64,000 nucleotides of DNA, from assembly GCF_000760215.1 (NCBI RefSeq), contig NZ_JNAW01000002.1, forward strand, positions 62,001 through 126,000. Direction: 5' to 3'. Position numbers and translations under genes: made by a program. Of this stretch, positions 1-64,000 are shown one piece after another; positions within the stretch are counted from its first letter, which is position 1; each line of letters begins with the position of its first letter. This stretch comes from Prochlorococcus sp. MIT 0603 (GTDB taxonomy: Bacteria; Cyanobacteriota; Cyanobacteriia; PCC-6307; Cyanobiaceae). The notes under the pieces were generated by a model. That model worked only from the letters and a program-made list of their open reading frames with translations. It was not told the DNA's origin and did no database searches.

Positions 1-87
1 AATGTGTATGGCATTTGGTTCAGGAGTATCGTTTCTAACATTGAAGAGATGGATGAATATATGGAGTACTTCAGCAAGTCGCATTAA
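1..87 (+). CDS. 3' end of an unidentified upstream gene (partial)
   Basis: Frame 1 is open from the window edge to a TAA at 85-87 and encodes 28 residues ending in [12 protein letters not shown]. The composition (aromatic, acidic and polar residues mixed) looks protein-like, whereas the overlapping frame-2 reading of the same DNA does not resemble the family of the next gene until about base 85. I do not recognise the protein. If it is real, it overlaps the start of the CobT-like gene by about 35 bp. The call rests only on this short open frame, so it could be chance. Confidence 0.35.
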
Positions 88-1141
88 TAGTTTCTTAGTA
101 CTAGCTGGTTCAAAGACTGCAGAGATAGAAGGAATTTCAGCAGCTGGATCAACTAAGGAATCTAGACGTTATACAGCGCTAGCAGATGCAGAGCTTCTTC
201 TTGAAGGACCATCAATCTCTAGGAAATGGCCACTGCCTCCTCTCCCTGCAGGGGTTTCCCCTGCTCTTATTACTCATGTTGCTTCACGCCTAATAGGTGT
301 GAACACAGTTGTCCTTGGAGCAGGTCTTTCTCAAATTCCATCTTTTCATTATTTAGCAGCTGAGTCTCCTTCTCTTGGGCCTGCTGATTGCTTAACAACT
401 GGCAAAGCAATGAATATCAACAGAGTGGAAACTCTTTGGGCAAAAGGGTTGAGTATTGGCTCACAATTGTCAAAGCCACTAGTGCTCTCAGAGTGTGTAC
501 CTGGTGGAACCACTACTGCACTTGCAGTATTGACCGGATTAGGTATTTCAGTAGGTGACCTTATTAGTGGTAGTAACCGCAACCCTCCAGTCCAATTAAA
601 GAAAGAATTAGTTTCAAAAGGATTAAAAGCTGCAAATTTAGGAAACCAGCCATTCCCTAAATCCATACTTGCAGCGGTAGGCGATCCGTTTCAGCCTCTT
701 TCGGTTGGGCTTTTATTGGGAGCAAGGCAGGCAGGTCAGCCTGTGTTGTTAGGAGGAGGAAGCCAGATGGTGGCTGTTTTAGCTGTTGCTTTAGCTGCAC
801 TTGACCCACTTTCAAGAGCAGAATTTATCCAAGATGTTTCTATTGCAACAACTTCTTGGCTTGTTAATGAATCGATTCCTGGAGATTCAAATCAAAGCTC
901 TTTTCTTCAGTTAATTAAGCATATAGAAGATTTCTTTGAAGTTCCTCTTTTAGGACTTTCATCTGGTCTCCGATTTGACAGAAGCTCCAAGAAGGTTTTA
1001 AAAGATTATGAAGATGGCTTTGTAAAGGAAGGAGTTGGGGCAGGGGCATTTGCTCTTTTAGCTCAAATCAACGGGTTTAGTCGTGAAAAATTACTTGAAG
1101 AATGTGAATTAGCAGTTGATCAATTGCAGAATACTCATTAG
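53..1141 (+). CDS. CobT-like nicotinate-nucleotide phosphoribosyltransferase family protein (UPF0284)
   Basis: The protein resembles the cyanobacterial UPF0284 family (TIGR00303), related to CobT, which transfers phosphoribose from nicotinate mononucleotide to the lower-ligand base of cobamides. Visible family features are an N-terminal [19 protein letters not shown] segment, ALADAELL, the glycine-rich [18 protein letters not shown] segment in the middle, and [14 protein letters not shown] about two thirds along. The start is uncertain: ATG at 53 sits just before the first conserved stretch, but in-frame ATGs at 2 and 8 also exist and the frame is open to the window edge. cobM and cobK lie elsewhere in the window, so a cobamide role fits. 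The actual substrate is unknown. Confidence 0.8.
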
Positions 1142-1169
1142 ATATATCTGTAATAGCTTTTGGGCCTAG

Positions 1170-2174
1170 ATGGTGTCAGATATAACCCTAGGGAGAAGAG
1201 ACTTTATCCGATTAAGTCTTTTAACTGCAGTATTGAGCTTAACTGGATGCTCTTTCTCTTCAGGCAGGCCGACTGTTGGCTTGGCTAAAGGCCTTTTGCC
1301 AAGAGAATTCTTACAGGCTTTGCCATCACCATGGAGATATGAACTTCTAGATGACTTCTCGGAAAATGATTTTCATAAATTAACTTTAAGAAAAAACCCA
1401 GATCTCATTGTTCTTGGAGACGGATGGCTTAGGAATTTTCCATATGAAAAATATCAGCCTATTCAGGCTGATATTTTATATAACAAGCTTAGCAATCAAG
1501 CGATTTCGTTCTTAGATAGTTTTAAGCCTACCGTCTCATCACGTCTCTTTCCAGTTGCCGTTTCGCCCTGGGTATTAATTTTCCGTGGCGGAGAGGAATT
1601 GCTTTCCAGAGCTGGGGAATCTTGGGAAACACTTTTGGACCCTTCTCTTAGAGGACAGGTAGTATTGCCAAGCAGTTCTAGGGTCATAATGGCTTTAGCT
1701 GAACGTATGGGGGATAAAGATGCATTGCGACGTTTAAGATCACAAGCTAAGAGTTTTGATGATAAAAATGGATTGAATTGGTTGCTTTCAGGTAGGGCAA
1801 AAGTTGCTGTATTACCCCTTCAGTTCTGTTTAAGCTCGCTTGCAAGTGATCCTCGCTTAACTATTGTTTTCCCAAAAGAAGGGAGCCCTTTGAATTGGAC
1901 GTTGTTGATGCAATCGAATTCATCGCTTCAATCATTTCCATTGTCATGGATACAACAAACATGGAAAATGCCTTTATTACTTAAATTGCTATCGAGAGGC
2001 ATTATGCCTCCAGTACCATATTCGGATTTGTCGATGGCTATCGAGTCTTTGCCAGAGAGATATCGGCTAATTTATCAGTCAGAAGAAAAGCTGAGTAATT
2101 GCTGGTCATTGAAACCGCTAACAAATGATGAAGAACAATTGCTTGAGACTCGTTGGCTAAACTCAGCCCCATAA
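1170..2174 (+). CDS. Twin-arginine lipoprotein, ABC-type solute-binding protein-like
   Basis: A 334-residue predicted exported protein. The N-terminus carries a twin-arginine motif (GRRDFIRL, residues 8-15), a hydrophobic stretch and a lipobox ending LTGC (Cys near residue 27), so it should be Tat-exported and lipid-anchored. The rest resembles the polyamine/iron class of periplasmic binding proteins (two-lobe fold with SPWVLIFRGGEELL and WETLLDPSLRGQVVLP segments). No permease or ATPase is adjacent, so the ligand cannot be inferred from context. It follows the CobT-like gene by 28 bp and may be cotranscribed with it. Its 3' end overlaps the convergent aldo/keto reductase gene by 12 bp. Confidence 0.7.
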   Translation: MVSDITLGRRDFIRLSLLTAVLSLTGCSFSSGRPTVGLAKGLLPREFLQALPSPWRYELLDDFSENDFHKLTLRKNPDLIVLGDGWLRNFPYEKYQPIQADILYNKLSNQAISFLDSFKPTVSSRLFPVAVSPWVLIFRGGEELLSRAGESWETLLDPSLRGQVVLPSSSRVIMALAERMGDKDALRRLRSQAKSFDDKNGLNWLLSGRAKVAVLPLQFCLSSLASDPRLTIVFPKEGSPLNWTLLMQSNSSLQSFPLSWIQQTWKMPLLLKLLSRGIMPPVPYSDLSMAIESLPERYRLIYQSEEKLSNCWSLKPLTNDEEQLLETRWLNSAP

Positions 2175-3293
2175 TCGCCGTTGTGGAACATCAGCTAATT
2201 GATTATGTGTTTCTTTCAGGAGCTCAGGTATCTTTAAGTTGTAAGGACATTTTGGCACGCATTCTCCACACTCCTCGCAAGAACGCGCATCATTTGCTTC
2301 CCACCAATGCCCCGCTCTGCCAATTAGATTATATCTTTCTTTAGCGAAGGTTCGCATATCAAGACCTATGGCGAGATTTCGTAGGCGTAAGATATCTGGT
2401 ATTGGAACGTCGCTTGGACATGGGAGACATTTTCTGCATTGACCGCAAAATGTATTTCCCAATCGAAGCTTCTTGTTTTTATTTAAACGATCTATAGCTG
2501 CCTTTTCAGGCCCTTTTAGTGGGGTATTGGAATGGGTTAGCTTTTTGGCAAGGTGTAAGTCTTCCTTTCTCTTTGCTCCTAGAGTGAGAGTACTTATGCC
2601 TTTAGATAAAAGAAATCGATAAGCAAGTTGTAGAGGAGGATATGGAGAACAGTCCATAGTTAGAGTTTTACTAGGTGTATTTAAATACCCTCCCTTATCG
2701 GCAGGTGAAATAGCCATTACCCCCATGCCTTCTTTTAAGGCAGTACGTGCTAGTGGGATTCTTGTTTGGTCTAATAAATGTAGATGAAGACTGCAAAAAT
2801 TAAATCTCTGACTTTCAATGGCTTTTCTGATGAGTGCATTGGAGCCATGAGAGCTAAAGCCTACTTGTCCTATAAAGCCTTCCCCTTGTGCCCATTTGAG
2901 TAATTCAGCTCCTTCCCCATTAAGTGCCCAGTCAAGATGCTCAAAAAGGTTTAGCCCATGAATTGCAAAATTATGAATTTTGGACATGCCTAACCGTGCC
3001 AAAATTCCGAGAAGTTCTTTTTTACCTTTTGAGAGTTGAATGCATGGAAGGATTTTGCTGGTTATTACCCAACCCCCTTCTGGGTGAATCCCTTGCTCGT
3101 TAAGTGCTTTTAGTGAGTCTCCTAATAAAGTCTCTGCTGGTCCATACGCAGGTGCCGTTTCTATATGGTTGATTCCTGCTAAGCATGCTTCTTTGAGGAC
3201 ATCATGCATTTGATCTAAAGAACCTAGAGCTCTCATAGTCCCCAATGTAAATAGGCTTACGTTGGGGCCTATACCAAATGAATTGCGCTTCAT
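2163..3293 (-). CDS. Aldo/keto reductase with C-terminal 4Fe-4S ferredoxin domain
   Basis: The N-terminal two thirds is an aldo/keto reductase TIM barrel (LFTLGTMRALGS near the start, ETAPAYGPAETLLG with the catalytic Tyr region, GFSSHGS, TLTLGAKRKEDL). The C-terminus adds two cysteine clusters, CGQCRKCLPCPSDVP and CEECGECVPKCPYNLKIPELL, typical of aldo/keto reductases with a 4Fe-4S domain. The substrate is unknown. I chose the ATG at 3293 over upstream in-frame ATGs (3311, 3338) because GGAAGAGA lies just before it and the homologous N-terminus starts there; this gives 376 residues. It converges on and overlaps the lipoprotein gene. Confidence 0.85.
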   Translation of the reverse strand: MKRNSFGIGPNVSLFTLGTMRALGSLDQMHDVLKEACLAGINHIETAPAYGPAETLLGDSLKALNEQGIHPEGGWVITSKILPCIQLSKGKKELLGILARLGMSKIHNFAIHGLNLFEHLDWALNGEGAELLKWAQGEGFIGQVGFSSHGSNALIRKAIESQRFNFCSLHLHLLDQTRIPLARTALKEGMGVMAISPADKGGYLNTPSKTLTMDCSPYPPLQLAYRFLLSKGISTLTLGAKRKEDLHLAKKLTHSNTPLKGPEKAAIDRLNKNKKLRLGNTFCGQCRKCLPCPSDVPIPDILRLRNLAIGLDMRTFAKERYNLIGRAGHWWEANDARSCEECGECVPKCPYNLKIPELLKETHNQLADVPQRRLWG

Positions 3294-3418
3294 TTTTATT
3301 GTCTCTTCCATTAGCTGTAAATCAAATGATTCATACAAGAGAGGGCATGAATGGACTGCATATGACGTAGGATCTGTTAATTAATTATGACTAAGGATTC
3401 TTGTTTAGGTTTATTTAA

Positions 3419-4090
3419 ATGTTTACAGGCCTGATTCAAGCAATAGGGACGATCCATCTTCATGGGAAGAGAGTATTGGTAAAAATACCTTCTGAATTTG
3501 ATATGCCATCTCTTGGAGATAGCATATCGGTTGATGGAGTTTGCTTGACTGTATCAGCACTAACGAAGAACTCTTTCCTAGCTGATGTAAGTGAAGAGAC
3601 TTTGGATAGAACTAGTCTTGGTAAAAAAGCCAATGAAAAAGCCTTTGTTAATTTGGAACCAGCACTTCGCCTTTCTGATCGATTGGGGGGGCATTTGGTA
3701 AGTGGTCACGTTGATGGCTTGGGTAGAGTTCTTTCCATCAAGGATTTACGTAATTCATGGGATTTGCAAATTTGCTGGGAGAATAATATTTTTGCAAAAT
3801 ATACTTGTGATAAAGCAAGTGTAGCTTTGAATGGTGTAAGTCTTACTGTTGCTAAAAGCAAAAAAGAAGATGATAGCTTTTCTATAGCTGTTATTCCTCA
3901 TACTTGGGGGCATACTGCATTGCAATACTTAAAGGTAGGAGAAACTATTAACTTAGAAGCAGATCTTATGGCTAAGTATGCAGAAAGTATTTTAAATAAA
4001 GGTAATTATCTTTTTGACTCCTCTACTAAATCAAACGAGAAATACTCTGATATATCATCAGAGTGGCTGGTTGATAATGGGTTTTTATAA
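3419..4090 (+). CDS. ribE: Riboflavin synthase alpha subunit
   Basis: The protein starts MFTGLIQAIGTI, the signature N-terminus of riboflavin synthase, which dismutates two 6,7-dimethyl-8-ribityllumazines into riboflavin and an aminopyrimidinedione. Two lumazine-binding repeats are visible: SVDGVCLTVSAL with LGGHLVSGHVDGLG in the first half, and LNGVSLTVAKS with IPHTWGHTAL in the second. The 223 residues match the usual length of about 200-220. It is a standalone plus-strand gene, diverging from the aldo/keto reductase and converging with the AbrB gene. The final 30 residues are polar and poorly conserved. Confidence 0.95.
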   Translation: MFTGLIQAIGTIHLHGKRVLVKIPSEFDMPSLGDSISVDGVCLTVSALTKNSFLADVSEETLDRTSLGKKANEKAFVNLEPALRLSDRLGGHLVSGHVDGLGRVLSIKDLRNSWDLQICWENNIFAKYTCDKASVALNGVSLTVAKSKKEDDSFSIAVIPHTWGHTALQYLKVGETINLEADLMAKYAESILNKGNYLFDSSTKSNEKYSDISSEWLVDNGFL

Positions 4091-4140
4091 CAAAACTTAG
4101 TTGAACAAAAGCCTCTTGCTACCTGATATAAATTTATTGG

Positions 4141-4515
4141 TTATTTAAGTTCAAGTTTTTTGCCACCAAGTGGAAGCAAACTTATTGCTCCGGAATCTTT
4201 TCTTATATCTATTCTAAATTCTTGACCAGGTTCTAATCCTAGTTTTTTTGTGTAGGCATGACCAATAAGCAGATTCCCATTTCCATGGACTTTGGTTCGA
4301 AACTCTGCCTGCCGTCCTCGGGATGATCTATTGCCTGGGCGGCCAGGACCATTTGAGCGAAGTTTAAATCCCTTTGCTTGAACTAATGCTCTATAGAAAC
4401 TTTTGCGTAAAACCCTTCCGCTGGGCCCTACATAGCCACAACCTCTGGCTATCTCGTCCTCAGAGCATTTGCTTAATGATCTGGCTTTCTCGAGTAGTTC
4501 CTTGCCTACTAGCAT
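4141..4515 (-). CDS. AbrB family transcriptional regulator (cyAbrB)
   Basis: A 124-residue basic protein of the cyanobacterial AbrB type. The N-terminus resembles the conserved cyAbrB N-terminal region (GKELLEKARSLSKCSEDEIARGCGY), followed by a basic linker rich in Arg/Gly and a C-terminal SpoVT/AbrB-like strand segment (LIGHAYTKKLGLEPGQEFRID). Family members are DNA-binding regulators linked to carbon and nitrogen balance in other cyanobacteria. It lies just downstream of the ctaCDE cluster on the same strand, 98 bp away when read in transcription order, so read-through is possible. The target here is unknown. Confidence 0.85.
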   Translation of the reverse strand: MLVGKELLEKARSLSKCSEDEIARGCGYVGPSGRVLRKSFYRALVQAKGFKLRSNGPGRPGNRSSRGRQAEFRTKVHGNGNLLIGHAYTKKLGLEPGQEFRIDIRKDSGAISLLPLGGKKLELK

Positions 4516-4612
4516 TTAATAGATCTATTAACTTCTATTAATTCTGACGAATAAGTTCAATTGTGGCAATAAAGAAGATGATTTTCCTTCTTTTGTTATC
4601 AAGAATTCAAGA

Positions 4613-5221
4613 TTAAAGTAGGTACAGGATTATGAATAAAACGACCCATATTCCATCAACGAAGTGCCAATACAGCTCGGCAGCCTCTAAAGGGAATCTA
4701 TTTGAGTGGGTTATGCGACCAGCCGGAGAGCGAGCTTGCCACCAGACAATTAAAATCATTATTGTTCCTAGAGTTACATGTAAACCATGGAAGCCAGTTA
4801 ATGCATAGAAAGTACTAGCGTAAAGATTATCGGTGAGTCCAAATGGAAGAGTGAAGTATTCCACCATTTGACTTGCTAGAAAAGCAAGCCCAAGGGCTGC
4901 CGTAACAAGAAGCCAAAATTGACATTTGTTTGCATTTTTACTTTCCAATGCTTTTCCAGCTCTATGAAAAGTTGCACTGCTTACTAATAACAAAATGGTG
5001 TTTAAGGTTGGTAGAGGTAGCTCCAGTTCATAAATGGCATCTGGTAATAGGGGGTTAACTGACTTGTAAGTTAAATAAGCTGCAAAGAAGCCAGCAAATG
5101 TCATCCCATCTGCAATTAGAAAAGAAATTAGACCAAATAATCTGTGATCGGAGTGTTCATGCTCTTGACCTTGTAGGGCTGATTTTTCTGATTCCTTGTT
5201 AGTTGGTGAAATAATTGTCAT
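4613..5221 (-). CDS. ctaE: Cytochrome c oxidase subunit III
   Basis: Subunit III of the aa3-type terminal oxidase, an integral membrane protein supporting the catalytic core. It begins with a short hydrophilic tail containing HEHSDHRLFGLISFLIADGMTF, the usual first transmembrane region of bacterial CtaE. Five transmembrane segments follow, including YALTGFHGLHVTLGTIM and the C-terminal ELYWHFVDGIWVVLFIILYL, both characteristic. The 202 residues fit cyanobacterial CtaE. It is the third gene of ctaC-ctaD-ctaE, 5 bp after ctaD, so an operon is near certain. Confidence 0.95.
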   Translation of the reverse strand: MTIISPTNKESEKSALQGQEHEHSDHRLFGLISFLIADGMTFAGFFAAYLTYKSVNPLLPDAIYELELPLPTLNTILLLVSSATFHRAGKALESKNANKCQFWLLVTAALGLAFLASQMVEYFTLPFGLTDNLYASTFYALTGFHGLHVTLGTIMILIVWWQARSPAGRITHSNRFPLEAAELYWHFVDGIWVVLFIILYLL

Positions 5222-5226
5222 TGGTT

Positions 5227-6873
5227 TCAGCTTTCATTATTTGTATTAGAGGACAGCTTTCTCTTTTTACCGTAACCATATGGCTCATGTATGAGAGGGG
5301 CTTCGCCGATCCAGTTTTCAACTGGAGGAGGTGAACTAGTTAACCATTCTGGAGTTAATGCTTTCCAAGGATTATCTCCAGCATCTTTCCCTTTAAAAGC
5401 ACTATAGATAACATTCCATAGAAATGGAATAGTACTTATTGCCATTAATAGAGCCCCAACACTGCTGATTTGATTTACAAAAGCAAACTGTGGGTCATAC
5501 TCTGCTACACGTCTGGGCATGCCATTTAAACCGAGCCAATGCTGAGGAGCGAAGCAGAGATTAAACCCAATAAATGTAATTATAAAATGCACTCTTCCAA
5601 GATTCTCGTTAAGCATCTTCCCTGTGAATTTTGGATACCAATGATAGATAGAAGAAAATATTACAAATACTGAGCCTCCATAGACTATGTAATGAAAATG
5701 GGCGACGACAAAGTAGGTATCGTGAACATGTACGTCAAATGGCACTTGGGCCAAAGCTACCCCTGTAATTCCGCCTAAGACAAAATTTACAATAAAACCA
5801 CATGAAAAGAGAATTGCACTGTTTAATGAAATACGTCCCCCCCAGAGAGTAGCTACCCAATTGAAAAATTTGATACCAGTCGGTACAGCAATAAATGCAG
5901 TCGCAATAGTGAAAAAGAGCCGCATCCATGGTGGAGTCCCACTGGTAAACATGTGGTGAGCCCAAACGACAAGCCCTAAAATTACAATCCCCATGATCGA
6001 ATAGACCATTGTTGCATAGCCAAATAAAGGTTTTCGACAATGAACTGGAAGAATTTCACTTACTAATCCAAATGCGGGTAAAACCATAATGTAAACAGCT
6101 GGGTGGGAATAGAACCAAAAGAGATGCTGATAAACAATTACGTTTCCTCCGAGAGTTGGATTGAAAAAACCTGTGTTTGCAACAATATCGAAGCTGAGGA
6201 GAACAAGAGTCCCTGCTAAAACAGGAGTTGAGAGGACAACTAAAATGCTTGTTCCTAGCATTGCCCAGCAATACATAGGTAGTTGCATTAATTTCAATCC
6301 TGGTCTACGAAGCTTGAGAATAGTTGCTATAAAATTAATCCCACCAAAGATGGAGCTCCCTCCCAAGAGTAGAACGCTTATTATCCATATCATTTGACCA
6401 GCAGCTGGTGTTGTAATGCTTAGCGGTGGGTAGGCTGTCCACCCTGATTGAGCTGCTCCATTAATAAAGTAACTGCTGATTAGCAGCAATCCAGCGGGAG
6501 GTATCAGCCAAAAAGCAACAGCATTTAGTCGTGGAAAGGCCATGTCGCGTGCCCCTACATAGAAGGGGATTAAATAATTGCCAAAAGCCCCGTTAACGAC
6601 TGGAACAATCCACAGGAAAATCATTATGGTTCCATGCAGAGTTAATACTTGGTTATATACATCCCTTGGCATGAAATCAGAAATAGGACTAGTTAGCTCT
6701 ATTCGTATTGCTCCTGCAAATGCGCCCCCAATAAGATAAAAAAGAAAACCACAAACTAGATATTGCAGACCAATAACTTTATGGTCGAGACTAAAGCTAA
6801 AATAACGAAGCCAGCCAACTGGTTGAAGGCTTTGTGGGCTTTTGTTTGTGGATGGTGGCAGTGAAATACTCAT
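5227..6873 (-). CDS. ctaD: Cytochrome c oxidase subunit I
   Basis: Catalytic subunit of the terminal oxidase, reducing O2 to water and pumping protons. Heme and copper ligand motifs are present: LTLHGTIMIFLW (heme a His), WFYSHPAVYIMVLP (CuB His and the cross-linked Tyr), WAHHMF (CuB His pair) and HDTYFVVAHFHY (heme a3/heme a His residues). Twelve hydrophobic segments are expected over 548 residues, the normal length. The start codon overlaps the ctaC stop by 4 bp, indicating translational coupling, and ctaE follows at once. Heme A for this enzyme would come from ctaA-ctaB, which diverge upstream. Confidence 0.97.
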   Translation of the reverse strand: MSISLPPSTNKSPQSLQPVGWLRYFSFSLDHKVIGLQYLVCGFLFYLIGGAFAGAIRIELTSPISDFMPRDVYNQVLTLHGTIMIFLWIVPVVNGAFGNYLIPFYVGARDMAFPRLNAVAFWLIPPAGLLLISSYFINGAAQSGWTAYPPLSITTPAAGQMIWIISVLLLGGSSIFGGINFIATILKLRRPGLKLMQLPMYCWAMLGTSILVVLSTPVLAGTLVLLSFDIVANTGFFNPTLGGNVIVYQHLFWFYSHPAVYIMVLPAFGLVSEILPVHCRKPLFGYATMVYSIMGIVILGLVVWAHHMFTSGTPPWMRLFFTIATAFIAVPTGIKFFNWVATLWGGRISLNSAILFSCGFIVNFVLGGITGVALAQVPFDVHVHDTYFVVAHFHYIVYGGSVFVIFSSIYHWYPKFTGKMLNENLGRVHFIITFIGFNLCFAPQHWLGLNGMPRRVAEYDPQFAFVNQISSVGALLMAISTIPFLWNVIYSAFKGKDAGDNPWKALTPEWLTSSPPPVENWIGEAPLIHEPYGYGKKRKLSSNTNNES

Positions 6874-7691
6874 AACTCCACCTCAGATTGTTTTGAGTTT
6901 TCTTTGAACCAAGCTTGATATTCTTCTGGCTCTTCCACAACAACGGTTGAACGCATCCCACCATGATAGGGACCACATAATTCAGCGCATATTATTGGAT
7001 ACCTTCCAGGTTTCGTTGGCGTGAAATTTAGGACTGTTGGTTGACCAGGTATGACATCTTGCTTTAAGCGAAACTCCGGAACCCAAAAAGCGTGAATTAC
7101 ATCTTTCGATTCCATTCTCATGCTCACAGGTTGACCTGCAGGAACATGAAGTTCTCCTGAAATAATCCCCCCCTCTGGGTAATTGAAGAGAAAAGCAAAT
7201 TGCATCGCAGTTAACTCAACATTAACTAGAGATGAAGCTTTTGTATAAGCACTTTCTTTAGATGTTGTCCCAATTCCGCCCCATATTCTTTCTTCGGCGT
7301 GCATGGAATGTTGGCCATGTGCATCGCTTAGTGATTGCATGCCCCCCATCCTTTCATAGATGTCATAGCTGTAAAGACCGACAAATAAAACTACTATTGC
7401 AGGGATTGCTGTCCATAGAATTTCTAAAGGTAGATTGTCCTCTATAGGTAGACCATCTTCTGTTTCCCCTGGCTTTCGCCTAAACTGAATCAAGCTATAT
7501 ACGACCAAAGCTGTTATCCCAACAAATAATATTATCCCAATAACGAAAAGTACTTTAAATAGCTCGTCATAAATAGGAGCATTGGCACTAGCTACATCTG
7601 GTAAAAAATTGAAATTATCATTAGCCCATATGCTCGCAATAATCAGAGCAATACTAATCAATATTGTATATATAGCAGTTGGAGGCAGCAA
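6870..7691 (-). CDS. ctaC: Cytochrome c oxidase subunit II
   Basis: Subunit II accepts electrons from cytochrome c or plastocyanin through its CuA centre. Two N-terminal transmembrane segments span roughly residues 5-25 and 45-70. The soluble cupredoxin domain carries DVIHAFWVPEFRLKQD and the CuA motif ICAELCGPYHGGM near residues 228-240. The length of 273 residues is slightly short for cyanobacteria. It is the first gene of ctaCDE and overlaps ctaD by 4 bp. Its promoter should lie in the divergent region shared with ctaA (7692-7998). Confidence 0.96.
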   Translation of the reverse strand: MLPPTAIYTILISIALIIASIWANDNFNFLPDVASANAPIYDELFKVLFVIGIILFVGITALVVYSLIQFRRKPGETEDGLPIEDNLPLEILWTAIPAIVVLFVGLYSYDIYERMGGMQSLSDAHGQHSMHAEERIWGGIGTTSKESAYTKASSLVNVELTAMQFAFLFNYPEGGIISGELHVPAGQPVSMRMESKDVIHAFWVPEFRLKQDVIPGQPTVLNFTPTKPGRYPIICAELCGPYHGGMRSTVVVEEPEEYQAWFKENSKQSEVEL

Positions 7692-7998
7692 TAAAAGGGT
7701 CCATACATTCTTTTATTTAACTTATAGAAAATTACTCTTTTGCGCATCGACTTAAGCCTCTTGAAGAGCAATTCCTCATAATCACTTCTTTTTGCTATGT
7801 TTTCGATATTTTGCAAATATAGGCGAGTTGATTTGTGTCAGGAATGGGAGATTTTCTTAATTGAATTTATCTTGTACTTCAAAAAATATCGTGCCGTATT
7901 TTTTTTAACGGCTACGTTAATTACTAGGGTTCTTTTGAAATCTGGCTGAAACTTCTACTGGTTTTAATCCAAGCCTGCTTAAAAAACGTCTTGGGAAG
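7692..7998. other. Divergent intergenic region between ctaC and ctaA
   Basis: About 300 bases between the divergent ctaC and ctaA genes. It should hold both promoters, but I could not assign convincing -10/-35 boxes. The last 60 bases (7939-7998) form an open frame continuous with ctaA and probably encode its true N-terminus without an ATG, GTG or TTG. I see no other gene or hairpin here. Confidence 0.6.
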
Positions 7999-8883
7999 TT
8001 GGCTGCTCATATTGTTGTAGCTCTAATTGCTCTTGTTGCCATTGGAGGAGCTACCCGAGTTATGGAAGCAGGCCTAGCCTGCCCTGACTGGCCACTTTGT
8101 TATGGCTCTTTTTTGCCTATGGGTAAAATGAATATAAAAGTTTTTCTAGAATGGTTTCACCGTTTAGATGCTTTTTTTGTTGGCCTAGCTATTTTGTTGC
8201 AATTTCTATTTTCGTTGATTTATAGATCATTTTTACCAAAATGGTTGCCATGGATAAATGGCTTGATTCTCTTATTAGTTGTTTTGCAAGGTGCTTTAGG
8301 GGCTGTTACGGTTTTTGACCTGTTGCCTTCCACCGTTGTTATGGGACATATGCTTCTTGCGTTAATTCTTGTGGGTTTAATGAGTGCATTGACTCAAAGA
8401 TTACTCTCGGATTCTCGAAGGGAACCGCCTTCTTGGTGGAAACTTCTCAGTGGATGTTCTCTTATTGCAACGATTGCACAGTGTTTGATAGGAAGCCGAA
8501 TCGCAACCACATGGACAGCTCAAAAATGTATTGCTAGTGGTGAGTATTGTTATTGGCTTGATTTTCATAGGGCATCAGCAATCCCAGTAGCCTTAGGTGT
8601 CATCTCATTTGCATCGATATCTATTTTTTTAGGAGGTTGGTTTCGTGCTCAATTGCCATTGAGTCTTTCCCTTTTATTCCTTTTGTCGATGCAAATATTT
8701 TTAGGAGTCTCTTCCCTTTCTTCAGGATTAACAGAGCCTTTGCTTAGAGTTTTACATCAAGTCATTGCTTCTCTGATGATTGCTTGTTTGGCAGCTCTTG
8801 GTTCTCGCATGCAAACTTCTCCACTTTCTATGCTCTCTGAAACACTTGAGGATTCTCCCTTGGAGGCCGTCTGTCATGGTTAG
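7999..8883 (+). CDS. ctaA: Heme A synthase (COX15/CtaA family)
   Basis: Membrane heme O monooxygenase that makes heme A for cytochrome oxidase. The N-terminus has the family signature [20 protein letters not shown], followed by [14 protein letters not shown]. Further likely heme-ligand histidines lie in [23 protein letters not shown] and VLHQVIASL. Seven or eight transmembrane segments cover the 294 residues. The only standard in-frame start is TTG at 7999, which lies inside conserved sequence; an open frame extends back to 7939 without ATG/GTG/TTG (CTG at 7942 and 7975), so the true start may be upstream. ctaB overlaps the 3' end by 8 bp. Confidence 0.92.
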
Positions 8884-9877
8884 TTCAACTTCTCCAGTCT
8901 TATCAGTTTCACCTGATCGTAATCAAATAGTTCCTTCTAGAAAAAAAATAAAGCTACCTCCTTGGCTCGAGGTCGCTAAGCCTAGGCTGATTCCATTGCT
9001 TTTAGCTACGACTCTTGGGGGCATGGCCTTGAGCGAGGGTTGGCCTTTGCCTTCACCAAGGCTCGTATGCACTCTTGGAGGAGGAGCTCTCGCCGCTGCC
9101 GCTGCAGGGGCGCTTAACTGCCTTTGGGAACAAGAGCTTGATGGTCGGATGCAAAGGACAAGCTCAAGAGCATTGCCTTCAGGAAGATTGTCTTCTTCAG
9201 CTGTTTTTGCCGGAGCAATTTCCTGTACTTTGGCAGCTGCAGCATTGTTGGTTGGCGGTGTAAATTGCTTGGCAGCAGGCTTGTCATTACTTGGTTTATG
9301 TAGTTATGTGCTGCTTTATACAGCGTTCTTAAAACCCCGCACCTCTCAAAATATTGTTATAGGTGGAGTCGCTGGAGCAATTCCACCTTTGGTTGGCGCA
9401 GCTGCAGCAACAGGACATATAGGACTTAGTGGTTGGTGGCTATTTGCACTGGTGATGGTATGGACCCCCGCGCATTTTTGGTCTTTGGCAATACTCTTAA
9501 AGGATGACTATCAATCTGTAGGAATACCTATGTTGCCTGTAGTTAAAGGCGCTGTCTTTACTGCTAAAGCTATTTCCCGATATGGCTGGGCAACCGTTCT
9601 ATTGAGTTGGCTTGGAATCTTTGCTTTGCCTGCAGGAGGACTTCTATATGGAATCTTGTTGATTCCTTTCAATATCAGACTACTCCAAATGGTTCAAAGA
9701 TTGGCTGAAGACCCAGAAGATTTAAATCGAGCAAAGGGCCTTTTCAGGTGGTCTATTCTTTATATGTTTGGGATTTGTCTTTTACTCGTGCTTAGCCGCT
9801 TTTCATTGGCTGATCAGTTTCAAAATCAAGCAATTTATCTTTTTTCTAATATGAATGGAATTTTATCAATGCCTTAA
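8876..9877 (+). CDS. ctaB: Protoheme IX farnesyltransferase (heme O synthase)
   Basis: UbiA-superfamily membrane enzyme that attaches farnesyl to heme B, giving heme O, the substrate of CtaA. The first Asp-rich motif is [21 protein letters not shown] and the second region is [16 protein letters not shown]. Nine hydrophobic segments are likely. I took the ATG at 8876, which overlaps the ctaA stop by 8 bp and gives 333 residues; an open frame extends upstream into ctaA but lacks family resemblance. The order ctaA-ctaB, opposite ctaCDE, is the usual cyanobacterial arrangement. Confidence 0.95.
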
Positions 9878-9961
9878 AAAACAAATATTAATAGCATTTA
9901 AAATCGCTTTATTTGAATTTATTCTCTAGATTCTAAGTAGATTTAACTGGTCCCTTTTTTA

Positions 9962-10975
9962 ATGTTCTTGGTTGAACTTCAGGATCTAGAGAAGTCGTAT
10001 GGATCTGTACAGGCTCTCCAAAAGTTGTCTCTTGCAATTCCTCAAGGTTCACTTTTTGGTCTTCTTGGTCCTAACGGATCTGGCAAAAGTACTACTCTGA
10101 GAATTCTTTGCACTCTTTTAGAACCTGACGCTGGTGAAGTTACCGTGGCTGGTCATAATGTTTTGGTAAATCCTCGGAATGTCAGGAGTGAAATTGGTTA
10201 CGTAGCACAAGAAGTAGCAATAGATAAGATTCTTACTGGAAGAGAATTGCTTCAACTTCATGGCGATCTTTACCATTTAACTAGATCTTATAGAGATAGT
10301 CGCATTAATGAGTTAATCAAAAGGCTTGATATGGAGGATTGGATTGATAGACGTTCAGGCTCTTATTCTGGGGGGATGAGAAGACGACTTGATCTTGCTT
10401 GTGGCTTAATGCATGAGCCTCAACTATTGGTTTTGGATGAACCGACTGTTGGTCTCGATATAGAAAGTCGCTCTACAGTTTGGTCGTTATTAAAAGATCT
10501 AAATGCTGAAGGTACAACAATTCTTTTGAGTAGTCATTATCTTGAAGAGGTTGATGAGCTTGCTGATCAGATGGCAATTATTGATTCAGGCAAAGTTATT
10601 GCAACAGGATCACCAGATGACCTTAAAAGCAAATTGGGTAATAACAGAGTTACATTGAAAGTCCAAGAATTTAGTAATCAAGTTGAAGGTGAAAGTGTCA
10701 AGGAATTAATTCAAAAGATAAAAGGTGTTAAAAATGTAGTTCTTAATAAAGCACAAGGGTATTCTTTAAATTTCTTTATTGACGATGCTGCATCTTTGCC
10801 CTCACTGCGTATTCAGTTGGCTGAAGCAGGCTTCGAGATCTTTGCATTATCAGAGAGTCGTCCAAGTCTGGATGATGTTTATTTGCAGGCTACAGGCAAG
10901 ACACTTATGGACACAGAACTTGAAGTTGCGACTAAAAGAGATTTAAAGAAAGAGGCAAAACAAGCAATGAGATGA
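9962..10975 (+). CDS. ABC-2 type transporter ATP-binding protein
   Basis: ATPase of an ABC exporter of the DrrA/CcmA-like class. Walker A is GPNGSGKST (residues 36-44), the signature is YSGGMRRRLDLA, and Walker B is LLVLDEPTVGLD, followed by the H-loop SSHYLEEV. A C-terminal extension after residue 230 ends with SRPSLDDVYLQATGKTL, typical of DrrA-type ATPases. The gene immediately downstream encodes a matching ABC-2 permease, so the two form one transporter. The substrate is unknown; lipid, polysaccharide or drug export are all possible. It starts 84 bp after ctaB and could be cotranscribed with it. Confidence 0.9.
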   Translation: MFLVELQDLEKSYGSVQALQKLSLAIPQGSLFGLLGPNGSGKSTTLRILCTLLEPDAGEVTVAGHNVLVNPRNVRSEIGYVAQEVAIDKILTGRELLQLHGDLYHLTRSYRDSRINELIKRLDMEDWIDRRSGSYSGGMRRRLDLACGLMHEPQLLVLDEPTVGLDIESRSTVWSLLKDLNAEGTTILLSSHYLEEVDELADQMAIIDSGKVIATGSPDDLKSKLGNNRVTLKVQEFSNQVEGESVKELIQKIKGVKNVVLNKAQGYSLNFFIDDAASLPSLRIQLAEAGFEIFALSESRPSLDDVYLQATGKTLMDTELEVATKRDLKKEAKQAMR

Positions 10976-11032
10976 AGCCCTTTTGATTACCTCGGTAAGC
11001 AATTCCTACAAATTTTAGTTATTTTGCAATTC

Positions 11033-11887
11033 ATGAAAACAACTCTTTCTGTCTCACAATCTTCAAAGAATCAAAAATCTAAATTTTTACAATTTTGTCA
11101 GGAAGTTTTTGCTCTGACTAGAAGGCTTTTTTTACAGTTGTTTAGAAGGCCTTCTACCTTGATTGCAGGGATATTGCAGCCATTAATATGGCTTATTTTA
11201 TTTGGGGCTTTATTCTCTAATGCACCCATAGAGTTTCTTCCAGGAGAAATGGCTTATGGAAGATTCTTAGGGGCTGGAATAATCGTATTCACTGCATTTA
11301 GTGGTGCTCTTAATGCTGGGTTGCCAGTAATGTTTGACAGGGAATTTGGATTCCTAAACCGTTTGTTGGTTGCCCCTTTGCAAAGTAGAAGTTCAATAGT
11401 TGTTTCATCAGTAATTTATATATCTACAATTACTCTTTTACAGAGCTTCGCAATTATGCTTGCTGCCTTTTTCCTAGGCTATGGCTGGCCTGGTTATAGT
11501 GGAACTCTTTTGGTTTTCCTGACTCTTGTTATATTAGTTTTTGCTGTTACAGCAATAAGTCTTGGTTTGGCATTCCTTTTGCCAGGGCATATAGAATTGA
11601 TTGCGGTGATATTTATAGCAAACCTCCCTTTGCTATTTGCAAGTACTGCTTTAGTTCCAATTTCTTTCATGCCGGGTTGGTTGGGCTGGCTAGCTGCAAT
11701 AAATCCCCTTACCTTTGCTATAGAACCTATTCGAGCTGCTTATAGTAGTTCTTTTGAATTAGGCAGTGTTCTTATTCAAGCTCCTTATGGAGACATAACT
11801 GGCTATGAATGCTTGCTCTTTTTAATAGTTCTAACAATCGGATTATTTATTGTTATTCGTCCAATCTTAAATCGAAAACTAATTTAA
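11033..11887 (+). CDS. ABC-2 type transporter permease
   Basis: Integral membrane partner of the preceding ATPase. After a polar N-terminus of about 25 residues comes the amphipathic FALTRRLFLQLFRRPSTLI segment seen in ABC-2 permeases, then six hydrophobic segments and the conserved MPGWLGWLAAINPLTFAIEPIRA region near the C-terminus. The ATG at 11033 was preferred to a TTG three codons upstream. The length of 284 residues is typical. Substrate unknown. Confidence 0.88.
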   Translation: MKTTLSVSQSSKNQKSKFLQFCQEVFALTRRLFLQLFRRPSTLIAGILQPLIWLILFGALFSNAPIEFLPGEMAYGRFLGAGIIVFTAFSGALNAGLPVMFDREFGFLNRLLVAPLQSRSSIVVSSVIYISTITLLQSFAIMLAAFFLGYGWPGYSGTLLVFLTLVILVFAVTAISLGLAFLLPGHIELIAVIFIANLPLLFASTALVPISFMPGWLGWLAAINPLTFAIEPIRAAYSSSFELGSVLIQAPYGDITGYECLLFLIVLTIGLFIVIRPILNRKLI

Positions 11888-11910
11888 TCCTATGACTTCT
11901 ACTAATACCA

Positions 11911-12354
11911 ATGGAACTTCTTTCATTTCGTAAAAAGCAGCTTCGAAAACAGATTTCTGAAGCAAAAGAACTTGGTGAGCAAGATAAGTTCTTTGGGTTA
12001 AGAGCTCAATGGGTTCATCGTTATGGAATAGAAACTCTGGAAGAGCCTGAGCACTTAATTAAGATTCAAGAGATTCAGCCTTTAGAAAAGGAGCAGTCTT
12101 ATGAGATTGAAACTTGTGATGAATACCAAATTCCAGAAGGAGATAATCAGTGTTTTGACTCAGTTGAAGAGGATTGCTTTGAGGGACTTACTTGCTTAAA
12201 TAGTTCTCTAAATGAGCGGACTGTTTCTGATCAAAAATTAGATGATGTATTTACCAAACCTTCTTCTGATGCTTTGCCCCCTCCAATACCATCTTTAAAT
12301 CATTTTCGAAGATGGCTGCCATCTGTAGAAGACGAAATGCCTAAGGCCTCTTAA
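11911..12354 (+). CDS. Conserved hypothetical acidic protein
   Basis: A 147-residue soluble protein I cannot assign. The N-terminal 45 residues are basic and helical (SFRKKQLRKQISEAKELGEQDKF), the middle is strongly acidic and low in complexity, and the C-terminus carries a Pro-rich PPPIPSLNHFRRWLP segment that looks like a conserved peptide. No signal peptide or membrane segment is present. It follows the ABC permease by 23 bp on the same strand and converges on groEL. A binding-peptide or adaptor role is only speculation. Confidence 0.6.
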   Translation: MELLSFRKKQLRKQISEAKELGEQDKFFGLRAQWVHRYGIETLEEPEHLIKIQEIQPLEKEQSYEIETCDEYQIPEGDNQCFDSVEEDCFEGLTCLNSSLNERTVSDQKLDDVFTKPSSDALPPPIPSLNHFRRWLPSVEDEMPKAS

Positions 12355-12410
12355 ATAAGGCTTACGCATTTTGAAAGTCTTTAAATCTTATTGATTTGGG
12401 TTGAAAATAT

Positions 12411-14120
<1,710 letters not shown>

Positions 14121-14244
14121 CTATTCACAATTTCCATTAACACTCTTACGAAAAGTTAGTTGTTAATAAGTGGGGAAATCCGAATCCTTTGATTTTTAGA
14201 TTCAAATAGTGCTTTATGCGACTGGGCCGCTTAAGGTTTCAAGT

Positions 14245-14418
14245 ATGAATGATTCAGGATCATTATTTTTCATATTGATGGCTGGCCTTGCAGCTACTAT
14301 GACTTTGATTTATTTCCCTATGCGTTTATTTTTAACAGCAACTGCTAGAAGCAGGCGCTTAAAGCTTTTGCAACGTATCAGGCGGTTGCGAGATGAGCTA
14401 GGTCAGCCTATTGAGTGA
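14245..14418 (+). CDS. Small hypothetical membrane protein
   Basis: A 57-residue protein from ATG 14245 (a GTG at 14209 would add 12 residues). It has one transmembrane segment (LFFILMAGLAATMTLIYFPM) followed by a basic cytoplasmic tail with RSRRLKLLQRIRRLRDELG. I recognise no family with certainty. It diverges from groEL. The strong positive-inside tail and clean open frame make it a plausible gene. Function unknown. Confidence 0.6.
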   Translation: MNDSGSLFFILMAGLAATMTLIYFPMRLFLTATARSRRLKLLQRIRRLRDELGQPIE

Positions 14419-14843
14419 TAGATGGTGAACTGGTTTTAACACTTGAGAGAATTATGCTTTGGGGTGAGAAATTAGAGGTTGGTTTTATTTTTCTCGCTAT
14501 GAGAATGACTTTGATAGAGCTTCAAAACTAAGTAAAATTTAAAACTTTTTATTCCTGAAATGTTTTGAGTTCCTTTGAAAAATAGAGATTTGCTTTAGGG
14601 TTGTCATCATCTTCTAACTAGCAAAATTCATCTCAAAGGATTGATGCAATGTGATTAGAAAGAAAATAATTGGTATTGGATTCGATGAATGTTTAGTTGG
14701 ATTAGGCAAAACCTTACGAGCTTGCTTTTCAATAATAATGAGGTTTTCAAACGAGAAAGTTACATCTATAGAATATTATCTTCCTGAGACTTATTGGTAT
14801 TACTATATGCTTAGCGTATTTCGCTTGGTGTGCAGACCAAAAA
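14419..14843. other. Intergenic region between the small membrane gene and fabG
   Basis: A 425-base AT-rich stretch. A plus-strand open frame with a GTG start (14651-15025) begins here, but its second half is antisense to fabG and its sequence resembles nothing I know, so I do not call it a gene. I see no tRNA or strong terminator. Confidence 0.5.
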
Positions 14844-15596
14844 CTAACCCATCACCATTCCCCCATCAACTTGTAATACCTGCCCTGTTATATAACTCGC
14901 TGCAGGATCTGCTGCTAGAAAAGCAACTGTTCCAGCAATATGCTCAGGAGTCCCAAATTTTCCTAAGGGAATTGCTGAAAGTATTTTTTCGGCGTCTAAG
15001 TCTTTTGTCATATCTGTCTCAATAAACCCAGGAGCGACTGCATTTACAGTTATTCCTCTGCTTGCAAACTCCTTAGCAGAACTCTTTGTTAAGCCTATTA
15101 CTCCTGCTTTTGCAGAGGCATAATTGGCTTGGCCTGCATTTCCCATAAGCCCGACGACGGATGTGATATTGATAATTCTCCCTTTCTTGGCTTTCAGCAT
15201 TGATCGTGAAACTGCTTTGGTGCATAAAAATACTCCAGTCAAATTTAAATCTATAACTGATTGCCAGTCTTCAGTTTTCATTCTCATTAATAGACCGTCT
15301 TTTGTGATTCCAGCATTGTTAATTAAAAGGTCTATTTGGCTACTTTTTTTTAAAATCGTTTCGACCAATTCATTAACAGCATCTTCATTTGCCACATTTG
15401 CTTGCAATGAATATGCTTCCCCACCATTTCTTTTTATTGATTCCACTACTTCTTCAGCTTTCTCTGGCGAGCTTGAATAGTTCACTACGACTTTAGCTCC
15501 TAAACTGGCTAGCTTTAGGGCAATTGATTTGCCGATACCTCGACTGGAGCCTGTGACAAGAGCGGTTTGACCCTTAAGGAGCGATGAAGAAGTCAT
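14844..15596 (-). CDS. fabG: 3-oxoacyl-[acyl-carrier-protein] reductase
   Basis: NADPH-dependent SDR that reduces 3-ketoacyl-ACP in fatty acid elongation. The nucleotide-binding motif is TGSSRGIG, followed by NNAGITKDGLLMRM, then the catalytic Ser, Tyr and Lys in ITSVVGLMGNAGQANYASAKAG, and a C-terminus ITGQVLQVDGGMVM. I chose the ATG at 15596 (250 residues, starting MTSSSLLKGQ); an upstream ATG at 15629 adds 11 unconserved residues. It diverges from ispD with about 120 bp between them. Confidence 0.95.
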   Translation of the reverse strand: MTSSSLLKGQTALVTGSSRGIGKSIALKLASLGAKVVVNYSSSPEKAEEVVESIKRNGGEAYSLQANVANEDAVNELVETILKKSSQIDLLINNAGITKDGLLMRMKTEDWQSVIDLNLTGVFLCTKAVSRSMLKAKKGRIINITSVVGLMGNAGQANYASAKAGVIGLTKSSAKEFASRGITVNAVAPGFIETDMTKDLDAEKILSAIPLGKFGTPEHIAGTVAFLAADPAASYITGQVLQVDGGMVMG

Positions 15597-15700
15597 GCGA
15601 TGTTTTGTTTCCTTGATTGTGAAGATCAAAGTAGTTTGTACTTAACCTAATAAATTAGTTCAGTGTTGATTAACTTGAAAGGTTTTGCTGCCTTTCTTTA

Positions 15701-15707
15701 AAAGGAG
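15701..15707 (+). promoter_or_regulatory. Ribosome binding site for the TTG-initiated ispD
   Basis: AAAGGAG lies 6 bases before the TTG at 15714. It is unusually strong for this window and decides the ispD start, as no ATG or GTG is available at the conserved N-terminus. Confidence 0.7.
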
Positions 15708-15713
15708 CTAGTT

Positions 15714-16394
15714 TTGCATTTATTAATTGCTGCAGCTGGAAGTGGTAAAAGAATGGGAGCCAATTGCAACAAGCTGTTCTTGCAGGTAGCAGGCCGAGCA
15801 GTGTTGGCATGGACTCTTGATGCGGCCAAGCAAGCAGAATCAATCAAATGGATTGGTATTGTTGGTCAGCCTTCTGATAAGGATTTCATAAATTCCATTG
15901 TAAAAGAATGCTCTGTAGAAACTCATTGGATAGATGGTGGACAAACACGCCAAGAATCAGTACAGAGAGGATTAGCCGGTTTGCCTTTAGATGCGCAATA
16001 TGTTCTTATTCATGATGGAGCAAGGTGTTTGGTAGAGCCTCAATTACTTGATAAATGTGCTCAGCTTGTTAAAGAGGGAGTCTCTGTAATTGCTGCAACT
16101 CCTGTGACAGATACTATTAAGAAAGTTTCTAAAGATGGTTTTATTTCCAATACACCTGATAGATCAAAACTATGGGCCGCACAAACTCCCCAAGCTTTTT
16201 CAGTTGATCAATTAAAGAGAGGGCATAAAAAAGCTCTTGAAAATCATTGGACGGTTACTGATGATGCCTCGCTGTTTGAGAAACTTGAATGGCCTGTCAA
16301 GGTCTTAGAGTCAAGTCCGTCTAATATTAAAGTCACCACTCAATTTGACCTTGTCATTGCGGAAGCGTTGATTTGCAAGAGGGTTCAAGACTAA
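15714..16394 (+). CDS. ispD: 2-C-methyl-D-erythritol 4-phosphate cytidylyltransferase
   Basis: Third step of the MEP isoprenoid pathway, making CDP-methylerythritol from CTP and MEP. Family motifs are [20 protein letters not shown] at the N-terminus (CTP binding), [13 protein letters not shown], and [13 protein letters not shown] in the middle. The start is a TTG at 15714, supported by a strong Shine-Dalgarno AAAGGAG at 15701-15707. The 226 residues are normal. The last 41 bp overlap the 3' end of the convergent S66 peptidase gene. Confidence 0.95.
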
Positions 16395-17274
16395 GACGAC
16401 CTTTGAAACCATCGAGTGTAGCTTCCCAACCCAGTGGTAAAGCTGCATTTCCACAGCAATGACCTACTGGTAAGTTTGCTATCACTGGAATATTGAGATC
16501 AAGAGAACGCTCTTTAAGAATTTCTGTGAGGGCAAAGTTTTGAGATGTATCAGTTCCTTCTTCTGTACAGTTTAGAAAATTCCCAAAAGCAAGTCCGGCA
16601 AGCTGTTGAAGCAGACCATTTACACGCCATTGAGTAAGCATTCTGTCGATTCGGTATGGAGCCTCTTCAACATCTTCGAGTATTAATATTGCGCCTTTTA
16701 AATCAGGCATAAATTGACTTCCTATTAAATGCGATGCGACGGTAAGGTTTGTAGCTATTAAAGGACCTTTGGATATCCCTTGGCTCCAAGGTTCTCCATA
16801 AAGATCAGGTACTGACTTGTTGAACAAAAGCGATCGCAATCGCTCTTTGCTCCATTCAGGTTCCTTTGCAATCGAATTCACTAATGGACCGTGTATTGCG
16901 CCATCAAACCCTGCTGATAGTCTTGCAAGAAGAACCGATGACAAGTCAGAGTACCCAAGGACCCAGCCTTTATCCCATGGCTGATTCCGTTCTAATAATC
17001 TTGCCGACCCCCAGCCTCCTTTCGCAAATGCAAGTAAAGGAGGAGTATTTGCGGAGTGAAGGTCATTGTATCTAACGTCATCTTCCCCAGCTAGATAGCC
17101 CCAATGCTTCCCAGCCTTAACTCTGTTTACACAGCTTAACCCCCAGCTTTTAAAGATGTCAAGACCTTCAAGTAGACGATCTTCTTCATTCACAGGGGAA
17201 CTTATAGATATTGTATGTACCTCGTCTCCTGGTTGTAGACGCTTTGTGATTGTCTTTGGATTAATTCTAATCAT
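16354..17274 (-). CDS. S66 family peptidase (LD-carboxypeptidase/MccF-like)
   Basis: Serine peptidase of the S66 family; members cleave the L,D bond of murein tetrapeptides or act as MccF-type detoxifying peptidases. The N-terminus has [17 protein letters not shown], then [15 protein letters not shown], the nucleophile region [13 protein letters not shown] (Ser in GYSD), a Glu region [18 protein letters not shown], and the His region [16 protein letters not shown] near the C-terminus. The Ser-Glu-His order matches S66. 306 residues, no signal peptide, so likely cytoplasmic murein recycling. It overlaps ispD by 41 bp tail to tail. Confidence 0.88.
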
Positions 17275-17277
17275 TCA

Positions 17278-18198
17278 CTAAAGACTTCCTAGAATCAAAC
17301 CTGATAATATTAAACTACCAAGAAGTGTTTGATTCTTAAAATGCCTGCCGAAGCCTTTTGTAGCTGGTATTGATGCTTTTAATGAAAGAACTTCTCGTTG
17401 CATCCCCACACTTGCCAAAAGCCAGATAGGCCAAAAGACTAGATTTATTCCTTTGGTTAATGCACTAAGGCCAATTAGGATTGATGTGAGGGCATAGCAT
17501 ATTGCAACTGCTTTGAAAGCCTTTGGGCCAAGTGCAAGTGCACTACTATTAAGCCCTAATCTGTCGTCATCCTCTTTGTCGGCCATTGCATAGATGGTGT
17601 CAAAACCAAAAGTCCAAATCATTGTTGCCATCCAGCATGTTATAAGGGGAACCCCTCCGTTTAAAGAAGAATTGCTTGCAGCCCAAGGAATTAACACTGC
17701 AAATCCCCAACAGATGGCAAGGAGAGCTTGTGGGTATTTAAACCATCTTTTAGAAGATGGATAAAGAAGGATCGGCAGTAAAGAAATTGCTGATAGCTTT
17801 AAACATAGAGCTTGACTAGAGGGTGGTAGCAAGAATATGACTTGAAAGCTTGCGAAAAGCAGAACAGCCATAGCTATTAATGCAGTTGCTGTTGTTAAAC
17901 TCCCATTGGCAAGGGGCCTGCTTTTTGTACGACTGACTTGAGAATCGATATTTTTGTCCCAAAGGTCATTAGCAATGCAACCAGAGCCACTAACGAGTAT
18001 TCCCCCGAGGATTATCAGCCCAACTAAAGTATTGCTAGGCGGGGCTGATGGGTTTAACCACAGAGCCCATCCTGCCGGTATCAGCAGGATTATTCTGCCA
18101 GTAGGTTTATTCCATCTAAGAAGATTAACTAAAGATGAGAGAGTTTGATTAAGAGGGAAGTTTTTCACTTGCGAGTTGTTTTTAGAAAGGTTAATCAA
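17278..18198 (-). CDS. ubiA: 4-hydroxybenzoate polyprenyltransferase (UbiA family)
   Basis: Membrane prenyltransferase, probably attaching the solanesyl chain to 4-hydroxybenzoate in plastoquinone-9 synthesis, as proposed for cyanobacterial homologues. The two Asp-rich motifs are NDLWDKNIDSQVSRTKSRPL (about residues 92-111) and YAMADKEDDDRLGLNS. About eight transmembrane segments cover the 306 residues. It ends 3 bp before the S66 peptidase gene and diverges from ppx by 37 bp. The exact quinone substrate is inferred from lineage. Confidence 0.88.
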   Translation of the reverse strand: MINLSKNNSQVKNFPLNQTLSSLVNLLRWNKPTGRIILLIPAGWALWLNPSAPPSNTLVGLIILGGILVSGSGCIANDLWDKNIDSQVSRTKSRPLANGSLTTATALIAMAVLLFASFQVIFLLPPSSQALCLKLSAISLLPILLYPSSKRWFKYPQALLAICWGFAVLIPWAASNSSLNGGVPLITCWMATMIWTFGFDTIYAMADKEDDDRLGLNSSALALGPKAFKAVAICYALTSILIGLSALTKGINLVFWPIWLLASVGMQREVLSLKASIPATKGFGRHFKNQTLLGSLILSGLILGSL

Positions 18199-18235
18199 TA
18201 ACTGCTAGATTCCTATTGATCCTGTTAGACCTGTT

Positions 18236-19912
18236 GTGTCCAAGAGCACTGTTGGAGTTACAGGTTTTACATCGCCTTCGCTTAATCAAGGTGAAAGTTT
18301 TCAAAGCAAGGATTCTCGTTTTAGGAATAATGAAAAAATTCGTAGAGTAGCAGCTATAGATATAGGTACCAACTCAACTCATTTAGTTATTGCATCTGTA
18401 GATCCTAGTTTGCATACATTTAGCATTGATTTAGCAGAGAAAGCTACGACCAGATTGGGGAATCGAGATAAAGACAATGGAGAACTAACTTTTAGAGCGA
18501 AAACAAGGGTTTTCGAGGCTCTAAAAAGGTTTAAAGAACTTGCTATCAGTCATAGAGTTGATGATATTCTTTTGGCCGCAACTAGTGCGGTTAGAGAAGC
18601 GCCTAATGGCAGAGAATTTTTGATTCAGATAAAAGAAGAGCTTGCTTTAACAGTAGAACTAATTAGTGGCATTGAAGAAGCCAGGCTTATTTATTTAGGT
18701 GTCCTGTCAGGGATGACCTTTGGTAAGCAACCTCATATTTTGATTGACATAGGTGGTGGTTCTACAGAGTTAATACTTGCAGATGATCAAGACGCAAGAG
18801 CATTGTCTAGTACTAGGATTGGAGCAGTTAGTCTTCAAAGGGATTTTGTAAGGCATGGTTCTCTTTCGATCTCTAGATTGAATTTCTTAAAAACTTTTAT
18901 TCAGGGATCTTTAGAACCTGCTGTCAACAAAATTTCTTCTCGTTTGAAATCAAAGGAGTCTGCAGTATTAGTTGCCACTAGTGGAACAGCCTTGTCTATT
19001 GGAGCCTTGGCAGCATCGCAAGAACAAGATTTTGTATTAAGAAAACATGGTTACAAGATTTCCAAAGAAAAATTAGATGATTTGATTGAGAAGTTGTTAG
19101 GTATGACTATTGAGCAGAGAAGAAAGTTGCCTTGTTTAAGTGATCGGAGGGCTGAGATTATTATTCCAGGTGCTTTGATAATGCAGAAAGCCATGCAAAT
19201 GTTGGACATAGAAGAGGTAGTCCTTAGTGAGAGAGCACTTAGAGAGGGTCTGGTTGTTGATTGGATGTTGCGAAGAGGCTTGCTTAAAGATCGATATAGC
19301 TTACAAGGAAGTATTCGTAAGAGAACTGTTATTCATCAAGTAGAAAGGTTTTCTGTTAATAGGGAACGTTCTGCACGAATTGCAAATAATGCACTTTCTA
19401 TTTATGAAAACACACAAGGATCTTTACATAATGATTCTGGGATTGGGAAGGATTTGCTTTGGGCTGCAGCAATGCTGCATTTGTGCGGTCAGCATATTAA
19501 TTTGAGCTCTTATCACAAGCATTCTTGGTATTTAATTCGTCATTGCGAATTGTTGGGATATTCTCAAGCGGAACATTTAATGGTTGCTGCAATTGCTCGC
19601 TATCACAGAAAAAGCCTTCCTAAGAAAAAGCACGATGTTTGGCAACTCTTGGAAAACAAGGAGGATCGGAAAATTGTTTCTGAAATGTCTTTAATTTTGC
19701 GGTTAGCATCTGCAATGGATAAGCGCCCTGAATCAGTTATTTCATCATTAAAAGTAAAGCAATCATCCCTTGAGATTATTTTTGAACTTACTCCCAAAAA
19801 AGAAAGTGACACTCTAGACCTTGAATCTTGGAGCTTAAACAATTGCAGCTCAATTGTTAAGGAATTAACAGGATTTGAATTGCTAGTTATAATTAAAACT
19901 CCAATTGCCTAG
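18236..19912 (+). CDS. ppx: Exopolyphosphatase (Ppx/GppA family)
   Basis: Releases phosphate from polyphosphate or, in GppA, from pppGpp. The actin-like ATPase fold is visible: RRVAAIDIGTNSTHLVIA at residues 36-53, then ISGIEEARLIYLGV, and LIDIGGGSTELILA, the phosphate-binding loop. A C-terminal HD-like region from about residue 350 contains AAMLHLCGQHINLSSYHKHS. 558 residues is normal for full-length Ppx. The start is a GTG at 18236; about 35 N-terminal residues precede conservation, so a later start is possible. Confidence 0.92.
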   Translation: MSKSTVGVTGFTSPSLNQGESFQSKDSRFRNNEKIRRVAAIDIGTNSTHLVIASVDPSLHTFSIDLAEKATTRLGNRDKDNGELTFRAKTRVFEALKRFKELAISHRVDDILLAATSAVREAPNGREFLIQIKEELALTVELISGIEEARLIYLGVLSGMTFGKQPHILIDIGGGSTELILADDQDARALSSTRIGAVSLQRDFVRHGSLSISRLNFLKTFIQGSLEPAVNKISSRLKSKESAVLVATSGTALSIGALAASQEQDFVLRKHGYKISKEKLDDLIEKLLGMTIEQRRKLPCLSDRRAEIIIPGALIMQKAMQMLDIEEVVLSERALREGLVVDWMLRRGLLKDRYSLQGSIRKRTVIHQVERFSVNRERSARIANNALSIYENTQGSLHNDSGIGKDLLWAAAMLHLCGQHINLSSYHKHSWYLIRHCELLGYSQAEHLMVAAIARYHRKSLPKKKHDVWQLLENKEDRKIVSEMSLILRLASAMDKRPESVISSLKVKQSSLEIIFELTPKKESDTLDLESWSLNNCSSIVKELTGFELLVIIKTPIA

Positions 19913-19928
19913 AATATATAATGCTTTA

Positions 19929-20015
19929 ATGCTTATAGGAAAAGTCTTAAAGGTGAAATATTCTGTGGCATTAGTATTTCTATTCTCCTTTTTAATTCAA
20001 TTTATCAGAGACTAA
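19929..20015 (+). CDS. Possible 28-residue membrane peptide
   Basis: A short open frame between the convergent ppx and cobM genes: ATG at 19929, TAA at 20013-20015. The peptide has a basic N-terminus (LIGKVLKVKY) followed by one hydrophobic helix and a charged end. It resembles the architecture of small photosystem subunits, but I do not recognise it as one, and there is no Shine-Dalgarno. It could be chance in AT-rich DNA. Confidence 0.2.
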   Translation: MLIGKVLKVKYSVALVFLFSFLIQFIRD

Positions 20016-20053
20016 TTCTCTACCATAACTCTTTGATTAACAGTTTTATAAAA

Positions 20054-20806
20054 TTATTTATTTCTAAATAAATGTTTATGTTTATGATGATAAAGCTTTG
20101 ATCTTTGATTATTGGATCTTAATGCTGGGCTGATTATATAAAGAGTAGTCCTAATCAACTTTTTCTTTCTAGATGTTAACGCCAAATCTTTTAAGGCAAC
20201 TACTTTTATCCATTGATCTTCCCAAGTAACTCTATGAGCAATAGCGACTGGAGTATCTTCTGGGTAATACATCAATAGTTTCTCTTGTACTTCTTCTACA
20301 TGTCTTGCACTTAGGTAAAGGCATATAGAGGCACCTGTTTTAGCAAGATTCTCAAGTTTTTCCTTTTGAGGAATACCGGTTCGCCCACTTATCCGGCTAA
20401 GTACAATTGTTTGTACGATCCCTGGAATTGTAAGTTCTTTTTTTAATTCTGATGCAGTCGCTTGATATGCACTTATGCCTGGTATTACTTCAACTTCTAT
20501 TCCTTCTTCTGCTAAGCCACATATTTGTTCTGATATAGCACCATATAAGCAAGGGTCTCCATCGTGTAGGCGAACTACCTTTTTTCCTTGATTAGCTTTT
20601 CTAATAAGGAGTGAAAGGATTTCCTCAAGCGTTAAGGCACTGGTTTTAAATTTCTCGCAGTTTGAAGAGGTTAATTCTGCAATTTCAGGAGAAATTAGTG
20701 AGTCTGTCCAGATCAGCACCTCTGCTTCTTTAAGTCTATTTAAGGCTCTTAAAGTTAATAGATCAGGGGCTCCTGGACCAGCGCCAACTATTGATATTGG
20801 ATTCAT
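20054..20806 (-). CDS. cobM: Precorrin-4 C11-methyltransferase
   Basis: SAM-dependent tetrapyrrole methylase of the cobamide corrin pathway. The N-terminal [18 protein letters not shown] (residues 7-24) is the SAM-binding signature of the family; [18 protein letters not shown] and [18 protein letters not shown] follow, the latter typical for CobM/CbiF. 250 residues. The start overlaps the lgt stop by 4 bp, so the two are translationally coupled. Precorrin-2 methylases are similar, but the [13 protein letters not shown] segment favours CobM. Confidence 0.9.
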
Positions 20807-21714
20807 TTTCTTCTGCTGTTGATTTTACCCAGGATTGGCATTTTCCTTTTGCTTTTATATATCCACCAAAGGCCAAGACTGCCTAGGCAAATCATAAGAA
20901 AACTTATAAGTTGGGCAATCCGAATCCCTCCTTCGCAAAAAGGAGGGATTGAGCCTAGACAAAGCGGATCAGTCCTTAATCCCTCAATGTAAATACGGCC
21001 AATGCTATAGGCAAGTAGATATATGCAACTCAAAGCTCCTGAAGGTAGCTTAAGCAAGCCCTTTATGTTTAATCTGAAAAGAGAGATTAATAGAAAGAAA
21101 ACTCCTAGATTCCAAATGGATTCATAAAGAAAAGTCGGATGAAAATAGATTTCATTAGAAAAAATTTCCGGCCTTGAACCATAGGGAATAAATAATTTCC
21201 AAGGTAGATTGGTTGGAATTCCAAAAGCTTCATTATTGAAAAAGTTACCCCAACGACCTATTGCTTGGCCCAGGGCTAGAGAAGGTACGAGAACATCTAG
21301 AGCATCCCAAAAAAATTCATTTTTAATTCTGCAGAAAATTAATAAGCATAGTGCGCCCATTATTAATGCTCCATGAATAGCAATCCCGCCATTCCATATT
21401 TCAAGAAAGGCCGGTATTGGAATATTTAAGCTAAATAGATTTATTGAACTCCAAAAGTTCAAGCCGCTATAATTTCTCCATTCAAAAGCAACATAATAAA
21501 TTCTTGCTCCAATTACAGCACTTAAAATTAATACCGGCATTAAATCATTAAAAAAATCTTTGCGCAGATTTCGGTAATTTGCAAGATAGCTTGAAAGATT
21601 TAGCCCAATAAAAACAGCTATAGCTATAAGTATTCCATACCACCTAAAGATCAAAGGTCCAACCTTTATAAGGTCAGTACCTGGAGACCTTAAGGTCAAT
21701 AGAATAGGTTCCAT
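20803..21714 (-). CDS. lgt: Prolipoprotein diacylglyceryl transferase
   Basis: Membrane enzyme that transfers diacylglycerol to the lipobox cysteine of prolipoproteins. The Lgt signature is [17 protein letters not shown] near residue 155, with [16 protein letters not shown] and a C-terminal [17 protein letters not shown]. Seven hydrophobic segments. 303 residues. It sits 20 bp after petA and overlaps cobM by 4 bp. Lipoprotein substrates in the window would include the Tat lipoprotein at 1170. Confidence 0.95.
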
Positions 21715-21734
21715 CTATATATGTTAATTTAACT

Positions 21735-22667
21735 TCAAATTCCTTTTGCGGCTTGAACTTTTTCTACTTGCTTTTTCTTAAGTACTAGAAGGATTTGAGT
21801 CAATGCAACTCCAGCAAAAAACACCATTAAGCCAATAACTCTAGCTGGACTTTGAAGCACTATTTCTGTGTCTAGTTGTCCAAAACCACCCACATTTGGG
21901 TCTGTAGTAAGAGCTGAACCTGCATTTATTGCTTCTCCCTCTTTTACTATTATGTTCGAACCAGTAGGGATTGTTTCGGTTATGGAGTCGCCTTCTTCTG
22001 TTTGAATAGTTATATTGGTAGACCCATCTTCTTCACTTTTAATTGATGATATGGTCCCTGAATTTGATGAAGTAAAAATTGTGTTATTACTTTTTTCGCC
22101 TGTGGGATAAACCTGCCCTCTACCTCTATTTCCACCTACGTTAATAGAATATTTTCCAAAGTGAATATCTTTATTTGTTGCGGGATCAGGTGAAAGAATT
22201 GGAAAAACTATTTCTTTATTTTGATCACCAGGTAAAGGTCCTACTAAGATAATGTTTTCTTTCTCTTCACTATATTGAGTGAAATATACACCTTTAGTTT
22301 CTTCTTTTATATTATCAGTCCATCGATCTTGTGGAGCGAGTTTAAAGCCATCTGGGAGCATAACTACCGCTCCTACTTGAAGAGGTACTTTGCTTCCATC
22401 AGCACCTATCTCTTCAGTCCCAGGTTTATAAGGAATCTTTACAGCGGCTTTGAAAACGCTATCTGCACCAACTGATTGAGGAACCTCGACTTGGGTTGTC
22501 ATTTTTGCAAGATGACAATTTGCGCAAACTAATTTCCCTGTCGCCTCTCTTGGATTTTCATAATTTTGTTGCGCCCAAAAAGGATAAGCCCAGCTTTGAG
22601 ATGGTGAGATAAGTAAGGTAAGCCCTATGATTATTGAGCTTAGAAAAAGAGAAAGTATGCTACTCAT
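21735..22667 (-). CDS. petA: Apocytochrome f
   Basis: Large heme-carrying subunit of cytochrome b6f, transferring electrons from the Rieske protein to plastocyanin. A Sec signal peptide ends near [10 protein letters not shown]; the mature N-terminal Tyr, an axial ligand after processing, is in AYPFW. The heme motif is CANCH. A C-terminal transmembrane anchor follows near residue 280 ([20 protein letters not shown]) with a basic stromal tail. The 310 residues are typical. petC lies 50 bp upstream on the same strand, the usual petCA operon. Confidence 0.98.
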
Positions 22668-22717
22668 GATTTGGTTTTAATTAATGACTTAAAATGTAAG
22701 AGTTTGGCTAGAAGTTT

Positions 22718-23254
22718 TTATATCCACCATGGCTTCTCTCCTGTTCTGAAGTCTGTTTCTGTCCATTGATTTACAAATACGTTGTCTTCTTCAATTTCTA
22801 TATGGGTTAAGGCTAATGAAAGCGGTGCAGGGCCTCTTACTACTTTCCCATTCGCATCATATTGGCTGCCATGACATGGGCAAATATATTTGTTTGCTCC
22901 ACTATTCCATGGGACAACACATCCAAGATGAGTACAGATTGCATTGATTCCAAAATTCCCAATCGCTTCATCTCCTTCCACTATTAAATAAGTGGGATCA
23001 CCTTTCAGGCCCTGAACAAGACTTCTGTCACCGGCTGGATGCTTTGCAAGCCAACTGCTAGCTGTTACTGCATTGCCAAGTTCATCTTTGGCTGTTGTTC
23101 CTCCGGTACCTCCTCCTGCTCTGAGAGGCATGAAAAAATTAGCCACAGGATATAAAGCACCTAATGCAACTCCTGTTGCTGTACCAAATGTAAGGAGATT
23201 CATGAACTGTCTCCTCCCCATTGAGGGCACATCGCTAGGACTCATTTGTGTCAT
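22718..23254 (-). CDS. petC: Cytochrome b6f Rieske iron-sulfur protein
   Basis: 2Fe-2S protein that takes electrons from plastoquinol. The N-terminus has a twin-arginine motif (GRRQFMNLL, residues 13-21) before its single transmembrane anchor, indicating Tat-dependent insertion. The cluster-binding boxes are CTHLGC and CPCHGS, with the Cys/His ligands and the disulfide cysteines present. 178 residues is standard. It precedes petA and is followed upstream by tatC in the opposite neighbourhood, suggesting functional clustering with its translocase. Confidence 0.98.
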
Positions 23255-23354
23255 GCCAGATGTTCAATCAGCTCATAATTGATTCCATTATGACCTGTAA
23301 AGGTACTTAAATGCTTTATAAAGAAGTTGATTTAAATATGATTGAGTTGATTTT

Positions 23355-23699
23355 GTGCACAATGATTTGCCAAAAAGTTCTTGTAATCCTTTGGAAGTAG
23401 AGGAGGTTATCAATTTCTTATTGAATAGATGGGGTGTTTTATATGAGTTCAAGCTGGTCGTAAAAGGTAAAAGTCTTTACCTGCAAATTATGTGGGGTTT
23501 TCTAGAACAACAATCTTTTCCTTTAAGCGAGGCAGAGTATCGAGAAAATCTTAGCAATACCCTTGAGATTATTAATAGGCTTGATTACATCTCTGAAGTC
23601 AGGCAATGGTTAATTAATTTGGAAGGTAAACCTCGAGTTGGTAGAGCTCTTAGTTTGCCTTTGAGGGGGGGGAAGTTTTTGGAGGAATTTGTTCTTTGA
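23355..23699 (+). CDS. DUF3067 family protein
   Basis: A 114-residue soluble protein that resembles the cyanobacterial/plastid family DUF3067; the central LYLQIMWGFLEQQSFPLSEAEY and the C-terminal GKPRVGRALSLPL are the segments I associate with it. The function is unknown. The start is GTG at 23355, 100 bp divergent from petC. The 3' end overlaps tatC by 50 bp on the opposite strand. Its persistent neighbourhood next to petC and tatC suggests a thylakoid-related job, but that is inference. Confidence 0.75.
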   Translation: MHNDLPKSSCNPLEVEEVINFLLNRWGVLYEFKLVVKGKSLYLQIMWGFLEQQSFPLSEAEYRENLSNTLEIINRLDYISEVRQWLINLEGKPRVGRALSLPLRGGKFLEEFVL

Positions 23700-24414
23700 A
23701 TTTTTCTGTAATTGCAACAAGCAAAACTCCTATAAGGAATAAAAATAAGATTGAACTCGCCAGTAACAACATAGTTATAGGATCAGTTGATGGGGTAATA
23801 ACTGCACCTGCAATAGCAGATGAAATAAGAACCCATCTCCAAGCGGAAAGCATTTGTTTCCATTTCACAAGACCTAGAATGCCTAATAAGAACTGAAGTA
23901 TTGGGACTTGAAAAGATAACCCTGTACCGAGCATTAGAAGCAAAACAAAATCCAAATACTTTTCAATTGACCACTGTGGCTCAACAACATCTGCTCCATA
24001 GTTGACTAGGAAATTCAAAGCTGCAGGTACAAGAGTTCTCCAAGAAAAAAATATTCCTAATATGAACAAAATTGCTGAGCAAGCTACTGCTGGTGCAATT
24101 AGCTTTTGCTCGTTTTTGGTAAGGCCTGGTAAAACAAAAGAGAGAATTTGAAAAACTATATAAGGCAATGCAATTATTAGCCCAGCATATCCAGCTACTT
24201 TTATTGATACAAATAGGAATTCACCTGGGGCAAGTTGAAGAAAACGAATTGAACCTGCAGGAGCTTCTAAAGCTTTAACTAAAGGCTTTATTAGTAAAAG
24301 AGATGAAAATGCGCAAAGAATAATGGCTATAAAACTTCTTAAAACTCTTTGCCGGAGCTCTTCTAAGTGACTAAAAAAGGACATTTGCTTGCCCTGGGGC
24401 GGCTCATTTATCAT
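23650..24414 (-). CDS. tatC: Sec-independent protein translocase TatC
   Basis: Core receptor of the twin-arginine translocase. The conserved N-terminus MSFFSHLEELRQRVLRSF follows a short polar lead. Six transmembrane segments are visible, with the FLFVSIKVAGYAGLIIALPYIVFQ region and the loop around PGLTKNEQKLIAP. 254 residues is typical. Likely clients in this window are the Rieske protein (petC) and the lipoprotein at 1170. The 3' 50 bp overlap the DUF3067 gene. Confidence 0.96.
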   Translation of the reverse strand: MINEPPQGKQMSFFSHLEELRQRVLRSFIAIILCAFSSLLLIKPLVKALEAPAGSIRFLQLAPGEFLFVSIKVAGYAGLIIALPYIVFQILSFVLPGLTKNEQKLIAPAVACSAILFILGIFFSWRTLVPAALNFLVNYGADVVEPQWSIEKYLDFVLLLMLGTGLSFQVPILQFLLGILGLVKWKQMLSAWRWVLISSAIAGAVITPSTDPITMLLLASSILFLFLIGVLLVAITEKFKEQIPPKTSPPSKAN

Positions 24415-24584
24415 TTGTGAGCAGATTAAGTAAAATTAGCAAAGAAATCTTTTAATAAAAATAAATACTTAGAATAATCATATTTTCAAAAACCCCTTGA
24501 TATTTTTTTAGCATATATATTTATCTGTTGATTTAGATAATTTTTTCCCATCATTAACAAAATATATTTTGACTTTTAAAGATC

Positions 24585-24854
24585 TCAATTTCTATTCAAT
24601 GATGCTGGGGTTTTAGTAGGGTCGGGAAGAATAAAAGGAGGGCAGTCATTTAAAGAAGATTTGCCATAGTTGGCATACTCTTTATATCCACCCATTTTCC
24701 CATTTGTTTTCATTAGTGCACTAATGAAAACAAGTAGAAGAAATACAGTAGGTGCGCCTACAATTAAAGCAGCTCCGAAAATGTAGCCAACTAAAAACTC
24801 AGCAAAACTATGATTCCCTAGAAATTGATGAGAGCCAAGAATAAATTCAAACAT
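24585..24854 (-). CDS. Hypothetical single-pass membrane protein
   Basis: An 89-residue protein I do not recognise. One strong hydrophobic segment spans about residues 24-48 (LVGYIFGAALIVGAPTVFLLLVFISAL). The tail has GKMGGYKEYANYGKSS and ends in PPFILPDPTKTPASL, a Pro-rich stretch. No signal-peptide cleavage motif is obvious. It follows the NFACT gene by 36 bp, separated by a perfect hairpin, so expression may be set by that structure. Function unknown. Confidence 0.6.
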   Translation of the reverse strand: MFEFILGSHQFLGNHSFAEFLVGYIFGAALIVGAPTVFLLLVFISALMKTNGKMGGYKEYANYGKSSLNDCPPFILPDPTKTPASLNRN

Positions 24855-24868
24855 TTAAAGTCCAGGAT

Positions 24869-24898
24869 ATGCATAAAATGATAAGTCATTTTATGCAT
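24869..24898. terminator. Perfect 13-bp inverted repeat (possible terminator or operator)
   Basis: ATGCATAAAATGA and TCATTTTATGCAT are perfect reverse complements around a TAAG loop. A T-run follows on the plus strand (24898-24903), and the minus strand has no T-run after the stem. It covers the stop codon of the minus-strand NFACT gene and precedes the next minus-strand gene. Confidence 0.5.
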
Positions 24899-26645
24899 TT
24901 TTTGTGAACTGCTCAAGATACTTTTCTCCGTTGGATGGTTCAGCCCATAAAACCTTGCCTTCTCTATGAGTTACCATCCCCGGCGCAGCTCCTTTGGGCT
25001 TGTTCAGCTTTGATGTAGGCACCATTAGTACTGATACTTTATTGTTTTGCTTTGCTTTGCTAAAGAAGGCAGCTAAATCAGCACAGATTTTTAAATCAGG
25101 TTCTTTTATAGTCCCATTGACTGCTTTTATAACCACATGGCTGCCAGGAGATTCTTGAGCATGGAACCAAACGTCTCCTTTATTGGCATTTTTGAGGCTA
25201 ATTAATTCGTTTTGTCGATGGTTTTTCCCTATTTGAATTGTTAAACCACTTGGGCTTTTGAGCTGAAGTAAATTTGTAGAAGCATTATTGGATTTGTATT
25301 TCCTTTTGACGATTTGTTGCTTTGACAAAATGAATCCTTCTATATCTTCTTTGAGACTTTTAATGCTTTCTATCTTCTCACTCTGACTCTCATTTTTATT
25401 TTTGATAATATAATCCAAAAATAAATCTGTTTCATTGATAAATCTAAGCATCTCTTTATGATGATTAATTCTTTCCTTTAAAATTAATTTTGATCGTTTG
25501 AACTTTTTCGCTTGTGAATATAATTTTTGAGCCTCTTTTACTTTTTCTTTACTTGGCTTGCTTAAACAAAGTATTTCATCAGCTTTTGTATATAAAGATT
25601 TGATTTGATTAGTTTGGGAGTATAGCTTTACTTGTTCGATTAAGTTTTTTTCTTCGGCTTCTTTTTTTTTGCATAGAGCTTTTGAGAGAGTCTTAAATAT
25701 TTGCTTGAGGGCCTTTGCCTCTAAATGATTTTTATAGTATTTGCCAAGTGATATACCTATTTTCTCGTTGGAAGAAGCACATAATGTTTCTTGACTCCAT
25801 ACTCGATAAGGACTAGGACCATGAAAAGATATGCAAAAGTTCTCTTCCTCTAAATCTTTCAACCACTTGTTCCAGCTGGAAAATAAATCCTCCCAATTTT
25901 TATCTGTTAAATCATTAATTTTTAGATTGATTAATTTTTCTGCAGAATATTTATCATTACTTGCTAATTGAAGTAATAGATTGGGACTAATTCCTTGATA
26001 AGTTTCTTGAAATGCTTCTTTTACTGTTATTGGAAGAAGTGTGAGTTGTGTTTTCCATTCTTTAAATGAATAACTTCTTTTAGGCTCTAAGCCTTGCAAT
26101 GGAGGAGGAGGGAAATATAGATCCCCTGTGCTTATTGGCCTTAAACGAGATTGGGTCGCTCTTATTTGTTTTCCTATTGTGATAACTTTCTTTTTCTTAT
26201 CTAAAAACAATAAATTACTATGACGGCCCATTAACTCTAATACTAGAAACTTTTCAAAGCTTCCTTTTGGACGAATAGCGAACCCAAACTCTACTGTTCG
26301 ATCAAATCCATCTTGCTTTAATTGAATTAAAGCTAGACCACGGCCCCCACATTGAATTTGTTTGCTTAGAGTACTTTCGCCAATTTTTCTAGGAGGAGCT
26401 TCTATTTCTACAATCCTTGGAGACTCTGCATGCCAACTCAGCTCGATCCAAGTTAAGCCTTTTAAAGTCCTAAATGCGATTTGGATGCTATGTGTATCAG
26501 ATTGCTGAACTTTCTCTAAACGACTTGGAATTACTTTCTTTCTTAATTCTGAGAGAACAGCCTTCAGACTGGTTATATCCATCATTTGAAGACGTAAATC
26601 ACTCATATGATTATCTTGATAGTTGTTCGCAGATGTCATTGTCAC
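24891..26645 (-). CDS. rqcH: NFACT/RqcH family protein (Rqc2 homologue)
   Basis: A 584-residue member of the NFACT family. Bacterial RqcH binds 50S subunits with a stalled peptidyl-tRNA and adds alanine tails for degradation; older annotations call it fibronectin-binding. The N-terminal NFACT-N domain has LTWIELSWHAESPRIVEI and LELMGRHSNLLFLD; the middle is a long lysine-rich coiled coil (residues about 330-460); the C-terminal NFACT-R domain has GDVWFHAQESPGSHVVIK. An ATG at 26645 is used; MSDLRL further in is an alternative. It is divergent from gmk by 24 bp. Confidence 0.9.
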   Translation of the reverse strand: MTMTSANNYQDNHMSDLRLQMMDITSLKAVLSELRKKVIPSRLEKVQQSDTHSIQIAFRTLKGLTWIELSWHAESPRIVEIEAPPRKIGESTLSKQIQCGGRGLALIQLKQDGFDRTVEFGFAIRPKGSFEKFLVLELMGRHSNLLFLDKKKKVITIGKQIRATQSRLRPISTGDLYFPPPPLQGLEPKRSYSFKEWKTQLTLLPITVKEAFQETYQGISPNLLLQLASNDKYSAEKLINLKINDLTDKNWEDLFSSWNKWLKDLEEENFCISFHGPSPYRVWSQETLCASSNEKIGISLGKYYKNHLEAKALKQIFKTLSKALCKKKEAEEKNLIEQVKLYSQTNQIKSLYTKADEILCLSKPSKEKVKEAQKLYSQAKKFKRSKLILKERINHHKEMLRFINETDLFLDYIIKNKNESQSEKIESIKSLKEDIEGFILSKQQIVKRKYKSNNASTNLLQLKSPSGLTIQIGKNHRQNELISLKNANKGDVWFHAQESPGSHVVIKAVNGTIKEPDLKICADLAAFFSKAKQNNKVSVLMVPTSKLNKPKGAAPGMVTHREGKVLWAEPSNGEKYLEQFTKNA

Positions 26646-26669
26646 TTCTACCTGAATTAAATCAAAACT

Positions 26670-27224
26670 ATGACTGATAACAATGGGTTAACAGTAATTA
26701 CTGGACCTAGTGGTGTAGGTAAAGGAACTCTAGTAAAGAAATTGCTTAATAGTAGCAATAATATTTGGCTCTCAGTTTCTGCTACTACACGAGCGCCTAG
26801 GTTGGGAGAGAAGGAAGGGACGGATTATTTCTTTTTAAAAAAGAAGGATTTTAAGAATTTAGTAGAAGCCGGAGGTTTCCTTGAATGGGCCGAGTTTGCA
26901 GGGAATTTTTATGGGACACCTAGAGAAGAAGTTCAGAAAAAACTTTCTAAAGGGAAAAAGGTTTTATTGGAAATTGAATTAGATGGAGCAAGACAGGTTC
27001 GAAATAGTTTTCCTGATGGATTCCAATTGTTTATTGCACCTCCAAGCTTTAAGGAGCTAGAAACTCGCATTAGAGCTAGAGGAACTGATTCGGAAGATGC
27101 TATTAGACGCCGCCTAAAAAGGGCATCAGAGGAAATTGATGCCCAAAATGAATTTGATGCAGTAGTAATAAATGATGATATAGATATTGCTTTTCTAGAA
27201 ATTAAAAGGTTAATAGGTCTTTAA
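26670..27224 (+). CDS. gmk: Guanylate kinase
   Basis: Phosphorylates GMP to GDP. The P-loop [10 protein letters not shown] lies at residues 12-21; [22 protein letters not shown] and [19 protein letters not shown] are the GMP-binding segments; the lid region is [15 protein letters not shown]. The 184 residues match the family. It stands alone, divergent from the NFACT gene and convergent with psaJ at a distance of only 17 bp. Confidence 0.97.
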
Positions 27225-27241
27225 AGCTTTGATTGAAAAGT

Positions 27242-27376
27242 TTATAGTCCAGGGTGGAAAAGGAGATCTGGAACAAAACGATTCCATTCAACGAGAATGC
27301 CTGCAGTGATTACTATCCAAATGGTTGCAACCACAGGTGCCGATCTAAACCATTTTGTTGAAAAGATTTTAAACAT
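27242..27376 (-). CDS. psaJ: Photosystem I subunit IX (PsaJ)
   Basis: A 44-residue protein with one transmembrane helix, of the PsaJ type that stabilises PsaF in photosystem I. The N-terminus is [20 protein letters not shown], the helix continues through [10 protein letters not shown], and the C-terminus [13 protein letters not shown] is the family hallmark. It lies 54 bp after psaF on the same strand, the standard psaFJ order. The gene is short enough to be missed by automatic callers. Confidence 0.95.
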
Positions 27377-27430
27377 AAGTAGCTGGTAGTTAGAAGATTA
27401 AGTTAATAGGATTAAGTATTCATAGTTGTT

Positions 27431-27982
27431 TTATCTAGGTCCATTTAAAGAAATGTTTTCATCCTTTTCGCGGAGGTCACCATTTCTTCCTTGTTTATTT
27501 GCCTCAAAAGGCCAAGCGGCACCTTTGATTAAACACTTTCTTGCTAGAGCAAAGTCAATGAAAATTTCGTTTTCTGAAGGATTCTTGTTTTGTTTTGATG
27601 CTCTTAAGTACTCCCTGCCAGACCATCCAATTATTCCAGCAATATAAATAAAGATATGACCAGGAATTAAAACATCTCCTTCATGATGCCTACTTGCTAA
27701 GGCTCCAAAAGGTTCAATAGTGGGAGTAATTACTAAGTGGGGCAGACCGTCATCTCCACAGGATGCTTTGCTATAACGCTCAAACCTGGCGATGTCTTTT
27801 GGCGTAGAAGCTCCAGCAGCTCGCTCTTGAAAGCGAGCATTGTCAGAACATGGTGTAAGCCCTGAGGCTATGAAATCAGTGCTGGGTCTGTCACGATTGA
27901 CTGCTTCTCCAGCTGCATTAGCTAATGGAGCCAAGCCTAAAACTAGGAAGGCAGATAGAAGAATTGAGAAGAGACGACGCAT
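27431..27982 (-). CDS. psaF: Photosystem I subunit III (PsaF)
   Basis: Plastocyanin/cytochrome-docking subunit of photosystem I. A signal peptide ends around PLANA, so the N-terminus is lumenal. The lumenal domain has LTPCSDNARFQERA and YSKASCGDDGLPHLV with a likely disulfide pair, and the transmembrane helix IPGHIFIYIAGIIGWSGREYL. The C-terminal ARKCLIKGAAWPFEA is conserved. 183 residues. The initiation region upstream contains a short CCTGT...ACAGG inverted repeat, significance unknown. Confidence 0.97.
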   Translation of the reverse strand: MRRLFSILLSAFLVLGLAPLANAAGEAVNRDRPSTDFIASGLTPCSDNARFQERAAGASTPKDIARFERYSKASCGDDGLPHLVITPTIEPFGALASRHHEGDVLIPGHIFIYIAGIIGWSGREYLRASKQNKNPSENEIFIDFALARKCLIKGAAWPFEANKQGRNGDLREKDENISLNGPR

Positions 27983-28057
27983 TAGTTCGAATCCTTATTT
28001 AACCTGTCTTAAGTAGAACAGGATTAACTGTATCTAAGTTAAATGAGATACGCCTAA

Positions 28058-29131
28058 ATGATGCATACTGTACTCGCCCTCGAAACAAGTTGTGACGAGA
28101 CTGCGGCAGCTGTCGTTCAATTTCAGACCGATAGGTTTCGTGTTTTGGCAAACTTTATTGCTTCCCAAGCTAATGAGCATGCTCAGTGGGGAGGGGTTGT
28201 GCCGGAAATAGCATCAAGAAGACATCTTGAAAATATGCCCTTTTTGATAGAAAAGGCATTGGATAGATCTGAAATAAGTATTTCAAAATTAGATGCTATT
28301 GCCGCAACAGTTACACCAGGATTGACAGGAGCTTTGCTCGTTGGATCTGTAACAGCAAGGACATTAGCTTGCCTTCATGGGCTTCCTTTTTTAGGTATTC
28401 ATCATTTAGAAGGGCATCTTGCATCAGCGCTTCTTTCGGAAACACCTCCAATCCCTCCCTATTTGGTCCTCTTGGTAAGTGGAGGTCACACAGAGTTAAT
28501 CCAAGTTGATAAAAATTTTATATACTCCAGAGTTGGAATGAGTCACGATGATGCAGCAGGAGAAGCCTTTGATAAGGTCGCTAGATTATTAGGACTTTCA
28601 TACCCTGGAGGGCCTGCTATCGAGAAGGTTGGGAAGAATGGCGACCCCTACAGCTTTTCGTTGCCAAAATGCAGGGTGTCAAAACCTGATGGGGGTTTTT
28701 ATCCATATGATTTTTCATTTAGCGGTCTCAAAACAGCTGTCTTGCGAAAGGTGGAAGCTATTAAATCCTTAGAAAAAGATATACCTGTAGCTGATCTCGC
28801 CGCTAGTTTTGAGAATGTAGTTGCAGAAGTTTTGGTTGAAAGAAGCTTGAAATATGCTCTTGATAATGGCATTTCGTCTTTGGTAATGGTTGGAGGAGTA
28901 GCTGCTAATAATCGATTAAGAAAGATGATGTTTGCAGAAGCCCGAAAAAAATCTATAAATGTTTATATGGCTCCAAAATCCTTTTGTACTGATAATGCCG
29001 CAATGATCGGCACGGCAGCTTTATTACGGTTATTATCAGGTACAAGTCCTAGTTCCATAGGCCTTGGTGTTTCAGCAAGGTGTCGGATGGATCAATCTGA
29101 TCTTTTGTATGAAAACAATCATCCATTCTGA
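28058..29131 (+). CDS. tsaD: tRNA N6-adenosine threonylcarbamoyltransferase
   Basis: Transfers threonylcarbamoyl to A37 of ANN-decoding tRNAs. The ASKHA fold is evident: [15 protein letters not shown] at the N-terminus, the metal motif [12 protein letters not shown] around residue 112, [10 protein letters not shown], and [20 protein letters not shown]. Near the C-terminus, [11 protein letters not shown] and CTDNAAMIG complete the nucleotide site. 357 residues. Start at the first of two consecutive ATGs. It diverges from psaF by 75 bp. Confidence 0.97.
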
Positions 29132-29171
29132 ATCATCATTTATAACTTTTCCTTCCCATTGGCATTAAGTT

Positions 29172-29354
29172 ATGAATTCTTCTGAAAAAGATAAAGAAAA
29201 GGCTGCTTCACCCGTTAGTAAAACCGAACTTAATTCTTGGAAAAGAGGTTTTACTCCTCAAGCGGAAATATGGAATGGTCGAATGGCTTCTATTGGATTG
29301 ATTATAGGGTTGTTTTCTTTGATTTTGATCAATAATTTATTTGGAGGGAAATAG
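29172..29354 (+). CDS. hli: High-light-inducible protein (Hli, CAB/ELIP superfamily)
   Basis: A 60-residue single-helix protein that binds chlorophyll and carotenoid and protects photosystems. The chlorophyll-binding motif AEIWNGRMASIGLIIG lies near residues 33-48, with the Glu, Asn and Arg ligands in place. The N-terminus is polar and charged. 40 bp after tsaD on the same strand. Prochlorococcus carries many hli copies; this is one of the longer ones and resembles a core copy rather than a phage type. A specific photosystem partner cannot be told. Confidence 0.9.
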   Translation: MNSSEKDKEKAASPVSKTELNSWKRGFTPQAEIWNGRMASIGLIIGLFSLILINNLFGGK

Positions 29355-29597
29355 TAGATTTATCTTTGTAAGTTAGTTTTAATGGAATCATCTTTGCCTT
29401 TTGGATTTTGAGCCTAATTATTCCAGTAATTTTCTTTGCATGTATTCAGTGATTTTATTTAATCTACGAATTCCATTTGAGATTTTTTGGAAAATACTCA
29501 ATTTAAATTTTTACCAGATTTTTCATTTACATGACTTTAGTGGCTCAAGTTTATGTATTGAAGAAGTTGATACTGTTCAGCCATCATATGCTTCCCT

Positions 29598-30803
29598 ATG
29601 ACTCCTGAGCGGCTAGGACTGCTTTGGGGGGTGACAGTTTTTGCCGGAGCCGGGGCAAGACTTTTGTCTGCCCTTACTGGCTTCCCTGGTGTCGTCCTAT
29701 TACTCCTTTCTGGGCTGTTAATAGGTCGTTCTGGCTTGGGACTTGTTGAGCCTCTTGATTTAGGACAGGGGCTGGAAATTATCGTGGGATTACTTGTAAG
29801 CCTTGTCTTATTTGATGGTGGATTAAATCTTCGTCTTCCTGGAGACACGATAAAAACAACTGTTATTAGAATTTCGTTAATACGACTTTTTGTTTCTTTA
29901 GCAGCTATTTGGATTGCAGCTCATTTGCTTGCTGGACTGGCTTGGAATGTAGCTGCTGTATATAGTGCGATAGTTTTGGCGACTGGCCCTACTGTTGTAA
30001 CACCATTAATTCAACAGATTCGATTGGCTTCACCTTTGGGAGATGTTCTTGAAGCAGAAGGATTAGTTCTTGAGCCAATAGGGGCAGTTTTAGCCCTGCT
30101 TCTTCTTGAATTATTAGTTGGTGATCTTCATGGATGGAAGGAATTGTTTTTTAGCCTATTAGCGCGATTAGGTGGGGGGGTTCTTATTGGTTTATTTGCT
30201 GGATGGATTCTTTCTGAAGCGCTAAGAAGAATAAAAACAGAATCTGCTGTGGGAATTAGATTGCAAATAACGTTGGGAGTATTGTTTTTGCTGTATGGCA
30301 TTTGTGAATGGATTTTGCCTGAATCAGGTTTGCCTGCTTCAGTTGCTGCAGGCTTTATTGTTGGGCGAAGTCCTTCTATTGAGGTTGATAAATTAGATGA
30401 ATTAATAAGAGAGTTGGCTCAGCTTGCAATAACAATGCTTTTCCCACTACTTGCTGCAGATGTTTCTTGGAGTGAATTAAGTCCACTGGGTTGGGGTGGA
30501 ATTAGTTGTGTTTTTGTTCTAATGGTTGTAGTTAGACCATTGGCTGTAAGCCTTGCCACTATTGGACTCCCATTGGATATAAGGCAACGTTTATTCCTTG
30601 GATGGTTAGCCCCTAGAGGCATTGTTACTGCAGCTGTTGCTTCTCTTTTCTCTATTCGTTTAGAACAAGCCGGAGTCCTTGGTGCTGGACGACTCCAAGG
30701 ATTGGTCTTCTTAACGATTCTAATGACTGTAGGGATCCAAGGATTAACAGCAAAACCCTTGGCAAAGAAATTAGGGTTACTTGCGGAAGATCAGACAAGT
30801 TGA
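29598..30803 (+). CDS. nhaP: Na+/H+ antiporter (NhaP/CPA1 family)
   Basis: Cation/proton antiporter membrane protein with about 12 hydrophobic segments. Recognisable regions are LTGFPGVVLLLLSGLLIG, VLFDGGLNLRL, AIVLATGPTVVTPLIQQ and, near the C-terminus, FLGWLAPRGIVTAAVASLF, which carries the conserved APRG motif. 401 residues without the cytoplasmic C-terminal regulatory domain some CPA1 members have. The 243 bp upstream hold no convincing gene. Ion specificity is inferred from the family. Confidence 0.9.
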   Translation: MTPERLGLLWGVTVFAGAGARLLSALTGFPGVVLLLLSGLLIGRSGLGLVEPLDLGQGLEIIVGLLVSLVLFDGGLNLRLPGDTIKTTVIRISLIRLFVSLAAIWIAAHLLAGLAWNVAAVYSAIVLATGPTVVTPLIQQIRLASPLGDVLEAEGLVLEPIGAVLALLLLELLVGDLHGWKELFFSLLARLGGGVLIGLFAGWILSEALRRIKTESAVGIRLQITLGVLFLLYGICEWILPESGLPASVAAGFIVGRSPSIEVDKLDELIRELAQLAITMLFPLLAADVSWSELSPLGWGGISCVFVLMVVVRPLAVSLATIGLPLDIRQRLFLGWLAPRGIVTAAVASLFSIRLEQAGVLGAGRLQGLVFLTILMTVGIQGLTAKPLAKKLGLLAEDQTS

Positions 30804-30814
30804 AGGATCATTAC

Positions 30815-32245
30815 TTATAGATGTTTTTTGATCCTGCTGATATCTTCAGCTTTCATTGCAAGTAGGCTCCAAGATGCAATCAAGTCAGGACCTTGAATGC
30901 TCCCAAGTAAAGCTGCTCGAAGCGTTTTCATTATTAATCCTTTTTTGACCCCTAAGGATTTTGAACATTCAGATATGATTGATTTTGCGATTGCATGATC
31001 GATACCATCCCAGGGCGTTTTATCTAACTTTTCAGATATTTTGAGTAGGATTTTTTTTGCGTCTTCAATCTCTAATTGTTTTATTCCATCATCTTTTAGG
31101 CAAGGTTCCTCAAAGAAAACGCGGCTATGTTCGATGCCATCTTTTATAACTGTCATTGATGGGCCAATAAGTTGAGTGAGTTTTAGTCCCCAGTCTTTTG
31201 TTAGCAACTCCCATCCTTCTTCAATCCATAAAGGACTTAAGCACTCCAATAGTTTTTCAGGAGACCAACTATGAATTTCTTGAGCATTTAGCCAATTTAG
31301 TTTTTCCCAGTCAAATTTTGCACCTGCTTTGTTTACTCGATCAAAATCAAATGCTTGAGATGATTCTTTTAAATTGAATCTTTCTCCCATCCCTTCAGGC
31401 GGAGACCACCCAAGAAGTGTCATGTAATTTGTCATAGCCTTTGAGGTGTAACCCATTTCCCTGAAATCACTAATAGAGGTGACTCCATCACGCTTTGATA
31501 ACTTGCGACCGTTGGGATTAAGGATTAATGGAGTGTGTCCAAAAGTTGGTTGTTTTAGCTCTAGTGCTTTATAAAGGAGTATTTGCTTGGCTGTATTGGC
31601 AAGGTGGTCTTCACCACGGATTACATGTGTAATAGACATCTCAGCATCGTCTATTACAACAACTAAGTTATACAGAGGATCCCCAATTTCATTGGCAGGC
31701 GCTCTACGCGAAATAACCATATCTCCCCCAAGGTCTTTGCAGCTCCACTGCATTAATCCTCTAACCATGTCATTCCAATAAACTGATTCTTCATTCTCAA
31801 TACGGAAACGTATTACTGAACTTCTACCTTCTTGAATGAATTGTGATTCTTGAGAGGGAGTGAGATCTCTATGACGGTTGTCATACTTAGGAGCCTGCCC
31901 AGCTTCTTTTTGAGCATCTCGCATTTCTTGAAGTTCTTTTTCAGTGGTGTAACACCTATATGCCATTCCTTTATCAAGTAACGAAATGATTGCTTTGCGA
32001 TGGTCATCAATTCGATTGCTTTGAAAAATAGGTTCCTCATCCCATTTCAATCCAAGCCATTTAAGTCCTTCAAAGATATTCGAAGTAAATTTATCTTTGG
32101 ACCTTTCTTTGTCTGTATCTTCTATTCGTATTAAAAACGAGCCATTGTTTTTACGTGCATATAACCAATTAAATAAAGCGGTGCGTGCTGTGCCTATATG
32201 AAAAAAACCTGTGGGACTTGGGGCTAGCCTTACTCTAACTTTCAA
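30815..32245 (-). CDS. gltX: Glutamyl-tRNA synthetase
   Basis: Class I aminoacyl-tRNA synthetase; Glu-tRNA here feeds protein synthesis and tetrapyrrole synthesis. The HIGH-type motif is [17 protein letters not shown], the KMSKS-type motif is [23 protein letters not shown] binds substrate. The true start is the TTG at 32245 ([13 protein letters not shown]), giving 476 residues: a longer open frame runs into the tRNA-Asp gene and is not protein-coding there. The C-terminus overlaps nothing and ends 11 bp from nhaP. Confidence 0.96.
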
Positions 32246-32266
32246 GTGTTTTAATTGGTTTGGATA

Positions 32267-32340
32267 CGGGACCGACGGGATTCGAACCCGCAACTTCCGC
32301 CGTGACAGGGCGGTGCTCTAACCAGTTGAACTACGGTCCC
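32267..32340 (-). tRNA. tRNA-Asp (GTC)
   Basis: On the minus strand the acceptor arms GGGACCG and CGGTCCC pair, the anticodon stem-loop CCGCC CTGTCAC GGCGG exposes GTC, and the T-arm GCGGGTTCGAATCCCGT is canonical. Discriminator is G. CCA is not encoded. It lies 21 bp upstream of the gltX start, so the two may share a transcript. Confidence 0.97.
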
Positions 32341-32514
32341 AGGATTTAGAAGACTTCCTTTAAAGCTTCCTGGATGGTCAATGCCTTATGTCTGGCAAGA
32401 GAACTATCAACCTATCACTTTACTGGCGCCAACCTTTAAAGAAAAAACAAGATCAAAGGTTCTTATTCTCTTTTAAAAATTTAATTTTTTATAAAGAGAA
32501 TGAATTCTTTGAAA

Positions 32515-32703
32515 TTATGGACGGAACCCAGCAGGCTCAATGAGACGTACTTGATTCCCTCTAGCTGTGAATTCTCGGCCTTGATCACTTTGGACTACAA
32601 CTCGACCACCAGATTTGACTCGTATTACACGTGCCCTAACCCAGCCAAGAGCGGCAGACTCAAGGACTTTTACTACATCGCCAGGTTGAAGATCTAACTC
32701 CAT
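32515..32703 (-). CDS. Small conserved hypothetical protein with SH3-like strands
   Basis: A 62-residue protein starting MELDLQPGDVVKVLESAALG. The sequence is rich in beta-strand residues, with GDVVKVLE, VRARVIRVKSGGRVVVQ and REFTARGNQVRLIEP. It resembles the small KOW/SH3-like barrels that bind RNA or ribosomes, but I cannot name a family. An upstream in-frame ATG inside the tRNA-Trp gene is rejected because that DNA is tRNA. It sits between two tRNA genes, 36 bp after tRNA-Trp. Its conserved look makes it likely real. Confidence 0.7.
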   Translation of the reverse strand: MELDLQPGDVVKVLESAALGWVRARVIRVKSGGRVVVQSDQGREFTARGNQVRLIEPAGFRP

Positions 32704-32739
32704 TCGTAAAAGGAAGAAACTGCTGAAAGGGTTGTAGAA

Positions 32740-32812
32740 CGCGCCGTGGAGGACTTGAACCCCCGACATCAGGTTTTGGAGACCTGCGTTCTACCAACTG
32801 AACTAACGGCGC
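32740..32812 (-). tRNA. tRNA-Trp (CCA)
   Basis: On the minus strand GCGCCGT pairs with ACGGCGC. The anticodon stem-loop CAGGT CTCCAAA ACCTG exposes CCA, and the T-arm GGGGGTTCAAGTCCTCC is canonical. Discriminator G. It lies 61 bp after rplS in transcription order. CCA is not encoded. Confidence 0.97.
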
Positions 32813-32873
32813 ATTATAGATGCCCTAGTACCAATTTGTGATATTGGTATTTGGATTGAACGAGGTCGAAACC

Positions 32874-33359
32874 TCAGCGATCGAAGCGCTGCTTTACTCG
32901 AGTCGCTTTACCAACTCGATCTCGCAGATAAAAGAGCTTCGCTCTTCTTACTTTACCTCGACGCTCAACTTTTATAGAAGCAACTTGGGGGCTATGAACC
33001 ATAAAGACTCTTTCAACACCTACTCCTTGGAAAATGCGACGAACAGTAATAGTTTGATTTACACCCCCGTGGCGTTTAGAAATAACCACACCCTCATAAG
33101 GTTGAACCCTTTCTTTGTTCCCTTCACTTATGCGAACTCCAACACGTACTGTGTCCCCCACATAGACTTCAGGAACCTTCTTTTTTTGTTGAGATTTCTC
33201 AAACATATCAATGAGTCCTTGAGGGGTCAATATTTGCTTTTTATTAGACCCAGATGACTTTTTGTCATTGACTTTTTCTGCAATGGCAGTGGAGGCATCA
33301 TTACTCATTTTGTTGTTTTCTCCTTCTCCAGGAGGATTATTCTTTAAGTCTTCTGTCAT
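32874..33359 (-). CDS. rplS: 50S ribosomal protein L19
   Basis: Ribosomal protein at the 30S-50S interface. The L19 core runs from [16 protein letters not shown] through [33 protein letters not shown] and [25 protein letters not shown]. At 161 residues it is about 40-45 longer than E. coli L19 because of a polar N-terminal extension rich in Lys, Ser, Asn and acidic residues. An internal ATG at codon 18 would still leave an extension. The upstream 443 bp contain two hairpins. Confidence 0.95.
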
Positions 33360-33803
33360 CCCAAATTAGATTTACTTGTCGAAGGTTTATTGTAACTGTT
33401 CATAAATCATTTTTAGATGATTTTTGCTTTTTGTTTTAGGAAAGGGCTTTTTAAAAGCCTTTTCAAGTTTGATTAGGAGAGGCGAGATTCGAATCACTTT
33501 GTATGTAAGTCAGGAATGGAAGGTTTAAAGCCATTTTGCCTTTCTAAAAATTATGAAACTCTGATTTTTGTTGAAGTCAGCTTTGTCTTTCTCTTGTTAA
33601 CAAGCAGTAATTTTTATTGACCTCACAATAAAAATAAAGTGATTATCCATTGCCAATAGAGAGAAAATTGATTAAGCCTTTGAGGTGATCTCATCTTGGT
33701 AAGTTGATGTAAATTTCAATATTGATAGTTTGGCCTTACAGTTATAAGCAAATTCTAATGAGGAGCTTCTAGCTCATTAGATCTGTTTTTATTTTTTCTC
33801 GGC
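33360..33803. other. Divergent intergenic region rplS/map with two hairpins
   Basis: 443 bases with no convincing gene. Two inverted repeats stand out: 33440-33464 (GAAAGGGCTTTT/AAAAGCCTTTTC, one G-U pair) and 33610-33635 (ATTTTTATTG/CAATAAAAAT around an ACCTCA loop). Neither has a T-run in an obvious terminator position. It must also hold promoters for rplS and map. Confidence 0.55.
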
Positions 33804-34640
33804 ATGAACAAACTTTTCGCCGATTTGCTTGCATCATCTTCACAACCTTCCAAAAATGATGGTCCTCGCATCCAACAAAGAAGAGGTGTTGAAATTAAAT
33901 CTTCTAGAGAAATTCAAATCATGCGTAAGTCCAGTCAGATTGTTGCGACAGTGCTTCGTGAAATAAATGAAATGGTTCAACCAGGTATGACCACAGGGGA
34001 TCTTGATAAATTTGCTGAGCTGAGAATAAAAGATATGGGAGCAATTCCAAGTTTTAAGGGGTATCATGGCTTCCCTGCAAGCATCTGTGCCAGTATTAAT
34101 AATGAGGTTGTACATGGCATCCCTAATTCCAGAAGAGTTATTAAATCAGGCGATTTATTGAAGGTTGATACTGGTGCTTTTTATGAGGGTTATCATGGTG
34201 ATAGCTGCATAACTATTTGTGTTGGTGATGTTTCTGATGAGGCAAAGAAATTAAGTCGAGTTGCACAAGAATCACTTATGTTGGGCTTATCGCAAATAAA
34301 AGCTAAAAATACCTTGTTAGATATCGCTGCAGCAATAGAAGATAATGTAAAAAAGAATGGATTTAGTGTTGTCGAAGATTACACAGGACATGGTGTAGGT
34401 AAAAATCTTCATGAAGAACCTTCAGTGTTTAATTTCCGTACGAATGATTTGCCAAATGTTACTTTGAGATCAGGGATGACGTTAGCTGTAGAGCCAATAC
34501 TTAACTCTGGGAGTAAGCGTTGTAGAACGCTTCGTGATAGATGGACTGTTGTAACTGTAGATGGCAGTTTGTCCGCTCAATGGGAACATACTATTTTAGT
34601 AACTAATGATGGTTGCGAAATATTGACTGACCGAGGTTGA
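33804..34640 (+). CDS. map: Methionine aminopeptidase (type I)
   Basis: Removes the initiator methionine from nascent proteins. Core segments are [57 protein letters not shown] (metal-binding Asp residues), [16 protein letters not shown] (catalytic His) and MTLAVEPI (metal-binding Glu). 278 residues, with a polar N-terminus of about 25 residues before the core. It stands alone, divergent from rplS and convergent with the SDR gene. Confidence 0.96.
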
Positions 34641-34669
34641 AATTAAAGAAAATTAATTCTTCATTGATC

Positions 34670-35413
34670 TTATTCTTTTTCTTTAAACAGTTGAAAGTAT
34701 AAACTTCTTAAAAGTTCAACCATTGGCATTATTAAATAAGTCAAAGGGTTAGGACTAATGATAATTAACCTATTTGAAATTGATGTTGCCTTTTGTATGA
34801 TTTGACCAGCAACCGTATTTGCATTCATTATCCCAATAGGATTTAATTGTGATTTAAAAGGGCCTAATATTATTTTTCTAATTATTAATCTTTTTTTTTG
34901 TTTATTTGTTAGGGAATTGTTCTTAAAGCTAACTAATTGGCCAATTAATCTTTTGCTGATTTCATAGGAAGGGCTTAAGGCTGGTTGGATTTCGGCTTCA
35001 GAAGTGTTTATCCAAATTTCTCTTGCAGTGCTATCGATAGTCTGACTTGATAGTGCCTTTTCAAAATATTCAATTAATCGCCAATTGCTTAAAGCATTTA
35101 CTTCTATTGCTTTATTCAGTCCATCTAAATCTAGGTTCCCACCAGGGTTGATTCCATGATTCAGTATGAGGACATCTAAACCTTTGAAAACCTCCTCTAG
35201 TTTCCTCTCTTCACCACATTCCCATTGGATCCATTTATTTGGACCTTTAGCAGAATCAAATGTTTGAGTTGTTGATCCATGTGTAAGCCCAATTACAAAA
35301 GATCCTTTAGATCTGAGTTCTGTTGACAAGGCCATGCCCAGACTTCCTGAAGCCCCTGTGATTCCTATTCGACGATTCTTCCAAATACTCTTAGTTGGTT
35401 CTACTTGGATCAT
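34670..35413 (-). CDS. Short-chain dehydrogenase/reductase family protein
   Basis: A 247-residue Rossmann protein with the nucleotide-binding motif GITGASGSLGMAL (residues 17-29) and LILNHGINPGG, an NNAG-like strand. A possible catalytic YEISKRLIGQLVSF segment retains the YxxxK pattern. The C-terminus ends in a hydrophobic, basic stretch (NPLTYLIMPMVELLRSLYFQLF) that could bind the membrane. Substrate unknown. It converges with map (29 bp) and diverges from the BioD-like gene by about 180 bp. Confidence 0.8.
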   Translation of the reverse strand: MIQVEPTKSIWKNRRIGITGASGSLGMALSTELRSKGSFVIGLTHGSTTQTFDSAKGPNKWIQWECGEERKLEEVFKGLDVLILNHGINPGGNLDLDGLNKAIEVNALSNWRLIEYFEKALSSQTIDSTAREIWINTSEAEIQPALSPSYEISKRLIGQLVSFKNNSLTNKQKKRLIIRKIILGPFKSQLNPIGIMNANTVAGQIIQKATSISNRLIIISPNPLTYLIMPMVELLRSLYFQLFKEKE

Positions 35414-35590
35414 TTTGGTCTAATTACAGATAATCCATTGGAAAAATTTTATATTTTGATGTGATTGAACCTATGGGAAATCAACATTAGGTAATTTAAT
35501 TCATTTAATCTCAAATTATTTTGCCAAATACTATTCATAAGTCTCAATATAAGATTAAGATTAGCCAGGTCTGATAAAAGGAGTCAGCTC

Positions 35591-36697
35591 ATGGCTAAGA
35601 CCTTAATGATTGGGTCTTGCGAGCCATTCAGTGGTAAGTCAGCTTTGACATTGGGAATTGCTAGGCATTTAAAGTCTTGCAATATCCCAGTACGCTTTGG
35701 GAAGCCTTTGGCTACTAGCCTTGAGTTTGATAGTGAAAACAATTTATCTCCTCCATTCATAGACGATGATGTGCGTTTTATTGGCTCAATTATTGGCTTA
35801 AGCGAAGATAATTTGATTCCTTCTGTTGATTTTATAGCCCCAATAAGTGCAGAAAAACGTCTTGCAGAATCTTGTCTTGATCCTCTAGATGGATTCACTC
35901 TTCTGAAAAACAAACTTAACGACTCTTTTAAAGGATTAAATATTCTTGAAGCAGCTGGCACTATTAATGAAGGATTGCTTTATGGATTAAGCCTTGCTCA
36001 ACTTGCTAAAGATTTTGATGCAAAGGTTTTGTTGGTTCATTTATGGAAAGATTCTCGAAGTGTTGATTCTTTATTGGCAGCTAAGAAAGAACTTGGAGAA
36101 ACTCTTTTGGGAGTTGTGTTAAATGCTGTTACACCAGATGAAGTGAAAGATCTTGAACATAACGTTGTCCCAGCGTTGCGAAAACTTGGAGTGGATGTTT
36201 TTGGCGTCATGCCAAGATCGCCTCTCCTTCGAAGTGTCACCGTGGAAGAATTAGTAAGACGTCTTGATGCACGAGTTATTTGTTGCTCAGAGAGGCTTGA
36301 GTTAATGGTTGAAACTTTAAGTATTGGAGCAATGAGTGTAAACTCTGCAATGGAATTTTTCCGTAAAAGGAGGAATATGGCTGTTGTAACAGGTGCTGAT
36401 AGAACTGATATTCAACTAGCAGCTTTAGAAGCTTCGACCCAGTGCCTTATCCTTACAGGAGCTGGCGAGCCATTGCCCCAACTAATTAATAGAGCTGAAG
36501 AGCTGGAGGTCCCTTTATTAAAGGTTGATACAGATACTCTCTCAACAGTTGAAGTAATTGAGCATGCTTTTGGACATGTTCGCTTGCATGAATCTGTCAA
36601 AGCTTCTTATGCATTTCGTCTGGTTGATGAGCATTGTGACTTGGAAAGATTATTTGGGTTTTTTAGCATTCCTTCCAAATCCGCTGATCATTGCTAA
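35591..36697 (+). CDS. BioD-like/DRTGG-domain protein (phosphotransacetylase N-terminal type)
   Basis: A 368-residue protein with two domains seen in the non-catalytic half of some phosphotransacetylases. The N-terminal BioD-like P-loop ATPase has GSCEPFSGKSALTLGIARHL at residues 7-26; the DRTGG domain follows about residue 215 (RLELMVETLSIGAMSVNSAM and NMAVVTGADRTDIQLAAL). No catalytic phosphotransacetylase domain is attached, so acetyl-CoA chemistry is unlikely and a sensing or regulatory role is plausible. It is the first of a plus-strand series with the Rossmann-fold gene 27 bp downstream. Confidence 0.85.
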   Translation: MAKTLMIGSCEPFSGKSALTLGIARHLKSCNIPVRFGKPLATSLEFDSENNLSPPFIDDDVRFIGSIIGLSEDNLIPSVDFIAPISAEKRLAESCLDPLDGFTLLKNKLNDSFKGLNILEAAGTINEGLLYGLSLAQLAKDFDAKVLLVHLWKDSRSVDSLLAAKKELGETLLGVVLNAVTPDEVKDLEHNVVPALRKLGVDVFGVMPRSPLLRSVTVEELVRRLDARVICCSERLELMVETLSIGAMSVNSAMEFFRKRRNMAVVTGADRTDIQLAALEASTQCLILTGAGEPLPQLINRAEELEVPLLKVDTDTLSTVEVIEHAFGHVRLHESVKASYAFRLVDEHCDLERLFGFFSIPSKSADHC

Positions 36698-36724
36698 TTT
36701 CAAATTAATCATGAGAGAATCTCT

Positions 36725-37243
36725 TTGAGACGTAGTCAATCTCTAGATCTACCTCAAATAGGTCGTATAGATACTTTGGCTAAAGAATTAGCCTTGTTAC
36801 AAGATAATGGTAAAAGGAGAATAGCCTTCTTGGGCAGCAGGCATGTGCCTGTGGTGACAATCCATTTGGTGGAATTGATTGCGAGGTCATTGGCTCAAGA
36901 AGGTCATTCTTTGGTTACATCCGGTTCACAAGGTGTAAATGCTGCTGTGATTAGAGCTGTTTTGGAAGTAGACCCCTCGTTGATAACTGTTTTGTTGCCA
37001 CAAAGTCTAAATCGTCAGCCTCCTGAAATCTGCAACTTACTTGAAAAGGTTTTACATCTAATAGAGAAGCCTGATAATGATGACTTGTCATTGCCAATGG
37101 CCAGTAGCCTATGCAACCAAGAAATAATAAATCGTTCTGATCAACTTATTTGTTTTGCTTTTCATGATAGTGAAACTTTATTAAGCAGCTGCCATAGTGC
37201 TGAAGATATGGGCAAAGTGGTTAGTTTATTGTTCTTTGATTAG
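36725..37243 (+). CDS. Rossmann-fold protein related to DprA/LOG-type nucleotide-binding proteins
   Basis: A 172-residue protein with RIAFLGSRHVP, LAQEGHSLVTSGSQGVNAAVIRAV and ITVLLPQSL, the strand-loop-helix pattern of DprA/SMF and lysine-decarboxylase-like (LOG) proteins that bind nucleotides or nucleic acids. The full DprA domains and winged helix are absent, and the LOG catalytic PGGxGTxxE motif is not seen, so activity is uncertain. The start is TTG at 36725. Tightly linked to the BioD-like gene, 27 bp away, probably cotranscribed. Confidence 0.6.
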   Translation: MRRSQSLDLPQIGRIDTLAKELALLQDNGKRRIAFLGSRHVPVVTIHLVELIARSLAQEGHSLVTSGSQGVNAAVIRAVLEVDPSLITVLLPQSLNRQPPEICNLLEKVLHLIEKPDNDDLSLPMASSLCNQEIINRSDQLICFAFHDSETLLSSCHSAEDMGKVVSLLFFD

Positions 37244-37356
37244 ATCCTTTTACTAAAAAGATAATGATATGAGAGAAACTATTCTTTTTATCAGAATTTT
37301 TGATTGAAAGTTGTGTAATTCTTTTATACTTAAAAAAATAATTACTTTCTCTTTTT

Positions 37357-37854
37357 ATGCCAGCATCTTATTCGTTTGACGTTGTCTCTGATTTTGATCG
37401 TCAAGAGCTGGTTAATGCAATTGATCAAATTCAAAGAGAAATTTCTCAAAGATATGACCTAAAAGATTCAAGTACGGAAATCAGTCTTGAGGATGAGGAG
37501 ATTATTATTGTGACCTCTAGTGATATGACATTAAAGGCTGTGGGGGATATCCTTTTACAAAAGGCTACTAAAAGAAAACTCTCGTTAAAGATTTTTGATT
37601 TTCATGAACCTGAAAAATCTTCGGGTAATAGGGTTAAGCAGAGAATTATCTTACGGAAAGGTCTTAGTCAAGATCTGGCAAAGAATTTGAGTAAAGCTAT
37701 TCGTGATGAGCTTAAAAAAGTTAGTGCTTCAATACAAGGCAACAGTATAAGAATTACCGGAAAGAGTAAAGATGAATTACAGTTGGCAATTGCAATACTT
37801 AAGAAAAAAGAGGATGAGCTTGAAATTCCATTACAGTTTGAAAACTATAGGTAA
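37357..37854 (+). CDS. yajQ: YajQ family nucleotide-binding protein
   Basis: A 165-residue protein starting MPASYSFDVVSDFDRQELVNAI, the YajQ/UPF0234 hallmark, with ISQRYDLKDSSTEI next and KRKLSLKIFDFHEPEKSSG in the middle. Homologues bind RNA, tRNA or cyclic-di-GMP. Marine picocyanobacteria are generally described as lacking GGDEF cyclases, so c-di-GMP need not be the ligand here. 113 bp after the Rossmann-fold gene. Confidence 0.9.
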   Translation: MPASYSFDVVSDFDRQELVNAIDQIQREISQRYDLKDSSTEISLEDEEIIIVTSSDMTLKAVGDILLQKATKRKLSLKIFDFHEPEKSSGNRVKQRIILRKGLSQDLAKNLSKAIRDELKKVSASIQGNSIRITGKSKDELQLAIAILKKKEDELEIPLQFENYR

Positions 37855-37926
37855 ATTGTTTAATCTCTATGTATTCTTTAGCTGATATTAATTTATCATT
37901 TAGCCATAATTTATTCATTAGGCTAA

Positions 37927-38139
37927 ATGATCTCTATTAATGAAGATATAGCTAATAAACTTGCTTCGAAAATTATTGAAATCTTAGATAAATCTAATGA
38001 TGATATTGATAAAGTATGTTGGATGGTTGTTCATGAGCATGTTCATGGGTTTATGCCTGTTGAATATGACATCAGAGAAATTGATGAAAAGCTTTATCTT
38101 TTGCTTCTGAAAAAGGTTCGAAGCAGATTAGGACATTGA
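37927..38139 (+). CDS. Small hypothetical protein
   Basis: A 70-residue soluble acidic protein I do not recognise. The sequence includes DIDKVCWMVVHEHVHGFMPVEYDIREI with a HEHVH cluster that could bind metal, but this is not a recognised motif. No membrane segment. It lies between yajQ and the band-7 gene, 72 and 86 bp away, on the same strand. Real gene status is supported by its clean frame and its composition. Function unknown. Confidence 0.5.
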   Translation: MISINEDIANKLASKIIEILDKSNDDIDKVCWMVVHEHVHGFMPVEYDIREIDEKLYLLLLKKVRSRLGH

Positions 38140-38225
38140 TTTTATTTTGATTACATAATCAAATCAATTCAAATAATCACAAACTTATCAATATAAAGAT
38201 ATGCTTTAAAAGTTAAAGGAATCTA

Positions 38226-39035
38226 ATGACTACACCTATTCGAAATGTTACCCCTGGAGGTTCTGGCGGAGGCGCTGCAACTATGGCGCTTATAGTTTCT
38301 TTTACAGGGATATTACTGCTTACTCAAGCTTTATTTATAGTCCCGGCTGGCCAGGTCGCTGTAGTTACAACCTTAGGGAAAGTAAGCGGAGGAGCAAGGC
38401 GTCCTGGACTAAATTTTAAAGTGCCTTTTATACAATCGACATATCCTTTTAATGTGCAGACGCAAGTTAGGCCAGAGGAGTTTGAATCTTTAACTAAAGA
38501 TCTGCAGGTAATTGCAGCAACTGCAACAGTTAAATATGCACTTAAGCCAAGTGAAGCTGGACGAGTCTTTAGAACTATTTCTTATAACGATAGAGAAATT
38601 TATAATCGAATAATTAAACCTTCTTTGCTTAAGGCGCTAAAGTCTGTTTTTTCTAAATATGAATTAGTCACAATAGCTAGCTCTTGGAGTGATATTTCTA
38701 CAATAGTTGAAAAAACTGTTGCAGAGGAAATTAGTCAATTTGATTATGTTGATATTCAAGGACTTGACTTAACAGGTTTAGAGATTGCTGAGGAGTATCG
38801 AGCCGCCATTGAGCAAAAGCAGATTGCCGAACAGCAGTTATTAAAGGCTCAAACTGAAGTTAAGATTGCTGAGCAGGAAGCAAAGAGATATGACACTCTT
38901 AATAGGAGTCTTGATGATCAGGTTCTATTTAAGTTGTTTTTAGATAAGTGGGATGGTCAAACTCAGGTTGTGCCTGCATTGCCTGGATCAAGTGGTTCAA
39001 GTACTCCAGTAATCGTTGGTGGGCGAAGAAATTAA
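38226..39035 (+). CDS. phb: Prohibitin-like SPFH/band-7 membrane protein
   Basis: A 269-residue membrane-associated protein of the stomatin/prohibitin class, forming large ring assemblies and affecting membrane quality control. One N-terminal transmembrane segment (ATMALIVSFTGILLLTQALF) precedes the SPFH domain (VPAGQVAVVTTLGKVSGGARRPGLNFKVPF). A coiled coil at residues 190-235 (AAIEQKQIAEQQLLKAQTEV) follows. Ser-rich end. It is the last plus-strand gene before a convergent terminator with hemL. Confidence 0.9.
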   Translation: MTTPIRNVTPGGSGGGAATMALIVSFTGILLLTQALFIVPAGQVAVVTTLGKVSGGARRPGLNFKVPFIQSTYPFNVQTQVRPEEFESLTKDLQVIAATATVKYALKPSEAGRVFRTISYNDREIYNRIIKPSLLKALKSVFSKYELVTIASSWSDISTIVEKTVAEEISQFDYVDIQGLDLTGLEIAEEYRAAIEQKQIAEQQLLKAQTEVKIAEQEAKRYDTLNRSLDDQVLFKLFLDKWDGQTQVVPALPGSSGSSTPVIVGGRRN

Positions 39036-39072
39036 TAAATATATCAAGCCTTTCATCTACTATTCTTAGTAA

Positions 39073-39118
39073 AATATTTAATTACTCTAAAGGTTATCTT
39101 TTAGAGTGATTAAATATT
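39073..39118. terminator. Bidirectional terminator hairpin between phb and hemL
   Basis: A 19-bp stem with one T-G mismatch: AATATTTAATTACTCTAAA (39073-39091) pairs with TTTAGAGTGATTAAATATT (39100-39118) around an 8-base loop. ACTTTTTATC follows on the plus strand and the minus strand carries TTTT after the stem. It separates two convergent genes, so it should end both transcripts. Confidence 0.75.
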
Positions 39119-39129
39119 ACTTTTTATCT

Positions 39130-40428
39130 TTAATTTAGCTCGTTAAAACTTTCATTAAATGCTTTTAAAGTTGCATCTATATCTTCCTCTGAGTGAGCTA
39201 GAGATGTAAACCCTGCCTCAAAGGCACTTGGAGCAAGGTAAATACCTTTTTGAAGCATTGATCTGTGAAGCCTGCCGAAATAATCGGAATTTGCTTGTTT
39301 TGCTTCTTGAAAGTTTCTTACTGGTCCTTGGCAAAGGTAAAAACCAAACATGCCACTAATACTTGAACCAGTTATTGATAAGCCAGCTTGCTTAGCTGAT
39401 TCGCATATCCCACTGATAAGCCTTTTGGTAATAGTTTCTAGTCGCTCATAGGATCCCTCCTGTTTAAGAATCTCTAGAGTTTTTATGCCTGCTGTCATTG
39501 CAAGAGGGTTGCCACTTAATGTACCGGCTTGATAAACAGGCCCAGATGGTGCAACCATTTCCATAATCTCTTTTCTTCCACCGTATGCTCCAACTGGAAG
39601 TCCACCGCCTATTACTTTGCCCATTGTTGTTAGGTCAGGTGTTACTCCAAAACGAGCTTGAGCTCCTCCATAACTAATCCTGAAGCCAGTCATAACTTCA
39701 TCAAAAACAAGTAAAGCCCCATTCTCTTTAGTTAATTCTCTAAGCCCTTCCAAGAATCCAGGTTCAGGAGTAATGAAGCCAGCATTCCCTACAACTGGTT
39801 CAAGGATTACCCCAGATATTGCATCAGGGTTTTCAGCAAAAAGCTCTTTTACTGCTTCTAAATCGTTGTATGGAGCTGTAAGGGTATTTGAGGTAGTGCT
39901 TCTAGGCACTCCAGGTGAGTCTGGTAAGCCAAGAGTTGCCACACCTGAACCTGCTTGTACAAGGAACATGTCCGCATGGCCGTGATAACAGCCTTCAAAC
40001 TTGATGAGCTTGTCTCGCCCTGTATAAGCCCTCATTAAGCGAAGGACGGCCATGCAAGCTTCTGTGCCGCTGTTAACGAAACGGACCATCTCTACGCTTG
40101 GTACAGCGTCTATTACCATCTCTGCAAGTTTGTTTTCAAGCTCGCAAGGTGCTCCAAAACTCGTGCCTTTTTCTAAAGCTTCTTGAAGAGCCGCAGTTAC
40201 TTCAGGATGAGAGTGACCACATATTGCTGGTCCCCAACTGCCTACATAATCAATAAAGCGATTCCCGTCTATATCCCATGCGTAAGCTCCTTTAACACGG
40301 TCAAAAACAATGGGGTCGCCATTGACAGACTTGAACGCTCGAACAGGAGAGCTCACGCCACCAGGCATAAGATTTTGCGCAGCTGCAAAAACATTTTGGG
40401 AATTAGTTGTGTTGAAGGCGTTTGTCAC
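39130..40428 (-). CDS. hemL: Glutamate-1-semialdehyde 2,1-aminomutase
   Basis: PLP enzyme converting glutamate-1-semialdehyde to 5-aminolevulinate, the first committed tetrapyrrole building block. The PLP lysine is in [31 protein letters not shown] and [12 protein letters not shown] are further family segments. 432 residues, standard. Start [19 protein letters not shown]. It draws on the Glu-tRNA made by gltX (with hemA elsewhere) and supplies hemC, cob and cta branches in this window. No heme- or light-responsive element is evident. Confidence 0.98.
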
Positions 40429-40760
40429 GACAGCTGATCAATTGACTGATAACACAGTTCGCCATAATGGCCTAAAAGTGTCGAAAAAGTCTAAAACTTC
40501 TTTTATTTTCTTTACCTCAAGTGAATAGAAAGTGTTTTCCCTGACATTACTCTCATCATATATTTATCTTCAAATGACTTGGAGTCAATGGGTTTTGAGG
40601 GATTTCTCTGGGCTATAGAACGCTTTGAAAACTCATGATATTATTCTGTGATGATTTGACAATAGATCTAAATAATTGATTGGAATAACGAATTTAAGCA
40701 CGTTTTTTTTTAATACTCAAATTCTTTACTTGAATTAAGCTCTTTCAGTTAACTGCCTAA
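40429..40760. other. Intergenic region between hemL and xthA
   Basis: About 330 bases, AT-rich, upstream of hemL and downstream of xthA (both minus strand). It should hold the hemL promoter. I see no small gene, tRNA or convincing hairpin. Confidence 0.5.
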
Positions 40761-41588
40761 CTAAAAAGGGAATAGATCGATATCTTCAGAAGGCGGCCAA
40801 TTTATATCGACTAAAACAGGAGCATGATCGCTGGGTTGAGGATTGCCTCGAACTTTTTTATGAATTAAGCAGCTTTTGGAATTTCTAATCAAATCTTCAG
40901 TTAGATAAATATGATCAATTCTCCAACCTTGGTCTTTTTGCCAAGCTCCACTTCTATAGTCCCACCAGCTCCAGTGCCCACTGCTTTGTTCAAAAAGCCT
41001 AAAAACGTCTTCTAACCGATTGCCTAAGAGCTTTTCAAGAGATTCTCTCTCTTTTGAGCTGGCCATAATCCCGTTATTAAAACGATTTGGATTGTGTATA
41101 TCTTTTGAATCAAGTGCAATATTAAAATCTCCCAAGAGACAAACTGGCTCATTCCTTCTTGCCTGGTTATTTAAGTAATCAGTTAAACAATTAAGCCACT
41201 GTATTTTATATTCATACTTATCTGAATCTAATGAAGATCCATTTGGAACATATACGTTTATGACTCTTATATTATCAACTAATGCACTTATGACCCTCTT
41301 TTGTTGATCAAAATAAAGAGCATTTGGATCTTCATTTAGTTCTCCATTAAGGCCTGATTTCACATCCTCAAGATTTAGCTTGCTTATTAATGCGACACCG
41401 TTGTAACCTTTTTGACCGAATGTACTCACCTGGTAACCTTTGTCTTGAAGAGTTTCCCTGGGGAATAAATTATCTTCTACTTTGGTTTCTTGTAAGCACA
41501 ATAAATCAGGTTGAATCTCTTCGAGAAAATCTTCAACTTGACTAATCCTAGTTCTGATTGAGTTGACGTTCCAAGTAGCAATTAACAC
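40761..41588 (-). CDS. xthA: Exodeoxyribonuclease III
   Basis: AP endonuclease/3' exonuclease of base excision repair. Motifs in order are IATWNVNSIRTR, LLCLQETKVEDN, VINVYVPNG, CLLGDFNIA, GHWSWWDYRSGAWQ, WRIDHIYLT and SDHAPVLVDINW, covering the catalytic Asn, Glu, Asp and His. The 275 residues match the family. Monocistronic and divergent from the following gene by about 60 bp. Confidence 0.97.
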   Translation of the reverse strand: MLIATWNVNSIRTRISQVEDFLEEIQPDLLCLQETKVEDNLFPRETLQDKGYQVSTFGQKGYNGVALISKLNLEDVKSGLNGELNEDPNALYFDQQKRVISALVDNIRVINVYVPNGSSLDSDKYEYKIQWLNCLTDYLNNQARRNEPVCLLGDFNIALDSKDIHNPNRFNNGIMASSKERESLEKLLGNRLEDVFRLFEQSSGHWSWWDYRSGAWQKDQGWRIDHIYLTEDLIRNSKSCLIHKKVRGNPQPSDHAPVLVDINWPPSEDIDLFPF

Positions 41589-41647
41589 AGTTCGACTTTT
41601 TAGGTTGGAGTTGGTTTAGAATCTAAAAGCTTTATTTTGTAGTTTAG

Positions 41648-41986
41648 ATGAAGGCTCAAGCATTTTTCTATCTAAAATATATCTTTTGCATAATGTTTGT
41701 AACCCCAGCTTTTTTTCTTCTTCTGTTTCAAATCCCTATTTTAAAAAAGGATATTGGACTTTTGGCAGGTCTAAATACACTAGATCAAGAAAAAGATATA
41801 CATTCTTCTTTTGATGACTCAACTGATGCTTATTTCCCTACAAATCCAATGGAATTAATGAATGTATTGAAAAGCATAGAATCAATGACAGATAGGACTT
41901 CTCCTACAGATGCAATTGACGAGGCTTTAAAAGCATTTGAGAATGAAGATCAGTTAGATTCTTCTTTTAATGCTGGAAATAATTGA
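41648..41986 (+). CDS. Hypothetical membrane-anchored acidic protein
   Basis: A 112-residue protein with an N-terminal hydrophobic segment (residues 8-25, ending LLLFQIPIL) and an acidic soluble tail with FPTNPMELMNVLKSIESM and IDEALKAFENEDQL. It may be an uncleaved signal anchor. No family is recognised. It precedes another conserved hypothetical gene by 55 bp on the same strand. Likely real because of the coherent topology, but function is unknown. Confidence 0.55.
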   Translation: MKAQAFFYLKYIFCIMFVTPAFFLLLFQIPILKKDIGLLAGLNTLDQEKDIHSSFDDSTDAYFPTNPMELMNVLKSIESMTDRTSPTDAIDEALKAFENEDQLDSSFNAGNN

Positions 41987-42041
41987 GCATTTAAAAAAAG
42001 AAGCTAGATTTTGAATTCTCCAAGGTTAGGTTTTACAACTA

Positions 42042-42653
42042 ATGCGAGACCATCCCATTCAGCCAGTTACTGAATTATTGCAATACAGAGCAATAGGCTT
42101 AGTAAGGGGAGTATATGTCCCTGAAGATCCTGAGCATTTCTCTAGGGGGGTAATAGTTGATGGAAATGGAGAGAAAATAGAGTCTGTAGTCCTTGGGAGA
42201 GCTCTTGGCTTAATAAAAAAACGATTATCAGCTGAGGATCCTCACTTATGGGTTGTTTATCCTAGGTGCCGTGATTCTGAACATTTACATTTACAAATAA
42301 GTGGTATTTGGGAGCCAAGCACTTTGGATAGATCTGCTAAAAATAATTTAAAAGAAGACTCTAATAAGAACAAAACTGTTGATGAAGTTAAGGAAGGGGA
42401 CGATTACTTTTCTATTCGTGGTGAATTGATTTTCACAAAGCCTGAAGCTAAAGAGATTGTCTTAAAAATCAGACAGAAACGAAAAAAGAAAGGCAAGAAA
42501 TCTTCGCCATTTAAATTAAGCTTAAAGGGCGAAGTATCTATCGAGTATTTGAGGAATTTCGTAAGCTTAGATGTAAGAAGATCTGGTCAAATGCTATGTA
42601 TAGAGGATGCAGAAATCATTGCTCCAATACAGTATAAAAGGAAAGGAAAGTAG
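42042..42653 (+). CDS. Conserved hypothetical protein of cyanobacterial type
   Basis: A 203-residue soluble protein. The N-terminal 95 residues (LLQYRAIGLVRGVYVPEDPE, LWVVYPRCRDSEHLHLQISGIW) look beta-rich and conserved; a charged linker follows, then a basic segment KIRQKRKKKGKKSSPFKLSLKG and a final strand region. The basic patch suggests nucleic-acid binding, but this is inference. I do not recognise a characterised homologue. 55 bp after the preceding hypothetical gene, 90 bp before larC. Confidence 0.65.
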   Translation: MRDHPIQPVTELLQYRAIGLVRGVYVPEDPEHFSRGVIVDGNGEKIESVVLGRALGLIKKRLSAEDPHLWVVYPRCRDSEHLHLQISGIWEPSTLDRSAKNNLKEDSNKNKTVDEVKEGDDYFSIRGELIFTKPEAKEIVLKIRQKRKKKGKKSSPFKLSLKGEVSIEYLRNFVSLDVRRSGQMLCIEDAEIIAPIQYKRKGK

Positions 42654-42743
42654 ATTCAGAATGACATCTATTGTTTATATTTATATATTTCAAGTTTATA
42701 GTGCTAAAACTATACTTACAAATTTAATATCCCATATGATTTA

Positions 42744-43970
42744 ATGAAGGATCTTTTTATTGATTGTTCTAATGGTGTTTCAGGCGATATGCTGCTTTCA
42801 AGTTTACTGGATTTAGGCGTTCCACTTGAGGTAATTCATAAGCCACTTGAATTACTAGGACTTGATGATTTGTATTCTTTACGGGTTGAAGAATCTAGTA
42901 GTTTTCAACTAAGAGGTTTAAAACTTTTTGTAGAAGATAATGATAAATCCGGAAAACATAGAACTTGGATTGAAATTAGAACTCTAATAGATAAATCGAA
43001 ATTAAATAAATCTTTGAAGAAAAAAATCATAAAGGTTTTTGAGATGCTTGCAGAAGCAGAATCCATTGTTCATGGAGTCGATATTGATAAAGTTCATTTT
43101 CATGAACTTGGTTCAATTGATTCTTTGGTAGATATTATAGGTGTTTGCTCTTTAGTCGAGTATTTAAAACTCAAATCTATCTTCTGTAATTTCCCTCCTG
43201 CTGGCTCAGGCTTTGTTGAAACGTCCCATGGGATATTGCCTGTACCTGTTCCTGCTGTTTTAGAACTTGCAAAAAAATATAACTTGAAACTTAAAACAAG
43301 CGATTTTTCATCTGGAGAGGTTACAACTCCTACAGGATTTGCATTGATAATTGCTTTGTCAGATTTTTTCAAACAGCCAAATTATTTTAATATTAATTCA
43401 GTTGGCATCGGATTAGGACATAGGGAAATTGATCGACCAAATTTTTTAAGAGTTTATTTATTAGAAAACTATGATTCTGAATTAGTTTCTAATAGCCTAA
43501 ATTGTGCAAGATATGAAGAGGTAATTCTGCAAGAGTCATGGATAGACGATTCTTCTGCAGAAGACACCTCTACTCTTATTGATGAATTAAGGAATTCAGG
43601 TGCACTTGAAGTGAGTTCACATTCTATTCAAATGAAGAAAGGAAGAATGGGTTTAGCTATAACTGCTATATCAAAGAAGGAAGATGCAGCTAACTTGCGT
43701 TTGATTTGGTTTAAGTTTGGTACAACGATTGGTTTTAGGGAAAGAATAGAAGGGCGATGGGTCCTATTACGCAGGGATGGAATTTGTTCTACTCGTTTTG
43801 GTGATGTAAGAGTCAAACAAGTTCAACGACCATATGGACAGTTCTCGATAAAGATTGAGCATGATGAATTATTGAGAATAAGTCTTAAAGAAGAAATCTC
43901 TTTGGAAGATGCTCGTAAAGAAATTATTTTAAATACAGATACTTTTTCACCAATCGAAGAATGGAACTGA
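42744..43970 (+). CDS. larC: LarC-like nickel pincer cofactor biosynthesis protein (DUF111)
   Basis: The protein starts LFIDCSNGVSGDMLLSSLLDLG, the DUF111/LarC signature, and continues with KVHFHELGSIDSLVDIIGVC (metal-binding His/Glu) and GEVTTPTGFALI. Lactobacillus LarC inserts nickel into the pincer cofactor of lactate racemase using CTP, and there it is encoded by two frames. Here it is a single 408-residue frame. No larA, larB or larE lies in the window, so the cofactor user is unknown. Confidence 0.88.
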   Translation: MKDLFIDCSNGVSGDMLLSSLLDLGVPLEVIHKPLELLGLDDLYSLRVEESSSFQLRGLKLFVEDNDKSGKHRTWIEIRTLIDKSKLNKSLKKKIIKVFEMLAEAESIVHGVDIDKVHFHELGSIDSLVDIIGVCSLVEYLKLKSIFCNFPPAGSGFVETSHGILPVPVPAVLELAKKYNLKLKTSDFSSGEVTTPTGFALIIALSDFFKQPNYFNINSVGIGLGHREIDRPNFLRVYLLENYDSELVSNSLNCARYEEVILQESWIDDSSAEDTSTLIDELRNSGALEVSSHSIQMKKGRMGLAITAISKKEDAANLRLIWFKFGTTIGFRERIEGRWVLLRRDGICSTRFGDVRVKQVQRPYGQFSIKIEHDELLRISLKEEISLEDARKEIILNTDTFSPIEEWN

Positions 43971-43995
43971 TCAATTTTTATTTTAAAAAGTATCA

Positions 43996-44931
43996 ATGAA
44001 ATTCAATATATTTCTTAAACTAAAATTTTTAATAGCTTCTTTAAAGCAATCCTTAGCATTTCTAAGTATTGGATTTGTGGGATTTATAGCTTTTACTAAT
44101 TTTGATGAGCTCAGAAAGAATTCATTGAATCGAGAAATGATAATTATTCTCATAATTGCTTTTTTAATAAGTATCATAAGCTTATTTGTTAATGCTTGTG
44201 CATGGAAATTATTGATTAATTGGTTGGGATATAAGAAAAGAGATGATGAATTAATTGACTTATATTTGAGAACAAACTTGCTTAAATATCTCCCCGGTGG
44301 AATATGGCATTTTGTAGAAAGATTTAGGTCTTTGAAATCATCTATTCCTTCTAGCCAGGCATTTTCTTTTGTTTTGTTAGAACCATTCTTAATGTTATCT
44401 GCAGCATTATCTTTAACAGCTATTTGCAATCTTAGTAGGACCCCTTTTCTTTTATTCTTTATCCCATTATTTTTCCTAGCAAGGCGTTGGCGAGCTTATC
44501 TTATTATGCAGTTAGGAGCAGTGAAGTTATTAGAATTTAAGAAACTTGGTGAAAAACTTTCATTCACTAGAGAATCCATAAGGTCTTGGAATCCAATTTC
44601 CCCATACCCTATACATGCAGTATTAGTTGAGTTGTTATTTATACTTTTTCGTTTTGCTGGTTTTTGGTTTTGCCTTAAAGCATTCTCTATAGAAAATATC
44701 TTTGGAGTCTTTGAATGGATATCATTATTCTCTCTTTCTTGGTCTATAGGCTTGGTTGTGCCTTCTGCACCAGGTGGAATAGGTGTCTTTGAATCATTTC
44801 TATTATTAATCACTAGAGGCGAAGTTCCTGAAGATTATATTTTATTAGCATTACTATCTTATAGATTAATTGTAAGCTTGGCCGATATATTTGTTCACTT
44901 ACCTTTTCAATTTAAGACTAAATTAATATAA
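43996..44931 (+). CDS. Flippase-like membrane protein (lysylphosphatidylglycerol synthase TM/UPF0104 type)
   Basis: A 311-residue integral membrane protein with about eight hydrophobic segments. The conserved LYLRTNLLKYLPGGIWHFVERF near residue 95 and WSIGLVVPSAPGGIGVFESFLLL near residue 262 are typical of the UPF0104/AglD-MprF transmembrane family. The MprF catalytic domain is absent. Function would be lipid or glycolipid translocation, by analogy only. It is 25 bp after larC on the same strand. Confidence 0.82.
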   Translation: MKFNIFLKLKFLIASLKQSLAFLSIGFVGFIAFTNFDELRKNSLNREMIIILIIAFLISIISLFVNACAWKLLINWLGYKKRDDELIDLYLRTNLLKYLPGGIWHFVERFRSLKSSIPSSQAFSFVLLEPFLMLSAALSLTAICNLSRTPFLLFFIPLFFLARRWRAYLIMQLGAVKLLEFKKLGEKLSFTRESIRSWNPISPYPIHAVLVELLFILFRFAGFWFCLKAFSIENIFGVFEWISLFSLSWSIGLVVPSAPGGIGVFESFLLLITRGEVPEDYILLALLSYRLIVSLADIFVHLPFQFKTKLI

Positions 44932-44950
44932 AAATACACTTTTCATTGGT

Positions 44951-46498
44951 CTAAAATGTTTTATTTTTAGAATCAAGGCTTGGCATTAAGGCAACTGATG
45001 CAACCAATCCTAACGTAAGAACTATTACCCCAGGTATAATAGATTCTGCCATTCTTTCATCACCAGCATATTGGAAGATTCTTACTGAAAGAGTATCAAA
45101 ATCAAAAGGTCTTAATATAAATGTAAGAGGAAGCTCCTTAAGAGTATCTACAAAGATTAACAGTGAACCTACTATTAATGGCCCTCTAAGGAGGGGTAAA
45201 TGTATCTTCTTAAAAATCCCCTGCCACCTTTCACCAAGTGTCATTGCGGCTTCATCAATATTTGGATTAATTCTTTCAAATGCTGCATCTAATCCTCCTT
45301 TAGATACAGCAAGGAATCTAACTGAATATCCCCATAGCAAGAGTATTAAGGCTGGAATGCTCCAAGCAGATCCAGAAAAAGATAGCAGGGCCAATGCTAT
45401 TACAGCGCCTGGTATTGCATAACCAATCCCTGATAGAAATATCATTATTCCTATCAATTTGCTTCCACTCCACCTTTTACAAATGCTTATGAAGAGGGAT
45501 ACAAATATTGTTAAAGCGGATGCAATTATTCCTAGCATTAGGCTTCTTAGTGTAAGGGCTAAAAGTTCTATATCTAAACCTTGTTTGATTTGATCTGCAT
45601 TGATAATTGCCCAATAAAAAGGTATTCCTAGTGTGAATAAAGGTGGGAAAATTGTAACTATTTGAGCAAGTATTGCTCTGACCCCTGTGAGCTCCCATTT
45701 AGGGGATTCCATGCCAGTGATGCCTTCACTCCATCTTTTGCTGCGTCTTCTTAAACTTTTTTCGTACGCAATGAGAATAAAAACAATTAGTAAAGCAATA
45801 AATGCAAGTGCTATTGCGCCTGATGGATTTCCTTGGATTATCCAATTTTCAACTATGCCGGCAGATATGCTTGGAATGTTAAGTAGTTGGACTGCCCCAA
45901 GCTCATTGATGACTTCCATCCCCATGAGAGCTATTCCTGCCCCTATAGCAGGGGCGGCCATTGGTAAAGCTATTCTTCTAAAGCTATTCCAAGGCCCTAT
46001 GCCTAGGCTTCGACAGGCCTCAAGTTGGCGTTTCCCACATTTTGCAAAACTTTCTGAGCTTAGAAGAAATACATAAGGGTATGAAGTTAATGACATTATT
46101 GCTACTCCCCAACTCATTCCATGAACTCTTATCCCATAAATACTTCCTAGATCTATCAATATTGCTGATAAAAGATATGCCGGAGTTGCTAGAGGTAGAA
46201 GTTGCGCCAACCTTAAGTACTTTCTACCCGCAAATCTACAATTGGCTAGAAGCCAACCATTTAATGTCCCAAGGGTTCCACCAGTTAAGGTACTAAAAAT
46301 AACTAATATCAACGTTCCTTTTATTTGTGTAAAACCATCTGAGCCAAGGCTTACAGCGCCTGTTTTGAATCCAACTATTCCTTCTAGTAGAAGACTGATT
46401 ATTGGCCACAGAAGGAATAGACAAAGGAAAATAGAACTGCTATTTAGCAACCATCTATCAGTCTTCCATTTCATCTTTGGCAAGATTGGGTCAACCAA
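44951..46498 (-). CDS. futB: Iron(III)-type ABC transporter permease (FutB/FbpB family)
   Basis: A 515-residue permease with two fused halves, each bearing a binding-protein-dependent transport domain and about six transmembrane segments. The EAA-loop sequences are ACRSLGIGPWNSFRRIALP and AAMTLGERWQGIFKKIHLPLL, as in ferric-iron permeases. Neither the ATPase nor the periplasmic protein is adjacent, which is common in Prochlorococcus. A 12-base palindrome GCTTGATCAAGC lies at 46556-46567, upstream. Thiamine permeases are alternatives. Confidence 0.82.
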   Translation of the reverse strand: MVDPILPKMKWKTDRWLLNSSSIFLCLFLLWPIISLLLEGIVGFKTGAVSLGSDGFTQIKGTLILVIFSTLTGGTLGTLNGWLLANCRFAGRKYLRLAQLLPLATPAYLLSAILIDLGSIYGIRVHGMSWGVAIMSLTSYPYVFLLSSESFAKCGKRQLEACRSLGIGPWNSFRRIALPMAAPAIGAGIALMGMEVINELGAVQLLNIPSISAGIVENWIIQGNPSGAIALAFIALLIVFILIAYEKSLRRRSKRWSEGITGMESPKWELTGVRAILAQIVTIFPPLFTLGIPFYWAIINADQIKQGLDIELLALTLRSLMLGIIASALTIFVSLFISICKRWSGSKLIGIMIFLSGIGYAIPGAVIALALLSFSGSAWSIPALILLLWGYSVRFLAVSKGGLDAAFERINPNIDEAAMTLGERWQGIFKKIHLPLLRGPLIVGSLLIFVDTLKELPLTFILRPFDFDTLSVRIFQYAGDERMAESIIPGVIVLTLGLVASVALMPSLDSKNKTF

Positions 46499-46555
46499 AT
46501 CCTTCTCCTGAACTGAACAAACTAGTTAGGCTTGCAACTGGTTTGAAAGGACTTT

Positions 46556-46567
46556 GCTTGATCAAGC
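46556..46567. promoter_or_regulatory. 12-bp perfect palindrome upstream of the iron-type permease
   Basis: GCTTGATCAAGC is a perfect palindrome about 58 bases before the permease start. Size and position fit an operator, but it does not match the Fur consensus I know. It may be chance. Confidence 0.25.
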
Positions 46568-46632
46568 TATTCTCTCCTTTTGAGCTATTCATTTAGGATT
46601 GCGTGATTTTAGTGTGTTTAGAAAGTAATACT

Positions 46633-46923
46633 CTAATTTTCTTTAAGGTCATTAATTGCTTCTGCAAGTTTTAAATCAAGCGTACTTATTCCACCTAAAT
46701 CGTGTGTAGTTAGCATTATAGTTAAATCAGAATAAACATTGCTCCATTCAGGATGGTGAGCCATGGCTTCAGCAACGATTGCAACTTGACTCATGAAGTC
46801 GAACGCCTCAACGAAGTTCTTAAATTTTAATTTTCTTACCAGCTTGTCACCAGACACTTCCCATTCTGGTATTAGTTGAGATAATTCTTTGATCTCTCTT
46901 CTAGATAAAAGTTTTCCCTTCAT
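46633..46923 (-). CDS. phhB: Pterin-4a-carbinolamine dehydratase-like protein
   Basis: A 96-residue protein of the PCD/DCoH fold, which recycles tetrahydropterin carbinolamine. The active-site pattern is EAMAHHPEWSNVYSDLTIMLTTHDLGGIS, with the conserved HHPEW and THD sites. The length fits. Partner aromatic hydroxylases are not visible in the window, so it may serve in other pterin or molybdopterin chemistry. It is 19 bp after the yjbQ gene on the same strand and likely cotranscribed with it. Confidence 0.9.
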   Translation of the reverse strand: MKGKLLSRREIKELSQLIPEWEVSGDKLVRKLKFKNFVEAFDFMSQVAIVAEAMAHHPEWSNVYSDLTIMLTTHDLGGISTLDLKLAEAINDLKEN

Positions 46924-46942
46924 CCTCTTAACTTACAATATT

Positions 46943-47581
46943 TCAATTATTTTCGCCAGTTATTTCATGTATTCTATCAATTATTAAATCCATCTCAGTC
47001 CCTTGATCTCCATCGTCTTTTTGACTTATATTCTCTTGCTTATGCATCACAATTCTATTTAATTTTGATGCATTTGTTTTTGCTAAAATGGAATTAATAT
47101 TCTCAATATTTCTTAATGGCTCTACTTTTATTTTTTCTGCTATGGCATGAAGATTAACTTTTCTATTGTTATCTGAGTATCGATGTTCCCAGAGATAAAC
47201 TGCTTGCCATGTACCAAGATCCAGCCTTGAATTAATGATGCTAAGTGTCAAGCTTGTCGAAGTAAGGATTGTTCTAATATGAGCAGGCATATCATCTATG
47301 CCTTCTTCTTTGTGAAGATATCTTTTCATCTCTCCTTCTCCTGAAATAGATTTAAAACCTATCTCTGGAACAATTGCTTTAAAATAAGAAGATAGATCTT
47401 GTAGAACTCTTGGGTCTGCGTTCTCATTTATTATTAGACTGCAGCTTGTATGTTTGGAAGTTATTACTAATAAGCCTGTTTGAATTTCATTTTCTTTTAT
47501 CCAGTGATTAATTCGATCTGTGATATTGATAAAGCCTTCGCCTTCGGTTCGAATGGTAAGTTCAGTAAGAAATTGCTCCAC
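46943..47581 (-). CDS. YjbQ family protein (UPF0047) with C-terminal extension
   Basis: The N-terminal 145 residues are a YjbQ domain: LLVITSKHTSCSLIINENADP (conserved His/Thr/Ser and Asn) and LGTWQAVYLWEHRY near residue 128. Homologues have thiamine-phosphate synthase-like activity or an uncertain role. The family is usually about 135-140 residues, whereas this protein has 212. The extra 65 residues (EPLRNIENINSILAKTNA, then DGDQGTEMDLIIDRIHEIT) are unrecognised and may form a small helical domain. Cotranscribed with phhB is likely. Confidence 0.85.
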   Translation of the reverse strand: MEQFLTELTIRTEGEGFINITDRINHWIKENEIQTGLLVITSKHTSCSLIINENADPRVLQDLSSYFKAIVPEIGFKSISGEGEMKRYLHKEEGIDDMPAHIRTILTSTSLTLSIINSRLDLGTWQAVYLWEHRYSDNNRKVNLHAIAEKIKVEPLRNIENINSILAKTNASKLNRIVMHKQENISQKDDGDQGTEMDLIIDRIHEITGENN

Positions 47582-47952
47582 TTATTCTATTGAAATACCT
47601 TTGTTCATAATCTATATTAGCTAAGGCATTCAATTTAAGGGAAAAACTCTTTGATTACTGTTAGAAAAGATCAATGTCCTTCTATAGTAAGTAAAAAAAA
47701 AGAATATTTTGATAATTCGATTGTTGTAAGTCTAATTTGTTTTATAAAGATCTGTTCTGATAGATAGTTCCCCTTGAACCTTATAAAAAGGAAGTGATTA
47801 TTTAATGGCAGGCAATTTAAAAGGTTGACAACTGTTTAGTTACTATGTATTGCATCGTGAAAAAACAATGCTTTTTAGAACTTATGAATACTAACAGTTG
47901 AACTTTTTTCTTCGATATCACATTAGGCTTAGCTAAATAATTACATAAATCA
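47582..47952. other. Divergent intergenic region yjbQ/M32 carboxypeptidase
   Basis: 371 bases without a convincing gene. An imperfect inverted repeat spans 47829-47900 (CAACTGTTTAG ... CTAACAGTTG) and is followed by ACTTTTTTC, so it could be an intrinsic terminator of a small transcript or chance structure. The M32 promoter should also lie here. Confidence 0.45.
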
Positions 47953-49494
47953 TTGGCTAATTCAGCTTGGCTCCAATTGGGTAAATATCTTCGCGAGACA
48001 CAATTGCTTGGATCTATTCATAGCTGTCTTTATTGGGATCAAAATGCTTCTATGCCCAAGCGAGGAGCTTCATGGCGAGGAGAACAATTAGGTTTGATTG
48101 CTAAGTTTTTACATGCTCGACAAAGTAGTAATGAGTTTGAAGACTTAATAGAGGGCGCGAAAGATGAACTAAGAGAATCAACTCATTTGGAGGGAAAGGA
48201 TTCTTTCGAGAAAAAAAGAAATTTAGATTTATTGGATTTGGAGTTAACACGACAAAAGAAGCTTGATTCCGAATTGGTTGTTCATTTAGCTGCTGCTCAA
48301 ACAGAGGGGTACTCACTTTGGCAAGAAGCAAGATCTAGCAATGATTACGCAAGGTTTGCTCCTGCATTGAAGAAGTTAATACATCTCAGAAAAGAACAAT
48401 CTAGCCAATTGGATGAGCCTCGTAGTTGTTGGGAAACACTTGCTCAACCTTATGAGCCTGATTTAACAATCAACCGATTAAATGAATTATTTGAACCACT
48501 TAGGCATCGCTTGCCTGATTTAATAGCTGAAGTTAAAAACTCTTCTCAGCCAAATTCTTTGAATTGGGACTTAGAAGAAAAATCCCAACATAAGCTCTGT
48601 GAACGCTTGCTGGATGAATGGGGAAGAGATGAAAATATAACTCGTGTAGCTCGTTCTCCTCATCCATTCTCTATAACTCTTGGGCCAAAAGACTTTAGAC
48701 TCACAACTCGGGTAGTAACGGGTCAGCCATTTTCCTGTTTTTTAGCTACTGCACATGAATGGGGACATTCCCTGTATGAACAAGGCTTGCCTTCTCATTC
48801 TCATCAGTGGTTCTCATGGCCTTTAGGCCAAGCCACCTCTATGGCTGTTCATGAAAGTCAGTCGCTCTTTTGGGAAAATAGAGTTGCAAGAAGTAGAGAA
48901 TTTTCAGAACGTTTTTGGAAGTATTTTCATGCTGAGGGAGCCCCTTTAAATAGTGGATTTGATCTTTGGAGGGCAATGAATCCACTTGCTCCAGGCCTAA
49001 ATCGTGTTGAGGCCGATGAGCTTAGTTATGGCATACATATATTGATTAGGACTGATCTTGAGATTGCTTTGCTTGAAGAAGGACTAGATGTTTGGGATTT
49101 ACCTAATGAATGGAATAAGAGATATAAAGATCTGCTTGGAATAACTCCTTTAAATGATTCAGAGGGATGTTTGCAAGATGTTCATTGGAGTGAAGGCTCT
49201 TTTGGCTATTTCCCTTCTTATTTGCTTGGTCACTTAATAAGCGCTCAACTTTCTGAAGCAATGTCTGTTTCTCTTAATGATGAAGGAATAGAAGGCAAAG
49301 ATCCTCTTGGTGAATGTATTCGAGAAGGTAATGAAATTAAGCTTTTAGAATGGTTAAGAAGAGAAGTTCATCACTATGGCAGACAGGTTAACGCTGAAGG
49401 ACTTGTTGAGAAAGTAACAGGAAAGCCTCTTTCAAGTGAAGCATTTTTGAATTATTTAGAGAAAAAATTAGAGATGCTTACTTGTACCTCTTAA
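47953..49494 (+). CDS. M32 family metallocarboxypeptidase
   Basis: Zinc carboxypeptidase Taq-type. The zinc motif HEWGHSLYE (residues about 273-281) and the Glu ligand region VHESQSLFWENRV are clear; the protein also has YWDQNASMPKRGASWRGEQ near the N-terminus and PNEWNKRYKDLLGI and SEGSFGYFPSYLLGHLISAQL later, typical of the family. 513 residues. The start is TTG at 47953; no better ATG is near. It releases C-terminal residues from peptides, probably in peptide turnover. Confidence 0.94.
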   Translation: MANSAWLQLGKYLRETQLLGSIHSCLYWDQNASMPKRGASWRGEQLGLIAKFLHARQSSNEFEDLIEGAKDELRESTHLEGKDSFEKKRNLDLLDLELTRQKKLDSELVVHLAAAQTEGYSLWQEARSSNDYARFAPALKKLIHLRKEQSSQLDEPRSCWETLAQPYEPDLTINRLNELFEPLRHRLPDLIAEVKNSSQPNSLNWDLEEKSQHKLCERLLDEWGRDENITRVARSPHPFSITLGPKDFRLTTRVVTGQPFSCFLATAHEWGHSLYEQGLPSHSHQWFSWPLGQATSMAVHESQSLFWENRVARSREFSERFWKYFHAEGAPLNSGFDLWRAMNPLAPGLNRVEADELSYGIHILIRTDLEIALLEEGLDVWDLPNEWNKRYKDLLGITPLNDSEGCLQDVHWSEGSFGYFPSYLLGHLISAQLSEAMSVSLNDEGIEGKDPLGECIREGNEIKLLEWLRREVHHYGRQVNAEGLVEKVTGKPLSSEAFLNYLEKKLEMLTCTS

Positions 49495-49521
49495 GATGCC
49501 ACTTGTAAATAATCTTCCTTT

Positions 49522-50109
49522 ATGGCCAATCTTGATCAACCACCTAGTCGCAGCATGAGCAATTTGCTGCATGTTTTGCCTGCTTTTGCCGATGAAGTAA
49601 CCCTTAGAGTTAATACTATTGTTGAATTGAATTCTAATACTATTAATAAATATGAGTTGATTACCGAAACAGGACATTTAAAGCTTGACCGAGTCGGCTT
49701 TTCCTCTTTGGCTTATCCATTTGCTTATGGATGTATACCTCGTACTTGGGATGAAGATGGGGATCCTTTAGATATTGAAATTGTTGGCGTGACTGAACCA
49801 TTGGTTCCTGGTTCTATTGTTGAAGCAAGAATAATTGGTGTTATGACCTTTGATGATGGTGGAGAGGTTGATGACAAGGTTATTGCTGTGATTGCTGACG
49901 ATAAACGTATGGACCATATAACTAATTACAAGATGCTGGGTGAGCATTGGATTAAAGAAACTACTTATTATTGGGAGCATTATAAAGATCTTAAAAAACC
50001 AGGTACTTGCAGGGTCAATGGTTTTTTTGGAATTGAAAAAGCTATCGAAATTATTAAAACTTGTGAGAGGCGATATCTTGCAGAAATTGACCCGAAGTTA
50101 ATAAATTAG
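49522..50109 (+). CDS. ppa: Inorganic pyrophosphatase
   Basis: Soluble family I pyrophosphatase, hydrolysing PPi made in biosynthesis. The signature [13 protein letters not shown] carries the metal-binding Asp residues; [14 protein letters not shown] and [11 protein letters not shown] are also typical. 195 residues. The N-terminus is longer than E. coli Ppa by about 15 polar residues. It follows the M32 gene by 27 bp and overlaps hemC by 4 bp tail to tail. Confidence 0.96.
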
Positions 50110-51053
50110 CCTCTTGCTTCTTTGAAGATAATTTCTAATATCTCCATAGCTCCTTGCGATTTAAGAGTATTAGCTAACTCTACTCCTATCTTTTCTGGTT
50201 GGGATGCAATCCCTTTGGCACTATCTCTTATCAGTTGTTTCCCATCAAGGCTTGCAACCATTCCTGTAAGGATTAACTGGTTGCCCTCTAGCTTGCTATT
50301 GACTCCAATCGGAACTTGACACCCGCCTTCAAGTTCTTTTAGAAATGCTCTTTCCGCAATGCATCTTTGAGCAGTTTCTTTGTGCTCAAGGATTTTGATA
50401 GTTTCAAGAACCTCTTGATTATCTTTTAGACATTCAATGCCTAAAGCCCCTTGACCTACAGCATGTAGCGAGATTTCGCTGGGGATTAATTGGTGTATTC
50501 GGTCCCCAAATCCTAGTCTTGTCAAGCCAGCTGCGGCAAGGATCAAGCAGTCGTAAGAACCTGAATCGAGCTTTTCGAGTCTGGTAATAACATTGCCACG
50601 AACATCTTTAAAAATAAGATCAGGGTAGTGATGCCTAAGTTGTGCTAAACGTCTTAATGAGCTTGTTCCTATTATTGAACCTGGAGGGAGCTCGCTCAGT
50701 TGGTATTTCTGGAATTTTTTGTTTACGACCAATGCATCCGCAGGGTCTTCTCTTTTTGTAATACAACCAAGCATTAATCCTTCTGGAAGTTCAGTTGGTA
50801 AATCTTTTAAGGAATGAACAGCAATATCGGCTCGTCCAACAAGCATTTGAGCTTCAAGCTCTTTAGTGAAAAGTCCTTTGTCTCCAATTTTTGCTAGAGC
50901 CACGTCTAGAATCTTGTCACCTTGGGTGGCCATAGCCTCTATTGAGATATCAATGCTGGGGCAGGCTTTTTGAAGCTCTTCTTTTACCCAGTTTGTTTGG
51001 ACCATGGCTAGTTGGCTGCGTCGTGAGGCAATACGCAATTGTTCTAGAGCCAT
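50106..51053 (-). CDS. hemC: Porphobilinogen deaminase (hydroxymethylbilane synthase)
   Basis: Builds the linear tetrapyrrole from four porphobilinogens. The N-terminus [18 protein letters not shown] and the segments [29 protein letters not shown] and [16 protein letters not shown] are standard. The dipyrromethane cysteine is in [14 protein letters not shown]. 315 residues. The 176 bp upstream hold nothing obvious before the rpoD stop. It may be cotranscribed with rpoD, which precedes it on the same strand. Confidence 0.97.
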
Positions 51054-51230
51054 TAGTAATTTTTATTATTTTATTACCTTACTCATGAGAGCAGCCTTCT
51101 GTAAGCCTATTGGACATACGTTATTAGTCTGATGTTTGCTTTCTCAGCTTTTATTCACTTTCAGTTATCGATTTAAGTATTCTTTTGATTTTTAATTATT
51201 TATTTCAGGGCGTATATGACCACAAGGCTT

Positions 51231-52502
51231 TTACTTGATGTATTCCTTGAGGACGCCATTCCGATTTGGGTGACGTAGCTTTCGTAGTGCTTTTGCTTCA
51301 ATCTGTCGGATTCTTTCTCGAGTTACATCAAAGATTTGTCCAATCTCTTCGAGAGTTTTCATGCGCCCGTCATCAAGTCCATAACGTAATCTCAATACAT
51401 CTCTTTCTCTAGGGCTAAGAGTTGCAAGAACCCCCTCTAGATCTTCTCTGAGGAGGGTTTTTGCTACGTCTAATTCAGGATTTTCTGAATCGGACTCAAT
51501 AAAGTCGCCCAGGCGTGAATCTTCTTCCTTCCCAATAGGAGTCTCAAGTGATATGGGTAGTTGTGCGCTTTTGGCTATGAATCGAAGCTTTTCTATTGTC
51601 ATTTCCATGCTTTCTGCAATTTCTTCTTCACTTGGTTTCCTTCCAAACTCTTGGCTAAGAACTTTTGTGGTTTTTTTGATTCTTGAAATCGTTTCATATA
51701 GGTGTACAGGAAGTCTTATTGTGCGACTTTGATCTGCAATGGCTCTCGTGATTGCCTGACGAATCCACCAAGTTGCATAAGTGGAAAATTTATAGCCTTT
51801 TTCATGATCAAATTTCTCAGCAGCACGAATTAATCCCAAGCTTCCTTCTTGAATTAGATCTTGGAAAGAAAGGCCTCTATTCATATATTTTTTTGCTATA
51901 GACACTACTAATCTGAGGTTTGATTGCACCATCTTTTCTTTTGCGCGTCTGGCAAGCATTAACCTTCGACGGAATCTGGCCATTGGCATGTTTACTAAGG
52001 CTGCCCATTCCTTTTTAGTTGGATAATGGCCATGCTCACTTTCAAATTGAATAGCAAGTTCTTCTAAATGCAAAAGATCCGCAATTTTTCGAGCAAGTTC
52101 AATTTCTTCGTCAGGCCTAAGTAGTCTTATCCGGCCAATCTCTTGTAAATAAACTCTTATGGAGTCTTCTGTATAGACGCCTTTCGGCCCAAGCTTGATG
52201 CTGGCCAAGGCTTTGTCTTTATCACTGAGTTCGCTAAGAAGTGAGTCGTTTTGTAATTCTAATTCAGAGTCAGGGACGCTTGGGTTGTTATTTGCATCAT
52301 TTGCATTTAGCAGATCATCTGCAGCAAGCTCTAGATCTTTATCGATTTTATTTGTAATAACTGTTTTTTTCTTTGGCTTTGTTTTCCTTTGAGTTTTCTG
52401 GTTTTCATTAGAAGTGTTTTTAAGAACGCTTTTAGCTTTCTTGGTTTTAGTTGCTTTAGTCTCTTCCTTGGCAACAGTTTCTGGAGAGGTGACAGGGGAC
52501 AT
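51231..52502 (-). CDS. rpoD: RNA polymerase principal sigma factor (RpoD/SigA)
   Basis: Group 1 sigma-70. Region 1.2 is [22 protein letters not shown]; region 2 has [39 protein letters not shown] and [19 protein letters not shown]; region 4 has [22 protein letters not shown]. 423 residues. The N-terminal 100 residues are a low-complexity Lys/Thr/Asn stretch in place of a conserved region 1.1, which is usual for cyanobacterial SigA. Its upstream region borders the GC-rich structured locus. Confidence 0.96.
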
Positions 52503-52878
52503 TTTTAAAGAAGCAAAAAGGACAAAAATCTCTAAATATATTTATTTTTCTTACTTGTTTGATCTCGGTAACAATTTACTTAAGATTGAAAATGTCTAAA
52601 TTTAAAACAAAAGTCAAATAACCTCTGATTGGTAAATGTACTTATTGAAAATAAAGACAATGAACCTTTATGAAATTGTGAAATGAAAAAGGGTTTTGCG
52701 ATTAGTACAGAATTGTTAGGGGCTTTCGTAGGCAGGCTTGGGATCCCTGGGGGCTTCCCCCAGGTTGCCGAGCTTCTTACCTTCCCTCTGAACAGGAATT
52801 CTGTATTGTTCAGATAACAGCATTATGCTGTAACTCTTTAAGTTTATGAAAATTTTCTGAAGTAGGCAACTGTTTTCT
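52503..52878. other. Divergent intergenic region rpoD/priA
   Basis: 376 bases. It contains the rod-like GC-rich structure at 52706-52805, a second inverted repeat CTGAACA...TGTTCAG at 52788-52813, and a small hairpin ACAGCA-TTA-TGCTGT at 52817-52831. The rest is AT-rich and should carry the rpoD promoter and the priA leader. Confidence 0.6.
52706..52805. ncRNA. Candidate structured RNA: 100-nt rod-like hairpin
   Basis: Successive pairing blocks nest from outside to inside: TACAGAATT/AATTCTGTA (52706-52714 with 52797-52805), GTT/AAC, AGGGG/TCCCT, GTAGG/CTTAC, GCTTGG/CCGAGC, and the apical CCTGGGGG/CCCCCAGG around a CTT loop (52746-52764). About 36 base pairs, including G-U pairs, in 100 nt. 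It is much more GC-rich than its flanks. The size recalls 4.5S SRP or 6S RNA, but I do not see the conserved SRP apical loop motif on either strand. Strand unknown. Confidence 0.5.
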
Positions 52879-55137
52879 ATGCGAATTAAGGAAATAGATG
52901 TATGGCTTGATGTTGGCAGAGAAGGCCGTTGCTTTAGTTATCTTGATTCTGATGACTTAGGTGTAGGTGTTGGAGACATTGTTCTAGTGAGTCTAAAAGG
53001 AAGAGCAATGCATGGACTTGCGGTAAAGGTTAAAGACCTTTTGCCATCTTCAAGAGTCAAGAATGAAGAGCAAGAAGGGAAATTTGTAATGAGCAATATT
53101 CAAGCCCTTGTTCAAAAAGCAGCAGTGGAATCTAGCTGGAGAGAGTGGATCGAATCCTCGGCTCAGAAGTGCCATGTTGCCCCTTTGAAGATGCTTAAGA
53201 CGGCATTGCCACCTGGTTGGTTTGGCCAGGTGAAGGATAAGAACTTTGAACCAAAAAGCTTGTTTTGGATTTCTTTAAATACTTTGAATGCTTCTCTTGG
53301 AGAACTTTCTTCTAGGCAAAAAGATTTAAAGGAATTTATATTAAATAATGGAGGAGGAGTCTGGCAGCAAAAACTTCTGTCAAATGGATTCTCTTTCTCT
53401 TTTGTAAAAGCATCTCTTCAGAGTGGGTTAATTATTCGACAGAAGCGCTTTGTTATTGATAAGAGCAAGTTGACAACAGTTAAAGAGGGTTTGCCCTCTA
53501 GTCACATATCATCATCACGCTGTCTGACTAATGAGCAAAAAAGTGCATTGCAACTTTTTGAAGAGCAATTGCCTGGTTCTGCTCTTCTGCTATGGGGAGT
53601 TACTGGCTCTGGTAAAACCGAGGTTTATTTACAAATAGCAGAAAGAGAGTTGTCAAGAGGTAGACATTGTTTAATTCTTACACCTGAAATCGGATTAATC
53701 CCTCAACTTGTAGATAGATGTGTTAGCCGTTTTGGATCACATGTACTTGAATATCATAGTGGGTGCACTGAAAAACAAAGGGTTTCTGTATGGCAAAAGA
53801 TTTTAGGAGCTGATAGTCCATTTGTTGTAGTTGGTACTAGGTCGTCCATTTTTCTCCCTTTATTCCCTTTGGGCTTAATTGTCCTTGATGAGGAACATGA
53901 TAGTTCTTATAAGCAAGAGTCGCCAATGCCTTGTTATCACGCAAGAGAATTAGCGTTAGACCGTGCCAAAAAGACTGGAGCAAAAGTGGTCTTGGGAAGT
54001 GCTACTCCATCACTTGTTACATGGAAAAACCTAGTACCTCAAGGTACGATCTCCTTGGCCAGGTTAACTCGCCGGATAGCTGACAAACCGTTGCCATCAG
54101 TTGTAGTTGTAGATATGCGACAAGAGTTAGCGGATGGACATAGGCAATTGCTAAGCAGGCCTTTAATTGATCAACTCTCTTTATTGGAAAATTCAGAAGA
54201 TCAAGCTGTTATATTAGTGCCAAGGAGAGGCTACAACAGCTTTTTAAGTTGCCGTAGTTGTGGAGATGTAGTGCAGTGTCCGAATTGCGATGTGTCTCTA
54301 ACAGTTCATCAAGACCCACGTGGAAATAAATGGTTGAGATGTCATTGGTGTGACCATCGTGCAAGTATTGGTGTTAAGTGCAAGGAGTGTGGCTCAAATG
54401 CTTTTAAACCATTTGGGGCTGGGACACAACGCGTGATGGAGCATCTGGAGAGGGAGTTGAAAGGGTTAAGGCTGTTGCGATTTGATAGAGACACTACTCG
54501 TGGTCGAGATGGACACAGGCACCTATTAACTAAATTTGCTTCGGGCGAGGCCGATGTCCTTATTGGGACTCAAATGTTAGCGAAAGGCATGGATTTGCCA
54601 AGAGTTACTCTGGCAGTGGTGCTTGCTGCTGATGGGCTCTTGCACCGACCTGATTTGTTTGCAGAGGAACAAGCGTTGCAACTTTTCTTGCAATTAGCGG
54701 GTAGGGCAGGAAGAGGTGAAAAACCTGGCAAAGTTCTTGTTCAAACTTATTCACCAGATCACCCTGTTATCCGTCATCTTGTCGATGGAAGCTATGAGGA
54801 TTTCCTGAAAAAAGAATCTGTATTGAGGAGTAATGCAAGCTTAGTTCCTTACAGTCGGGCCTGTTTGATCCGAGTGTCAGGAGAATCGCCGTCTTTAACT
54901 GCAACTTCCGCAACGGCGATCGCCGAATGTATACGCCCTAAATGTAATGAAACTGGATGGATCCTTTTAGGACCTTCCCCTGCATTGGTTGAGAAGGTGG
55001 CAAGAAAAAGTCGATGGCAACTATTGCTTCATGGGCCAGAGGGAAGTCCTTTGCCTTTACCGCAAGGGGGTGAACTTTGGGAATGTCTCCCAAAAGGTGT
55101 CAATTTGTCGATTGACCCTGATCCTATTCAGCTTTAA
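52879..55137 (+). CDS. priA: Primosomal protein N' (PriA helicase)
   Basis: DNA helicase that restarts stalled replication forks. Walker A is LLWGVTGSGKTEVYLQIA around residue 235; the Walker B variant is IVLDEEHDSSYKQESP; GSATPSLVTW follows. Zinc-binding cysteines are in CRSCGDVVQCPNCDVSLTVH and CHWCDHRASIGVKCKECGS. C-terminal helicase segments include MLAKGMDLPRVTLAVVLAAD and QLAGRAGRGEKPGKVLVQTY. 752 residues. N-terminal 3'-DNA-binding domain is diverged. Confidence 0.96.
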   Translation: MRIKEIDVWLDVGREGRCFSYLDSDDLGVGVGDIVLVSLKGRAMHGLAVKVKDLLPSSRVKNEEQEGKFVMSNIQALVQKAAVESSWREWIESSAQKCHVAPLKMLKTALPPGWFGQVKDKNFEPKSLFWISLNTLNASLGELSSRQKDLKEFILNNGGGVWQQKLLSNGFSFSFVKASLQSGLIIRQKRFVIDKSKLTTVKEGLPSSHISSSRCLTNEQKSALQLFEEQLPGSALLLWGVTGSGKTEVYLQIAERELSRGRHCLILTPEIGLIPQLVDRCVSRFGSHVLEYHSGCTEKQRVSVWQKILGADSPFVVVGTRSSIFLPLFPLGLIVLDEEHDSSYKQESPMPCYHARELALDRAKKTGAKVVLGSATPSLVTWKNLVPQGTISLARLTRRIADKPLPSVVVVDMRQELADGHRQLLSRPLIDQLSLLENSEDQAVILVPRRGYNSFLSCRSCGDVVQCPNCDVSLTVHQDPRGNKWLRCHWCDHRASIGVKCKECGSNAFKPFGAGTQRVMEHLERELKGLRLLRFDRDTTRGRDGHRHLLTKFASGEADVLIGTQMLAKGMDLPRVTLAVVLAADGLLHRPDLFAEEQALQLFLQLAGRAGRGEKPGKVLVQTYSPDHPVIRHLVDGSYEDFLKKESVLRSNASLVPYSRACLIRVSGESPSLTATSATAIAECIRPKCNETGWILLGPSPALVEKVARKSRWQLLLHGPEGSPLPLPQGGELWECLPKGVNLSIDPDPIQL

Positions 55138-55154
55138 TTTAAATATTTTTGAGT

Positions 55155-56249
55155 TTATGGAGGCAATTCAGGAAAACCAAACCCTAGTTGAAGCCTTAGG
55201 TTTTGAATAATGATGCTTAATATCATTATCAATATGATAACAATAGTGCCTATCCCAAGTTGACTCCAATGCCATTGCACTAGAGACAGCGTATTCATAG
55301 AGCCTTGCTGAAGAATCCACTTGATATAATTGTTCTCAAGAGTCACGGCTATAGGCTGACTTTTTGGTAGTGTTTTGCTAGATGCTGATTTAATAGAAAT
55401 TGTAAGATTTAGGCCTGGTATCTCGGGGAGTTGCCTGAGATCAATGTCTAAATTCAGATGCTGCTCTATTCCTATTAGCCAATTCTTTTCAACTAAATTA
55501 AGGTTACTTTTTGGAACTTGAAAATCCGAAAGCTCTGCAGCAATAGCAATTGTATCTTTGAATAGAGTGTTTGCATCTCTAGAACTGAGTACAGGAGAGC
55601 TGACTCTTTGCTTGCCATCCTCATAGGTCTCTATCTCTAATCTTGGCTGTAATTTTTTTAGTGATGATTGGAAATCTTCTTGCCATGGCAGTAATCTGTT
55701 GGAATTGCTTTCAATATCCCAATTCATTGTCATGTGATCTGCACCTTTCATCTCTATTTTGGTGGTAAATTTGACGCAACCACTAAGAAATATAGATAAA
55801 AGGAGGAAGAAGACTAGACTTAAAATAGTAAACCCTGCTTTTAAATGCTTTGTTGGACCAGTAGGCGGATTAATGTTATCTGGTTTAGAATTTGTATTGC
55901 TAAAAGCTTTCACGCCTGTTAAGGGGGTATCAAGATTTAGTTTGGGAATAGTAACAGACCAATCGCTAGGTCTTTCTAGTGAAGGGGATTTTAGAATTGA
56001 AAGGAACTGTTTTGCCTGTTGACGAATGGAATGATTGCTATGTTTAGTTAGTATTTCAGAGATAGCAATAGCACGTTGATTATCACCCTTCCCAATCAAG
56101 GCTGTAATCATTAATATGGCAACTTGAGCATCATTATCTTTTTGAAATGAGTTGCCTTCTAAAAGTGACTCTAGTGTAGAGAGACATTCTTTATATGCCC
56201 CTTTAGCTAAAGCGAGTTCAGCTAGCTTGAGAGTCGCTTCCCGACTCAT
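55155..56249 (-). CDS. DUF3153-type membrane lipoprotein-like protein with N-terminal TPR region
   Basis: A 364-residue protein. The first 110 residues are TPR-like helices (LAELALAKGAYKECLSTLESLL, GDNQRAIAISEILTKHS), followed by a linker and a hydrophobic segment (TILSLVFFLLLSIFLSGC) and a domain matching cyanobacterial DUF3153 (KFTTKIEMKGADHMTMNWDIE). A C-terminal transmembrane helix ends it. Function unknown. It follows argB by 3 bp in the same transcript. The TPR-DUF3153 order may be a fusion. Confidence 0.75.
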   Translation of the reverse strand: MSREATLKLAELALAKGAYKECLSTLESLLEGNSFQKDNDAQVAILMITALIGKGDNQRAIAISEILTKHSNHSIRQQAKQFLSILKSPSLERPSDWSVTIPKLNLDTPLTGVKAFSNTNSKPDNINPPTGPTKHLKAGFTILSLVFFLLLSIFLSGCVKFTTKIEMKGADHMTMNWDIESNSNRLLPWQEDFQSSLKKLQPRLEIETYEDGKQRVSSPVLSSRDANTLFKDTIAIAAELSDFQVPKSNLNLVEKNWLIGIEQHLNLDIDLRQLPEIPGLNLTISIKSASSKTLPKSQPIAVTLENNYIKWILQQGSMNTLSLVQWHWSQLGIGTIVIILIMILSIIIQNLRLQLGFGFPELPP

Positions 56250-56252
56250 TCT

Positions 56253-57176
56253 TTAACCTCGACCAACAATCATCGTTCCAATACCCTTATCAGTAAATAC
56301 CTCTAACAGCAGAGCGTGAGGGATGCGACCATCGATGATATGTGCAGCAGCAACACCTTGTGCTAATGCTCTTATACAGCATTCAGTTTTTGGCTTCATT
56401 CCGCCATGAACAATACCTTCCTTGATAAGTGTACGAATCTCATGTAGACGTGCTTTTCGTATTAGTGTTGAAGTATCGCCCTGATCTCTCAATACACCTA
56501 AAGTATCTGTTAGTAGAATGATCTTTTCTGCACCGATGGCTGCAGCAACTTCGCCAGCCACAGTATCGGCATTGATATTGTAATTAGTACCATCTGGAGA
56601 TGTTGAAACGCTGGAGATTACAGGTATGTATCCTTTGGCAAGTAGGGGCTCAATTACATCAGGGTTAACTCTTGCTACTTCGCCAACTAGCCCATGTTTC
56701 CCATCGCCTAAAGGCCGTGCTTCTATCAATCCGCCATCTATTCCACATAGGCCTACTGATGAGGCCCCTACTTGGTTTATACCATTGACTATTTGTTTGT
56801 TTACTCTTCCAATAAGGACCATCCCTACTACATCCATAGTTGCCGAGTCGGTGACTCTTAATCCATCACGAAATTCACTGTTGATATTCAGCTTTGATAA
56901 CCATTGATTAATTTCAGGACCTCCTCCATGAATAACTACTGGTTTTGCTCCAACGCTTGAAAGCAAAGCTATATCACGAAATACTGCTTCCTGTAGAGAG
57001 CTTTTGGACATAGCTGAACCGCCATATTTAATAACTATTCGACGTCCAGCAAATTTTTGTATATAGGGCAGTGCTTCGCTTAACACTGAAACTCTTACTG
57101 CATCATTTTGGTCATGATGCATTTGTGAGGCGTCAATTTTTTCTGAGGTTAGATTATTGGGATCCATTTTTTTCAT
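56253..57176 (-). CDS. argB: Acetylglutamate kinase
   Basis: Second enzyme of arginine synthesis, regulated by PII in cyanobacteria. Core segments are [63 protein letters not shown] and [26 protein letters not shown]. The start is uncertain: ATG at 57176 (MKKMDPNN) is preferred over 57224, which lies further inside the upstream gene; MHHDQNDAV at 57122 is a further option. It overlaps the DUF2854 gene by 23 bp, so they are coupled. Confidence 0.94.
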
Positions 57177-57726
57177 TACTTTCTGTGATATTTGGTTTTG
57201 GAAGAAGTTCCAGAATAAGTTCATCTTCAGTCTCGGAGAGAATATTTGCAGTTAAATTTTTTGCAAAAAATCTACCTAAGCGATCTTGTTGTGATTGCCA
57301 TTTTTCTAGAGGGACGCCACGAAAATTAAATTTCATACGAACTCCAAAGTTCTCTTCTGTTTCGATTAATGCAATTTCAATTAATTGAGGAGGCTTGTTG
57401 TCATCCCACAGCTTAAGTGCTTGAAGAGATGTTTCAAGATGAGCTCTTTGTCCATACTTGAACCTTGTTACGTCTCCTATAAGATTTTCAAGCTCTTTAG
57501 GGCCTTTTATCTTTAATTTGTTTAGCTCTGATGAAGATATTAAACTTCTAGCAGGGTTTAATTCGGAGTTTTTCAATGCTAGGCCTATAAGAAGAATAGG
57601 TACTCCATAAAAAAATGTAGGAACGCTTAAGTTTGTTGCGTCGTTAAAGTAAGAAATGAGTCCAGTTATTGCAAGAATTGCCCCTGCAATGGAAATTATA
57701 CTTGCTGGTGAAAATTGTTTTTTCAT
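57154..57726 (-). CDS. DUF2854 membrane protein
   Basis: A 190-residue cyanobacterial/plastid family protein. Two transmembrane segments lie near the N-terminus ([20 protein letters not shown] and [20 protein letters not shown]). The remainder is a soluble domain with [22 protein letters not shown] and [20 protein letters not shown], the family hallmark. The function is unknown. It lies upstream of argB and overlaps its start, and diverges from the small gene at 57782. Confidence 0.8.
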
Positions 57727-57781
57727 GGTTGTAATTTTGGCTTTCTAGGCCTTAAGTTTTTTGTATGAGGAAAAAACTGTT

Positions 57782-57973
57782 ATGGCTTCATTAGGTAAAC
57801 AATCTATTGATCTTCAGGAGCTTATAGAGCTTTTGAATGAAGATAGGGCATTAATCTTAGAGAAAATTGACCAAGGATACTGGCCAGAAATGAGGCAAGA
57901 TCTTGCAGCTTTGGAAAGGGAATTAGGACAGTTCTTGGAATTAGCCTCGAAGAGATTAGAACATACTGAATGA
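57782..57973 (+). CDS. Small hypothetical helical protein
   Basis: A 63-residue acidic protein starting MASLGKQSIDLQELIELLNED, with a coiled-coil-like remainder (EMRQDLAALERELGQFLELASKRL). I recognise no characterised family. The start is the ATG at 57782; a TTG at 57761 would add seven residues. The DNA-polymerase- or ribosome-linked role one could guess from ssb next door is not supported. Conserved helical content suggests it is real. Confidence 0.6.
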   Translation: MASLGKQSIDLQELIELLNEDRALILEKIDQGYWPEMRQDLAALERELGQFLELASKRLEHTE

Positions 57974-57988
57974 GAAAGTACAGTAGGC

Positions 57989-58462
57989 TTAAAATGGAAT
58001 ATCGTCAGTATCAGGGATTAGAGGGGAACTGTTCCAGGTGACAGAGTCATTGTCACTTTTAGGGTTTTCAGGCTCCTTAGAAGTAAGTGCATTTAAGGAA
58101 GGTGAATCATTACTAGGAACTTGATTCGGAGATGTTTTGTTAGGTGAGATTGTTCCCTTAGGAGTTGATGAATGGATTTTTGAAAGAGTGAACTCTGCTC
58201 TTTTTTCTTTGGATCCGTCTTGTCTTGGGACTGTGTTCATCCTTAGACGGCCTTCAATTATAAGTCTTTGACCTATCTGTACATGGCTTTGAAGATCTTG
58301 AGCTAAGTTCCCCCATCCAACTACTTTAATTGAGCCTGGAGGATCATCAGCTCGAAAACCATCAAATTCAACGTCCATTTCTGCTATTGCAGTTTGATTG
58401 TCTTGGGTGTAACGGATCGTTGGCGCTACTTTGACTGTGACTTCAAGTAAGCAGTGATTCAT
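57989..58462 (-). CDS. ssb: Single-stranded DNA-binding protein
   Basis: OB-fold protein of 157 residues. The OB strands are ATIRYTQDNQ-like, with AEMDVEFDGF, SIKVVGWGNLAQDLQSHVQIGQRLIIEGRL as the conserved centre. The C-terminal linker is low in complexity (Ser, Pro, Asn rich) and ends DTDDIPF, the acidic tip that recruits repair and replication proteins including PriA. It is a divergent relative of the plastid Ycf41-type SSB. It is 13 bp divergent from cobK. Confidence 0.9.
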   Translation of the reverse strand: MNHCLLEVTVKVAPTIRYTQDNQTAIAEMDVEFDGFRADDPPGSIKVVGWGNLAQDLQSHVQIGQRLIIEGRLRMNTVPRQDGSKEKRAEFTLSKIHSSTPKGTISPNKTSPNQVPSNDSPSLNALTSKEPENPKSDNDSVTWNSSPLIPDTDDIPF

Positions 58463-58490
58463 TTTCTTTCATGCTGTGAGAGCTATCTTG

Positions 58491-59300
58491 ATGCACATGG
58501 GAAGAAAATGCTACCGCCATTTATGGTTATTGTCTGGAACAGGAGATGGACCGGTTCTTGCAAAGGAATTGATATTAAAAGGTTGGAAGGTTAGCGTAAG
58601 CGTTGTTTCTAGAGAGGCCTCATCGGCATACTCTCAAATACCCTTGCAGAATCTATGGGTTGGGGCTTTGGAAGGGGTTGAATCTATTCGTGCGAATCTA
58701 AAGAAATCTCGTGAATCTCATTTTGGATTTGATTGGGTTATAGATGCTACGCATCCTTTTGCTCAAGTAATAAGTCCTAATCTCAAGACAGTTTGTAAAG
58801 AATTTGATCAACCTTTGCTTCGTTTTGAGCGTTTTATTCAAACGAGTGAGGAAGCGATATTGATTCAGAGTTATAAAGATCTTTTGAATTTTAACTTAAC
58901 TGGGGAAAGAGTCCTTTTTGCGATTGGATCAAAATTCTTACCTGAGGCTATTGAATATGCTCTTATAGCAGGTGCAATCCCTTTCGCTAGGGTTTTACCT
59001 TCTATCCAAGGGCTTTCTAAAGCATTGTGTAGCAAAATGCCTCAAAATCATGCGGCAGTTCTTAAGCCTTTGCAAGGCAACCCTCTTGGAGAGATTGAAG
59101 CGTCTCTTTGCAAGCAATGGAGAATAACAGGTATTGTTGCTAGGGAATCTGGAGGACCAACACAAGCGCTTTGGCAAAAGATTGCTTCTCAACAAAAGTT
59201 GAATTTATTTTTGATATCTCGACCTTCTCCTCTTGATTATATTTGCGTAGTGAATACATATTCGGATTTATTCAACTTCCTTGAATTGAATAATCATTAA
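58491..59300 (+). CDS. cobK: Precorrin-6A/cobalt-precorrin-6A reductase
   Basis: NAD(P)H-dependent reductase of the corrin pathway. The N-terminus LWLLSGTGDGPVLAKELILKGW binds nucleotide; FDWVIDATHPFAQVISPNL, PLLRFERF and VARESGGPTQALWQKI are typical of CobK/CbiJ. About 270 residues, usual length. ATG at 58491 is preferred to the GTG at 58476. It forms part of a scattered cobamide pathway with cobM and the CobT-like protein. Confidence 0.9.
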   Translation: MHMGRKCYRHLWLLSGTGDGPVLAKELILKGWKVSVSVVSREASSAYSQIPLQNLWVGALEGVESIRANLKKSRESHFGFDWVIDATHPFAQVISPNLKTVCKEFDQPLLRFERFIQTSEEAILIQSYKDLLNFNLTGERVLFAIGSKFLPEAIEYALIAGAIPFARVLPSIQGLSKALCSKMPQNHAAVLKPLQGNPLGEIEASLCKQWRITGIVARESGGPTQALWQKIASQQKLNLFLISRPSPLDYICVVNTYSDLFNFLELNNH

Positions 59301-59332
59301 AATCATATTAGTCTAATTACTATTTTATCTTC

Positions 59333-59659
59333 ATGCCTTCATATCATTTGGATAAAACACTTTTAATAGTTCTAACAACAGTGAGCAATTTTCAATATGC
59401 TAAGAAATTGACTAAGATTATCTTAGAGAAGAAACTAGCATCTTGTGTCAATTTAAATGATACTTATTCGCTTTATTGGTGGAAGGGAAAGATTGAAGAA
59501 GGTTCAGAAGTGAAATTAACTATTAAAACAAGACAATGCTTTTTAAATGAATTATATGAAACCATAAAGAAATATCATAGCTATGATATACCAGAGTTTA
59601 TTTATTTTGAAGCTTCTTCAAGTAAGGAATATAATGAATGGATTTCTGATGTTATTTAA
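59333..59659 (+). CDS. cutA: CutA family divalent cation tolerance protein
   Basis: A 108-residue trimeric protein of the CutA1 family. The signature segments are LTTVSNFQYAKKLTKIILEKKLASCVNL, YWWKGKIEEGSEVKLTIKT and a C-terminal YDIPEFIYFEASSSKEYNEWI. A metal-tolerance or signalling role is known for the family, but the exact function is debated. 32 bp after cobK on the same strand; its stop overlaps the PfkB gene tail by 4 bp. Confidence 0.93.
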   Translation: MPSYHLDKTLLIVLTTVSNFQYAKKLTKIILEKKLASCVNLNDTYSLYWWKGKIEEGSEVKLTIKTRQCFLNELYETIKKYHSYDIPEFIYFEASSSKEYNEWISDVI

Positions 59660-60660
59660 TATGTAGAGTGGTTTAGCTTTTTATTGACTAGGCTTCTTAA
59701 AGATGTTTTTGATCTTGAGCCAAGTTGAGTAACTATCTGGCCAGCACATATTGAGCCAATCTCTCCACAGGTGGTTAAATTTTTATTATGAATATATCCA
59801 TACAAGAAACCACTGGCATACAAATCTCCTGCTCCTGTTGTATCAATTGCTTTGCCGAAATTATGTGACTTTATTGTATGAACTCTTCCAGCTGAAATTA
59901 TGATTGACCCTTTTTCACCTCTAGTTATGACTGCTATTTCACACTTATCTTTTATCTTTTCTATAGCACTTTGTAAAGTGGATGATTTGTAGAGTGAAAT
60001 TATTTCTATTTCATTTGCGAAAATTATGTCAATATAATTCTCTAATAATTCTTGAAAACTATCCCGATGCCTTTCAATACAGAAAATATCTGATAATGAA
60101 AGAGCTATTTTCCCTCCATAGTTTCTACATACTTCTGCCGAAGTTTTGAAAGCATCTTTAGCTGAATTTAAATCCCATAAATATCCCTCTAAATATAAGA
60201 CCTTTGCTTTTTTTACAATTGAAAGATCGATATCATTTCTTTTAAGTGAATTTGAGCAGCCAAGAAAAGTACACATTGTTCTCTCTGCATCAGGGGTTAT
60301 ATAGATAAAACATCTCCCAGTAGGCTCATCACCTTTAACTGTTGGCGAATTAAAGATTGCCCCTGTTGAGGAAATATCCTCTTTGAAAATCTCTCCTAGT
60401 TGATCATCTTGAACCCTGCCGATGAAATTTGTTGAACAGCCCAATTCTGCTAAGCCTGCAATTGTATTTGCAGCAGATCCACCAGAACTCTGTAGCTTTG
60501 ATTTGCTCTTTAAGTAAAGTTTTTGTGCTTTATTTTGATCTATTAACGTCATGCTTCCTTTTAAAAGAGAATTTTCATAAAGGAATGAATCATCAATATT
60601 TATAAGTACATCTACTATTGCATTCCCAATGGCTACTACATCAATATTATTTATATTCAT
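59656..60660 (-). CDS. PfkB family carbohydrate/nucleoside kinase
   Basis: A 334-residue ribokinase-type kinase. The N-terminus VVAIGNAIVDVLINIDDSFL and SGGSAANTIAGLAELGC are the sugar-binding regions; the catalytic DTTGAGDLYASGFLYGYIH carries the anion hole and catalytic Asp. The family resembles adenosine kinase or fructokinase-like types in marine cyanobacteria; the substrate cannot be set from sequence alone. It overlaps cutA by 4 bp tail to tail and follows purA by 30 bp. Confidence 0.88.
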   Translation of the reverse strand: MNINNIDVVAIGNAIVDVLINIDDSFLYENSLLKGSMTLIDQNKAQKLYLKSKSKLQSSGGSAANTIAGLAELGCSTNFIGRVQDDQLGEIFKEDISSTGAIFNSPTVKGDEPTGRCFIYITPDAERTMCTFLGCSNSLKRNDIDLSIVKKAKVLYLEGYLWDLNSAKDAFKTSAEVCRNYGGKIALSLSDIFCIERHRDSFQELLENYIDIIFANEIEIISLYKSSTLQSAIEKIKDKCEIAVITRGEKGSIIISAGRVHTIKSHNFGKAIDTTGAGDLYASGFLYGYIHNKNLTTCGEIGSICAGQIVTQLGSRSKTSLRSLVNKKLNHSTY

Positions 60661-60690
60661 TTGACTGTTTATGAGATTTAAATCAGGTAA

Positions 60691-62031
<1,341 letters not shown>

Positions 62032-62095
62032 TCAAGAGTTTACAACAATCTCAGATTTTTTTGTGTAAGTCAAACAAATCAATCAAAAGTTATAT

Positions 62096-62530
62096 TTACA
62101 TTTCCTTTGTAACTATTTTTTCTGCTCTTGATAGTTCTTTGTTTAGCCGCTCCTTTAATTTTTCTGGTAAAGGCCTATTTGAGAAAGTTTTATAGTGACC
62201 TGCCATTGCATTAAGGGCTGTTTGCATTGTTGTAAAAGACGATGAGCCATTTACTTGAGGGCGATTACGGTATCTAGATATATATGCTGTGATAAGTCCT
62301 AGTGCTTCATCTTTAGCATCTGGTTGTGCTTCATCTGTATCAGCCAAAGCAATAGTTGTTTTTAGGCTTTGTGCAACTGAAACTGTATCCTTTACAAAAT
62401 CCCCAGACATTGATGCCCCTGCAGCAAGAAGGCTGTTTCCAAACGGGTGAAGTGTTAATAATAAGCCTAGGCATATCGCTAACGAAGAGCGAATCAATTT
62501 TTTGATGAGGTTTTGTAGATTCCTGGACAT
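62096..62530 (-). CDS. psb27: Photosystem II assembly protein Psb27
   Basis: Lumenal four-helix assembly factor that binds CP43 during photosystem II assembly and repair. An N-terminal signal peptide (SSLAICLGLLLTLHPFGNSLLA) is followed by the mature domain with YRNRPQVNGSSSFTTMQTALN and GHYKTFSNRPLPEKLKERLNKEL, the conserved helices. 144 residues. No lipobox cysteine follows the signal, unlike the lipid-anchored Synechocystis protein. It is 33 bp after proS on the same strand. Confidence 0.93.
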   Translation of the reverse strand: MSRNLQNLIKKLIRSSLAICLGLLLTLHPFGNSLLAAGASMSGDFVKDTVSVAQSLKTTIALADTDEAQPDAKDEALGLITAYISRYRNRPQVNGSSSFTTMQTALNAMAGHYKTFSNRPLPEKLKERLNKELSRAEKIVTKEM

Positions 62531-62563
62531 TTTTAATAAGTAATTAATATAACTCTATAAGAA

Positions 62564-64000
62564 TCAATGCAAAAGTGACTTTTTATGATGAGATATTTTT
62601 TCTATGAGTTCGTTTACAGCAGCTTCTGAATTTAATGATCTTGATTCTTTGTTGGATCGGTTAACTAACTCGACTTTCCCAGAAGATGAATCTCTCCCAG
62701 CAATTATTTTCCAAGGGATCCCAATGAGATCTGCATCTTTGAATTTAACTCCAGCTCTTTCATCCCTATCATCAATTAATGCATCAATACCTTTCCTTTT
62801 AAGTTCTAAATATATTTGTTCGCCAAGCTCAGATTGAGCGTTATCTTTCATATTAGCTACAACAACTACAACTTCAAAAGGGGCAATATTTAAAGGCCAT
62901 ATTATTCCAGACTCATCATGGTTTTGTTCAACAGATGCTTGGGCAAGTCGAGATATGCCTATCCCATAGCAGCCCATCCAAAACGGCTCTTCAATACCTG
63001 ACTGATTTGTAAACGTAGATTTTAAGGAGGATGAGTATTTTTTGCCAAGTTGAAATATATGTCCAATTTCAATTCCTCTTTTTTCCAAAAGTTTTTGCTT
63101 TGGATTGTTAATAGAAATATCTCCTGCCATTGCTTTTCTTATATCAACAACTTCTGGAGTTATTTCAAGGGAAGGCCAATCTGCATAGACTTTGTGATAG
63201 TTGAGTGTATTTGCTCCACATACAAATGATTTTAGATTTGCAGCCGTATGATCTGCAAATCTAATGAATTTGTGTTCCCAGTTAGCAGCATTATCTAAAA
63301 CAGAATCTTTTAGATCTGGTCCTAGGTAACCAATTGGTAGATCATTAAGACCTTGTTGCTCAAGATCCTTTAGATTTATTGTTGATAGCTTGACTACATC
63401 CTTATTCAAATATTTGCTTATTTCATTACTTAATTTGACCTCATTTAACTCTTGATCCCCTCTAATACTTATAAGTATTGGTTGATATATGTTTTTATCC
63501 AGTAACGCTATTAGGAGGATTACTTTGATTATTTGATCAGGTGTAAACCCTTTTTCATTAGATAGTTCTTGTATTGATTTTTGGTTTTTAGTTTCTAGTA
63601 ATTGAGTTTCTTTCTTTTCCAGTGCTTTTGCTTTTGGTGGTATTGAATTAGCTTTTTCTTGATTGGCAGCATATTTTTTGTCAGGACTGAATAAAATCAG
63701 GTCTTCTCCTACTTCTGCAGGTGCCATAAATTCTTTTGATTCTGCACCACCTATTGCGCCACTATCTGCTTCTACTGAAACTGTTTCAAGACCACATCTT
63801 TTAAAAATTCTTTCGTATGCATTATTCATTTCTAAATAAGTATTTTTCAAATCCTTTTCATTGGAATGAAAGGAGTAAGAATCCTTCATTATAAATTCTC
63901 TACTCCTCATTAATCCAAATCTCGGTCGGATTTCATCACGAAATTTGGTTTGGATTTGATATAGATTTACTGGAAGCTGTTTATAGGATCTCAAACATTC
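62564..64000 (-). CDS. proS: Prolyl-tRNA synthetase (5' end outside window)
   Basis: Class II aminoacyl-tRNA synthetase. The visible part includes motif 2 region RDEIRPRFGLMRSREFIMKDSYSFH and SGAIGGAESKEFMAPAEVGED, the INS editing domain (KVILLIALLDKNIYQPILIS, KFIRFADHTAANLKSFVCG), and motif 3 CYGIGISRLAQASVEQNHDE-like sequence, then the anticodon-binding end. The reading frame is open at the window edge, so the first ~100+ residues, including motif 1, are missing here. It precedes psb27 by 33 bp. Confidence 0.96.
   Translation of the reverse strand, partial: ECLRSYKQLPVNLYQIQTKFRDEIRPRFGLMRSREFIMKDSYSFHSNEKDLKNTYLEMNNAYERIFKRCGLETVSVEADSGAIGGAESKEFMAPAEVGEDLILFSPDKKYAANQEKANSIPPKAKALEKKETQLLETKNQKSIQELSNEKGFTPDQIIKVILLIALLDKNIYQPILISIRGDQELNEVKLSNEISKYLNKDVVKLSTINLKDLEQQGLNDLPIGYLGPDLKDSVLDNAANWEHKFIRFADHTAANLKSFVCGANTLNYHKVYADWPSLEITPEVVDIRKAMAGDISINNPKQKLLEKRGIEIGHIFQLGKKYSSSLKSTFTNQSGIEEPFWMGCYGIGISRLAQASVEQNHDESGIIWPLNIAPFEVVVVVANMKDNAQSELGEQIYLELKRKGIDALIDDRDERAGVKFKDADLIGIPWKIIAGRDSSSGKVELVNRSNKESRSLNSEAAVNELIEKISHHKKSLLH

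Follow-up and report, generated by a model that had tools for sequence, protein, structure and literature searches.

The window analysed here is a 64,000-nucleotide stretch of the Prochlorococcus sp. MIT 0603 genome, and the locus under study is the region between rpoD, on the minus strand, and its divergent neighbour priA, on the plus strand (Table 1). An earlier note, made from the letters alone, had described the segment 52706-52805 in this region as a GC-rich rod of 100 nt without a protein frame, either an uncharacterised small RNA or a strongly diverged SRP or 6S RNA. The open reading frame list of the window agrees with it on coding capacity, as no ORF of at least 60 aa covers the segment. 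Two ordinary tRNA genes on the minus strand, at 32267-32340 and 32740-32812, are the sole Rfam hits of the window.

Table 1. Features of the rpoD-priA region, in coordinates of the window
Feature	Position	Strand	Basis and remarks
rpoD, principal sigma factor (SigA)	51231..52502	-	ORF list; downstream of the RNA, same strand
Spacer, RNA to rpoD start codon	52503..52704	-	no conserved promoter and no terminator found
Structured RNA	52706..52834	-	covariance model and alignment; putative start ~52834, conserved structure ends ~52706
Helix P0, 3' strand AUUCUGUA	52706..52713	-	long-range; covariation and the window's own fold
Asymmetric internal loop UACGAAAG	52723..52730	-	alignment; UGAGAAAG in most relatives
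Apical stem-loop with 8-bp GC stem	52746..52764		strain-specific tip, not conserved in the alignment
P3, 5' strand (AGGU)	52779..52782	-	partner 52730-52733
P1, 5' strand (UGUUcAGaGGG)	52784..52794	-	inner GGG/CCC pairs invariant
Hairpin 2, this strain (CUGAACA/UGUUCAG)	52788..52813	-	sequence
Helix P0, 5' strand UACAGAAU	52798..52805	-	long-range; covariation
Hairpin 1, near 5' end (ACAGCA/UGCUGU)	52817..52831	-	97% of cells paired
-10 element TAAACT	52841..52846	-	TAnnnT, 17 nt from the -35
-35 element TTGCCT	52864..52869	-	TTGCnn kept here in priA-rpoD spacers
priA, divergent neighbour	52879..55137	+	ORF list; query for fetching 80 loci

Folding of the 100-nt segment confirmed a single rod, both on the plus strand (-49.7 kcal/mol, z -4.4, with 0 of 200 shuffles as good) and on the minus strand (-37.9 kcal/mol, z -2.6). 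The 8-bp GC stem that the earlier note had placed at its end (CCTGGGGG/CCCCCAGG) is present, with its two sides at 52746-52753 and 52757-52764, but this GC-rich tip is private to the strain and the conserved parts lie elsewhere, namely in the base of the rod, in the asymmetric internal loop and in 5' hairpins outside the coordinates first reported. The rod stands while its extent does not: blastn recovered the region from the genome of the window and from 12 relatives, 13 genomes in total, with the match extending past the reported end toward priA, and the functional unit covers approximately 52706-52834, together with a promoter reaching out to 52869. The covariance model matches the window at 52834-52705 on the minus strand with 104 bits, and the RNA, ≈130 nt in length, is directed from the priA side to rpoD.

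On the minus strand the order of the elements is hairpin 1, hairpin 2, P0, P1, the asymmetric internal loop, P3 and the variable tip. Hairpin 1 has changes on both sides at two of its pairs and also forms when the window sequence is folded by itself. Hairpin 2 corresponds to GGAAC/GUUCC in the relatives (82% paired); the 5' strand of P0 is contained in its loop, while the 3' strand of the hairpin is in competition with the outer part of P1. P0 joins this loop to the 3' end of the RNA in a pseudoknot-like closure; one of its pairs occurs as GC, AU, CG and UA, and AU/UA exchanges were found as well. In P3, which reads AGAC in most relatives, 93.5% of the cells are paired and four pairs show both-sided changes. 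The 3' strand of the internal loop is UGAGA in most sequences, UGCGA in those that are Cyanobium-like, UACGA in the window and UGGAA in a diverged genus, all of which would fit U-[GA]-N-R-A, the pattern of a T-loop.

In an alignment of 28 sequences 94.6% of the cells pair, compared with 90.7% in shuffles, and with 72 sequences the corresponding numbers are 90.8% and 84.3%, falling to 29-44% when the 3' partners were slid by one to three columns, a control that favours the structure since it was chosen by viewing the same sequences. Moreover, both sides are changed in 99 cells of the paired columns in these 72 sequences, against 26.7 in shuffles that take no account of relatedness, and none of 500 shuffles reached 99. 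Compensatory changes hence lie above both the shuffled and the slid controls. Some members deviate in part: in a Synechococcus group (L062-L085) and in one genus (g9; L158-L162) the RNA is rebuilt in its 5' half, with one hairpin instead of two or a diverged form, and the same members retain the promoter and the long-range helix, and in two Cyanobium-type loci (L087 and L095) the variable rod tip is longer by ≈45 nt.

Among 80 sequences, the window plus 79 loci, 79 have the sigma70 pattern TTGCnn-N17-TAnnnT 5' of the RNA (they are related, and the counts are therefore not independent), where 0.32 would be expected from mononucleotide shuffles, and the 80th sequence has the same promoter with an 18-nt spacer. 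The T, the A and the last T of the -10 element are invariant in all 80 spacers, and the hexamers are constant while the bases between them vary. We infer that this conserved promoter drives transcription of the minus strand from approximately position 52834.

To describe the distribution, 80 loci were retrieved via the PriA protein. The motif is present upstream of priA in 79 of these, the remaining locus starting inside priA. Upstream DNA of more than 900 bases is available for 76 loci, and in every one of them rpoD and priA diverge and rpoD lies downstream of the RNA on the same strand. Named carriers include Prochlorococcus, Synechococcus (among them WH7803), Cyanobium and Vulcanococcus. 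The covariance model detects one significant copy in the genome, and it was positive in 263 out of 300 genomes of the Prochlorococcus/Synechococcus/Cyanobium family, or 186 out of 197 near-complete ones; several near-complete family genomes that lack a model match still have, at the equivalent position, the promoter together with a fold that has diverged. A search of 390 genomes from the class gave 65 with a match, 64 in the family plus one borderline case outside it (G425, E 7e-4), which lies over an ORF, i.e. coding DNA, and was taken as a chance match. With respect to carriage by phages, the exact core is absent from viral contigs and no credible phage match was obtained, none of 25 short-pattern matches in that search having a match to the covariance model. 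Searches against Rfam 15 gave no match at gathering score at the locus, either in the window or in 15 relatives, an E-value search of three members gave none, and a search of the window at E 10 returned nothing credible at the locus. Taken together, we have little doubt that this is a real family of structured RNA that is absent from Rfam. The promoter, the covariation, the wide conservation and the lack of an Rfam match strongly support the suggestion of an uncharacterised RNA made in the earlier note; that it is a free-standing small RNA is less likely, because the RNA points at rpoD and has the sole conserved promoter ahead of that gene in most clades.

In all genomes examined that carry it, the RNA is positioned directly upstream of one gene, rpoD, and on the same strand, as would be seen for a cis-regulatory leader. 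We favour, with some reservation, the reading that in the Prochlorococcus/Synechococcus/Cyanobium family it constitutes a structured leader at the 5' end of the rpoD mRNA. Transcription starting at the conserved promoter would read through a spacer of 130 to 450 nt into rpoD, and the folded leader would consist of a hairpin at the 5' end, another whose loop pairs with the RNA's own 3' end, and the rod with the T-loop-like asymmetric loop. Most likely the amount of sigma factor would then be set via the stability or the translation of the rpoD mRNA, and the conserved internal loop may be where a protein, a ligand or a different segment of the RNA docks.

Between priA and the ATG of rpoD, four of five clades conserve no TAnnnT other than the -10 of the RNA. 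The fifth, a low-light clade, has further TAnnnT elements nearer rpoD because the entire spacer is well conserved there, and these elements could be a second promoter. In one low-light clade (L038-L053) the spacer upstream of rpoD has two stretches with hardly any changes, the palindrome GTGATttttcgcaagatttATCAC and the block TAAATAGTTTTTCCTGAAATATT...CTCTAGGAGATTC, possibly as a regulator site or a second promoter. Promoter patterns were found in the spacer at 10 loci compared with 12.6 expected from dinucleotide shuffles, i.e. no enrichment of the full pattern, which supersedes an apparent depletion relative to mononucleotide shuffles. A sole conserved -10 in most clades and a spacer that is not enriched for promoters therefore point to transcription of rpoD from the promoter of the RNA, with the proviso that the AT-rich spacers align poorly and a drifting promoter could escape detection.

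The foremost alternative, which we consider possible and clearly less probable than a leader, is a stand-alone small RNA that is transcribed from its own promoter, terminates at P0 or shortly beyond it and either works in trans or binds a protein, in which case rpoD would have a separate and poorly conserved promoter. The compact structure that P0 closes onto the RNA's own 3' end, and the presence of a promoter of its own, speak for this, as do the conserved TAnnnT elements nearer rpoD in one clade and the length of the spacer, with a median of 212 nt and poor conservation between clades; by comparison the median 5' UTR in Prochlorococcus is ≈29 nt (PMC3898218). On the other hand, the RNA is always located directly upstream of rpoD and in its orientation, a second copy is absent from the genome searched, and a proximal rpoD promoter is undetectable in four of the five clades. 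A terminator after the RNA was predicted at 8 of 80 loci (3.3 in shuffles) and is not conserved, but this does not decide between a leader and a small RNA since the known 6S RNA of the same family usually lacks one as well (a terminator in 5 of 28 by the identical scan). For an expression platform in the leader, neither a terminator nor a masked ribosome site was recognised, the terminator scan being one that also misses most 6S ends.

The minus strand is preferred here by giving the promoter and the asymmetry of wobble pairs more weight than the folding energies. A functional RNA on the plus strand, e.g. the leader of priA or a small RNA read from that strand, would agree with the more stable plus-strand fold in the window and with single-sequence lowest-energy folds, which favour this strand in most relatives tested (mean z -2.3 versus -1.5 for the minus strand). 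However, a plus-strand promoter at the other flank was found in only 1 of 80 sequences even by the looser TTGnnn-N17-TAnnnT test, while the minus-strand promoter is conserved and properly placed, and the ratios of G-U to A-C counted for the minus strand (hairpin 1, 25:1; P3, 12:5; hairpin 2, 24:11) argue for the minus strand. The outer part of P1 shows the opposite, with A-C exceeding G-U on the minus strand by 37:4, which we ascribe to hairpin 2 reaching across this part in some of the clades. We therefore regard a plus-strand RNA as very unlikely. Equally improbable is that the conserved unit acts as DNA, with folding a by-product of inverted repeats for a regulator in a divergent promoter region. 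The divergent arrangement of the two genes, the conserved promoter and the long inverted repeats would suit such a role, but compensatory changes are spread over many nested and crossing helices with G-U intermediates on one strand, which is expected of an RNA and not of protein-bound DNA. Finally, a mobile inverted-repeat element or a functionless isolated hairpin would explain the long nested inverted repeat, and can practically be dismissed given the single copy, the same place throughout the family and the covariation.

Our data raise the more tentative prospect, which we put forward as a rather doubtful one, that the rpoD leader is riboswitch-like or protein-sensing, with the T-loop-like element as its sensor, and so might control the housekeeping sigma factor across the picocyanobacterial family. 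If so, an RNA would tune transcription globally in the phototrophs that are most abundant in the ocean. Protein regulators are few in Prochlorococcus and marine Synechococcus, and an Rfam scan of the 5' UTRs of MED4 gave no conserved elements (PMC3898218). A family-wide structured RNA ahead of the gene for the principal sigma factor would provide a testable handle on the control of global transcription.

Among known RNAs, bacterial SRP RNA (RF00169), a rod of similar length, and 6S RNA (RF00013), likewise rod-like, known as Yfr7/SsaA in cyanobacteria and present in the same genomes with ~180 nt against ~130 nt here, gave no match at the locus. Both are found elsewhere in the same genome, the SRP gene at C3:63015-63111 and 6S RNA at C2:554378-554556, and the proposal of a strongly diverged SRP or 6S RNA is for that reason excluded. 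The Yfr RNAs (Yfr1-21, Yfr28-29, Yfr103 and Yfr106-108) are also conserved non-coding RNAs of picocyanobacteria; of these, Yfr103 is a multi-copy RNA of 290-328 nt, with seven paralogues in Synechococcus CC9605 (PMC5069720), and differs from the single-copy RNA of ~130 nt described here. None of the mapped Yfr loci consulted in two reports (PMC1242208, PMC2518516), a set without Yfr29 and Yfr106-108, is at rpoD-priA. In the open papers searched the RNA is undescribed, and an earlier detection of a transcript at this locus is possible. The T-loop pattern U-[GA]-N-R-A occurs also in the TPP riboswitch, whose T-loop junction the CUGAGA...CCC of the rpoD-priA RNA loop resembles. This is a likeness of motif and no evidence for TPP binding: the locus gave no match to the TPP riboswitch (RF00059) even with a threshold of E 10, the genome has its TPP riboswitch elsewhere, and TPP riboswitches are found in the context of thiamine genes whereas the gene downstream is rpoD in our case. 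Structured leaders are known for the enterobacterial alternative sigma factors encoded by rpoS and rpoH, and while no homology is claimed, and the gene here encodes the housekeeping sigma factor, the idea shared with those leaders is the control of a sigma factor at the level of RNA.
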